DNA of 37,349 nucleotides from Hydrogenispora sp. (GTDB taxonomy: Bacteria > Bacillota > UBA4882 > UBA10575). Position numbers and translations under genes: made by a program. The stretch lies in NCBI GenBank assembly GCA_012837705.1, contig DUQQ01000097.1, forward strand, positions 1-37,349, in the 5' to 3' direction. The notes beneath the pieces are model-generated. The model saw only the letters and a list, made by a program, of their open reading frames with translations, was not told where the DNA came from and did no database searches. This document shows positions 1 to 37,349 of the stretch, piece after piece (the stretch's first letter is position 1; each line of letters begins with the position of its first letter).

Positions 1-3
1 CAT

Positions 4-486
4 TCAATCGCCCTGCCCTTCTCCTTTTAGCTCGATTTTCCGCCCTCCGCTGTTTTCATTCCGGTGCGTATTGGCCCGCAGCAGAGCGGCTTCACCCGAG
101 TAAGCCTGAATCTCCTTGTGCAAACGGTCCCTTTCCACCTCCAGCGCTACCTTACTCTCTTGCAGCGCTTTCGTCTCGGCTTCCACTTGGCGTAAACGCG
201 TTTTGGCCTCATCCAAATCGGACCTCGTCTGCACCAGTTCGGTTTGCAAAGCCTTCATCCGAAATAGGGCCGTACGCACATCATTGGAGACCAGGGTGAG
301 TAATAAAAGGGTGGTTCCGGCAATCAGGATCCCGGTCACCACCGTAATAATCATCGACGTATATTTGGGCCGGAGCCCGCAGAGGGACAACCGTTTTTTA
401 CCAACCTTCATCCCAACCCGGTCGCCCAAAAGAGCAATAACCCCGCCCAACAAGGCGATGGTTAGAACCAAAATAATACCGTACAC
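4..486 (-). CDS. DUF3084-like membrane/coiled-coil protein, short form
   Basis: A 160-residue protein with two membrane segments (about residues 3-20 and 44-66) followed by a charged coiled coil (about 75-140). This matches the N-terminal part of DUF3084 proteins, which are usually much longer; their function is unknown. The GTG start is supported by GAGGGGGAG seven to eight bases upstream. It lies 15 bp downstream of lptF, which places it in the LPS-transport operon. The stop TGA (4-6) is followed at once by an in-frame ATG at 1-3, at the window edge. Either the next gene starts there, or a longer DUF3084 gene is interrupted by an in-frame stop. Family assignment is by resemblance only. Confidence 0.6.
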   Translation of the reverse strand: MYGIILVLTIALLGGVIALLGDRVGMKVGKKRLSLCGLRPKYTSMIITVVTGILIAGTTLLLLTLVSNDVRTALFRMKALQTELVQTRSDLDEAKTRLRQVEAETKALQESKVALEVERDRLHKEIQAYSGEAALLRANTHRNENSGGRKIELKGEGQGD

Positions 487-501
487 TTTGCTCCCCCTCA
501 G

Positions 502-1590
502 CTAGATGTTGAACGCTTTTCGTATAAAGAGATATAAACCGTAACCACCAATGAGCAGATTTTGGAGCCAAGCGCCAACCCAAGGCGAGGTCAGTCCCGA
601 TTGTCCAAGAAAAGTCCCCACAGCCATTAAAACATAATAAAAGATCACATTCAAAAGGGTGATTCCTAAACCCGCCGAGGAAGTACGCCGCTGCGACTGT
701 AAAGCCAGAGGGGTTCCCAAAAGGGCAAAGACCATACAAGCAAAGGGGAAAGCCATCTTCAGATGGAGTTGCACTTCGTATTGGCGGCGTTTTCTGGTGC
801 TTAATTCCGTATTCTCCAGATACCATTTCAACTCCCACCAGTTCATCTCTTCCGGCCGCCGGGACAGGCTAATGACTTGCTCCGGAGTTTTTTCAAAACC
901 GGACGGATTATACCCTTCCGTCACCCGGACCGGGATCACCGCATCTTCCCGGTAGGTAAAGATTTCGCCTTCCCGAAAATACCATCCACCCTCGCCCCAC
1001 AACAGCTCTTTACTTTTGAGGGTCCGGACCAGTTGCCCGTGCTCCATCTCCTGGATCATCACATTGATAAATTTTTCTTCCGTCGCAATGTATTGTTCCG
1101 CGTAGACCAGCCGTTTTTTTCCGTCTTTGAGACGTTCCGTATAGAAATACTCATCGATAATCCCCTTCGGTTTACCCTGCCTGATAAAGGTCCTTTCTTC
1201 CCGGTAAGCGTGTTTTGCCATTGGCGTTAGGGATTCGTTGAGATAAAAGGTGCCAACGGTCAAAGCCGCGCCGATGATCAGAACCGGGGTGGCAATCTGC
1301 ATAAAACTGACACCGCCGGCTTGCATCGCAATGGTCTCACTGTGGCTAGTCATCCGGCCTAACCCCAGAAGGGTCGCCAGGAGCATCCCGATATAGACCC
1401 CATAAGCGAGATTCTCCGGGACATTGTAAGCCCAAAGGCGTAAAACGGTGAGCAGTGGAACCGAATAGGATTCCGCCCATTGGATAACATTGACTAAGGA
1501 CCATCCGATAAACATACCGCTAAAGGCTAAAAAGCCAAAAAAGAAGGGCCCCATCAATTCTCTGATCAAATACTTAGTGATAATCCGCAT
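502..1590 (-). CDS. lptF: LptF/LptG-family LPS export permease
   Basis: A 362-residue permease with the family layout: three N-terminal membrane helices (about 13-36, 56-76, 100-118), a periplasmic beta-jellyroll-type domain (about 120-270) and three C-terminal helices ending near 355. In the Lpt system such permeases extract LPS from the inner membrane, powered by LptB. The ATG is preceded by GGGAG at eight bases. lptB, lptA and lptC lie directly upstream in the same operon. Only one permease gene is present here, whereas proteobacteria use an LptF/LptG pair, so the partner is elsewhere or the protein acts as a homodimer. F versus G cannot be decided from sequence alone. Confidence 0.88.
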   Translation of the reverse strand: MRIITKYLIRELMGPFFFGFLAFSGMFIGWSLVNVIQWAESYSVPLLTVLRLWAYNVPENLAYGVYIGMLLATLLGLGRMTSHSETIAMQAGGVSFMQIATPVLIIGAALTVGTFYLNESLTPMAKHAYREERTFIRQGKPKGIIDEYFYTERLKDGKKRLVYAEQYIATEEKFINVMIQEMEHGQLVRTLKSKELLWGEGGWYFREGEIFTYREDAVIPVRVTEGYNPSGFEKTPEQVISLSRRPEEMNWWELKWYLENTELSTRKRRQYEVQLHLKMAFPFACMVFALLGTPLALQSQRRTSSAGLGITLLNVIFYYVLMAVGTFLGQSGLTSPWVGAWLQNLLIGGYGLYLFIRKAFNI

Positions 1591-1636
1591 ACTGATTACT
1601 CCCGTTTATGATGAATTGCTCCTGGCAAGCCTTGCT

Positions 1637-2356
1637 TTACATATTAAAGCGGTCGCCAAGATAAAACTTGCGCGCCTTTTCATCTTCGGCAATATCTTTG
1701 GCGTCTCCGGAAACCAGGATCTTCCCGGAATACATGATATAGGCCCGGTCGGTGATGGCCAGAGTCTCCCGGACACTATGATCGGTAATCAAGACCCCTA
1801 AACCCATCTTTTTTAATCCTCTGACAATATCCTGCAGATCAGCGACGGCAATCGGGTCCACACCGGTAAAAGGCTCATCCAACAGAATATAACGGGGGTT
1901 CTGCGCCAAAGCGCGGGCAATCTCCACCCGGCGGCGTTCACCACCGGAGAGCATGAATCCCTTTTGCTTCCGCACCTTCGTCAGGTTAAAATCCTCGAGT
2001 AGCTGGTTGCACCGCTCAATCCGCTTCTTCTTATCCTTGAGCACCAATTCCAAGATCGCCAGAATGTTCTGTTCCACGGTCAATTTGCGAAAAACCGACG
2101 GTTCTTGAGCCAAATAAGAAACACCATAACGAGCCCGCATATGCATGGGCAAGGGGGTGACATCGGTTCCATCAATTTTGATCTGCCCGGCAAGAGGCTT
2201 TTCTAGACCAACAATCATGTAAAAGGAGGTGGTCTTCCCAGCTCCGTTCGGACCTAAGAGACCGACGACCTCGCCCGGGTGGACTTCCAGGCTAACCCGA
2301 TCCACAACTCGACGTTTCCCGTATTCTTTCACTAAACCCTGCGCTTCAATCGCCAC
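1637..2356 (-). CDS. lptB: LPS export ABC transporter ATP-binding protein LptB
   Basis: A 239-residue cytoplasmic ATPase that powers LPS extraction. Walker A GPNGAGKTT is at about residues 35-43, followed by the Q-loop (YLAQEPSVFRKL), the signature LSGGERRRVEIARAL, Walker B (YILLDEPF) and the H-loop (ITDHSV). The YLAQEPSVFRKLTVEQN stretch is typical of LptB rather than other ABC ATPases. The frame extends upstream to 2434, but a GTG at 2356 has GAGGAG nine bases before it and gives the usual family length, so I start there. The start overlaps the end of lptA by 11 bp, suggesting translational coupling. Confidence 0.93.
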   Translation of the reverse strand: MAIEAQGLVKEYGKRRVVDRVSLEVHPGEVVGLLGPNGAGKTTSFYMIVGLEKPLAGQIKIDGTDVTPLPMHMRARYGVSYLAQEPSVFRKLTVEQNILAILELVLKDKKKRIERCNQLLEDFNLTKVRKQKGFMLSGGERRRVEIARALAQNPRYILLDEPFTGVDPIAVADLQDIVRGLKKMGLGVLITDHSVRETLAITDRAYIMYSGKILVSGDAKDIAEDEKARKFYLGDRFNM

Positions 2357-3035
2357 TGGAATGCACTCCTCTATTCTGATAAAACCGGGTCTTCGTTGGC
2401 CCTTCTGCCGTGGCTTGTCCGCTGGCAAGATCATACGTGATCACTGTATCAGCCTCACCCTGCAGGATTCCGTCTTCCCAACGGATCACGGGCGAACCCG
2501 CCGCGGTCACATGCTCCTGGCGCATACTACCGTCAAAACGCTCCCCTTCGATTACCCAGTCGGATCCCCAGAGGGTAAACCCACCTTCCCCTTGGAACGT
2601 TTCATCTTCCAAGCGGTAAGAAAAAGCTCCGCCAACCACCAGTCTCATTTCTTCCGGCTCAAAGGTGTTTATTTCGCCGCCTTTTGGTAACCGCACCAGC
2701 TCGGAGGTGAGAACCATCGTTTCCCCGGTGGCAACCATCTTCTCGGATTCCAGCTTCACGTCTTCTTCCGCTGTTAACAGTTGACTACGTTGGTCGTAGC
2801 TAATTTTTAACGCCGTCAGGCGCAGTCCGGAACTTTCCACCAAGACTTCCACCGGAGCACCGGGATAACCCCGGTAGACACAGAATTCCTTTTCTAGATC
2901 AAGTTCGGTTAAGCCTTGGGGTGGAACAATTATCTCCACCTCACGGTCTCCGGCAGCCGCCCATCCCGGTAAGGCGCCGACCAAGAAAAGGGCAACGGTG
3001 AGGAAAAGAATCATCATGTATCTCTTCTGGGCCAT
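2346..3035 (-). CDS. lptA: LptA/OstA-family periplasmic LPS transport protein
   Basis: A 229-residue protein with an N-terminal signal peptide: basic start, hydrophobic core at about 8-22, and an Ala-rich cleavage region near 24-28. The mature part is rich in short beta strands (LLTAEEDVKLE, MRLVVGGAFSYRLED, WVIEGERFD), as expected for the OstA/LptA fold that bridges the inner and outer membranes. The assignment relies on this fold pattern plus position between lptC and lptB. The ATG at 3035 follows an AAAAAGG-type site. The C-terminus overlaps lptB. Sequence conservation in this family is low, so confidence comes largely from context. Confidence 0.8.
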   Translation of the reverse strand: MAQKRYMMILFLTVALFLVGALPGWAAAGDREVEIIVPPQGLTELDLEKEFCVYRGYPGAPVEVLVESSGLRLTALKISYDQRSQLLTAEEDVKLESEKMVATGETMVLTSELVRLPKGGEINTFEPEEMRLVVGGAFSYRLEDETFQGEGGFTLWGSDWVIEGERFDGSMRQEHVTAAGSPVIRWEDGILQGEADTVITYDLASGQATAEGPTKTRFYQNRGVHSSGD

Positions 3036-3063
3036 TAGCCTTTTTCACCCCATTCGCATTGCA

Positions 3064-3636
3064 TTACTGGAAAGACCACCGGGACGTCCCGGGGAAAGTC
3101 ATACTCCGATCTTCCGGATTAAACGTAAACCTTTCCGCTTGAATCTTAACGTTTTCCCTATCCGCTTGCATTTGGCGGCCGGTGATTTCTTCTCCCGCCG
3201 CTGCTTCCCAATAAACCTCAACGGCAACCATCTTTATATCTTCCCCGGTTAAAACCACTTCCGGGGTGAGGCGTAACCAAGAAAAATCCCTTCCCATTTC
3301 TCCTTCGGGCGCTTCAATCAAGTATCTTTGCCCACTCTCCGTATAATACTCACCTGTAATCCCAAAAAGGAGGCAAATCTCCCCCTCTTCGATCACCTGC
3401 TCAACGGTTAATTTCCAGTTTAAGTGCTGATCCATGCTGACCAGCGCAACCTGTACTCCTTTTAACCGTGGTGTCTCGGCCGCATCAGTCACCGTAGCGG
3501 CGTCTTCTTCCTGGACTAAGGGGAGCAAAGGGATGGGCTCACTCTCCGGTCGCCATTTTGACCGGAAAAGAAAAAAAAGAACGGAGAAGATGACAAGACA
3601 AAGGAGAAAACCGGTTATAAGCTTCTTTTTCGTCAT
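3064..3636 (-). CDS. lptC: LptC-family LPS export protein
   Basis: A 190-residue bitopic protein: a lysine-rich start, a single membrane helix at about 7-23, then a periplasmic region built of beta strands (YLIEAPEGEM, VVLTGEDIKMVAVEVYW, VKIQAERFTFN). This is the LptC layout, in which the protein joins the LptBFG complex to LptA. It is placed 28 bp upstream of lptA. The AAGGAGGAGGAA ribosome site before the ATG is strong. Overall sequence identity in the family is poor, so the call rests on topology, strand pattern and operon position. Confidence 0.78.
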   Translation of the reverse strand: MTKKKLITGFLLCLVIFSVLFFLFRSKWRPESEPIPLLPLVQEEDAATVTDAAETPRLKGVQVALVSMDQHLNWKLTVEQVIEEGEICLLFGITGEYYTESGQRYLIEAPEGEMGRDFSWLRLTPEVVLTGEDIKMVAVEVYWEAAAGEEITGRQMQADRENVKIQAERFTFNPEDRSMTFPGTSRWSFQ

Positions 3637-3808
3637 TTCCTCCTCCTTCTTTCCTTTCGTCTACTTTTTAAACACTCTAATCACTACTGGTAAATAACCG
3701 ATCCGAGCTATAACAAAGCGCTCTTCTTGCTTCATCCTTTCGCTTGCTTCAGCTTACCAACGTAACTCTTTTACATATTCGCCTAGGTTCCATAAAAACC
3801 TTCTCTCA
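3637..3808. other. lpxI-lptC intergenic region with possible 24-codon leader ORF
   Basis: This 172-bp gap separates lpxI from the lpt genes on the minus strand. No convincing sigma-A promoter or terminator was found. A 24-codon open frame (ATG 3735 to TAG 3661, minus) ends 24 bp before lptC, with AAAGG lying almost against its ATG. It could be a leader peptide, but the poor ribosome-site spacing and short length make chance equally likely. Confidence 0.25.
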
Positions 3809-4624
3809 TTAGTTGTCTTTATTGGCAAGTTCATCTAGGGCCACCACGGTAATCCCGTGCTTCTCCGCCGTGCTCAACAGTTCTTCCCGGTCCAAGAGAA
3901 AAGTCGCCCCGGCCTCAACGCCTAAAACCCGCGCTTTGCTGGTAATCAAGGCTTCCAGGGTAGTCAAACCAACCGTCGGCATATCGAACCGGAAGTCCTG
4001 CTCGGGTTTGGCAACTTTAACCACCACTGAACCGGGTCCACCGTACTGTCCGCCCCGCCGGATAGTTTGGTCAGTACCCTCCACCGCCTCAATGGCTAAG
4101 ACCATCCCCCGTTTCACGACCACACTTTGCCCGATATCCAGCCGACCAATCTCTTTGGCCATCCGATAGCCTAATTTCAGATCTGCCGTCTCCTCGGGGC
4201 TTAAAGCCGGACCAGCCAGGATCCCCCGGTCCGGAATGAGTGACCGCAAAAACCTGGTCTGGGTCTCCACGCGAATTCCGTGTTCCTCAAAATAGTTAAC
4301 GACCGCCAATTGCAGGGCATCGTCGTTCCGTTTAGTCAGTTTCGCCAACAAGCCCATGATTTCTTGGTCCACATTCCCGGCCAATAAACTCTCTTTACCA
4401 AAGCGTCCGGCCAAGACCATTTGGTCGACCTGATGGTCGTGGAGAAAGCGGAGAATTGCTCCTAGCTGTCCTACCCGCTCCCGACCAACGGTAAACCCCA
4501 TTTCCTCGAATTGGGTGGCGTTTTCCCCTGTACAAAGAACCACCGGGGTAATCCCTTCCGCACGCATCCCCTTTCCTACTTCCACAGGAAGGTCGCCTTC
4601 TCCAGCCAAAATTGCCCAGCTCAT
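3809..4624 (-). CDS. lpxI: UDP-2,3-diacylglucosamine diphosphatase LpxI
   Basis: A 271-residue enzyme of the LpxI (DUF1009) family, which hydrolyses UDP-2,3-diacylglucosamine to lipid X. It replaces LpxH in many bacteria. Family traits are the N-terminal AILAGEGDLP segment, MVLAGRFGKESLL near residue 90, the TKRNDDALQLAVVNYFEEHGI region and the C-terminal GVEAGATFLLDRE. I start at ATG 4624, which has GGGGGGA six bases upstream, rather than the TTG at 4639. A hairpin terminator lies between this gene and lpxA, so its expression may be reduced relative to lpxA. Confidence 0.9.
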   Translation of the reverse strand: MSWAILAGEGDLPVEVGKGMRAEGITPVVLCTGENATQFEEMGFTVGRERVGQLGAILRFLHDHQVDQMVLAGRFGKESLLAGNVDQEIMGLLAKLTKRNDDALQLAVVNYFEEHGIRVETQTRFLRSLIPDRGILAGPALSPEETADLKLGYRMAKEIGRLDIGQSVVVKRGMVLAIEAVEGTDQTIRRGGQYGGPGSVVVKVAKPEQDFRFDMPTVGLTTLEALITSKARVLGVEAGATFLLDREELLSTAEKHGITVVALDELANKDN

Positions 4625-4649
4625 CTTTTTTCCCCCCAACTTCTGATCG

Positions 4650-4678
4650 AAAAAAGACTAGACCGTTTTTGTCTAGTC
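4650..4678 (-). terminator. Terminator or attenuator between lpxA and lpxI
   Basis: Reading the minus strand, an 8-bp perfect stem GACTAGAC/GTCTAGTC with a 7-base loop is followed by a six-T run. It sits 18 bp after the lpxA stop and just before the lpxI ribosome site. No separate lpxI promoter is obvious, so partial read-through is likely. Confidence 0.75.
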
Positions 4679-4696
4679 TCCAGTTTTTTGCCTCGG

Positions 4697-5503
4697 TTAC
4701 CGGCAAATACCCCGTTCCGCACTGCGGAGAAAACGAATGAAATGATCAATCTCCGCCGTCCCCTGTAACTCATGCTCCATTTTTTCAATCGCTTGCTCAA
4801 TAGAGAGGTTGGAACGGTAAAGAATCCGGTAGGCTCTTTTGATCTCTTCCCGAATCTCCGGCGGAACATCATTGCGGCGCAGACCGACAATATTAATCCC
4901 CGCCACCCGGGCAGGGTTACCATCAACAATCACGAACGGCGGTACATCCTTGACAATCTTAGTGCAGGCACCCATCATCGCCATCTTACCGACCTTGGTA
5001 AATTGATGGACCCCGGTAAGCCCGCCGATGACCACCCGGTCTTCCACGGTCACATGACCGGCCAAGGCCGAACAGTTGGCAAGTACAATATTGTTTCCCA
5101 CCTGGCAATCATGGGCCACGTGGGAGTAAGCCATAAACAAGTTGTTGTTACCGATCCGGGTTTCACCGCCACCACCTTCGGTCCCACGACTCACCGTTAC
5201 ATTCTCCCGGAAGGTATTACCATCACCGATAAATAAATAGCTCTTTTCTCCTTTGAACTTCAGATCCTGTGGTTCTACACCAATGGAAGCGCCGTGGTAG
5301 AATTTATTGTTACTACCAATCGTTGTCCACCCTTCAATCACCACATGAGGTCCCACTATACACCCATCACCTAGCTCCACATGTTCGCCGATGATCGCAT
5401 ACGGACCAATCACCACGTTTTTTCCCAATTTTGCCCCGGGATGAACTATAGCTGTTTCATGAATCTCCCGCAAAGCCACCACTTTATTTTCTACTACTTT
5501 CAA
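4697..5503 (-). CDS. lpxA: UDP-N-acetylglucosamine O-acyltransferase LpxA
   Basis: A 268-residue left-handed beta-helix acyltransferase that carries out the first step of lipid A synthesis, moving a hydroxyacyl chain from ACP to UDP-GlcNAc. Hexapeptide repeats (IVHPGAKLG, VVIGPYAIIG and so on) run from residue 18 to about 190. The catalytic His region reads SHVAHDCQVGNN, followed by GGLTGVHQF as in E. coli LpxA. The C-terminal helical domain is present. The start is a TTG with GGGGGT six bases upstream; a GTG a few codons in is an alternative. fabZ lies immediately upstream, as in many LPS operons. Confidence 0.94.
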   Translation of the reverse strand: MKVVENKVVALREIHETAIVHPGAKLGKNVVIGPYAIIGEHVELGDGCIVGPHVVIEGWTTIGSNNKFYHGASIGVEPQDLKFKGEKSYLFIGDGNTFRENVTVSRGTEGGGGETRIGNNNLFMAYSHVAHDCQVGNNIVLANCSALAGHVTVEDRVVIGGLTGVHQFTKVGKMAMMGACTKIVKDVPPFVIVDGNPARVAGINIVGLRRNDVPPEIREEIKRAYRILYRSNLSIEQAIEKMEHELQGTAEIDHFIRFLRSAERGICR

Positions 5504-5536
5504 TCTGGGACCCCCTAACCAAAGTATATACTGTTC

Positions 5537-5977
5537 TTACTCACCCTGGGCTTCTTTTGTACCCAAAACAAACATCAATTGTGCCTCCGCAGCAACCTCA
5601 TTATCCACGGTTGCTTTCCCTTGCGCATAGCAAACATTGCCTTTAACCCGCAAAAGCTCCACGTCTAGATAAAGCTGATCCCCCGGAACAACTGGCCGGC
5701 GAAAACGGGCCTTATCAATACCGGTGAAGAAGGGAATCTTTCCGCGGTGTTCTTTTTCAACGAGCAAGGTTAAACCGGCCGCTTGCGCCATACTCTCGAT
5801 AATTAACACGCCCGGCATCACGGGCTTTTCCGGGAAATGTCCCGTAAAATACTCTTCGTTATTGGTCACATTCTTCAGCGCCCTAATCCTTTTCCGAGGT
5901 TCCATGTCGATCACCCGATCGACCAGCAAAAAGGGGTAACGATGGGGTAACAGCTCTTTAATCTGGTTTATTTCCAC
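5537..5977 (-). CDS. fabZ: 3-hydroxyacyl-ACP dehydratase FabZ
   Basis: A 146-residue hot-dog fold dehydratase of fatty acid elongation. The signature LLPHRYPFLLVDRV is at about 9-22, and the catalytic His and Glu lie in GHFPEKPVMPG and IIESMAQAAG. The GTG start follows AAGGAGG. Its place between lpxC and lpxA is the common arrangement linking fatty acid and lipid A synthesis, since FabZ and LpxA draw on the same hydroxyacyl-ACP pool. Confidence 0.96.
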   Translation of the reverse strand: MEINQIKELLPHRYPFLLVDRVIDMEPRKRIRALKNVTNNEEYFTGHFPEKPVMPGVLIIESMAQAAGLTLLVEKEHRGKIPFFTGIDKARFRRPVVPGDQLYLDVELLRVKGNVCYAQGKATVDNEVAAEAQLMFVLGTKEAQGE

Positions 5978-5989
5978 CTTGAAACCTCC

Positions 5990-6826
5990 TTACTCCAAAC
6001 ATTCCTCGAGTTTTAAAGCCAGTTCTAAGTCGAGTTTATGTCCGGACCGAACCGCGATAATCTCGCCTTCCAACGGGCCAAGCAAATAAAGATCGCCTAA
6101 GATATCGAGGATTTTATGGCGAACAATCTCATCGGGATATCTTAACTCATTTAAATAACCATCTTCCCCGACAACAACAGCAATCTCCATATTGCCACCC
6201 AGGGCCAACCCTTGTTTACGTAGTGCCTCAAGCTCACGCCAGAACGCAATGGTCCGGGCTGGTGCCAAGTTCTCGAGGAAAGTCTCAGGGGTAATTAGAT
6301 ACTGCGCAAACTGATTACCAGTCACCTTATGGTCGGAGGTAAAGCAATAGGTGACCCGAAAACCCTCGCCGGGAAGCGCGATCAGATAAGCACGGGGGTC
6401 TTTCCCATCGGTCACCCATACTGGTTTGGTAATTTTCCGTACTTTTCGTGGTTTTTCTTGAACAAGTAACCCGGCGCGGAGGATCTCCTCCACAAAAAAG
6501 CGGGCGCTACCGTCTCCGAGAGGAATTTCCGGACCGTCCACCGCCACCAGTAGGTTGTCCACGCCCAAGCCATGAAAGGCGGCCATCAAATGCTCAATGG
6601 TTTGAATCCGCCATTCGCTTGTCCCCAAGGCGATATTACGCGTCGTATCAATTATATGCGCTGGTTTGGCCGGTAAAACAGGCTGATCCGGCAGGTCAAG
6701 GCGGCAAAACCGAATTCCGGTATCGACCGGCTGGGGAATAAGTTCCACCGCCACCATTTTCCCCGAATGAAGGGCTTGCCCATTAATAGAAATCTTATTC
6801 TGCAAAGTTTGCTGAAACCCTTTCAA
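5990..6826 (-). CDS. lpxC: UDP-3-O-acyl-N-acetylglucosamine deacetylase LpxC
   Basis: A 278-residue zinc deacetylase, the committed step of lipid A synthesis. Zinc ligands are visible in TIEHLMAAFHGLG (His) and HKILDILGD (His and Asp). The general-acid His is in RSGHKLDLEL near the C-terminus. The length is normal for a stand-alone LpxC. The TTG start has GGGGGT six bases upstream. It is the first gene of the operon, 12 bp before fabZ, with a promoter candidate about 40 bp upstream. Confidence 0.96.
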   Translation of the reverse strand: MKGFQQTLQNKISINGQALHSGKMVAVELIPQPVDTGIRFCRLDLPDQPVLPAKPAHIIDTTRNIALGTSEWRIQTIEHLMAAFHGLGVDNLLVAVDGPEIPLGDGSARFFVEEILRAGLLVQEKPRKVRKITKPVWVTDGKDPRAYLIALPGEGFRVTYCFTSDHKVTGNQFAQYLITPETFLENLAPARTIAFWRELEALRKQGLALGGNMEIAVVVGEDGYLNELRYPDEIVRHKILDILGDLYLLGPLEGEIIAVRSGHKLDLELALKLEECLE

Positions 6827-6863
6827 AGATTCACCCCCGAAACAAAAAAATATTATCTGGATT

Positions 6864-6872
6864 AGTATAACA
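6864..6872 (-). promoter_or_regulatory. Extended -10 promoter for the lpxC operon
   Basis: On the minus strand TGTTATACT gives an extended -10 (TGn plus TATACT at 6864-6869). The -35 region is weak (TTAAAA at 17 bp). It overlaps the short gap after the ABC ATPase gene, implying the LPS operon is started separately from the ABC pair. Confidence 0.5.
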
Positions 6873-6880
6873 TGTTTCCG

Positions 6881-7633
6881 TCAAGTTTTTAATAGCTTTT
6901 TATATTTTTTGGCAATTTCCGACTGCGGTGTCGAAAAAACTGCCGTCGGATGCCCTTCTTCCACAATGGTCCCTTGATCCATAAAGATAATCCGGTCGGC
7001 TGCCCGGGAAGCAAAACCAACTTCATGGGTGACCACCAACATCGTGGTCTCCTTCTGCCGGACAAGCTCCTCCATAATCTCAATAACCTCACTGACCAGG
7101 ATCGGGTCGAGGGCGGCGGTCGGCTCATCCCAGAGCATCAGTTGGGGTTCCAAAGCCAGGGCCCGGGCGATCCCAACGCGCTGCTGTTCTCCACCGCTCA
7201 GTTCGGCCGGGAAATTCTGGGCGCGTTCCCTTAATCCTACCCGCGCTAAAGCCTGCATTGCGCGGTCACGGGCTTCCGTTTTCTCCTGTCCATAAATGCG
7301 CAGAGCAAAGGCGACGTTCTCCAAGACATTGAGCCGGCGGATCAGGTTAAATTGTTGGAAGACAAAACCGATCCGCCGGCGAAGACCCGATAATTGCGCA
7401 AAGGGTAGACTGGTCACTTCAACCCCGTCAAAGATAATATGACCGTCATCCGGTTCAGTTAAGCGGTTAATACACCGGACTAAAGTAGATTTTCCACATC
7501 CACTCGGTCCCATAATTATTATCGTCTCTCCGGCAAAAATATTGAGATTTATTCCTTTTAAAACCGGCCGTTTTTGGTAACTTTTTTTCAAGTCTTGAAT
7601 CTGCAGTAAAGGCGGTCGCAGCGCGGTGTTCAT
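6881..7633 (-). CDS. ABC transporter ATP-binding protein, amino-acid/phosphonate importer type
   Basis: A 250-residue ATPase with Walker A GPSGCGKST (about 42-50), Q-loop VFQQFN, signature LSGGEQQRVGIARAL, Walker B LMLWDEPTAALD and H-loop VVTHEVGF. The sequence is closest to the polar amino acid (GlnQ/HisP) group, with FNLIRRLNVLENV recalling the phosphonate-type PhnC. No binding protein or ordinary permease is nearby. Instead the ATG overlaps the stop of the 825-residue membrane protein upstream (ATGA), so the two are probably translated together and form one complex. The substrate is unknown, and a GlnQ label would overstate the evidence. Confidence 0.85.
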   Translation of the reverse strand: MNTALRPPLLQIQDLKKSYQKRPVLKGINLNIFAGETIIIMGPSGCGKSTLVRCINRLTEPDDGHIIFDGVEVTSLPFAQLSGLRRRIGFVFQQFNLIRRLNVLENVAFALRIYGQEKTEARDRAMQALARVGLRERAQNFPAELSGGEQQRVGIARALALEPQLMLWDEPTAALDPILVSEVIEIMEELVRQKETTMLVVTHEVGFASRAADRIIFMDQGTIVEEGHPTAVFSTPQSEIAKKYKKLLKT

Positions 7634-10107
7634 TTCATCACCATCTTCCTTTGGTTAAGTTTTTGCATTAATCCGGGACGCCCAGCCGGGATCACAATTT
7701 CCCGCATTACCGTGGTAAAATTAAACCCAAGGGCGTAGCCGGCAACCACTTCGTCCAGGTTCAAGCGGTGAAACTTCTCCGCCATCCGGTAAAAAAGGAG
7801 GCCGAAAAGGGCTCCAACCAGTAAGAAATAATGGTTTGGAAAGTAAGGAATACGGGCCCCCGACAGGCTAATCGTCGCCCACAACCATCCTCCGCCCAAG
7901 CTTGCAGCGTATATTCTCGGCAAGAAGCGGCTGAGCGCCGTCACTTTTCTTGGCTGCGAAGCTGCTTTCCCGGTTGTTTCCCGGTGCGGAAACAACAGAT
8001 CCAAATGGTGCAACACCGCTAGAATCGGCGCCTGATCCTGCAAGAAGATTATAACCGCCAGAATCAGCACGGCCAAGGCGGCGATGACTCCTTGTACTTC
8101 CCCCAGGAGCCGGGTGACCTCATTACGGACATCCGGTTGGAGGATCCCCGCCGGCAACGGTAAAATCCGGACCTCATCCGAATCGAAGAAACTATTGACT
8201 AGACGGGCGACTTCCTTCTGGTCATAGTCGGCATTCACAAAAAGTTCCACCTTTTCTCCAGGCAGGGTTTCCCCCCCTAAATAGCGGTCCAGAAGAGTTA
8301 CCGTCTTGGTAATCTCTTCATCCTTCAATTTCGGAAGGGACGACTTGATCTTTTCCAACTCCCCAATGATCAACAACACATTACTGGCCGAAAGCTCATC
8401 AAAACCCAGCTCTAAAGGAGTTAATCCTTGGCGTAAGGCCTCAAAGTCAAAAGCGGCAAATTGCTCTAAGCTGTCGTCGGTGACCCCCGTTAGCTCCGCC
8501 AAAGCGGCAAAACCGGTACTGCCTCCACCCAAAACACTTCCGACCTGATCCAACTGCCCGGCCAGCTTCGTCGTTTTCTGCTCCCAGTCGAGCAAGGTGT
8601 GGACCAAGGGATTAAACCGGTTGATAAAATCATCCAAAGCCTGTGCTTTGGCCCGTAAGTCCCCAATTAAGGCTTGAAGCTCGCGGTCGAGACGACCCAT
8701 CTTTTGGCCGAGGTCCCCAAAGTAACCCAGGTTCTGCGGGATAAAACCCAAGCGGGTAATGGCATGGATCCCTTCCAAACTACCAAGGGCTTTATCCAAT
8801 TGGTTTTCCACCCAACGGAGCCGGGCCAGATGATCGGCCATGTTTTGCAGTTCGTGGCTGGTCCCTTCGAGTAAAGAAGCGATCCTTTGGATCTTCGCCA
8901 GATCCGCATTGTCCGCATCAAGACCATTAATACTGTTCAACGCGGCCTGAATCGTCTCCGCCGCTGTGATCACTTGCCGCGCCTGCGTCGGTAACTCCTG
9001 GAAGGAGTTGAACTGGCCAAGGAAGCCAATGGCTTCGTCCAAAGCTTCCGCCAACTGCTGTTTAGGACTGTTGATAATGATACTTCCCACAATGTCCCCG
9101 GCTTTTTGGTCGTCACCCAAAATCCGCGCCGAGGCGCTGGTAAAATCGGCCGAATCGCCCTGAATAATCAGTCCCGGCAGCGCCCCGTCTTCCTCTTCGG
9201 CCGTAACTTTCACAATCACATCCTGGGCACTAACTCTTTCCCCAGCGGCCAAGGAATGCTCCGTATCATCAAAAAGAACCAAAAGGTCCCCCGGATTAAG
9301 TGTAACCCCTTGGGTCGGAATCACTTTTACCTGTCCGGCATAGGAAAGGAGAAACCGCTTCATCTCCGCCATAGTCAGGAGTAATGCTTCCTGGTCATCG
9401 CTGCTTTTTCCGGAAGTAACATTTCTAATCAGCGTCACACCACCCTTACCCGCCAGTAACTCGGTCAAATTACGTCCGACCTCAATCGGATTGTCCACAT
9501 GGTACCCAGCTGGAAATCCGATCTCGAGCAAACGGTAACTGGCCAAAAGCTCTTCCAGCGCCGCTTTGACCTCCTTCATCTTCGTGGCTTTTTCCAAAAT
9601 GACCGCAATACTACTCCCGTCGCGAAAGGCAAAACGCACCCCGGGAATCCGCTCCGCTTCTCGGATATAAAGATCAGCCACACTACTGGGGATTGCCGAC
9701 AAAGTCAACCGGGGTTCGGTCATAAGACTAAACCCACCCGCCCCCGGAATATCCCGAAAGTAATTGTTCAAATTGGTGTAAACCGCCTTTTTCCGATGCT
9801 TGGGAGCCAATCCGACAAAAACAGCGGTCTTCCCCGCAACACTGACGCCCACTTTAACGGTGGAGCCGGGGACACGCTCTTTAATAATCTCCTGGAGGCG
9901 GGCAACTGCCGTCTCTTTCAAATCGGTTCGGACTTGAAACAAGAGATCATACTCCCCCTGATCACCGATTAAACCGTCCACAGTTGCCGCGAAATAGCGG
10001 TCGGTTACTAAGCCAACCCCCGCTGCCACCAAGGACGCCAGGATAACACTTATTACAAACCAAATTAGGAGATCGCGAAAAAACCCTTCACGGAATATAC
10101 TTAACAT
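7630..10107 (-). CDS. Large ABC-associated membrane protein with giant extracytoplasmic domain
   Basis: An 825-residue protein I cannot name. Helix 1 is at about 12-35. Residues about 40-670 are soluble and presumably outside the inner membrane. They include an alpha/beta start (ERVPGSTVKVGVSV) and a long helical, coiled-coil-like part (about 350-560) rich in Leu, Gln and Asp. Three more helices follow at about 673-690, 733-750 and 759-776. The last 40 residues contain A-G-x3-G-x9-I-V-I-P (789-807), matching the spacing of the EAA coupling loop of importer permeases. The protein then ends without the usual following helices. GGAGGAG five bases before ATG 10107 fixes the start, although the frame opens at 10230. 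It is probably the partner of the ATPase it overlaps. Confidence 0.8.
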   Translation of the reverse strand: MLSIFREGFFRDLLIWFVISVILASLVAAGVGLVTDRYFAATVDGLIGDQGEYDLLFQVRTDLKETAVARLQEIIKERVPGSTVKVGVSVAGKTAVFVGLAPKHRKKAVYTNLNNYFRDIPGAGGFSLMTEPRLTLSAIPSSVADLYIREAERIPGVRFAFRDGSSIAVILEKATKMKEVKAALEELLASYRLLEIGFPAGYHVDNPIEVGRNLTELLAGKGGVTLIRNVTSGKSSDDQEALLLTMAEMKRFLLSYAGQVKVIPTQGVTLNPGDLLVLFDDTEHSLAAGERVSAQDVIVKVTAEEEDGALPGLIIQGDSADFTSASARILGDDQKAGDIVGSIIINSPKQQLAEALDEAIGFLGQFNSFQELPTQARQVITAAETIQAALNSINGLDADNADLAKIQRIASLLEGTSHELQNMADHLARLRWVENQLDKALGSLEGIHAITRLGFIPQNLGYFGDLGQKMGRLDRELQALIGDLRAKAQALDDFINRFNPLVHTLLDWEQKTTKLAGQLDQVGSVLGGGSTGFAALAELTGVTDDSLEQFAAFDFEALRQGLTPLELGFDELSASNVLLIIGELEKIKSSLPKLKDEEITKTVTLLDRYLGGETLPGEKVELFVNADYDQKEVARLVNSFFDSDEVRILPLPAGILQPDVRNEVTRLLGEVQGVIAALAVLILAVIIFLQDQAPILAVLHHLDLLFPHRETTGKAASQPRKVTALSRFLPRIYAASLGGGWLWATISLSGARIPYFPNHYFLLVGALFGLLFYRMAEKFHRLNLDEVVAGYALGFNFTTVMREIVIPAGRPGLMQKLNQRKMVMK

Positions 10108-10120
10108 AATATCTCCTCCA

Positions 10121-10152
10121 TGGTTACGATTATAGCATATCTTCCGTAACCA
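10121..10152 (-). promoter_or_regulatory. Promoter with operator-like inverted repeat for the ABC pair
   Basis: The minus strand has TGCTATAAT, an extended -10 with a perfect TATAAT at 10129-10134. It is framed by a perfect 8-bp inverted repeat, TGGTTACG (10121-10128) and CGTAACCA (10145-10152), with 16 bp between. Only one arm would be transcribed, so this is more likely a protein-binding operator than an RNA hairpin. The -35 is weak (TTATCG at 18 bp), consistent with a regulated promoter. Confidence 0.55.
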
Positions 10153-10191
10153 CGATAAAGGTAATTCTTGTTTGGCTATGCAGAAAATATT

Positions 10192-10321
10192 AGTCTGTCC
10201 TTCTCCCGGCGCTAAACATAACGCTGCCAATGATCAACTGCTGTTGTTCTCCAGGGCTTGTCGGTCACCTGGCTTTGATCCAATTCACTACGTACAAATC
10301 AACGTAACCAGCATGGTCGAC
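10192..10321. repeat. 130-bp structured intergenic repeat, copy A
   Basis: One of three related intergenic elements (others at 26378-26508 and 29891-30020), all in the same orientation and 130-131 bp long. Copies A and B share CAGAAAATA just outside, then AGTCTGTC and CGCTGCCAATG. The 3' half forms a stem, GTCGGTCACCTGG (10260-10272) with CCAGCATGGTCGAC (10308-10321), containing an inner TACGT/ACGTA hairpin. It occupies much of the 369-bp gap between the ABC operon and the dsrE-like gene. I see no convincing coding potential. Confidence 0.7.
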
Positions 10322-10351
10322 GGTCTACAAAATAACAAAAATAACAATCAA

Positions 10352-10379
10352 AAACCGAAGCGGGTTTCCTCTTCGGTTT
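10352..10379 (-). terminator. Minus-strand hairpin terminator without an obvious gene
   Basis: A 9-bp perfect stem AAACCGAAG/CTTCGGTTT with a 10-base loop is followed on the minus strand by a T-rich stretch (TTTTTGATTGTTATTTTTG). No minus-strand gene lies just upstream of it. It may shield the ABC operon from antisense transcription or end a small RNA. Confidence 0.5.
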
Positions 10380-10476
10380 CAGGGTAGACTATCTATAAAG
10401 CGGAGACGTTCTTTCGTCCATTCCGGGTTTGGCTTTCTTATTATCCATTTATCGATGCACAAAGGGGGTTACACGG

Positions 10477-10959
10477 TTGTCGCAAAAGAAGCCGTCGATC
10501 TGTATTATCTGCTTCAGTGGCGATCTGGATAAAAGCCTCTCGGCCTTAGCTATGGCTTGGACAGCTGCCGGGGAAGGGTTTACTGCCCACATTTTCTTTA
10601 CCTTCTGGGGACTCGCCCTCCTCCGCAAGGAGCGGGGTCGGGCCCAAAATATGCTGGAACGGCTCTTTAAACTCCTTTTACCGGTCGGTCCGGATAAACT
10701 AGGCCTGTCCAAGATGAACTTCGGCGGTCTGGGTGCAGTTTTCATGAACAAACTAATCCGTCAGCGTAAAACCGAATCCGTCGGTGAACTTCTGGAAATG
10801 GCCATGGAACGCCAGGTCAATTTTGTTGCTTGCCAAGGCACCCTGGAGATGCTCGGGATCACCGAATCCGAGTTGATCGACTATGAACATCTGTCCGTTG
10901 GCGACGTGACTACTTTTCTGCAATTGGCCCGGGAAGCCGCGATTCAATTGTTCATATAA
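10477..10959 (+). CDS. DsrE/DsrF/DrsH-like family protein
   Basis: A 160-residue protein of the DsrE-like superfamily, small alpha/beta proteins related to sulfur-carrier and sulfurtransferase subunits. The beta strand plus loop ICIICFSGDLDKSLSAL at the start, the AHIFFTFWGLALLR segment and the VNFVACQGTLEMLGI segment with a conserved-type Cys fit the family. I choose TTG 10477 because AAAGGGGG lies eight bases upstream; the frame itself opens at 10429. The next gene follows after about 220 bp with its own -10. The substrate is unknown. Confidence 0.75.
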   Translation: MSQKKPSICIICFSGDLDKSLSALAMAWTAAGEGFTAHIFFTFWGLALLRKERGRAQNMLERLFKLLLPVGPDKLGLSKMNFGGLGAVFMNKLIRQRKTESVGELLEMAMERQVNFVACQGTLEMLGITESELIDYEHLSVGDVTTFLQLAREAAIQLFI

Positions 10960-11112
10960 ATTCCCTTCCGCAATAACCCAAACCCGCCTGTAGTCGGCAT
11001 TACTCCTTCACTCCACTACTTTTCACCCTTGCTTCGGCCCAAAAGATGGAGTAAGATAAATTGTGTTCTTATTTTCCTTTTTCACGGGTATTTTCTTTTT
11101 TTTGCCTTTGAT

Positions 11113-11118
11113 TATAAT
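11113..11118 (+). promoter_or_regulatory. Perfect -10 box upstream of the AONS/KBL-family gene
   Basis: A TATAAT lies in a T-rich region with a weak -35 (ATTTTC at 17 bp). It is 59 bp before ATG 11177. If used, it makes the upstream GTG start at 11063 impossible for this transcript. Confidence 0.45.
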
Positions 11119-11176
11119 GCTTATTACGTTAGATCGGCAAGACAAAAGATCGCAACGGAATAAGCCCAAGGAGGAG

Positions 11177-12439
11177 ATGAAGATTAATTACGTAAGCAAA
11201 AACCTCAGTGATTTTCTGGAACTTCCCGATCGGGACATTTTCGCCAAAACCAAGCCTTTTTATGAATTCACCGAAGAACTAGCCGCCCATGAATACCACC
11301 ATTGGGCACGAATTCTAACCAGTCCATCCGAACGCCGGGTCAAAATTCTTGACCGTTACACCAATGAAGTACGCGAAATGGTCATGATGGCCTCCAATAA
11401 TTATCTGGGTTTGACCACCCATCCAGCTGTGGTTGAAGCCGCCCGGAAAGCACTGGAAAAATACGGTGCGGGCGCAGGTAGTGTCCCTTTACTCGGTGGC
11501 TACCTCGACCTCCATCGCGAACTCGAACATAAACTTGCCCAGATGAAAGGGTGTGAAGATGCCATCATCTTCACCTCTGGTTACTCTTCCAACGTCGGCT
11601 GTGTCTCCGCCCTGGTCCGCAAGAATGATGTGGCGATCAATGACCGCTTAAACCACGCCAGTATCATCGACGGGTGTTACCTGTCGGGCGGGACCCTCCG
11701 CACCTTCAAACATAATGACCTTGCCAGCTTAGAAAAGGTCTTGCAATCCACGGAAAAGCAGGGTTACAACGGAAAGCTAATCATCGTAGATGGCGTCTTC
11801 AGTATGGACGGAGACATCACTGATCTACCGGGGATCAAGGCCCTGGCCGACCGGTACCACGCCCGAATCATGATCGATGAAGCCCACGCCACCGGTGTAA
11901 TCGGTGAAAACGGACGCGGTACCCCCGAACACTTTAGCCTGGAAGGCCAGATTGATCTGGTGGCGGGAACACTAAGCAAGGCCTTGGCCGTAGTGGGCGG
12001 TTTTGTGGCTTCGTCGAAAGAAGTCGTGAATTACCTACGTTTCTACGCCAGGTCCCATATGTTCTCCACCGCACTGCCGCCCGCCTCGGCCGGCGCGCTC
12101 ATCGCCGGGATCGACGTCATTCAGAACGAACCCCAGTTACGAAAGAAATTATGGTCCAATATTAAATATATGATCTCCAATCTGAAGCAGATGGGTTTTA
12201 ACCTGGGCAATGCAGAAACCGCAATCATCCCCATTATCATCGGTGACGAAGACATCTTAAAGAAAATCAGCCGGGAAGTACACCAGGCGGGAATCTTCGT
12301 CAACTCCGTCTATTATCCGGCCGTCCCCAAAAAACTATCCCGTTTACGCCTCTCCTTAATGGCCACCCACACCCAGGAAGATTTAGACGACACCCTGGCC
12401 GTTCTCGAGCGGGTCGGCAAAAAGTACGGTTTGATCTGA
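11177..12439 (+). CDS. PLP-dependent alpha-oxoamine synthase-family enzyme (KBL/AONS/SPT-like)
   Basis: A 420-residue fold-type I PLP enzyme of the family that joins an amino acid to an acyl-CoA: glycine C-acetyltransferase, 8-amino-7-oxononanoate synthase, serine palmitoyltransferase. ASNNYLGL, KYGAGAGSVPLLGG, HASIIDG, IMIDEAHATGV and the PLP lysine in GTLSKALAVVGG are all present. SVPLLGG differs from the usual S-R-x-L-x-G-T, so the substrate may be non-standard. ATG 11177 is directly preceded by AAGGAGGAG, which is unusually close. A GTG at 11063 would add a hydrophobic segment of about 22 residues and a basic stretch. No biotin or threonine genes are nearby to settle the role. Confidence 0.82.
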   Translation: MKINYVSKNLSDFLELPDRDIFAKTKPFYEFTEELAAHEYHHWARILTSPSERRVKILDRYTNEVREMVMMASNNYLGLTTHPAVVEAARKALEKYGAGAGSVPLLGGYLDLHRELEHKLAQMKGCEDAIIFTSGYSSNVGCVSALVRKNDVAINDRLNHASIIDGCYLSGGTLRTFKHNDLASLEKVLQSTEKQGYNGKLIIVDGVFSMDGDITDLPGIKALADRYHARIMIDEAHATGVIGENGRGTPEHFSLEGQIDLVAGTLSKALAVVGGFVASSKEVVNYLRFYARSHMFSTALPPASAGALIAGIDVIQNEPQLRKKLWSNIKYMISNLKQMGFNLGNAETAIIPIIIGDEDILKKISREVHQAGIFVNSVYYPAVPKKLSRLRLSLMATHTQEDLDDTLAVLERVGKKYGLI

Positions 12440-12449
12440 ACCCTAAGCA

Positions 12450-12480
12450 AGAGACAGTCCAGCGCGGACTGTCTCTTTTA
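12450..12480 (+). terminator. Rho-independent terminator after the PLP enzyme gene
   Basis: An 11-bp perfect stem AGAGACAGTCC/GGACTGTCTCT with loop AGCGC, followed by TTTA, begins 11 bp after the stop codon. Confidence 0.85.
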
Positions 12481-12512
12481 ATTATCATAACTATACTATA
12501 CTATGTTCCTGA

Positions 12513-12593
12513 AAAGAGCTTTTTCCGTTGTCGTCGGGTTTAAATCCTCCAAGTTAGGCTTGGAATCAATTTTACGCCAACGAAAAAGCTTTT
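12513..12593 (-). terminator. Nested hairpin in the SASP 3' region
   Basis: Outer arms AGCTTTTTCCGTTG (12517-12530) and CAACGAAAAAGCT (12578-12590) pair with one bulge, and an inner hairpin TCCAAG/CTTGGA has loop TTAGG (12548-12564). Read on the minus strand the structure starts at the SASP stop and is followed by CTCTTTTC, so it probably acts as a terminator or a message-stabilising 3' structure. Confidence 0.5.
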
Positions 12594-12915
12594 AGTAGTG
12601 TTGATCGAGCGTGTTCAGATTTAAGTTTGGATTAGTCGTGTTCTGATTGTTCTGGTTCGCCAATCCGGCACGGAACCCTGCTTGCACGTTCGCTACCGCC
12701 TGTTGGGAAAGGGTTCTTTCCGCCGCTTCAATCATCCTCTTAACCATATGACCCCCAACCGCGCCACAATCACGGGCAGTCATATACCCCCAATAGTCAC
12801 CTTGGATCGGGGAAGTGTCAATATTTAATTCCTTGGAGATCTCGTACTTCATCTGATCCAACGCCTTTTTCGCCTGGGCATAAACAAGGGTATTACTTTT
12901 CTGACCAGCAGCCAT
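12592..12915 (-). CDS. Alpha/beta-type small acid-soluble spore protein
   Basis: A 107-residue protein that in its family coats and protects spore DNA. MKYEISKELNI (about 22-32) matches the first conserved block, including the germination-protease cleavage region. GDYWGYMTARDCGAVGGHMVKRMIE (split: GDYWGYMTARDC, then GAVGGHMVKRMIE) matches the second. It is longer than the usual 60-75 residues because of a Gln/Asn-rich tail (about 78-107), an insert after the first block and a longer start. AAAGGAGG precedes the ATG. Expression in the forespore under sigma-G is expected, but I found no convincing promoter. It stands alone, divergent from the next gene. Confidence 0.93.
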   Translation of the reverse strand: MAAGQKSNTLVYAQAKKALDQMKYEISKELNIDTSPIQGDYWGYMTARDCGAVGGHMVKRMIEAAERTLSQQAVANVQAGFRAGLANQNNQNTTNPNLNLNTLDQHY

Positions 12916-12995
12916 CTTTGAACCTCCTTTCTAAATGGTCTATTTGTAATCTGCCCAGCTAAACAAGGGGTTAAACGGCGTTTTCACTGGAAAAT

Positions 12996-13015
12996 ACGGC
13001 GGAAGATCCCGCCGT
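12996..13015. repeat. Hairpin in the divergent SASP / desulfurase-like promoter region
   Basis: A 7-bp perfect inverted repeat ACGGCGG/CCGCCGT with a 6-base spacer lies between two divergent genes. It is followed by only a short T run on the minus strand. It may be an operator or a transcription divider. Confidence 0.4.
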
Positions 13016-13083
13016 TGGTAACCCTTCACAACCCCCCTCCCTTAGGCATAGTATATTGGGAAAAAAGGCAGGGAGGCCATACA

Positions 13084-14493
13084 ATGGAGAAAAAATGGCA
13101 TGACCAAATACGCCGGAACATCCTTGGACTAGACACTGATATCCCTTTAAGTGATGGCACGCAGCGCCCTTACGTCAATCTAGATAATGCGGCCACCACA
13201 CCGCCGTTGGCCGCTGTCGTCCAGGCCGTCCAGTCCTTTCTTCCTTGGTATTCCAGTGTTCACCGGGGCTTCGGTTACAAATCCCAACTCTCCACCGAAG
13301 TCTATACGGAAGCGCGCCGGATTGTGCTGGATTTCTTTGGCGCCCCGGCGGATCAGTACATCGCCCTCTTTGTGAAGAATGCCAGCGAAGGCTTGAACAA
13401 GCTTTCACAACGGCTGCCCTTAGACGAAGCGGAAGTCCTGACCACTTGGATGGAACACCATTCCAACGACTTGCCTTGGCGGTTACGAAAACAAGCCCAG
13501 TTTATTCAGCTCACCAGAGACGGCTGCCTTGATCTGGCCGATCTGGAAAGAAAATTTAAAAAAGCGCGACGCCCCATCAAACTGGTTACGGTCTGTGGCG
13601 CTTCGAACGTCACCGGCCTCATTAACCCGATCCAGACCATCGCCGAACTTGCCCAGCATTATGGAGCCCAGCTTGTCGTCGATGCCGCCCAACTGGCTCC
13701 TCATTACCCCGTCCGGATGCAGGCGGGCAGAGCCCCCATCGATTTTTTAACGCTCTCCGGACACAAAATGTATGCCCCCTTTGGTTCCGGGCTCCTTCTT
13801 GGACCACTAGAAGCTTTTCGCGACGGCATCCCGGACCAAGTTGGCGGTGGTACAGTAATCGCCGTTTCCCGCGATGAAATCGTATTTGCGCCGCCCCCCG
13901 ACCGGGAAGAAGTGGGGACCCCTAACCTCCTCGGCGTCCTCGCCCTCGCGGTCGGTCTACGCTGGCTAGCCCGGAATAATTTTCCACGGCTGGTCGCCTA
14001 TGAGGCGGAACTCACCAAATACGCTTATGACCAGCTAAAATCGATTCCCGGCCTGACGCTATATGGACCGCCGCCGGAGCGTTACCCCCGTGTTGGGGTG
14101 ATCTCCTTCAACCTGGAAGGCATCCCCCACGGTTTAGTCGCGGCTTACCTCTCCTTTGAAGCCGGAATCGGGGTTCGGCACGGCTGTTTCTGCGCCCGTC
14201 CTTATGTCCATCATCTTTTAGGGTTATCCGAAGCCGAGATTATTTCCGCGGAAAACTTAGCAAAGGCGGGAAAAAAATGTCTTCTCCCGGGGATGGTCCG
14301 GATCAGTTTCGGCTTTTACAACACCCAAACCGAGATCGATCTGTTGGTCGACGCCTTAAAAACCCTTCGGACCGAGGAGGGGAAAATAAAAAACCGGTAC
14401 CGGATTGATCCGGCGACCGGCGAATATCTGCCCCGCATTGGAAATTTCAAAGCGGCGCTCTGGCGTCACACCAAAACCTTTTTTAATCCTTAG
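13084..14493 (+). CDS. Class V aminotransferase, cysteine desulfurase-like
   Basis: A 469-residue PLP enzyme of the SufS/CsdA-like group. NLDNAATTPP is at about 33-42. The PLP lysine is in LSGHKMYAPFGSG, and a possible catalytic Cys is in RHGCFCARPY, in the usual loop. Such enzymes release sulfur from cysteine or act on related substrates. It is about 50-60 residues longer than typical SufS, largely from a C-terminal extension (RYRIDPATGEYLPRIGNFK region). No suf or isc partner is next to it, so the substrate is open. GGGAGG seven bases before ATG 13084 sets the start. The end overlaps convergent pgsA by 11 bp. Confidence 0.85.
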   Translation: MEKKWHDQIRRNILGLDTDIPLSDGTQRPYVNLDNAATTPPLAAVVQAVQSFLPWYSSVHRGFGYKSQLSTEVYTEARRIVLDFFGAPADQYIALFVKNASEGLNKLSQRLPLDEAEVLTTWMEHHSNDLPWRLRKQAQFIQLTRDGCLDLADLERKFKKARRPIKLVTVCGASNVTGLINPIQTIAELAQHYGAQLVVDAAQLAPHYPVRMQAGRAPIDFLTLSGHKMYAPFGSGLLLGPLEAFRDGIPDQVGGGTVIAVSRDEIVFAPPPDREEVGTPNLLGVLALAVGLRWLARNNFPRLVAYEAELTKYAYDQLKSIPGLTLYGPPPERYPRVGVISFNLEGIPHGLVAAYLSFEAGIGVRHGCFCARPYVHHLLGLSEAEIISAENLAKAGKKCLLPGMVRISFGFYNTQTEIDLLVDALKTLRTEEGKIKNRYRIDPATGEYLPRIGNFKAALWRHTKTFFNP

Positions 14494-15016
14494 GCCCCCT
14501 CTTTGTCGGTATAAGCACTTTTTTCCATTTCCATAAATAATCCAGGCCCGAAAAGGCAGTTAAGAAGGCCGCAATATAGAGCACAATCTGCGCACCCGGC
14601 ACCGAAAGAATGGTCATGGTAATGGCAATAATTTGGGAAAAAGTCTTCACCTTGCCCCAAATTCCCGCTGCCACCGACAGCCCTCTCTTCTGTGCTTTGG
14701 CGCGCAAAGCGGTGATGAGGATCTCCCGGGCGAGAATGACCGCAACGACCCATCCACTGACTTTACCGAGCATAAAGAGGCTGTACAAGGCGCCACCAAT
14801 CAGAATTTTATCGGCAATGGGGTCAAAAGATTTCCCAAAATCACTGGATTCCTTACGGCGACGGGCCACATAACCGTCTAAACCGTCGGTCAAAGCGGCC
14901 ACAACAAAGATCACAGCCGCATAGATCTCTTTATGCTCCATCGGAATGAAAAGAAAAAAGAGACAGACCGGTGTCAGAATGATTCTTGAAAGCGTCAGAT
15001 AATCAGCTAATTTCAT
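14483..15016 (-). CDS. pgsA: CDP-diacylglycerol-glycerol-3-phosphate 3-phosphatidyltransferase
   Basis: A 177-residue integral membrane enzyme that makes phosphatidylglycerophosphate, the first committed step to phosphatidylglycerol. The CDP-alcohol phosphotransferase signature is complete: D-G-x2-[DG]-x2-A-R followed by G-x3-D-x3-D (DGLDGYVARR, then GKSFDPIADK). Several membrane helices flank it (about 8-24, 30-45, 85-105, 125-160). It lies 67 bp downstream of rimO, a neighbour pair frequent in Firmicutes. The 3' end overlaps the convergent desulfurase-like gene. Confidence 0.93.
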   Translation of the reverse strand: MKLADYLTLSRIILTPVCLFFLFIPMEHKEIYAAVIFVVAALTDGLDGYVARRRKESSDFGKSFDPIADKILIGGALYSLFMLGKVSGWVVAVILAREILITALRAKAQKRGLSVAAGIWGKVKTFSQIIAITMTILSVPGAQIVLYIAAFLTAFSGLDYLWKWKKVLIPTKRGPKD

Positions 15017-15083
15017 CTATTATCACCACAATTTAATTAATACCGGATTTTTACAAAGTTCGACACTAGAATGGAAATATCCT

Positions 15084-16430
15084 TTAGCAGTTCGTTTTTA
15101 TTTTACCATCGAGTTCGTAGGGGCCCGCCGCCTCAATTACGACCGGGACAAATGCCCCCGGTACCAGTTGGGCCTTTTGGTCTGCGGAAACACGGACATT
15201 CACCACACCATCGATCGTCGGGGCTTCCCGGTATGACCGGGCTTCCCACTGCCCCGGTGCCTTCTCCTTTTCCAGTAAAACCAACAATTCCCGGCCGATT
15301 AACGCCTGGTTATTTGCGGCTGAATGCTCTTGCTGCTGCTCTAAAACCAGGCGGGCCCGCCGTTTTTTGGTAGCCGGGTGGACTTGCTCCGGTAAACGGG
15401 CGGCCGCCGTTCCCTCCTCCCGGTAATAGGGAAAGACCCCCACCCAATCCAGGCGAACATCGGCCAAGAAAGCCAACAGCTCAGCAAAATCCTCTTCCGT
15501 TTCCCCCGGATAGCCCACGATAAAAGTGGAACGGATCGCCGCATCCGGAAGAAAAGCGCGTACCCGTCCGATCAAATCCCGGATTTCCCCTTGTGTACTC
15601 CGGCGGCCCATCCTTTTGAGCACCGCGTCACTGGCATGCTGTAAAGGGATGTCCAGATAGTGGCAGATATGCTTCGAGTTCCGAATCGTCCGTAAAAGTT
15701 CATCACTGATCTGCGACGGATAGGTATAGAAGAGACGGAGCCAAAACTCTCCTTCCAACTGGTCCAGGCGGGAGAGGAGAGCGCTAAGGTTAAAGGCACC
15801 GTCGGAGTCGGTACCGTAAGCCGTCGTATCCTGTGCCACCAGATTGATCTCCTTCACGCCCCGCGCAAGCAGATGCTCTACTTCCGCGATGATGCTCTCC
15901 GGTTCCCGGCTACGGTACTCCCCCTTAAGCTTGGGAATAATACAGTACAGGCAGTGGTGATTACAACCCTCGGCAATCTTCACATAGGCATAATGCGGCG
16001 CGGTTGTCAGCGGCCGGTCGGACAAGGGCGGCGGTAACCAGCCCGCTGGCGCGTCCGCAATAAACCGGGCTTCGCCTTTTTTATCTAAAGCCGCTGTCAA
16101 GAGCTCGGGTAAGCGCGTATACTCTCCGGTTCCAACCCAGAGGTCCACCTCCGGTAGGGCCTTCACCAGTTCCTGCTGGTACCTTTGGGGAAGACAACCG
16201 GTTACCACCAACAAACGACAACGGTGCTCCTTGTAAGCGGCAAACTCCAAGATCGTGTCGATCGACTCCTGCGTCGCCGACTCAATAAAAGAACAGGTAT
16301 TAATCACCAGAACATCAGCTTCCTCTGGCTTTGCCGTCCTTTCAAACCCGGCCTTTTCCGCAAAGCCAATCATGTATTCGGTATCAACCTGGTTTTTCGG
16401 GCAACCTAAGGAAACCCACCCAATCTTCAT
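15084..16430 (-). CDS. rimO: Ribosomal protein S12 methylthiotransferase RimO
   Basis: A 448-residue radical-SAM enzyme that methylthiolates an Asp of ribosomal protein S12. The N-terminal UPF0004 domain has its three cluster cysteines in SLGCPKN, INTCSF and VTGCLP. The radical-SAM CxxxCxxC is in GCNHHCLYCIIP. A TRAM domain occupies about 375-448. KGEYRSREPE and related segments favour RimO over MiaB. I use ATG 16430, with TAAGGA eight bases upstream; the frame opens at 16487, and ATG 16439 is a second option. Confidence 0.94.
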   Translation of the reverse strand: MKIGWVSLGCPKNQVDTEYMIGFAEKAGFERTAKPEEADVLVINTCSFIESATQESIDTILEFAAYKEHRCRLLVVTGCLPQRYQQELVKALPEVDLWVGTGEYTRLPELLTAALDKKGEARFIADAPAGWLPPPLSDRPLTTAPHYAYVKIAEGCNHHCLYCIIPKLKGEYRSREPESIIAEVEHLLARGVKEINLVAQDTTAYGTDSDGAFNLSALLSRLDQLEGEFWLRLFYTYPSQISDELLRTIRNSKHICHYLDIPLQHASDAVLKRMGRRSTQGEIRDLIGRVRAFLPDAAIRSTFIVGYPGETEEDFAELLAFLADVRLDWVGVFPYYREEGTAAARLPEQVHPATKKRRARLVLEQQQEHSAANNQALIGRELLVLLEKEKAPGQWEARSYREAPTIDGVVNVRVSADQKAQLVPGAFVPVVIEAAGPYELDGKIKTNC

Positions 16431-16600
16431 CCCTGTCATCCTTACTTGTCCATCCTTTTTGTATCTTAGTTTTTCCCCTTGTCTCAACCTGGAAAATACT
16501 TTTTCCTGCTTGGTTTTCTAGTAAACTTTAGTAGTACGTATGGGTAAATTCATTCAAACAATTAAAGCCAGTTAGATCCTGACCGTTCTAAACAAACGTT

Positions 16601-16660
16601 GTTCTTAAGCCCGGCGCTAAACCCGGCGCGCTATTATCAGCACCGGCTGCTGCGGCCACC
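16601..16660. repeat. Possible degenerate fourth copy (D) of the 130-bp repeat
   Basis: This lies in the 240-bp gap between rimO and the lytic transglycosylase gene. CCCGGCGCTAAAC (16610-16622) is identical to repeat copy A (10205-10217), and GTTCTT before it resembles the A sequence. Only the 5' half appears; the paired 3' half is not recognisable. It also has a direct repeat CCCGGCGC-TAAA-CCCGGCGC. Confidence 0.35.
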
Positions 16661-16670
16661 TCATATAAGC

Positions 16671-17270
16671 TCAGCCCCGATGGTTGTATAAATACCGGTA
16701 TAAATAGTACGTCCGCATAATCTTCGCCACATAACGCCTGGTCTCTAGGTAAGGAATGCTGTGCAGATCATCAACCCGACCGGTCCAGGCTCCGGAGGAG
16801 AGCCAGGTCTTGACCTTCTCTCCGCCCGCGTTGTAGGCAGCCAGGACCAAAACCCGATCCCCGTTAAACTCCCGGAACAAGTAACTCAAATACCAGACCC
16901 CGATTGGAATGTTAACCTCAGGCCGGTCCAAGTCTTCCACCTTTAAGGAAAGGCTCTTTTGCGCGCCAACCCAAGAGGCTGTCTCCGGCATAATCTGCAT
17001 CAACCCCCGGGCCCCCTTCGTCGACCGGGCTTTGGGGTCAAACTTGCTTTCCACATAGATCAAAGCAGCCACCAGTTGGGGATCGACCCCGGCGTACTCG
17101 GACCGCATCTCGATCTCTTCCCGAAACGGAAACGGGTACACCAGGCGTCCCACTGGTTTATGGAGCGCCACTCCCAGCAGAACCAAGAGAAAAAAAAGGA
17201 GGAACTTGAGATGGCGTTTTTTAATCACGAAAATTATAGCCTTCACCACCCGTGCAGTACCTAAGTCCAT
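16671..17270 (-). CDS. Membrane-anchored lytic transglycosylase (SLT domain)
   Basis: A 199-residue murein-cleaving enzyme: an N-terminal signal anchor (about 22-37) and then an SLT lysozyme-like domain. The catalytic Glu is in YVESKFDP, followed by GARGLMQIMPETA and AAYNAG, which are diagnostic for the family. It acts on peptidoglycan outside the inner membrane. I start at ATG 17270, next to the coaE stop at 17272, although its ribosome site is poor. GTG codons about 7 and 14 codons in are alternatives, and the longer frame to 17315 overlaps coaE. Confidence 0.88.
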   Translation of the reverse strand: MDLGTARVVKAIIFVIKKRHLKFLLFFLLVLLGVALHKPVGRLVYPFPFREEIEMRSEYAGVDPQLVAALIYVESKFDPKARSTKGARGLMQIMPETASWVGAQKSLSLKVEDLDRPEVNIPIGVWYLSYLFREFNGDRVLVLAAYNAGGEKVKTWLSSGAWTGRVDDLHSIPYLETRRYVAKIMRTYYLYRYLYNHRG

Positions 17271-17271
17271 C

Positions 17272-17907
17272 CTATGCGCCAGACGGGGAAATATGCGCCC
17301 CCTTCCGCGCCGCAAGAATCTGTTTCACTTCCTCCTTCAATGCGGTTTCGGTCCCATCATTGTAAATAACCACATCGGCTTGGGCGATCTTCGTACGTAG
17401 CGGCAGCTGTGCTCCAATCCGCCGCCGGGCCTCTTCCGTTCCCAGCCCATCCCGGGCCTGCACCCGCGCCAGTTGCACCGCCGGGGAAGCCGCAACCACC
17501 CAAATCTCATCGAAACCCATCGCCTTCTTCGTATCCAGACCCGCTTCGAACAGGAGGGGAACTTCAACCACCACATCCTGTCCCGCCTGCTTTAACGCTT
17601 GCGCCTCCGTCTTAATCCGGGCAATAATCGCCGGATGCGTCAGGTCGTTTAGGCGTTGACGCTTTTCGGGATCGCCAAAGACAATCTGTCCCAGAAGGCG
17701 CCGGTCAATCCGCCCCTCCGTATCCAAAATCTCCGGTCCAAAGGCCTGCTTTACTTCTTCATACACGGCTGTTCCCGGCCTCAGCAACTGGTGTCCGACT
17801 TTGTCCGCACTGATCACCGTCAGCCCTAATTCTTGCAAAATCCGGGCCACTGTAGTTTTGCCGGTCCCGATCCCGCCGGTCAAGGCGATTACGAAACCTT
17901 CTCCCAT
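17272..17907 (-). CDS. coaE: Dephospho-CoA kinase CoaE
   Basis: A 211-residue P-loop kinase for the last step of CoA synthesis. Walker A GGIGTGKTT is at about 11-19, followed by the typical LTHPAI segment and VVVEVPLLFEAGLD. The C-terminal RTKIAQADVVIYNDG region contains the usual asparagine-aspartate turn. The ATG follows GAAGGGA. It sits between mutM and the lytic transglycosylase gene; polA-mutM-coaE order is common in Firmicutes. Confidence 0.95.
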   Translation of the reverse strand: MGEGFVIALTGGIGTGKTTVARILQELGLTVISADKVGHQLLRPGTAVYEEVKQAFGPEILDTEGRIDRRLLGQIVFGDPEKRQRLNDLTHPAIIARIKTEAQALKQAGQDVVVEVPLLFEAGLDTKKAMGFDEIWVVAASPAVQLARVQARDGLGTEEARRRIGAQLPLRTKIAQADVVIYNDGTETALKEEVKQILAARKGAHISPSGA

Positions 17908-17941
17908 TCCATTGCTTTCCCTTCTCCCTTAGGGTGTTTTT

Positions 17942-18763
17942 CTATTTTTGGCAGGTGGGACAGTAATGGGTCCCCCGACCGGCAACCCGGGCGTAGACCA
18001 ACGGCTCACCACATTCCAAACAGGTTTCCTTTTTCCGCCCATAAACCTTTAGATGGTGCTGAAACTCCCCGGCTTCACCGCGTCCATCCACATAATCCCG
18101 CTGGGAAGTCCCCCGATAGGCCACGGCTTTATTTAAAATCCGCACGATGGATTCATAAATCTTCTCCCATTCAGCCCTGGTTACCTCCCGGGCCGGGCGC
18201 GTAGGGGAAATCCCCGCCGCAAACAAAACCTCATCAGCATATATGTTACCCAATCCGGCCAGAACCCGCTGGTCCAGAAGGAGGCCCTTCACTGGTCCCG
18301 AACGCCGGGCCGCCGCCTCTTCTAAAACAGCCATAAGTTCTTCCTTCGCTGTGTTTAGCGGTTCTAAACCCAGCGCGGTCAGACCGGCCGGAGGTGCCGC
18401 CGGTGGAAACAACACGGCGGTGCCGAATTTGCGGGGGTCCACAAAATGCAGGCTATTTCCGTCCTGAAAAGACAGGACCAATGTGGTATGTTTCGCCAGG
18501 GAGGGCGTCCCGCTTTGCCAGACCAAACTCCCGGCCATCCGGAGATGGATTGCCAAACGTTGCCCACTATCCAGCTGAAAAAGGAGGTATTTCCCCCGAC
18601 GCTCTATAGCGGTGATCTGCCGCCCGGCCAGCCCCGCTTCAAATTCATCCGGAGCAGGCTTTACGGCCTTCGCCAGGTAGACCTGGACCCCATCGATCAC
18701 GGCTCCTTGTACCAACGGCAGCAAAGACCGGCGAATGGTTTCAACTTCTGGTAATTCCGGCAT
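17942..18763 (-). CDS. mutM: Formamidopyrimidine-DNA glycosylase (Fpg/MutM)
   Basis: A 273-residue base-excision repair enzyme for oxidised purines. The mature N-terminus PELPEVETIRR carries the catalytic Pro2 and Glu3. HLRMAGSL and a C-terminal zinc finger C-x2-C-x16-C-x2-C (CLECG ... CPTCQK) are intact. The start at ATG 18763 is fixed by the catalytic Pro and follows GGGGGGA; the frame opens at 18781 inside polA. Two bases separate it from the polA stop, so the two genes are probably cotranscribed. Confidence 0.97.
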   Translation of the reverse strand: MPELPEVETIRRSLLPLVQGAVIDGVQVYLAKAVKPAPDEFEAGLAGRQITAIERRGKYLLFQLDSGQRLAIHLRMAGSLVWQSGTPSLAKHTTLVLSFQDGNSLHFVDPRKFGTAVLFPPAAPPAGLTALGLEPLNTAKEELMAVLEEAAARRSGPVKGLLLDQRVLAGLGNIYADEVLFAAGISPTRPAREVTRAEWEKIYESIVRILNKAVAYRGTSQRDYVDGRGEAGEFQHHLKVYGRKKETCLECGEPLVYARVAGRGTHYCPTCQK

Positions 18764-18765
18764 CG

Positions 18766-21438
18766 CTATAAATCCCCCCAATTATCGCCACTTTTCAGAT
18801 CAATAGCCAACGGAACCCGCAGTTCAAAGGCCCGTTCCATCTCCTCACGCAAGACCTTCTCCGTCTCCGGAAGGGCGTCCCGCTCGACCTCGAGAAGCAG
18901 TTCGTCGTGGACCTGGAGGAGCATGGTCGCGGGGAGTTTTTCTTTACGTAACCGCGCCTCTACCCGCACCATCGCCAGTTTAATCAGATCAGCGGCCGAA
19001 CCCTGGATCGGCGTATTCCGCGCCATCCGTTCGGCGAAGGCGCGCCGCTGGAAATTACGGGCTTTAAGATCGGGTAAATAGCGCCGCCGGTTCATGATTG
19101 TACTCACATAACCGGCCTCCTTAGCCGTAGCAATCGACTCCTCCAAATAGGATTTTACCCCTTGATACTGGGCGAAATAAGCATCGATGAACGCTTCCGC
19201 TTCTTGGCGGGAGACACCGACCCCCTTCGCCAGGCCGAATCCGCTGATCCCATAAATAATCCCGAAGTTGACTGCTTTAGCCCGTGCCCGCAATTCGGAG
19301 GTGACTTCGTCAGGCGGGACGTGAAAGATCTCCGCCGCCGTCCGCCGGTGCACATCCTCGTCACTCCGGAATGCGGCCAGCAGCTTCTCGTCGGCGGCAA
19401 AATGGGCCAACAACCGCAATTCGATCTGGGAATAATCGGCCGAAAGCAAAACGGTGTCTTCCGCGCGGGGAATAAAACAACGGCGGATCTCCCGCCCTTC
19501 CGCACTACGCACCGGGATGTTCTGCAGATTAGGATCGGTACTGCTCAACCGCCCGGTGGCGGTCACGGCCTGGTTAAACGTTGTATGAATCAGATAACCG
19601 GGTGGCTTGGCCAGCCCCAGAAGGGCTTCCACGTAGGTGGAGTTCAGCTTCATCAAACCACGGTAAGCCAGCACCTTCTCGACGATCGGATGTTTGTCGA
19701 CCAGCTCCTCCAAGACTTCCGCATCGGTCGAATAACCGGTTTTGGTTCGCTTCCCTACCGGCAGGCCAAGCCGTTCGAAGAGGATCACCCCCAACTGCTT
19801 TGGTGAAGAGATATTAAACTCTTCCCCCGCCAACCGGTAAATCTCAGTTTCCAACTCTTCGATCCAGCGGGCATAATTGGCCTGGAGAGTTGCCAAATGC
19901 TCGGGGGAGACTTTCACGCCCGCTTTTTCCATAGCAAACAAGATCCCGACCAGCGGCATCTCCACCTCATAAAAGAGTTCCTCGACTCCAGTCTGCTCAA
20001 TCTCCGCCTGTAAAACCGGATGGAGCTTGAGGAGGGCCGCCGTCCGCCGCACCCCAGCAGTGGCTAAATCTGCTTCTGTCCAATCGGTGGGCAAAGCAAA
20101 GATCTCCCGCTTTTTTCCCTTGGCATCCTGTAGGGGCGGAAGCTCGATCCCGAGTAAAGTCTGGGCCGTGTTCTCCAGGGTTAATCGCCACCGGCCACCG
20201 CTGACCAGATAGGCGGCGATCAGGGTATCAAAAGCAAGGCCTTCGCAGGTGAAGCCGTAATGGTCCGCCAGGACCATCTGGGTTTTTCCGTCATCGGCCA
20301 ATTTCGGCGCTTGTGGATCGGTGAGCCACCGGACGAACGGTTCCGGCCAAGTCTTTACGCTGCCAACCAGTGGCAGATAACCATGCTGATCGTCGTCTTT
20401 CGAAAAGGCCACCCCCAGGACTTCCCCCCGCTGCCAGGTGGCTTCCGCCGCCAGAAACTGTAGGGCAACAGGCGTTTGACCACTGCCTTCCAGAAAGGCG
20501 GGGAGATCCTCACCAGTAAGGATTTGGGCGTCCGGAGTTAAAACCGCCCTGACCTCAACCTGTGCCGCTACCGGAGCTTTAGCCTCCACGCGGCCCAGGA
20601 GACTTCTAAATTCCAGCTTCCGAAAGAAGGCTGCCAGCCGCGGTGCATCAAAATTGAAACGGCACGCCGCCGGCTCCACCGGCAACGGGACGTCCCGCCG
20701 AATCGTCACCAGTTCCCGCCAACGCTCTGCGTCTTCGCGGTGGGTGACAATCAATTTTCTCAACCGTTCATTTTCAATCTTCTCCGGGTAGGCCAGGATC
20801 GTTTCCAGGCTCTCATAGGTATTCAATAGTTTGGTCGCCGTCTTGTCGCCAATACCGGGGATCCCGGGAATATTATCGGACGGGTCCCCTTTCAACGCTT
20901 TAAAATCTGCCCACTGCCGGGGCGTTAAACCGTATTTCTTCTGTATATAATCGGGGGTGGCGCGCACAATATCGGTGATCCCGCGCCGGGTGTAATAAAC
21001 ACAGACCCCGTCCTCGATCAACTGAAAGGCATCCTGATCCCCGGTGACAATGCAGACCGGGATCCCTGCTTCCTGTGCCGCCCGGGCCATTGTCCCGATG
21101 ACATCATCGGCTTCATACCCGGTCACCCCAATCACCGAGGCCCCCATACTCTCGTAAAACTCTTTAATATAGGGAAATTGGCGCAGAAGATCCTCATCCA
21201 GTTCTTTCCGGGTCCCTTTATAATCGGCATAGACTTCATGCCGGAAAGTCTTCCCTAGATCTTCGGCTACCACCAAATAGGTAGGCTGCTCATCCTCCAG
21301 TAAACGGAGGACCATCGTCGCTACCCCGTACACCGCGCTGGTGGGGAGTCCTTCCTGCGTCCGCATATTGGTGTCCTTTAAGGCATGAAAGGCGCGGTGC
21401 GCCAAACTGTGGCTATCAATGATCAGCATCTTCTCCAT
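18766..21438 (-). CDS. polA: DNA polymerase I
   Basis: An 890-residue family A polymerase. The 5'-3' nuclease domain (about 1-290) has VTGYEADDVIGT and VTGDQDAFQL. The middle 3'-5' exonuclease domain is degenerate: the expected D-x-E motif is replaced by the VALQFLAAEATW region. The polymerase domain is intact with SADYSQIELRLLAH (motif A), AVNFGIIYG (motif B) and LLQVHDELLLEV (motif C). GGGAGG eight bases before ATG 21438 sets the start. Loss of proofreading residues also occurs in some Bacillus and Thermus enzymes. Confidence 0.96.
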   Translation of the reverse strand: MEKMLIIDSHSLAHRAFHALKDTNMRTQEGLPTSAVYGVATMVLRLLEDEQPTYLVVAEDLGKTFRHEVYADYKGTRKELDEDLLRQFPYIKEFYESMGASVIGVTGYEADDVIGTMARAAQEAGIPVCIVTGDQDAFQLIEDGVCVYYTRRGITDIVRATPDYIQKKYGLTPRQWADFKALKGDPSDNIPGIPGIGDKTATKLLNTYESLETILAYPEKIENERLRKLIVTHREDAERWRELVTIRRDVPLPVEPAACRFNFDAPRLAAFFRKLEFRSLLGRVEAKAPVAAQVEVRAVLTPDAQILTGEDLPAFLEGSGQTPVALQFLAAEATWQRGEVLGVAFSKDDDQHGYLPLVGSVKTWPEPFVRWLTDPQAPKLADDGKTQMVLADHYGFTCEGLAFDTLIAAYLVSGGRWRLTLENTAQTLLGIELPPLQDAKGKKREIFALPTDWTEADLATAGVRRTAALLKLHPVLQAEIEQTGVEELFYEVEMPLVGILFAMEKAGVKVSPEHLATLQANYARWIEELETEIYRLAGEEFNISSPKQLGVILFERLGLPVGKRTKTGYSTDAEVLEELVDKHPIVEKVLAYRGLMKLNSTYVEALLGLAKPPGYLIHTTFNQAVTATGRLSSTDPNLQNIPVRSAEGREIRRCFIPRAEDTVLLSADYSQIELRLLAHFAADEKLLAAFRSDEDVHRRTAAEIFHVPPDEVTSELRARAKAVNFGIIYGISGFGLAKGVGVSRQEAEAFIDAYFAQYQGVKSYLEESIATAKEAGYVSTIMNRRRYLPDLKARNFQRRAFAERMARNTPIQGSAADLIKLAMVRVEARLRKEKLPATMLLQVHDELLLEVERDALPETEKVLREEMERAFELRVPLAIDLKSGDNWGDL

Positions 21439-21567
21439 GGTCTGTTCCTCCCTTCGCGGCCGCCGACGCCGCATCGCCCGCGCTGGCTACCAGTTAGCCC
21501 ACAAGCAGTACAGTTTCTTTGCCCGATGATGGGCACGCTCTTCCGTCCTGCTAAATTATCTAAAAAT

Positions 21568-22527
21568 CTAACGGGAAAGATTGTTTTCAAAGTAATCGCG
21601 GGCGAGCAAAGCCAAACCCACGGCGTTGTCCGCAGACAACTCGGTTTTGCCGAAATACACCTTGATCCCTTGGCCCAAACGGGCGACCCGCGCCTGAAGC
21701 TCCCGGCGTAGGTAGGTGTTGCTGGCGACCCCTCCGAACAATAAAACTTCACGGCAGCCCGGTTCACCGGTGGCCACCCCGGCCTTTATTAAACGAAAGA
21801 CCGATTCGACCAGACAGTCCAAGACCGCCAGCGCCAGATCGGGGGGTGCAGGCTTCTTCGCCCACAAACGTAATGCAGCCGAGGTCGGTCCGGAAAAACT
21901 AACGGTCAGACCCTGAACGGCCACCGGCAACTTCAGGGTTGCTTGTCCTTCCTGCGCCAAAGCCTCCAAGTGGGGACCGGCCGGAAAGGGTAGACCCATT
22001 GCCACGCCGATCCGATCGACCATTTGTCCCGCATGCAAATCGGAAGTACCGCCCAGCAGCTTGACCGCAAAACCCCCCGCCCTCCTTTGAATGGCAAGCA
22101 GCTCCGTTGTCCCTCCCGACAAATGGAGTCCAAAAAAGGCGTCACTGTCAAGCCCAGAGTCGGCAAGGGCCGCCCGGATATGGCCTTCCTGATGCGAAGA
22201 GGCCAGGAGCGGAACGCCGGCCGTGGCGGCAATCGTGCGGGCAAAATTGGCCCCAGCCAGAAAGACCGGCAGATAGGATCCTTCCACCGGCCGCGGGCGT
22301 GCCGCGTACGCCACTCCTTTGAGGAGCTGGAAGGGGGCGGCTGCTTCCACTAAATCTGGAAGGTTCTTTAAATGTTGGAAAAGGGCTTCCGATTGTCGAA
22401 GCCCTTTTGCCCCCTTTTCCACTGTTAAGAGCCGGCGCTGATCCTGCAGGATGCGCCCGGCCGCATCTGTTAACGCTAAAGATGTTGTATAGCAACTCGT
22501 ATCTAAACCAAGATAATAACTACTCAT
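21568..22527 (-). CDS. Kae1/TsaD-like domain protein (second paralogue type)
   Basis: A 319-residue ASKHA-fold protein. YYLGLDTSCYTTSLAL opens the fold, the metal-binding H-x3-H is in SSHQEGHIRAAL, and LHLSGGTTELL and LFGGVASNTYLR follow. These are TsaD features, but the protein differs from canonical TsaD in several segments and lies between nusB and polA, where Clostridia often carry a Kae1-like paralogue of unknown role. A separate true tsaD is expected elsewhere. GAGGGA before ATG 22527 sets the start, which overlaps the nusB stop by 8 bp. Confidence 0.8.
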   Translation of the reverse strand: MSSYYLGLDTSCYTTSLALTDAAGRILQDQRRLLTVEKGAKGLRQSEALFQHLKNLPDLVEAAAPFQLLKGVAYAARPRPVEGSYLPVFLAGANFARTIAATAGVPLLASSHQEGHIRAALADSGLDSDAFFGLHLSGGTTELLAIQRRAGGFAVKLLGGTSDLHAGQMVDRIGVAMGLPFPAGPHLEALAQEGQATLKLPVAVQGLTVSFSGPTSAALRLWAKKPAPPDLALAVLDCLVESVFRLIKAGVATGEPGCREVLLFGGVASNTYLRRELQARVARLGQGIKVYFGKTELSADNAVGLALLARDYFENNLSR

Positions 22528-22966
22528 CTGTTCCCTCGTCAACCTTTGCCGGTACAGCCACCATTTCACGGATGGCGCGGATGACGGTTCCTAGAACCCC
22601 GTTCACAAACTTCCCAGAATCCTCATCCCCGAATTTTTTCGCCATTTCAACCGCTTCATTCACCGTGACTTCCACCGGAATATCACTGCGGTATAGTAAT
22701 TCATAGACCGCTAAACGGAGGATGTTCCGGTCGGTACTGGCCATTCTGGCCAGCGGCCAGTCTTGCGAATAATGCCGCAAAAGACCGTCAATCTCCTCCC
22801 GTTTCGCGATCGCGTCCGCCACAATCTCCTGTAGAAAGCTGGCGGCATCGGGGGAAAGTTCATGTTCGGCCAATAACCACCGGACCGCATCCGGCCAGGG
22901 CACCCGACCTAAATCATACTGAAATAACGCGAAGAATGCTAATTCCCTTGCCAAGCGTCTGCCCAT
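22520..22966 (-). CDS. nusB: Transcription antitermination factor NusB
   Basis: A 148-residue all-helical RNA-binding factor for rRNA antitermination. RRLARELAFFALFQYD at the start and RNILRLAVYELLYRSDIPVEV (RNILRLAVYELL, then SDIPVEV) with NEAVEMAKKFGDEDSGKFVNG-type ending (AVEMAKKFGD, KFVNGVLG) match NusB. It follows the asp23-amaP-DUF2273 block, a standard Clostridia arrangement. The ATG follows GAGGTTG. The stop overlaps the next gene by 8 bp. Confidence 0.96.
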   Translation of the reverse strand: MGRRLARELAFFALFQYDLGRVPWPDAVRWLLAEHELSPDAASFLQEIVADAIAKREEIDGLLRHYSQDWPLARMASTDRNILRLAVYELLYRSDIPVEVTVNEAVEMAKKFGDEDSGKFVNGVLGTVIRAIREMVAVPAKVDEGTDE

Positions 22967-22991
22967 CTGTTTTCAACCTCAAGTCCTTCAG

Positions 22992-23231
22992 TCAATAAAT
23001 TCGTCGTCTTTGGAAGAGCCCTCTTAATTTCGGCAGTTTTATCTCATCACCGCTGTCAAATCTTTTCCCCACCAGATACCCGACCAAGACACAGAAGGCA
23101 AAAGACAAGGCTTTGATCCAACCAAGCCAGAGGACCAAAATACCCGTCACTACCCCTAAAGCCGAAGAAAAGATCCGTCCTTTATAGGTCAAGAACAACT
23201 GTAAAAGCTGGTGATTATCCTTTTCTGACAT
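22992..23231 (-). CDS. DUF2273 small membrane protein
   Basis: A 79-residue protein with two hydrophobic segments (about 17-33 and 38-52) and a basic tail ending FQRRRIY. The layout and its place between amaP and nusB match the DUF2273 family found with Asp23/AmaP proteins. It probably belongs to the same membrane-bound envelope-stress complex; its exact role is unknown. AAGGAGGGAGGAG precedes the ATG. Confidence 0.85.
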   Translation of the reverse strand: MSEKDNHQLLQLFLTYKGRIFSSALGVVTGILVLWLGWIKALSFAFCVLVGYLVGKRFDSGDEIKLPKLRGLFQRRRIY

Positions 23232-23244
23232 TGCTCCTCCCTCC

Positions 23245-23778
23245 TTATTCCACCCGCGCCCGCGGTTCCGCGGAGACTTTCGTCACCGTAACTTCCGCGT
23301 TGTTCACCGGAATTCCGAGCGTCGCGTGGATATACTCGCGCAGTTCTTCCCGAATCTCGTAGATTAACTGCGGAATACTGATATCAGGGGAACTAACAAT
23401 CTCCACCTGAAAGCTGAGCCGTTCGTTCTCCGTAATCGCCCGGACTTCTGCTTCCTTCACACCCCTGATCTTTTTCACGGCCCGTAAAGCCAAGGCTTCC
23501 ACTGCCGGTGAGGAGACACGAATCTCACCCAACTCCGTGGTGTGGATGATCGTCCGGAGTTCCTTCTTCGTATGTAATCCGGCCATCCACAACAGGACGA
23601 AGAAGACAAAGAAAAAGAGAAAAGCAAGGAGTTTAAAGATCTTACCTTCTTCACCAATGGTCAACATCCGGACCACACGGAACACGTCTTCACCGAGCAA
23701 CAGGCCGAAGAAGAAGATGGAGAGCACCAGCATCACCAAGGAACCGACGATAATAACCAAACGGTAAGATATCTTCAT
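23245..23778 (-). CDS. amaP: Alkaline shock response membrane anchor AmaP
   Basis: A 177-residue protein with two N-terminal helices (about 7-28 and 46-66) and a cytoplasmic Asp23-like domain (about 85-170: GEIRVSSPAVEALALRAV, then VQVEIV-type strands). In Staphylococcus AmaP tethers Asp23 to the membrane. It is 13 bp upstream of the DUF2273 gene and 26 bp downstream of asp23. GGAGGATAG precedes the ATG. Confidence 0.87.
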   Translation of the reverse strand: MKISYRLVIIVGSLVMLVLSIFFFGLLLGEDVFRVVRMLTIGEEGKIFKLLAFLFFFVFFVLLWMAGLHTKKELRTIIHTTELGEIRVSSPAVEALALRAVKKIRGVKEAEVRAITENERLSFQVEIVSSPDISIPQLIYEIREELREYIHATLGIPVNNAEVTVTKVSAEPRARVE

Positions 23779-23804
23779 CCCATTCTATCCTCCTTGCCCC
23801 CGAT

Positions 23805-24209
23805 TTATTTTACCCGTTTCTCCTCCGGTTGGGGTTCTTCTTGCTGAAATTCGACCCCCTGGATGTGGACATTAACCTCCACCACCGTGAGTCCGGTCAT
23901 ACTCTCAATCGCCCGTTTCACGTTCTCCTGGACGGCCACAGCCACCTCCGGTACTTTTGAACCGTATTCAACAATGATTGAAAGATCAATCGCTGCTTCT
24001 TTCTCGCCGACTTCCACCCGGACCCCTTTTGCAAGATTCTTCTTCTTTAACAGCTCGGTAATCCCGTCCACCATACCGCCGCTCATCCCGTAAACGCCTT
24101 TCACTTCCATGGCTGCCAGTCCGGCGATGACCCCCACAACCTCATTGGCAATCCGAATCGAACCGTTTTTTTCATTCCACTCATGTTCGGGATTAAAATC
24201 TCTGGCCAA
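23805..24209 (-). CDS. Asp23/Gls24 family envelope stress protein
   Basis: A 134-residue Asp23/Gls24 protein: GSIRIANEVVGVIAGLAAMEVKGV (IANEVVGVIAGLA, AMEVKGVYGM), DLSIIVEYGSKVPEVA and VKRAIESMTGL are family hallmarks. It ends in a charged, Glu-rich tail. The ATG at 24224 has no ribosome site, while the TTG at 24209 has GGAGGT exactly seven bases upstream, so I start there and treat the five upstream codons as leader. It heads the asp23-amaP-DUF2273 set after accC. Confidence 0.88.
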   Translation of the reverse strand: MARDFNPEHEWNEKNGSIRIANEVVGVIAGLAAMEVKGVYGMSGGMVDGITELLKKKNLAKGVRVEVGEKEAAIDLSIIVEYGSKVPEVAVAVQENVKRAIESMTGLTVVEVNVHIQGVEFQQEEPQPEEKRVK

Positions 24210-24292
24210 TCCTGCCACCTCCATCTATTAATTATCTTCTCACCCGCTTGCGGCGGGCTTTTCGCTTTTCACCGCAAAGGCTTCCTTAGATT

Positions 24293-25648
24293 CTATTCCA
24301 GTTGTAACTCGTTTATCAAGTTATTGACAAAATCCGTTGTAAATTCCCCCTTCAGAAAGTCAGGGTGATAAAGGATCTCCAAGTGGAAGAGGAGCGTCGA
24401 CGGAATCCCTTCCACCTCAAACTCTTCCAAAGCCCTGATCATCCGGGCGATCGCTTCCTCCCGCGTTTCCCCCCAAGCGATCAACTTAGCCACCATTGAA
24501 TCGTAATAGGGGGTGATTAAACAACCCGAATAAGCGGCACTGTCCACCCGGATCCCCGGACCGCCCGGCGCATGATAAAACTCGATCAGTCCGGGCTGGG
24601 GCAAGAAATTTTTCGCCGGATCTTCCGCGTTAATCCGGCACTCAATAGCGTGCCCTTTAAGGGTAATCTCCTCTTGACGCCAAGGCAGTTTCTCGCCAGC
24701 GGCAATCAAAATTTGCTGTTTCACCAGGTCTATGCCGGTAACCATCTCAGTTACCGGGTGCTCGACCTGAATCCGGGTATTCATCTCCATAAAGTAAAAC
24801 CGGTCGTCTTTATCGACCAAAAACTCCACGGTCCCGGCGTTCTTGTAACCGACCGCCCGTGCTCCTTTGAGCGCCGCTTCACCCAGGGCCTTCCTCAGCT
24901 CCGGCGAAACCCGCGGGGAAGGACTCTCCTCCAGAATTTTCTGGTGACGCCGCTGCAACGAGCAATCCCGTTCCCCGAGATAAACACCGTTGCCATGCTC
25001 ATCAAAGAGGACCTGGATCTCGATGTGCCGCGGTTCTTCGATGTATTTCTCGAGATAGACCTCGGGGTGCCCGAAGGCGGCTTCTGCTTCCATCTGAGCG
25101 GTCTGGACCGCTTGCTTCAAGTCCTCGGCCGAATGTACCACCCGCATACCACGGCCACCACCACCGGCCGAAGCTTTGATGATCACCGGATAACCAATCT
25201 CCTCCGCAACGTCCAGCGCTTCTTCGACGGAGGACAAAGGCCCGTCCGAACCGGGAATCACCGGCACTCCCTGCTCTTTCATGATTCTCTTGGCGCGGGA
25301 TTTATCGCCCATCTTCTCCATAACCGGAGCAGGCGGTCCAATAAACTTTATGTTATGGGTCTCACAGATCTCAACAAACCGCGGGTTCTCCGCCAAAAAA
25401 CCGTACCCCGGATGAATAGCATCGACACCAGTAATCGTCGCCGTACTGATGAGATTGATGATGTTCAGATAACTTTTCGATGGTGAAGCTGGCCCTACGC
25501 ATACGGCCTCATCGGCATAGCGTACATGTAAAGCATCCTGATCGGCTTCAGAATACACTGCTACCGTTCCGATCCCCAGCTCTTTACAAGCCCGGATCAC
25601 ACGTAAGGCAATCTCTCCCCGGTTGGCGATTAAAATCTTGCCAAACAC
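24293..25648 (-). CDS. accC: Acetyl-CoA carboxylase, biotin carboxylase subunit
   Basis: A 451-residue ATP-grasp enzyme that carboxylates biotin on Acc[32 protein letters not shown], the glycine-rich [10 protein letters not shown] loop, [29 protein letters not shown] and CRINAEDP are all present and intact. The start is GTG 25648 with GGAGGGG eight bases upstream; the GTG at 25657 is too close to that site. It forms an operon with accB. The carboxyltransferase genes accA and accD are not in the window. Confidence 0.97.
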
Positions 25649-25711
25649 CGATACCACCCCTCCGACTATTCTTTGGGCATTTTCCGTTGTTATCCAACTC
25701 TAAAAAGCAGC

Positions 25712-26191
25712 TCAGGTTTTTTCGATGATAAACAAGGGTTGTCCAAATTCAACCGGTTCGGAGTCGTCCACCAAAATTTCAACCACCTTACCCCGGAGCG
25801 GGCTTTCAATCTCATTCATTACCTTCATTGCTTCAATAATACATAAGGTCTTTCCGGGTTCAACCATCTCGCCCACCTCAACAAAGGGCGTTTCCCCCGG
25901 ACCGGGTGCCCGGTAAAAGGTACCAACGATCTCGGCACAAACATACTCTTGATTTGGAGCCAGTTTCTGCTCCGGAGAAGAAGGCTCTGGTGCCGGGGCA
26001 TTTTCCACGGGCGCGGGCACGGGCGCCACCGCCGCCGGAGCCGTCGTCGGTGTCACCGTAACCACCGGTTGCACCATGCCGGAAACACCTTTTTTGATGA
26101 TGATCTTTGTTCCGTCACTTTCCAGATTTAATTCAGTAATATCGGTCTCAACCAGCATTTGCATTAACTCTTTAATTTCCTTAATATTCAT
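25712..26191 (-). CDS. accB: Acetyl-CoA carboxylase biotin carboxyl carrier protein
   Basis: A 159-residue carrier. The C-terminal biotinyl domain holds the modified lysine in CIIEAMKVMNEIES, and GTFYRAPGPGETPFVEVG is the usual domain opening. A Pro/Ala-rich linker (about 45-75) joins it to an N-terminal helix MNIKEIKELMQML. AAGGAGAG precedes the ATG. Spore genes immediately upstream and accC downstream give the spoIIIA-accBC order common in sporulating Firmicutes. Confidence 0.96.
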   Translation of the reverse strand: MNIKEIKELMQMLVETDITELNLESDGTKIIIKKGVSGMVQPVVTVTPTTAPAAVAPVPAPVENAPAPEPSSPEQKLAPNQEYVCAEIVGTFYRAPGPGETPFVEVGEMVEPGKTLCIIEAMKVMNEIESPLRGKVVEILVDDSEPVEFGQPLFIIEKT

Positions 26192-26246
26192 AAGTCACAC
26201 TCTCCTTAGCTTGGCAAATGAAACCGTTATTTTTATTCCGCATTAG

Positions 26247-26252
26247 ACTATA
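26247..26252 (-). promoter_or_regulatory. Possible accB -10 box
   Basis: TATAGT on the minus strand, in an A-rich stretch about 55 bp before accB. No good -35 element is visible, so this is weak support for an independent accBC promoter. Confidence 0.25.
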
Positions 26253-26304
26253 TTTTTCCTCTTTTTCTTTTCGTTTTTCCGGAACGGCGGCACCCTTTTT
26301 TCGC

Positions 26305-26324
26305 CCATACAATGCCATACAATG
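26305..26324. repeat. Perfect 10-bp tandem duplication upstream of accB
   Basis: CCATACAATG occurs twice back to back (26305-26314, 26315-26324). It lies between repeat copy C and accB in the 317-bp spoIIIAH-accB gap. It could be a small operator pair or a replication slip. Confidence 0.5.
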
Positions 26325-26350
26325 GTCTTTAATGCCACTTTTAACACCGA

Positions 26351-26511
26351 CGGTGAGCAGGTGGACGACTTAATACAAGTCAGTCCTTCTTCCGGTGCGA
26401 AGGCCCCGCTGCAAATGACCAGCTTAAGTCCGCCTCCGGGGCCTGTCGACCACCTGGCGCCAAAATCTTCACAACTTCGCTAAAGCGGACGGTGACCAGG
26501 TGGACGACTTA
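26351..26511. repeat. 130-bp structured intergenic repeat, copy C, with flanking direct repeats
   Basis: The core is 26378-26508. It shares CGCTGC, CTCCGGGGC and TGTCGAC with copy B and AGTC-GTCCTTC with copy A. Arms GTCGACCACCTGG (26445-26457) and CCAGGTGGACGAC (26496-26508) pair with one mismatch around an inner CGCT/AGCG hairpin. A second pairing, AGGCCCCG (26401-26408) with CGGGGCCT (26437-26444), is perfect. Unlike the other copies it is flanked by a 22-bp direct repeat with one mismatch (26351-26372, 26490-26511); the second unit contains the spoIIIAH stop codon. Confidence 0.7.
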
Positions 26512-27015
26512 CTCCATGATGCGTACTTGCTCCACCCGGTATCCGGTGATCCTGGTCACCAGTTCCCCAATCTCAGCAACCGAATTGGCGTTCAAAGCTT
26601 TACCTTTGACGATCACGGCCACCGTCTCCGGATAAACGGCCACCGCATTATGATTATACCCCTTGGCCGTTAACAGGTTTTCCAACTCATGCTCAATGGT
26701 TTGACGTTTCATTAAAGTCAGCAGTTCATCTTGAACCTTTGCCTTTTGGTCTCCTTCCGCCGTATGTAACATCGCTTCCAGGGTTTCTTGGAGGCGGCTC
26801 CGCTCCCGGTCCCGGTTCCAACGAAACTCGACCAGAACCGCCTCATCACTGGGCTGCTTTTGGGCGACCACCGCCACCGCCAAAGGGGGTTCCGGTAACA
26901 CCTCGTCAGAGGAATCGAAAGCAACCCGGCTGTAAAATCCGACCCCAAGAAGGAGGAAAAAGCTAACACCCACTAAAACCCAGGCCAAAATGGGATCTAA
27001 TTTTCCGCGCTCCAA
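26509..27015 (-). CDS. spoIIIAH: Stage III sporulation protein AH
   Basis: A 168-residue mother-cell protein. An N-terminal membrane helix (about 10-27) is followed by a YscJ/FliF-like ring-building domain. In Bacillus SpoIIIAH binds forespore SpoIIQ across the intermembrane space. DELLTLMKRQTIEHELENLL and VAVYPETVAVIVKGKALN-type segments (VYPETVAVIVKG) match. The TTG start has AGGGAGGG. It is the last gene of the operon; its stop lies inside the 3' direct repeat of element C. Confidence 0.92.
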   Translation of the reverse strand: MERGKLDPILAWVLVGVSFFLLLGVGFYSRVAFDSSDEVLPEPPLAVAVVAQKQPSDEAVLVEFRWNRDRERSRLQETLEAMLHTAEGDQKAKVQDELLTLMKRQTIEHELENLLTAKGYNHNAVAVYPETVAVIVKGKALNANSVAEIGELVTRITGYRVEQVRIME

Positions 27016-27075
27016 TCTTTACCCTCCCTTTAAGTTTCTCCACTTCTCGGTTTTTACCTATAAACTTTTTAAATA

Positions 27076-27693
27076 TTAACCCCATGGTAATACAATCACC
27101 CGGTGGAGGGCAATCCCCAGTAAAACCGCGGTTGCTTCGCCCAACTGCTGGCGGATGGCGGGATCGGCCGCCCCTTCGGCCACCACCAACACGCCACTGA
27201 TCACCGGTGCCTTTTGCCCACTAGAAACGGGGACCTCTGTTCCACCGCTTTTCCGCTGAAAAACCGGTTCCCGCCGGAGCATGAGATCGTTGGAGTTTTT
27301 CCCCTGTTCGGCAGGGGGCACCCGCTCTTGCCGTTCCTCCCGGTAAAGCCACTGCGTCTCCTCGGTTGTCGCTAAGTGTAGATCGACCGCAACCCGTCCC
27401 ACCCCTTTGATCTGGGCTAAGATCGCGGCCACTTCCCGTTCGAGGCGGCTTTCGGACCAACGCTCATCTGCTTTTTCCATCAACGCCAGCCCTTTCGCGG
27501 ATAATTCCGGGGCGTTCCCCGCCGACTTGGGCGGGCCGCTTCCTCCCCAGAACATAAACCCGATCCCCATTCCGGCCAACAAAAACAGGGTCAAAATCAT
27601 TTTTCGCTCCTTCGCCGGAAGCTTTTGCAAACCAAGGTAAGCGAAGAGTTTATCCAGGATAAACCGCCCATTATTCCCCTTCTTGTTCGGCAA
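27076..27693 (-). CDS. spoIIIAG: Stage III sporulation protein AG
   Basis: A 205-residue channel component. One membrane helix (about 32-50) precedes a ring-forming domain in which GVGRVAVDLHLATTEE and GVLVVAEGAADPAIRQQL are typical of SpoIIIAG. The TTG start lies inside the end of spoIIIAF (23-bp overlap), with GGAGGT and AAAGGA upstream. It forms a large ring in the mother-cell channel complex in Bacillus. Confidence 0.92.
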   Translation of the reverse strand: MPNKKGNNGRFILDKLFAYLGLQKLPAKERKMILTLFLLAGMGIGFMFWGGSGPPKSAGNAPELSAKGLALMEKADERWSESRLEREVAAILAQIKGVGRVAVDLHLATTEETQWLYREERQERVPPAEQGKNSNDLMLRREPVFQRKSGGTEVPVSSGQKAPVISGVLVVAEGAADPAIRQQLGEATAVLLGIALHRVIVLPWG

Positions 27694-28231
27694 ATTCCTT
27701 TTTCACCTCCACCTGATCCGGCTCCATCGCCAAGACTTCCGCCACTGTCCTTTTTAAAAATTCCCCTGAAACCCCCGGGTCCGTCGGCAAAACCACCCGC
27801 GCCCTTTGGATATGCCCTTCTGCGGCACTGAGCTCGACTTTAACTCCGGTCCCCGTGATCTTCTGTAAAAATTGTTCCACTTTCGTCTGGACGACTGATA
27901 CCGTAAGTGCCGTCGCCTGTTCTTCGCCCTGTTGCCGCAGGTTAAGTCCCTCCGCCACCAAGGACTCCGGGTCAGCCCGCCCCCAGCCATCAGTCCCAAC
28001 CGGTAGTTCCACCGAAAAAACCTGGCCCACTTGAACCACCAAATTAATCAGGGAAAACAGTACAATCAAGCCGATTACCATCCGCGCATACTTCCGCATT
28101 CCATCATCGGGCAGCAGAAGTTCGCAGAAACCGGCCAATAAAATCAGCGCCAACAAACTTTTGAGCGCGCCTTTGATTTTGGAGGCACCCCCCTTCGCGT
28201 GACTTGTCGCACAACACTTGAGACTCGTCAC
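27671..28231 (-). CDS. spoIIIAF: Stage III sporulation protein AF, start uncertain
   Basis: Up to 186 residues. ELLLPDDGMRKYARMVIGLIVL (ELLLPDDGMRKYAR) is the SpoIIIAF signature, between two N-terminal helices, and a soluble domain follows. The GTG at 28231 lies right against its purine stretch, and the first about 18 residues do not resemble the family. The strongest ribosome-like site, AAGGGGGG, sits before an ATC (codon 19), where family alignment would place the start. An ATC start is rare, so I keep the longest frame and flag it. Three GYGACRAGT repeats overlap this leader. Confidence 0.82.
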   Translation of the reverse strand: MTSLKCCATSHAKGGASKIKGALKSLLALILLAGFCELLLPDDGMRKYARMVIGLIVLFSLINLVVQVGQVFSVELPVGTDGWGRADPESLVAEGLNLRQQGEEQATALTVSVVQTKVEQFLQKITGTGVKVELSAAEGHIQRARVVLPTDPGVSGEFLKRTVAEVLAMEPDQVEVKKEFAEQEGE

Positions 28232-28278
28232 TCCCTCGGTACTCGTCGCTAGGCTTTGAGCCGCAATCCACAGCCGCC

Positions 28279-29454
28279 TCAGCGCATTACCGCGGTCAAG
28301 TTTCCTAAACCAATCAAGATGGTGAGGCAGAAGAAGAACATCAGACCAACGACGGCCACTGTGGCAAAGATCACCATCACCGTCTTGCCGATCTCCTGCA
28401 ACGATTCGGCCAGGCGGTCCTGGCCCAAAGGCTGCACAAAGGCCGCAGCCAGCCTATAAATAAAGGCCACCACCAGAATTTTTAAGGCCGGATAGGCACA
28501 GAGGAGAATCACGCCTAAAGCAGCAAAGGCGCCAAGGGCATTCTTGATCAATAACGAGCAACCAGCAGCCAGTTCCAGACTGTCGGAGACCACCCCGCCC
28601 ACGATCGGTACCAGGTTTCCGGTCAAAAACTTAGCAGCCTGGAGACCAAGGCCGTCGGCAACCGCCACGGTTACCCCCTGGAGTGTGATTACGCCTAAAA
28701 AGATGGTCACGAGGAAAGTAAGGATAATGACTGCGCCCTGCCGCGAAACCTCCGCCAGTTTCGTCACGGAAAAGCCTTCAGCCAAGCGGGAGACTAAGCC
28801 GACGGTGCCCGCTAATAAAACTAGGGGAAGCACCAGATTGCGAACGAGGCTCAGCACGATCCCGACTCCACCCCAGACCACCGGATGGCAGACCGTGGTC
28901 AGTGTAATCCCACCCGCCGCCGCCAGTAAAGTAAAGATCGAGGGCAGGATCGCCAGAACAAACCCGTTTACCCGTTCCAACGCCGCATACGCCAACTGCA
29001 TCGTCGCGGTGAAACTCTGGACCGCCAGGCCCATTAGCACCAGGTAAATAATGTTCGCAACCAGATTACCGATGCTCTCCCCCGCCCAGGCCTGTTGGAA
29101 ATGGACCAGGACGCCACCGATCACGGCCAAAAGGAGTAATCGTCCTAAAAGATGCAGATTGACCACGATCTCCCGGCCGAGAAAGGTGGTCACCTTTTTC
29201 AAAAGTTGACCCAGATCAAGTTTCATCCCACCCCGGACCCAACCCCGCAGATCCCAAGTGGGTAAAAGCGCCTGCGTTTCCCCGTCCAACCGGGCCAGAA
29301 AGGACGAGAGTGCTTCCAGATCGAGCGCTGCGATCTCCTGGTCAAGAATCGGGCCAACCGGATTTATCTCTTGACCATGGACAGGAACTGCCACCACAAG
29401 CAAGGCGGCAACACACCCCACCAACCACCGGCCCCAACCGTACTTCCACCTCAT
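28279..29454 (-). CDS. spoIIIAE: Stage III sporulation protein AE
   Basis: A 391-residue polytopic protein with a signal peptide (about 10-27, ending near VHGQE) and roughly six to eight membrane helices, typical of SpoIIIAE, the largest integral membrane part of the channel. Segments such as LPSIFTLLAAAGG and GGVVSDSLELAAGCSLLIKNALG-type sequence (VGGVVSDSLELA) match. ATG 29454 has AAGGGG eight bases upstream and is preferred to ATG 29460, which lies too close to it. Confidence 0.94.
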   Translation of the reverse strand: MRWKYGWGRWLVGCVAALLVVAVPVHGQEINPVGPILDQEIAALDLEALSSFLARLDGETQALLPTWDLRGWVRGGMKLDLGQLLKKVTTFLGREIVVNLHLLGRLLLLAVIGGVLVHFQQAWAGESIGNLVANIIYLVLMGLAVQSFTATMQLAYAALERVNGFVLAILPSIFTLLAAAGGITLTTVCHPVVWGGVGIVLSLVRNLVLPLVLLAGTVGLVSRLAEGFSVTKLAEVSRQGAVIILTFLVTIFLGVITLQGVTVAVADGLGLQAAKFLTGNLVPIVGGVVSDSLELAAGCSLLIKNALGAFAALGVILLCAYPALKILVVAFIYRLAAAFVQPLGQDRLAESLQEIGKTVMVIFATVAVVGLMFFFCLTILIGLGNLTAVMR

Positions 29455-29480
29455 CCCCATCTCCCCTTCACCGCCACCCG

Positions 29481-29864
29481 TTAAAACAGCCGGAGGACCA
29501 TCTCGAAGATGGCAACCATGACCGGAACCGCCATAAAAAGAATGATGATCTTTCCCGCCAGTTCCAGACGGAGACCCAGTGCACTTTCGCCCGCATCTTT
29601 ACAGATTTGCGCCCCAAACCCGGCCACATAAGCAACACCCATCACCTTAAAGATGGTTGCCAGATAATCCGGTTGAACCTGAGCTTTTTGCGCCAAGTAA
29701 GTAAAGACCTGGACCAGCTCGGTCAACCGGCCGATTAACCGCAAAAGAATCACCACACCCACCAAGGCCGAGAGCAAAACCGCATATTCCTCGTATTCCC
29801 GGCGGAGAATGGTGATAAAAATCAATGTAATCAGGGTGATTCCGAAAAAGAGGAAAATATCCAT
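29481..29864 (-). CDS. spoIIIAD: Stage III sporulation protein AD
   Basis: A 127-residue protein with three to four membrane helices. LRREYEEYAVLLSALVGVVIL, given in parts as RREYEEYAVLLS and ALVGVVIL, and GFGAQICKDAGESALGLRLE-type sequence (AQICKDAGESALG) are diagnostic. ATG 29864 follows AGGGG at seven bases; the GTG one codon earlier is the alternative. Repeat copy B separates it from spoIIIAC, an unusually large gap inside this operon. Confidence 0.94.
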   Translation of the reverse strand: MDIFLFFGITLITLIFITILRREYEEYAVLLSALVGVVILLRLIGRLTELVQVFTYLAQKAQVQPDYLATIFKVMGVAYVAGFGAQICKDAGESALGLRLELAGKIIILFMAVPVMVAIFEMVLRLF

Positions 29865-29890
29865 CACGCCACCCCTGTTTCAGAAAATAC

Positions 29891-30020
29891 AGTCTGTCAT
29901 TCGTCCGGCACCAAAGGTGCCGCTGCCAATGCCACCTTATGTCCGTCTCCGGGGCATGTCGACTCACCCGACTGTTATTTAGTGCCCCTTCGTGGCACGG
30001 GCGGAAGTCGGCGTCACGAC
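29891..30020. repeat. 130-bp structured intergenic repeat, copy B
   Basis: It fills nearly all of the gap between spoIIIAC and spoIIIAD and ends 4 bp before the spoIIIAC stop codon. Arms GTCGACTCACCCGACT (29958-29973) and AGTCGGCGTCACGAC (30006-30020) pair at both ends (GTCG/CGAC and CGACT/AGTCG) around an internal loop. The inner hairpin is GTGCC/GGCAC. A 5' hairpin CGGCACC-AAA-GGTGCCG is perfect. The core is about 75-80 percent alike to copy C by eye. Confidence 0.75.
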
Positions 30021-30023
30021 ATT

Positions 30024-30224
30024 TTAAAAACCAAAGACCGCCCGGACTTCCTGGAAAAAACGCTGGATCATCTGAATCGCCACAATAAAGACCAGAACCA
30101 CCCCCACCAAGGTAAGGATATAGGCATATTCATCCTTGCCCGCCTGTTTAAAAAGGATATTAAGCAAAAGGATTACGATCCCCACCCCGGCGATTTTGAA
30201 GATCAGGTCCACCTCAGGTATCAT
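30024..30224 (-). CDS. spoIIIAC: Stage III sporulation protein AC
   Basis: A 66-residue protein with two membrane helices (about 9-25 and 36-55). FKIAGVGIVILLLNILFKQAGKDEYA (GVGIVILLLN, FKQAGKDEYA) is the family signature. GAGGAGGAGG precedes the ATG. It is one of the small membrane subunits of the channel complex. Confidence 0.95.
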   Translation of the reverse strand: MIPEVDLIFKIAGVGIVILLLNILFKQAGKDEYAYILTLVGVVLVFIVAIQMIQRFFQEVRAVFGF

Positions 30225-30246
30225 CTTTTCCTCCTCCTCTTTCAGG

Positions 30247-30762
30247 TCAATAAAAGAGCAAAACCACTAAAGTTCCCGCCGCGATCCCTAAATACCGGTA
30301 AAGACGCTCATTTTTTTCGCACTCTTCTTCTGCTTCCGTCGCTTGGTGTCTTAACCGTGCTATAGTTTGGCGGATCGCTGATACCTGATGTTCCCGGTCG
30401 GTGGTGCCAAGGGTCCAACCGAAATCGGTCAGCAAAGCCCAGTCTTCTGCCTTCAAAGCCAGCCCTTCCCGGTTTTGGGTTAAAATTTTCTGCCAGGCCT
30501 CATCGGCCGTTAACCCGGCTGTACCATTCAACTCCGCGGCAAAACTCGAAAGGAGCACATGCACCTCCTTCGGCAGCCGGGCGCTAATCCGCATAAATGC
30601 CTCCCCCAACGGCACGCTCCCATACCCAACCTCCGTCTCCAACCACTGAAAACACTGGACCAAAGCGTTCAACAGATGCAACCTTTTTTTCAAGAGTGTA
30701 CTATAGACCCATCCGGCCATTGTGCTGGCGGCAATGACCAAGAAGGCGCCGATCATCTTCAT
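30247..30762 (-). CDS. spoIIIAB: Stage III sporulation protein AB
   Basis: A 171-residue protein with N-terminal (about 3-20) and C-terminal membrane helices and a helical cytoplasmic part; YSTLLKKRLHLLNALVQCFQ (YSTLLKKRLHLL) and TEVGYGSVPLGEAF are typical. It shows a GspF-like relationship in the literature. ATG 30762 has GGAGGT six bases upstream and overlaps the spoIIIAA stop by 4 bp; the frame opens at 30822. Confidence 0.94.
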   Translation of the reverse strand: MKMIGAFLVIAASTMAGWVYSTLLKKRLHLLNALVQCFQWLETEVGYGSVPLGEAFMRISARLPKEVHVLLSSFAAELNGTAGLTADEAWQKILTQNREGLALKAEDWALLTDFGWTLGTTDREHQVSAIRQTIARLRHQATEAEEECEKNERLYRYLGIAAGTLVVLLFY

Positions 30763-31745
30763 CCTTTGACCTCCAAACGTTGAACTTGCGACAGTAACGC
30801 CTCTTTCGTCCGGCCGTTCCAAACCCCCTCCAGGGTCCCCGGGCCCAACCGTCGGCTCAAGACCACCACCCGCTCAACCAGTCCTTGGGCGCACAGACGC
30901 TGCAAAGAAGGGCGCAGCGCCAAATCCTTTGTATCCCACGCGTGCGCCGTGGTAATAAAGCCCACTCCCGTGTTGAGAATCTCTTCGATCAGATCCAGGT
31001 CACCGGGACGGCCGATCTCATCAGTGGCAATCAATTGCGGCCCCATCGACCGTAACAACAAAAAAACCCCTTCCCGCTTGGGACACCCCGTCAACACATC
31101 CGTCCGCATCCCAACATCAAGTTGGGGCACACCCCGATAGCTCCCGGCCACCTCGCCCCGTTCATCAACGAGCCCTACTTTGACCGGAGCGGAGCCCGCC
31201 TCGCCGTTGCTAAAGCTGCGGATCAAATCCCGTAACAGGGTGGTCTTACCCGCCTGGGGAGGGGAGATAATAATCGTGCGCAGCGGCCGGCCGTCTCTGG
31301 TTAGAAAAGGCAGCAGCTGAAGGCTAATCCCCTTGAGCTGTCGCGCAATGCGAATATTGATACTGGTCACCCGCTTCAAACGCAGCAGTGAACCCCGTCC
31401 GACCAGACATTCCCCGGCCAACCCCACCCGGTGCCCACCGGCCAAAGTAATGAAGCCTTCTTTCAACTCTTCTTCCAGCGTATATAGGGAATTACCCCCC
31501 ATCAACTGGACCGTCCGGAGGACATCGGGCGCTTCGACTTTCAGCGCCTGATCCGGTCGCGTCGTCGGTACACCGTCCGCCCGCACAAAAAGCGACTGCC
31601 CCCCCTCGACCTGCAAAGGCTGCTCAGCCCGGAGACGAATCTCCTCCAGCTTTACCCATTTTTCGGGAGCCACCCGCCGGAACTTTTCCAGCGCCCACCG
31701 GATTCTGGGTACCAGAAAGGGCAACACCTGTTCTGCATAACCCAC
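30759..31745 (-). CDS. spoIIIAA: Stage III sporulation protein AA (ATPase)
   Basis: A 328-residue secretion-type ATPase, the first gene of the operon. Walker A SPPQAGKTTLL, the VGLVDERGEVAGSYRG segment and ATDEIGRPGD (Walker B region) identify it. It is thought to power channel assembly or transport. I start at GTG 31745, with AAAGGCGGTG five bases upstream; the frame also allows TTG 31769, inside the terminator's T run. A sigma-E-like promoter lies about 50-75 bp upstream. Confidence 0.94.
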   Translation of the reverse strand: MGYAEQVLPFLVPRIRWALEKFRRVAPEKWVKLEEIRLRAEQPLQVEGGQSLFVRADGVPTTRPDQALKVEAPDVLRTVQLMGGNSLYTLEEELKEGFITLAGGHRVGLAGECLVGRGSLLRLKRVTSINIRIARQLKGISLQLLPFLTRDGRPLRTIIISPPQAGKTTLLRDLIRSFSNGEAGSAPVKVGLVDERGEVAGSYRGVPQLDVGMRTDVLTGCPKREGVFLLLRSMGPQLIATDEIGRPGDLDLIEEILNTGVGFITTAHAWDTKDLALRPSLQRLCAQGLVERVVVLSRRLGPGTLEGVWNGRTKEALLSQVQRLEVKG

Positions 31746-31767
31746 GCAAACACCGCCTTTTTGGGCC

Positions 31768-31809
31768 AAAAAAAGCCCGTCCCCTACTGTACATAAATAT
31801 GGGGACGGG
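31768..31809 (-). terminator. Terminator of the efp / CD1247-like transcript
   Basis: A 9-bp perfect stem CCCGTCCCC (31776-31784) with GGGGACGGG (31801-31809), a 16-base loop, and seven T residues on the minus strand after a C. It should separate vegetative efp-region transcription from spoIIIA. Confidence 0.85.
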
Positions 31810-31822
31810 TTTAAAAATATGC
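31794..31822 (-). promoter_or_regulatory. Sigma-E-type promoter of the spoIIIA operon, inside the terminator
   Basis: On the minus strand GCATATT (31816-31822) is a full match to the sigma-E -35 pattern (KMATATT). CATATTTA (31794-31801) resembles the -10 CATACAHT, with 14 bp between, the spacing known for this factor. Transcription would start near 31786, in the terminator loop, so the message lacks the first stem arm. In Bacillus the operon is sigma-E dependent. Confidence 0.65.
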
Positions 31823-31838
31823 TATTTATTCAGCTAAA

Positions 31839-32108
31839 CTAAGAGCTACCTTCCGTCATCTGCGCACTCTCTTCACCCTGATCATCATCCAAAGGGTAAT
31901 ACTGTTCTTCCAGATAGCCCAGATCTTCGTCGATCGCCTCGACATACTCATTTAATTCTGCTTGGTCGCCACGGATATCCTCCAGATCCATGGCGATCAG
32001 ATCACAGATATTCAAGAGTTGGGTCCAGAGGACCTGCTCTTTTTCGCCCTGAAATTCCTGACCTTGAATTAACCCACGCAAATAAGCAACTTGTTCTTTC
32101 AGTTCCAT
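31839..32108 (-). CDS. CD1247 N-terminal domain-like small acidic protein
   Basis: An 89-residue acidic, mostly helical protein. MELKEQVAYLRGLIQGQ at the start and the C-terminal LEEQYYPLDDD-type tail match small Clostridia proteins encoded between efp and spoIIIAA (CD1247-like). Function is unknown. It may be a cytoplasmic coiled coil, as heptad-like leucines run through about 1-70. It is about 90 bp downstream of efp; a weak TATACT (32139-32144) could also initiate it. Confidence 0.72.
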   Translation of the reverse strand: MELKEQVAYLRGLIQGQEFQGEKEQVLWTQLLNICDLIAMDLEDIRGDQAELNEYVEAIDEDLGYLEEQYYPLDDDQGEESAQMTEGSS

Positions 32109-32201
32109 TTCTCACCCTCCAATTCTGGTTCTGTCCTTAGTATAACTTGAGGGGAGAAAGGCTATCCATCAGCTTTTCCGTTATTAACGGCTTCACAAAC
32201 C

Positions 32202-32762
32202 CTATTTCGCTCGCCGTAAATATTCGCCGGTCCGGGTATCGATCTGCAGAATGTCTCCTTCTTCAATAAAGAGCGGAACGTGCACCACGACACCGGTCTC
32301 CAGGGTGGCCGGTTTGGTCCCACCGGTCGCCGTATCTCCCTTAAAGCCCGGCTCGGTCTGGACCACTTCCAACTCGACCGTGGTCGGGAGGTTAACACCG
32401 ATCGCTTCACCGTTGTACATCTGCACCATCACGGTCATGTTGTCTTTCAGGAATTTGACCCCGTCGCCAATGGTCTTTTCCCCCAGGGTCAGCTGTTCAT
32501 AGGTGTTATTATCCATAAAGACATAGTCATCGTCGCTCTTATATAAAAACATCATCTCTTTCGTTTCGACCCGCGCCAGTGATACTTTTTCCCCCGCGTT
32601 AAAGGTCTTTTCCACCGTATACCCGGTCCGTAGGTTTTTTAGTTTCGAACGGACAAAGGCAGCTCCTTTACCCGGCTTAACGTGCATAAATTCAACCACT
32701 GAATAGAGTTGTCCGTCAATTTCAATCGTTAATCCAGTCCGAAAATCATTTACTGAAATCAT
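32202..32762 (-). CDS. efp: Translation elongation factor P
   Basis: A 186-residue three-domain EF-P that relieves ribosome stalling at proline runs. [20 protein letters not shown]-type start ([11 protein letters not shown]), the tip lysine in [12 protein letters not shown] (about residue 32) and the C-terminal [16 protein letters not shown] are characteristic. The tip lysine is the residue modified in other bacteria. TAAGGAGG precedes the ATG, and a sigma-A promoter lies about 80-110 bp upstream. Gene order pepQ-efp is usual. Confidence 0.97.
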
Positions 32763-32839
32763 CCCAGTACCTCCTTAAGTCTTATCGTACCCAGAAGCGC
32801 CATCCTTTGACTCTTCTTTACCCCGTTTTTAGCTTTTTT

Positions 32840-32869
32840 ATTTTATCATAGGCCCATCTTCACTGTCGA
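32840..32869 (-). promoter_or_regulatory. Sigma-A-type promoter of efp
   Basis: On the minus strand TCGACA (32864-32869) and TAAAAT (32840-32845) are 18 bp apart. The start would be about 70 bp before the efp ATG, just after the peptidase gene ends. Confidence 0.6.
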
Positions 32870-32889
32870 GAGGAATCTTGGCCATCGCC

Positions 32890-33969
32890 TTAGATCGTCA
32901 ACGTCTTTGGGCTGTTCGTGAGATTCTCAATCCCGTCTTCAGTAATGACGACCACATCCTCAATGCGAATTCCGCCCCAATCGGTCAGATAGATTCCCGG
33001 TTCCACCGTGCAAACCACCCCTGGTTCCAGTACCGTTTCGTCGGTCAGCGATAGGCGTGGGGGTTCATGGATCTGCAGACCTAAACTATGGCCCAGACCA
33101 TGGCCGAAGCGCTCCCCATAACCGGCCGCCGCGATCACTCCCCGCGCTAAGGCGTCTACTTCCTTACCTGTCATTCCGGCGCGCATCCCGGCCAGCGCCG
33201 TTTCCTGAGCCCGCAGGACTAGATCATACAGCTCTTGCTGCTGTGCGGTGGGTGCAGCACCAACCACGATCGTCCGGGTAAAATCGCTACAATAACCATC
33301 ATACCGTGCGCCACCATCCAACACCAGGAGTTCACCAGCTTCGAGCTTTTTCTCGGTCGGCACCCCATGGGGCAAAGCACTCCGCGGCCCAGAAGCGACA
33401 ATCGTCGGGAAAGAAGTCCCTTCCGCCCCCAAATCTCGCTGGAAATACTCGAAGAGAGCGGCAATCTCCTTCTCGGTCCGCCCCGGTTTCAGCTCTGGAA
33501 GGAGCCGGGCCCAGGCCTGATCGGTAATCTGTACCGCTTTCCGGATCGCCGCAATCTCCGCCGCCGATTTTTTCCGCCGCAGCCGGTTCACAAAACCCTC
33601 CGTGGGTGTTAATACACAACACTCCATCCGCTCATAAAGCGCCCGGTAATTCTTTTCGACCAGATGTTCACTTTCAAACCCCCACCGGGAACGGCCACCT
33701 GAACAGATCCTCATAATCTCAGCCGCCACCGTCTCCCAGACCTGCGGCTTATGTTCTTTAACTTGAAAACCAGAATCCTTTACTTCTTCCGCCGCCTGGT
33801 CCAAATAACGGAAATCCGTCAATAAGATTGCTTCCTCCCTGTTTATGACCAAAACACCAGAAGAGCCGGTAAAACCACTCAAATACCGCCGGCTGGCCGG
33901 TGCAGTAACGACAAAGCCATCGAATTTACCTTCAGACAGTAATTGGCGGAACTGTGTCAGTCTTTCCAT
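32890..33969 (-). CDS. Xaa-Pro dipeptidase/aminopeptidase (M24B)
   Basis: A 359-residue metallopeptidase of the pita-bread fold that cleaves X-Pro bonds. The N-terminal creatinase domain is about 1-125. The five metal ligands lie in LDGGARYDGYCSDFTR (two Asp), GHGLGHSLG (His), TVEPGIY (Glu) and GIRIEDVV (Glu). GAGGGGG lies before the ATG. It is directly upstream of efp, a common pairing in Firmicutes that may link proline-peptide turnover to EF-P. Confidence 0.93.
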   Translation of the reverse strand: MERLTQFRQLLSEGKFDGFVVTAPASRRYLSGFTGSSGVLVINREEAILLTDFRYLDQAAEEVKDSGFQVKEHKPQVWETVAAEIMRICSGGRSRWGFESEHLVEKNYRALYERMECCVLTPTEGFVNRLRRKKSAAEIAAIRKAVQITDQAWARLLPELKPGRTEKEIAALFEYFQRDLGAEGTSFPTIVASGPRSALPHGVPTEKKLEAGELLVLDGGARYDGYCSDFTRTIVVGAAPTAQQQELYDLVLRAQETALAGMRAGMTGKEVDALARGVIAAAGYGERFGHGLGHSLGLQIHEPPRLSLTDETVLEPGVVCTVEPGIYLTDWGGIRIEDVVVITEDGIENLTNSPKTLTI

Positions 33970-34004
33970 TACGACCCCCTCTTTCTGTCTTTGCTCTTTA
34001 TCAT

Positions 34005-34023
34005 AAAACCGGCTTTCGCCGAT
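34005..34023 (-). terminator. Short GNRA-loop terminator after the beta-barrel gene
   Basis: On the minus strand ATCGGC-GAAA-GCCGGT forms a 6-bp stem with one G-U pair and a stable tetraloop, then TTTTATG. It is just downstream of the 34032 stop. The TATGAT at 34000-34005 could be a weak -10 for the peptidase gene. Confidence 0.5.
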
Positions 34024-34031
34024 TTTTATTC

Positions 34032-34799
34032 TTAGTAATCCAGTCGCGCTCCGATGGTATAGACACCAAACTCCGCAGTGGACTGGGCCAGAACGACCGC
34101 CCGGGCAAACAGAGAAAGAAAGGAGAAATTCATCCCCGCTTCCCCCATTACGACCGGCCCCTCTTCACCGGCAAAATATACTTCCCCGCCAAAATAAAAC
34201 GGTTTGGTTTCGTATCTAGCGGCAACCTGGTATATCGTCCCCGGGAGCACTTTCGAAGTGACCAGTGTTCCGGTGAACATTCTGAGCAGCCCGCCATAAA
34301 GCCGCAAATTCGTAAGCGGAGCAAACTCCGTCCCCATTTCAAGTTTTCCCGCATTTACGATCAAAAGCGAATAAAAATCCACGTCCAAAACCAGCTTAAT
34401 GAGGTCCGGCCCAAATTTACCCCCCAGATTGATCCGGGGTAAGAACAGGAATTGTTCATCGGCGAGCCACAACATACCCCCAAAGCCATAATAAAGATCG
34501 GGAGTGCCATATTTCGAAGTCGCGTTTAAAACCACCAATTGATCCAGGCCCAAACTCCCGTTTACCGCAAAGACAACCCCTTGTTCCGTCGCTTGACGCA
34601 AGGAAAAATGGTAACTGGTGCCGAGGTCTTCCAACCCGTATGTACCGAGGGTAAAAACACCGATCTCGCCCCGCTGTTCGTCCCGCGCCCACCACTCCGA
34701 AGAAAAAATCATCTCATCCAAAAAACCCGACGCCACTGCTGGTCCCGCTCCGCCTACAATCAAGAAACCGATCACAACCGCGATTAATATGGTGCGCAT
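34032..34799 (-). CDS. Predicted outer-membrane beta-barrel protein, unknown function
   Basis: A 255-residue protein with a clear signal peptide (about 1-24, cleavage near VASG). The rest is alternating hydrophobic/polar strands rich in Gly, Tyr and Phe (VFTLGTYGLEDLG, LYYGFGGMLWLAD, PFYFGGEVYFAG, GVYTIGARLDY). It ends in an aromatic residue like many barrels folded by BamA. I cannot assign a family. Together with the LPS genes it supports a diderm envelope. GAGGG six bases before ATG 34799 sets the start. It has its own promoter and terminator. Confidence 0.65.
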   Translation of the reverse strand: MRTILIAVVIGFLIVGGAGPAVASGFLDEMIFSSEWWARDEQRGEIGVFTLGTYGLEDLGTSYHFSLRQATEQGVVFAVNGSLGLDQLVVLNATSKYGTPDLYYGFGGMLWLADEQFLFLPRINLGGKFGPDLIKLVLDVDFYSLLIVNAGKLEMGTEFAPLTNLRLYGGLLRMFTGTLVTSKVLPGTIYQVAARYETKPFYFGGEVYFAGEEGPVVMGEAGMNFSFLSLFARAVVLAQSTAEFGVYTIGARLDY

Positions 34800-34846
34800 C
34801 AAATACCCTCTTCCTGTTAAAATCATCCTCGGCCAAGCTTATTTTG

Positions 34847-34852
34847 ATTATA
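34847..34852 (-). promoter_or_regulatory. Extended -10 promoter of the beta-barrel gene
   Basis: The minus strand reads TGGTATAAT: a TGn extension with perfect TATAAT. The -35 is weak. It lies about 50 bp before ATG 34799, in the divergent region shared with the LysM gene. Confidence 0.6.
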
Positions 34853-34987
34853 CCAAACTTTACTTTAAACACCACAAAAAGTTTTCACCACCGCCTCCTC
34901 GGAACCAAACCATTACTTGGTTCATAAAATACCATACCGCGTTTTTCTTAAAATTTAATAGCCGAAATTAGGAAAGGAGCTCCCAGC

Positions 34988-35248
34988 ATGGGTATATCTT
35001 ACAACGAGCTCAAATACAGTATCTTATCGGAAGACGATCTTACGGCCCTCATCAAAGGTTTTAACTTTACCAGCGAAGAACCCGGTTGGACCATTGTCAA
35101 GTACGTAGTGCGTGACGGCGATACCATAAATGCACTCAGCGCTCGCTTCAAAGTCCACCGGACCTTAATCCTAAGGCTTAACGCCCTTTCCCCTGGCTCG
35201 ACCATCCAACAAGGGCAAGTATTACTCCTTCCTGAGATCTACACCTAA
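34988..35248 (+). CDS. Small LysM-domain protein
   Basis: An 86-residue protein with one LysM domain (about 37-83: YVVRDGDTINALSARF through INQ-like QQGQVLLLPEIY), a fold that binds peptidoglycan or spore cortex. There is no signal peptide or membrane segment. The protein may thus act in the cytoplasm, as LysM coat-associated proteins do in the mother cell, or use another route. AAAGGAGC lies eight bases before the ATG. It is the first of two plus-strand genes. Confidence 0.83.
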   Translation: MGISYNELKYSILSEDDLTALIKGFNFTSEEPGWTIVKYVVRDGDTINALSARFKVHRTLILRLNALSPGSTIQQGQVLLLPEIYT

Positions 35249-35261
35249 AAACCAGCGCAAT

Positions 35262-35295
35262 GGGGCTAAGCGGCCGCGCCGAAACCGGCCGCCCC
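35262..35295 (+). terminator. Strong GC hairpin between lysM and the MATE gene
   Basis: A 7-bp perfect stem GCGGCCG/CGGCCGC (35270-35276, 35286-35292) is extended by GGG/CCC outside a small bulge. No T run follows, so it is a structural or pausing element rather than a standard terminator. Confidence 0.4.
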
Positions 35296-35386
35296 ACGGA
35301 CAAGCTTGTGCCTCCGCTCCAACTTGACTTTGAGCTTCATCTGTGGAACAATACTTACATCTATGGACAAGAGGAGCGTACAGTCG

Positions 35387-36730
35387 ATGCAAGATCTAAC
35401 CCAGGGTCGAGAAGGCAAACTGATCTTCGCTTTTGCCCTCCCTATGCTAATCGGTAATGTTTTCCAACAACTTTATAACACTGTTGACAGTATTATTGTC
35501 GGTAATACTTTAGGCAAAACCGCCCTGGCCGCCGTAGGCGCCAGTTTTCCCCTGGTTTTTCTCCTGGTTGCGCTCATTATTGGTCTTACCATGGGGTCAA
35601 CCGTATTGATCGCCCAGTTTTATGGCGCGGGCCGCCTCGACCAGGTCAAAAAGACCATCGATACCACCTATATCTTTCTTTTTGTCGCTGCCCTCGTCTG
35701 TACCCTGCTGGGTCTCGTCTCCAGCAAACCTCTGTTAAAATTACTCAAAACCCCGGCCGAAATCTTTCCCCTCGCCCAAACCTATCTCCAGATTATCATC
35801 GCCGGGCTCATCTTTACCTTCGGGTTTAATACCATCAGTGCGGTCCTCCGGGGGTTAGGTAACTCCAAAACCCCCCTCTATTTTTTGATCCTCTCCACCC
35901 TACTCAATATTGTTTTAGACCTGGTTTTTATCCTTTCCTTTGGTTGGGGTGTCGCCGGAGCGGCCTGGGCCACCGTGATTGCGCAAGCGGTGTCTTTCCT
36001 TTTAAGCCAAATTTATCTTGCCCGCCGCTTTGAACTCTTTCGCTTTGATTTAAAGAAGATAACCTTTGACCGAACCATCTTCCTTACCACCCTTAAGATT
36101 GGTCTACCCACCGGCATCCAGCAGATGCTGGTGGCCACTGGCATGATGGCCCTCTCCCGCATTGTCAATAATTTCGGGACCACCGCCGTCGCCGCCTATA
36201 CCGCCGCGGGAAGGATCGACTCCTTCGCCTCCATGCCGGCGATGAACCTCTCCGCCGCCCTTTCCGCTTTTGTCGGCCAAAACTTGGGCGCCGGTAAACC
36301 GGAACGGGTAAAAAGAGGCTATCTCAGCGCACTGGCGATGGCCGGGGTAATCGCCCTCGCGACCACGATCACCGTTGCGCTCTTCGGGCGGGAGTTAATT
36401 GCCCTATTCAATACCGACCCGGAAGTAATCACCATTGGAGCCAGCTATCTAATTATCGTTGGTTCCTTTTACCCCATTTTTGCCTGGATGTTTATTACCA
36501 ATGGGGTGCTACGGGGTGCTGGCGATACGTTAATTCCCATGTTTTTCTCCGTCTTTTCACTCTGGTTGATCCGGGTGCCCGTCTCCAGCCTGCTCGCCCA
36601 AAGAATGGGCACCAATGGGATCTGGTGGGGAATCCCCATTGCCTGGACGATCGGCGCTTTACTCGGTTTCGGCTATTTTCTGTCCGGCCGCTGGAAACGG
36701 CGCTCCATTATTCCAACCACCAAAAAATAA
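35387..36730 (+). CDS. MATE family efflux transporter
   Basis: A 447-residue multidrug/toxin extrusion (NorM/DinF-like) protein with about twelve hydrophobic segments. The typical opening ALPMLIGNVFQQLYNTVDSI begins near residue 17, and the second repeat begins near LKIGLPTGIQQML. PMFFSVFSLWLIRVPV near the end is also usual. MATE proteins export cationic compounds by Na+ or H+ antiport. GAGGAG ten bases before ATG 35387 is better than the site at ATG 35363. Substrate unknown. Confidence 0.92.
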   Translation: MQDLTQGREGKLIFAFALPMLIGNVFQQLYNTVDSIIVGNTLGKTALAAVGASFPLVFLLVALIIGLTMGSTVLIAQFYGAGRLDQVKKTIDTTYIFLFVAALVCTLLGLVSSKPLLKLLKTPAEIFPLAQTYLQIIIAGLIFTFGFNTISAVLRGLGNSKTPLYFLILSTLLNIVLDLVFILSFGWGVAGAAWATVIAQAVSFLLSQIYLARRFELFRFDLKKITFDRTIFLTTLKIGLPTGIQQMLVATGMMALSRIVNNFGTTAVAAYTAAGRIDSFASMPAMNLSAALSAFVGQNLGAGKPERVKRGYLSALAMAGVIALATTITVALFGRELIALFNTDPEVITIGASYLIIVGSFYPIFAWMFITNGVLRGAGDTLIPMFFSVFSLWLIRVPVSSLLAQRMGTNGIWWGIPIAWTIGALLGFGYFLSGRWKRRSIIPTTKK

Positions 36731-36734
36731 AAGG

Positions 36735-36762
36735 AAAAGGGTCCGCCAAAGGACCCTTTTTT
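36735..36762. terminator. Bidirectional terminator between MATE and ferritin-like genes
   Basis: A 10-bp perfect stem AAAAGGGTCC/GGACCCTTTT with a 6-base loop, with T runs on both strands. It ends both convergent genes; the stop of the ferritin-like gene overlaps its edge. Confidence 0.9.
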
Positions 36763-37300
36763 ATCGCTGTGCTTCTCCCCACCCGGGACAATACCGGTTC
36801 ATGGCCTGTTTAAACAGTTTCAAATGATGTTCTTCGTCCAGAATGATCCGGGCGAGTAGCTCCCGAATATGGGGATCGGCAATAAGTTCTTGTTGTCGGC
36901 GGTAATTGCAGATCGCCTCCTGTTCCGCCGCGATATCCGCCGCCAGACGGTCGCAAAGATCCTTTCCATAATAGACGTAGGAAGCATTCCAGTAAGTCGG
37001 GAAGTTATTGCTCAGTGTGCGGTACTCGGGCGCCTCCCCCAGTAGCAAAATAGTCTCTGCCAGTAGTTCCAGATGTTTCATCTCCACAATAGCAATACTT
37101 TTTACCATCCCACTTAATTCTTTTTCAAAATAGTAGTGATGGTATAGATACTGATGAATCGCCGTCATCTCACTGGCCATTCCCGCATAAGCCTCCAAGA
37201 GCAACTGGGCATAGAAAGCATTGGGCGCCACTACCTGGGGTTCGGGATAAGGTACCGGCAAGGTGTAGTTCTTTCTGACCGTGTACGGCCGTTCGCCCAT
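36761..37300 (-). CDS. Ferritin-like di-iron protein
   Basis: A 179-residue four-helix protein. Carboxylate and His ligands are visible in order: the Glu in GMASEMTAIHQY, E-x2-H in VEMKHLELL, the Glu in AEQEAICNY, and E-x2-H in DEEHHLKLF. This fits the ferritin-like/rubrerythrin-type superfamily, possibly in oxidative or metal stress; no rubredoxin tail is present. GGAGGT seven bases before ATG 37300 sets the start; the GTG at 37309 is too close to that site. The upstream region runs to the window edge. Confidence 0.83.
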   Translation of the reverse strand: MGERPYTVRKNYTLPVPYPEPQVVAPNAFYAQLLLEAYAGMASEMTAIHQYLYHHYYFEKELSGMVKSIAIVEMKHLELLAETILLLGEAPEYRTLSNNFPTYWNASYVYYGKDLCDRLAADIAAEQEAICNYRRQQELIADPHIRELLARIILDEEHHLKLFKQAMNRYCPGWGEAQR

Positions 37301-37349
37301 CAACACCACCTCCTATGCTAAATATATGCGGGGATTTTCGAGATAGTCG

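Follow-up and report, generated by a model that had tools for sequence, protein, structure and literature searches.

A predicted transcription terminator with a SigE-type promoter nested in its hairpin upstream of the spoIIIA operon of a Hydrogenispora genome

Results

Genes and Features of the spoIIIA Junction

The window, a stretch of 37,349 nucleotides from Hydrogenispora sp. (contig DUQQ01000097.1 of assembly GCA_012837705.1), contains a junction at which efp, a gene for a CD1247-domain protein and the spoIIIA operon are co-directional on the minus strand. The efp gene (32202–32762) encodes elongation factor P (NCBIfam TIGR00038, 1.1e-80) and is preceded by a sigma-A-like promoter at 32840–32869, TCGACA-N18-TAAAAT with TG before the -10, which matches at 10 of 12 positions and is kept in the genus alignment. 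The last gene of this upstream unit is an 89-aa open reading frame with a CD1247 N-terminal domain (31839–32108; NCBIfam NF045650, 9.5e-18). The interval between these two genes holds another sigma-A-like site on the same strand, TGGATA-N18-TATACT (32139–32168), so the CD1247-domain gene may have a promoter to itself. The first gene of the spoIIIA operon, spoIIIAA (30762–31745; TIGR02858, 1.1e-94), is followed by spoIIIAB–AF, assigned with Pfam and reaching 27671. The start codon of spoIIIAA is most likely the GTG at 31745, which stands behind a probable Shine-Dalgarno site, AGGCGGTG (31751–31758), that was read from the sequence and is kept in the genus; TTG at 31769 was set aside in its favor.

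Between the upstream unit and spoIIIAA lies a segment of 55 bases (31822–31768) that reads, 5' to 3' on the minus strand, GCATATT TTTAAACCCGTCCC CATATTTA TGTACAGTA GGGGACGGG C TTTTTTT. A predicted intrinsic terminator and a SigE-type promoter share bases in this segment. The terminator consists of a 9-bp G+C stem, laid out as the inverted repeat CCCGTCCCC-N16-GGGGACGGG with its 5' arm at 31809–31801 and its 3' arm at 31784–31776, followed by a single C (31775) and a T7 tract (31774–31768). The promoter, GCATATT-N14-CATATTTA, fits the SigE type in having an ATA-type -35 and a CATA-type -10 about 14 nt apart. Its -35 element (31822–31816) is separated from the -10 element (31801–31794) by a 14-nt spacer (31815–31802) that is mostly the 5' arm of the stem. 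The -10 is located inside the hairpin loop, and its first base is the last C of the 5' arm (31801). Judged by the spacing from the -10, transcription would start at 31786–31789, and the 3' arm would supply the first transcribed bases of the putative SigE RNA. Reading of the minus strand bore out the original prediction as to the extent of the segment and the placing of a stem arm between GCATATT and a -10 element 14 bp away. That prediction also had vegetative polymerase arriving from efp and completing the hairpin; an upstream transcript that could form the hairpin stands, but efp does not adjoin the terminator, since the 89-aa open reading frame intervenes.

The complete hairpin has a predicted folding energy of -20.3 kcal/mol (z = -3.4), and none of 200 shuffled sequences folded as well. 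The energy falls away as the 5' end of the RNA is moved into the element, to -3.9 kcal/mol for a start at 31803, -2.0 at 31801 and 0 at 31788, which agrees with the earlier claim that a transcript starting near 31786 cannot form the hairpin. Because the hairpin is lost in loop-started RNAs, initiation anywhere in the loop would escape the terminator. When the 93-nt gap was shuffled 20,000 times with dinucleotides preserved, a qualifying hairpin arose in 40 sequences, a SigE-like site in 29 and the two together in none. The d'Aubenton-type T-tail score with a strict zero spacer is -9.7 in the window, a negative value attributable to the one C ahead of T7 under the zero-spacer setting, and ranges from -25 to +49 in relatives; the T-tracts of some f4 and f5 members are poor. 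The SigE-like motif by itself was no more frequent in the genome than a reversed-pattern control (5 versus 7 hits), so the case for the promoter rests on its place and conservation, and the genome-wide search was dropped as proof of SigE use. An origin of the hairpin in a repeat family was ruled out, as the genome has a single exact copy of CCCGTCCCCATA. The spoIVA promoters were rejected as a within-genome yardstick for SigE: their -35 (GCATAAC) is similar, and the reading of the -10 is ambiguous. Upstream of spoIVA (L169, G000:C90), a terminator, CAACCCGGAAGGGTTGTTTTTTT, adjoins a possible SigE-like site, CATATAGA; the two are adjacent rather than nested, and the arrangement is kept in most of the genus members looked at.

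Conservation of the Element

Across the eight genus members aligned, the 5' arm (8 of 8 sites, all in the spacer), the 3' arm (9 of 9) and the C with its T7 tract (8 of 8) do not vary, giving 25 invariant sites of 25. The corresponding figures are 349 of 561 (62%) for efp, 17 of 60 (28%) for the last 60 sites of the CD1247-domain gene and 5 of 16 for the sites just before the -35, so that nothing else in the junction varies as little as the two arms and the T-tract. The nearest relatives (L031–L033) are Bacillota genomes assembled from metagenomes.

The overlap extends through the class, whose members are uncultured bacteria, as the original prediction had proposed to check. Among 29 class genomes surveyed, 26 have readable DNA before spoIIIAA, and the nested element was found in 22 of these: g1 (eight genomes), g2 (two), g4, g5, f2, f4 and f5 (eight, one with a weak -10). 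G021 has a weak -10, CAATAAAA. A covariance model of the element, built without G012, matched that genome with an E value of 7e-10 and so added a 23rd nested genome, or 23 of 27; the G012 element lies near a contig edge, directly behind efp and the CD1247-domain gene, in an assembly without spoIIIAA. Other matches of the model (L207, L208, L211–L213, L215, L216 and L218) were rejected as ordinary hairpins with no spoIIIAA nearby and an unusable -10. CATA of the -35 is invariant among 19 distinct nested elements and, wherever a nested element has a CATA -10, it lies 14 nt from the -35, while loop length varies by 10 nt.

Base pairing in the stem is also maintained. Over ten stem pairs, 90.5% of the alignment cells are paired, compared with about 56% when the partners are slid by one column. 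Three pairs changed on both sides, as against a mean of 0.7 in shuffles, 5 of 500 of which had as many, in tests that make no correction for relatedness; one pair is swapped on both sides in G018. A terminator needs no fixed stem sequence. The stem core CCCGTC/GACGGG (within 31809–31801 and 31784–31776) is nearly invariant across families, beyond what pairing demands. This strictness hints at a further constraint and may be explained by another ligand, for example SpoIIID, or by the double constraint in itself.

Terminator and promoter are separate in some members of the class. In the three genomes of genus g3, a different terminator precedes the promoter, which is retained, and the 5' arm has degenerated to TATGTCC, as expected if this arm serves termination and not promoter use. 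A remnant of the 3' arm, GGGACGGGC, persists in two of the three. In f3 (G017), terminator and promoter also lie apart. A SpoIIIAA tree groups f1, f2 and f5 with support of 97/94 and places g3 inside this group, which implies that nesting arose before g3, where it was subsequently lost. f4 (G018) is placed elsewhere in the tree, whose backbone support is weak, and nesting may have had one or two origins in the class. In two g3 genomes (L176 and L175, from G015 and G014), the promoter is followed, within what would be the spoIIIAA leader, by a long G+C hairpin and its T-tract, whose ends read GCGCACGCGCCCGCCTTTTT and GCGACCCCGCCTTTTT, respectively; this hairpin could be a true attenuator.

Outside the class, the promoter core [CA]ATAT[CT]TA occurs with an ATA-type -35, either alone or behind a separate terminator. 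With the -35 aligned, 11 of the 81 loci that lie outside the main set of class genomes showed the same -35/-10 core, not nested, upstream of spoIIIAA. The promoter therefore looks to predate the hairpin. Automatic calls of nesting at spoIIIAA outside the class (L068, L074, L082, L090 and L102) were rejected on account of a weak -10 or a separate upstream terminator.

Similar Elements at yqfC and yabP

The covariance model also matched hairpins in other families, before the sporulation genes yabP (G105, L214) and yqfC (G164, L217). Across 131 yqfC upstream regions, we identified 28 terminator-like hairpins a short way ahead of the start codon. CATA is present in 24 of these 28 proximal hairpins versus 3 of 47 more distal ones (Fisher p = 1.8e-12, an optimistic value, as related genomes are counted singly). 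By a strict reading by eye, 18 of the 131 genomes, from 13 families, are nested as at spoIIIA, and their stems differ widely in sequence. An example is G175, where TAATTTT-N14-CATAAAGA lies inside TCCCTTCCCGGGG...CCCGAGGAGGGGA, followed by TTTTTT and ATG. At the nested yqfC loci the 3' arm (GGAGG) is a probable Shine-Dalgarno site as well, and the T-tract forms the spacer to the start codon. This combination of predicted terminator, SigE-type promoter and probable ribosome-binding site in a single segment occurs in many families, as at L217 (1501–1549) and, near 1400–1500, at L220, L224, L226, L234 and L243. A same-strand open frame ends just upstream in most of seven yqfC loci inspected; in G216, where the layout is nested, a YqfB-like gene precedes yqfC. 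The nested element of G105 (L214, 1501–1565) precedes yabP-yabQ downstream of a SpoIID-like gene, with GTG directly after the T-tract.

Discussion

The segment at 31822–31768 is very probably a nested terminator-promoter that would silence spoIIIA during growth and allow SigE to start the operon from within the hairpin loop. In growing cells, sigma-A transcripts of efp and the CD1247-domain gene would include both arms, the G+C hairpin would form and RNA polymerase would stop in the T-tract, leaving spoIIIA silent. In the mother cell, SigE polymerase would engage the -35 and -10 that straddle the 5' arm and initiate in the loop, at about 31788. Of the terminator, the resulting RNA would carry the 3' arm and the U-tract but no 5' arm; it could not form the hairpin and would run on into spoIIIAA. 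The hairpin's role as a terminator, the use of the promoter by SigE and the exact start are inferred from the DNA, and the segment seems to be a genuine gene insulator of compact form. The original prediction that 55 bp both insulate the operon and start it thus gains support, with sequence, comparative and folding evidence all in keeping with it. The layout would shield the operon from read-through and not the promoter from occlusion, because vegetative polymerase must cross the -35, the -10 and the start before it stops. Sequestration of the spoIIIAA Shine-Dalgarno site was considered as well and rejected, as the two RNAs differ little in this respect (0.38 versus 0.47 unpaired).

Assignment of the promoter to SigE is consistent with what is known of the operon. 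SigE is encoded in G000 (TIGR02835, 417.7 bits) and matched in all 29 class genomes. The spoIIIA operon is SigE dependent in B. subtilis and C. difficile (PMC517825, PMC3789829, PMC3789822), and spoIIIAA transcription is lost in a C. difficile sigE mutant (PMC3789829).

The most serious alternative is that an ordinary terminator and an ordinary promoter happen to overlap, each working as proposed, the nesting itself being unselected and a product of compaction only. Short junctions easily drift together, and other Bacillota often have a terminator merely 4–20 nt ahead of the spoIIIA promoter. We nonetheless consider this the lesser possibility, because the overlap has been kept across the class though either part could shift, as in g3, and because nesting recurs at yqfC with the -10 retained in the hairpin. 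A different view of the inverted repeat, as the operator of a protein such as SpoIIID and not, or not only, as a terminator, could account for the near invariance of the CCCGTC/GACGGG core over the class. SpoIIID is present in 26 of the 29 class genomes, and in B. subtilis it represses spoIIIA, bound over its -35 (PMC517825). An operator would not require the one-sided T-tract that is kept here, nor does it sit well with the stem pair swapped on both sides in G018 or with the loss of the 5' arm in g3 once another terminator was present upstream. GGACGGG differs from the SpoIIID consensus, WWRRACARNY, and on balance we regard an operator as improbable.

It is more doubtful still, and in our judgment very improbable, that the hairpin is an attenuator within a longer leader whose true promoter lies further upstream, the loop sequence CATATTTA being coincidental. 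A terminator hairpin ahead of a start codon has the usual look of an attenuator, and sigma-A-like promoters are present upstream. Coincidence is at odds with the retention of the -35, the -10 and their exact 14-nt spacing both in nested members and in g3, which lacks the hairpin, and with the occurrence of the same promoter core on its own in other Bacillota. Rfam leader families gave no match above threshold, the best (E = 0.54) falling far under the gathering score.

A single hairpin serving two neighboring units is familiar from the E. coli frd terminator, which is also the ampC attenuator. The ampC promoter lies upstream of that hairpin and ampC RNA does form it, whereas the downstream RNA of the nested element could not. 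Terminator-promoter overlap as such is already known: at Salmonella tufB-secE (and at secE-rpoBC and S10-spc-alpha), an operon's terminator overlaps with the promoter of the co-directional operon that follows, gene order is conserved and the overlap matters (PMC7055797). The tufB-secE genes serve vegetative growth, whereas here the second promoter is of the sporulation SigE type and its -10 falls in the loop of the hairpin; the two outputs would therefore belong to different cell states. In B. subtilis, a SigE promoter likewise lies between yqhV and spoIIIAA, the first gene of the same operon, but no terminator is apparent after yqhV and read-through into spoIIIA is thought to occur (PMC517825). 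At B. subtilis yqfB-yqfCD, tiling arrays indicate that yqfB is followed by a terminator and that part of the transcription passes it into yqfCD, a SigE operon; the parts of that report consulted do not discuss an overlap with the promoter (PMC3498285). A literature search, which covered few subscription papers, turned up no account of a terminator with a sporulation promoter nested in it, and the loop-borne promoter, its deep conservation and its recurrence seem undescribed.

We somewhat favor the broader view that nested terminator-promoters are a general insulator of Bacillota mother-cell operons, evolved repeatedly around a pre-existing SigE promoter, in which the 5' arm would double as promoter spacer and the hairpin could be folded only by polymerases arriving from upstream. 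The rule would be that a start inside the loop forfeits the hairpin, and one segment would thereby stop one polymerase and start another. Such elements would explain, with no need of extra DNA, why growing cells do not express sporulation operons that lie tightly behind housekeeping genes, and they offer a design for compact one-way insulators. At yqfCD the 3' arm probably doubles as the Shine-Dalgarno site, and any RNA leaking through from upstream would then be not only terminated but also left untranslated.
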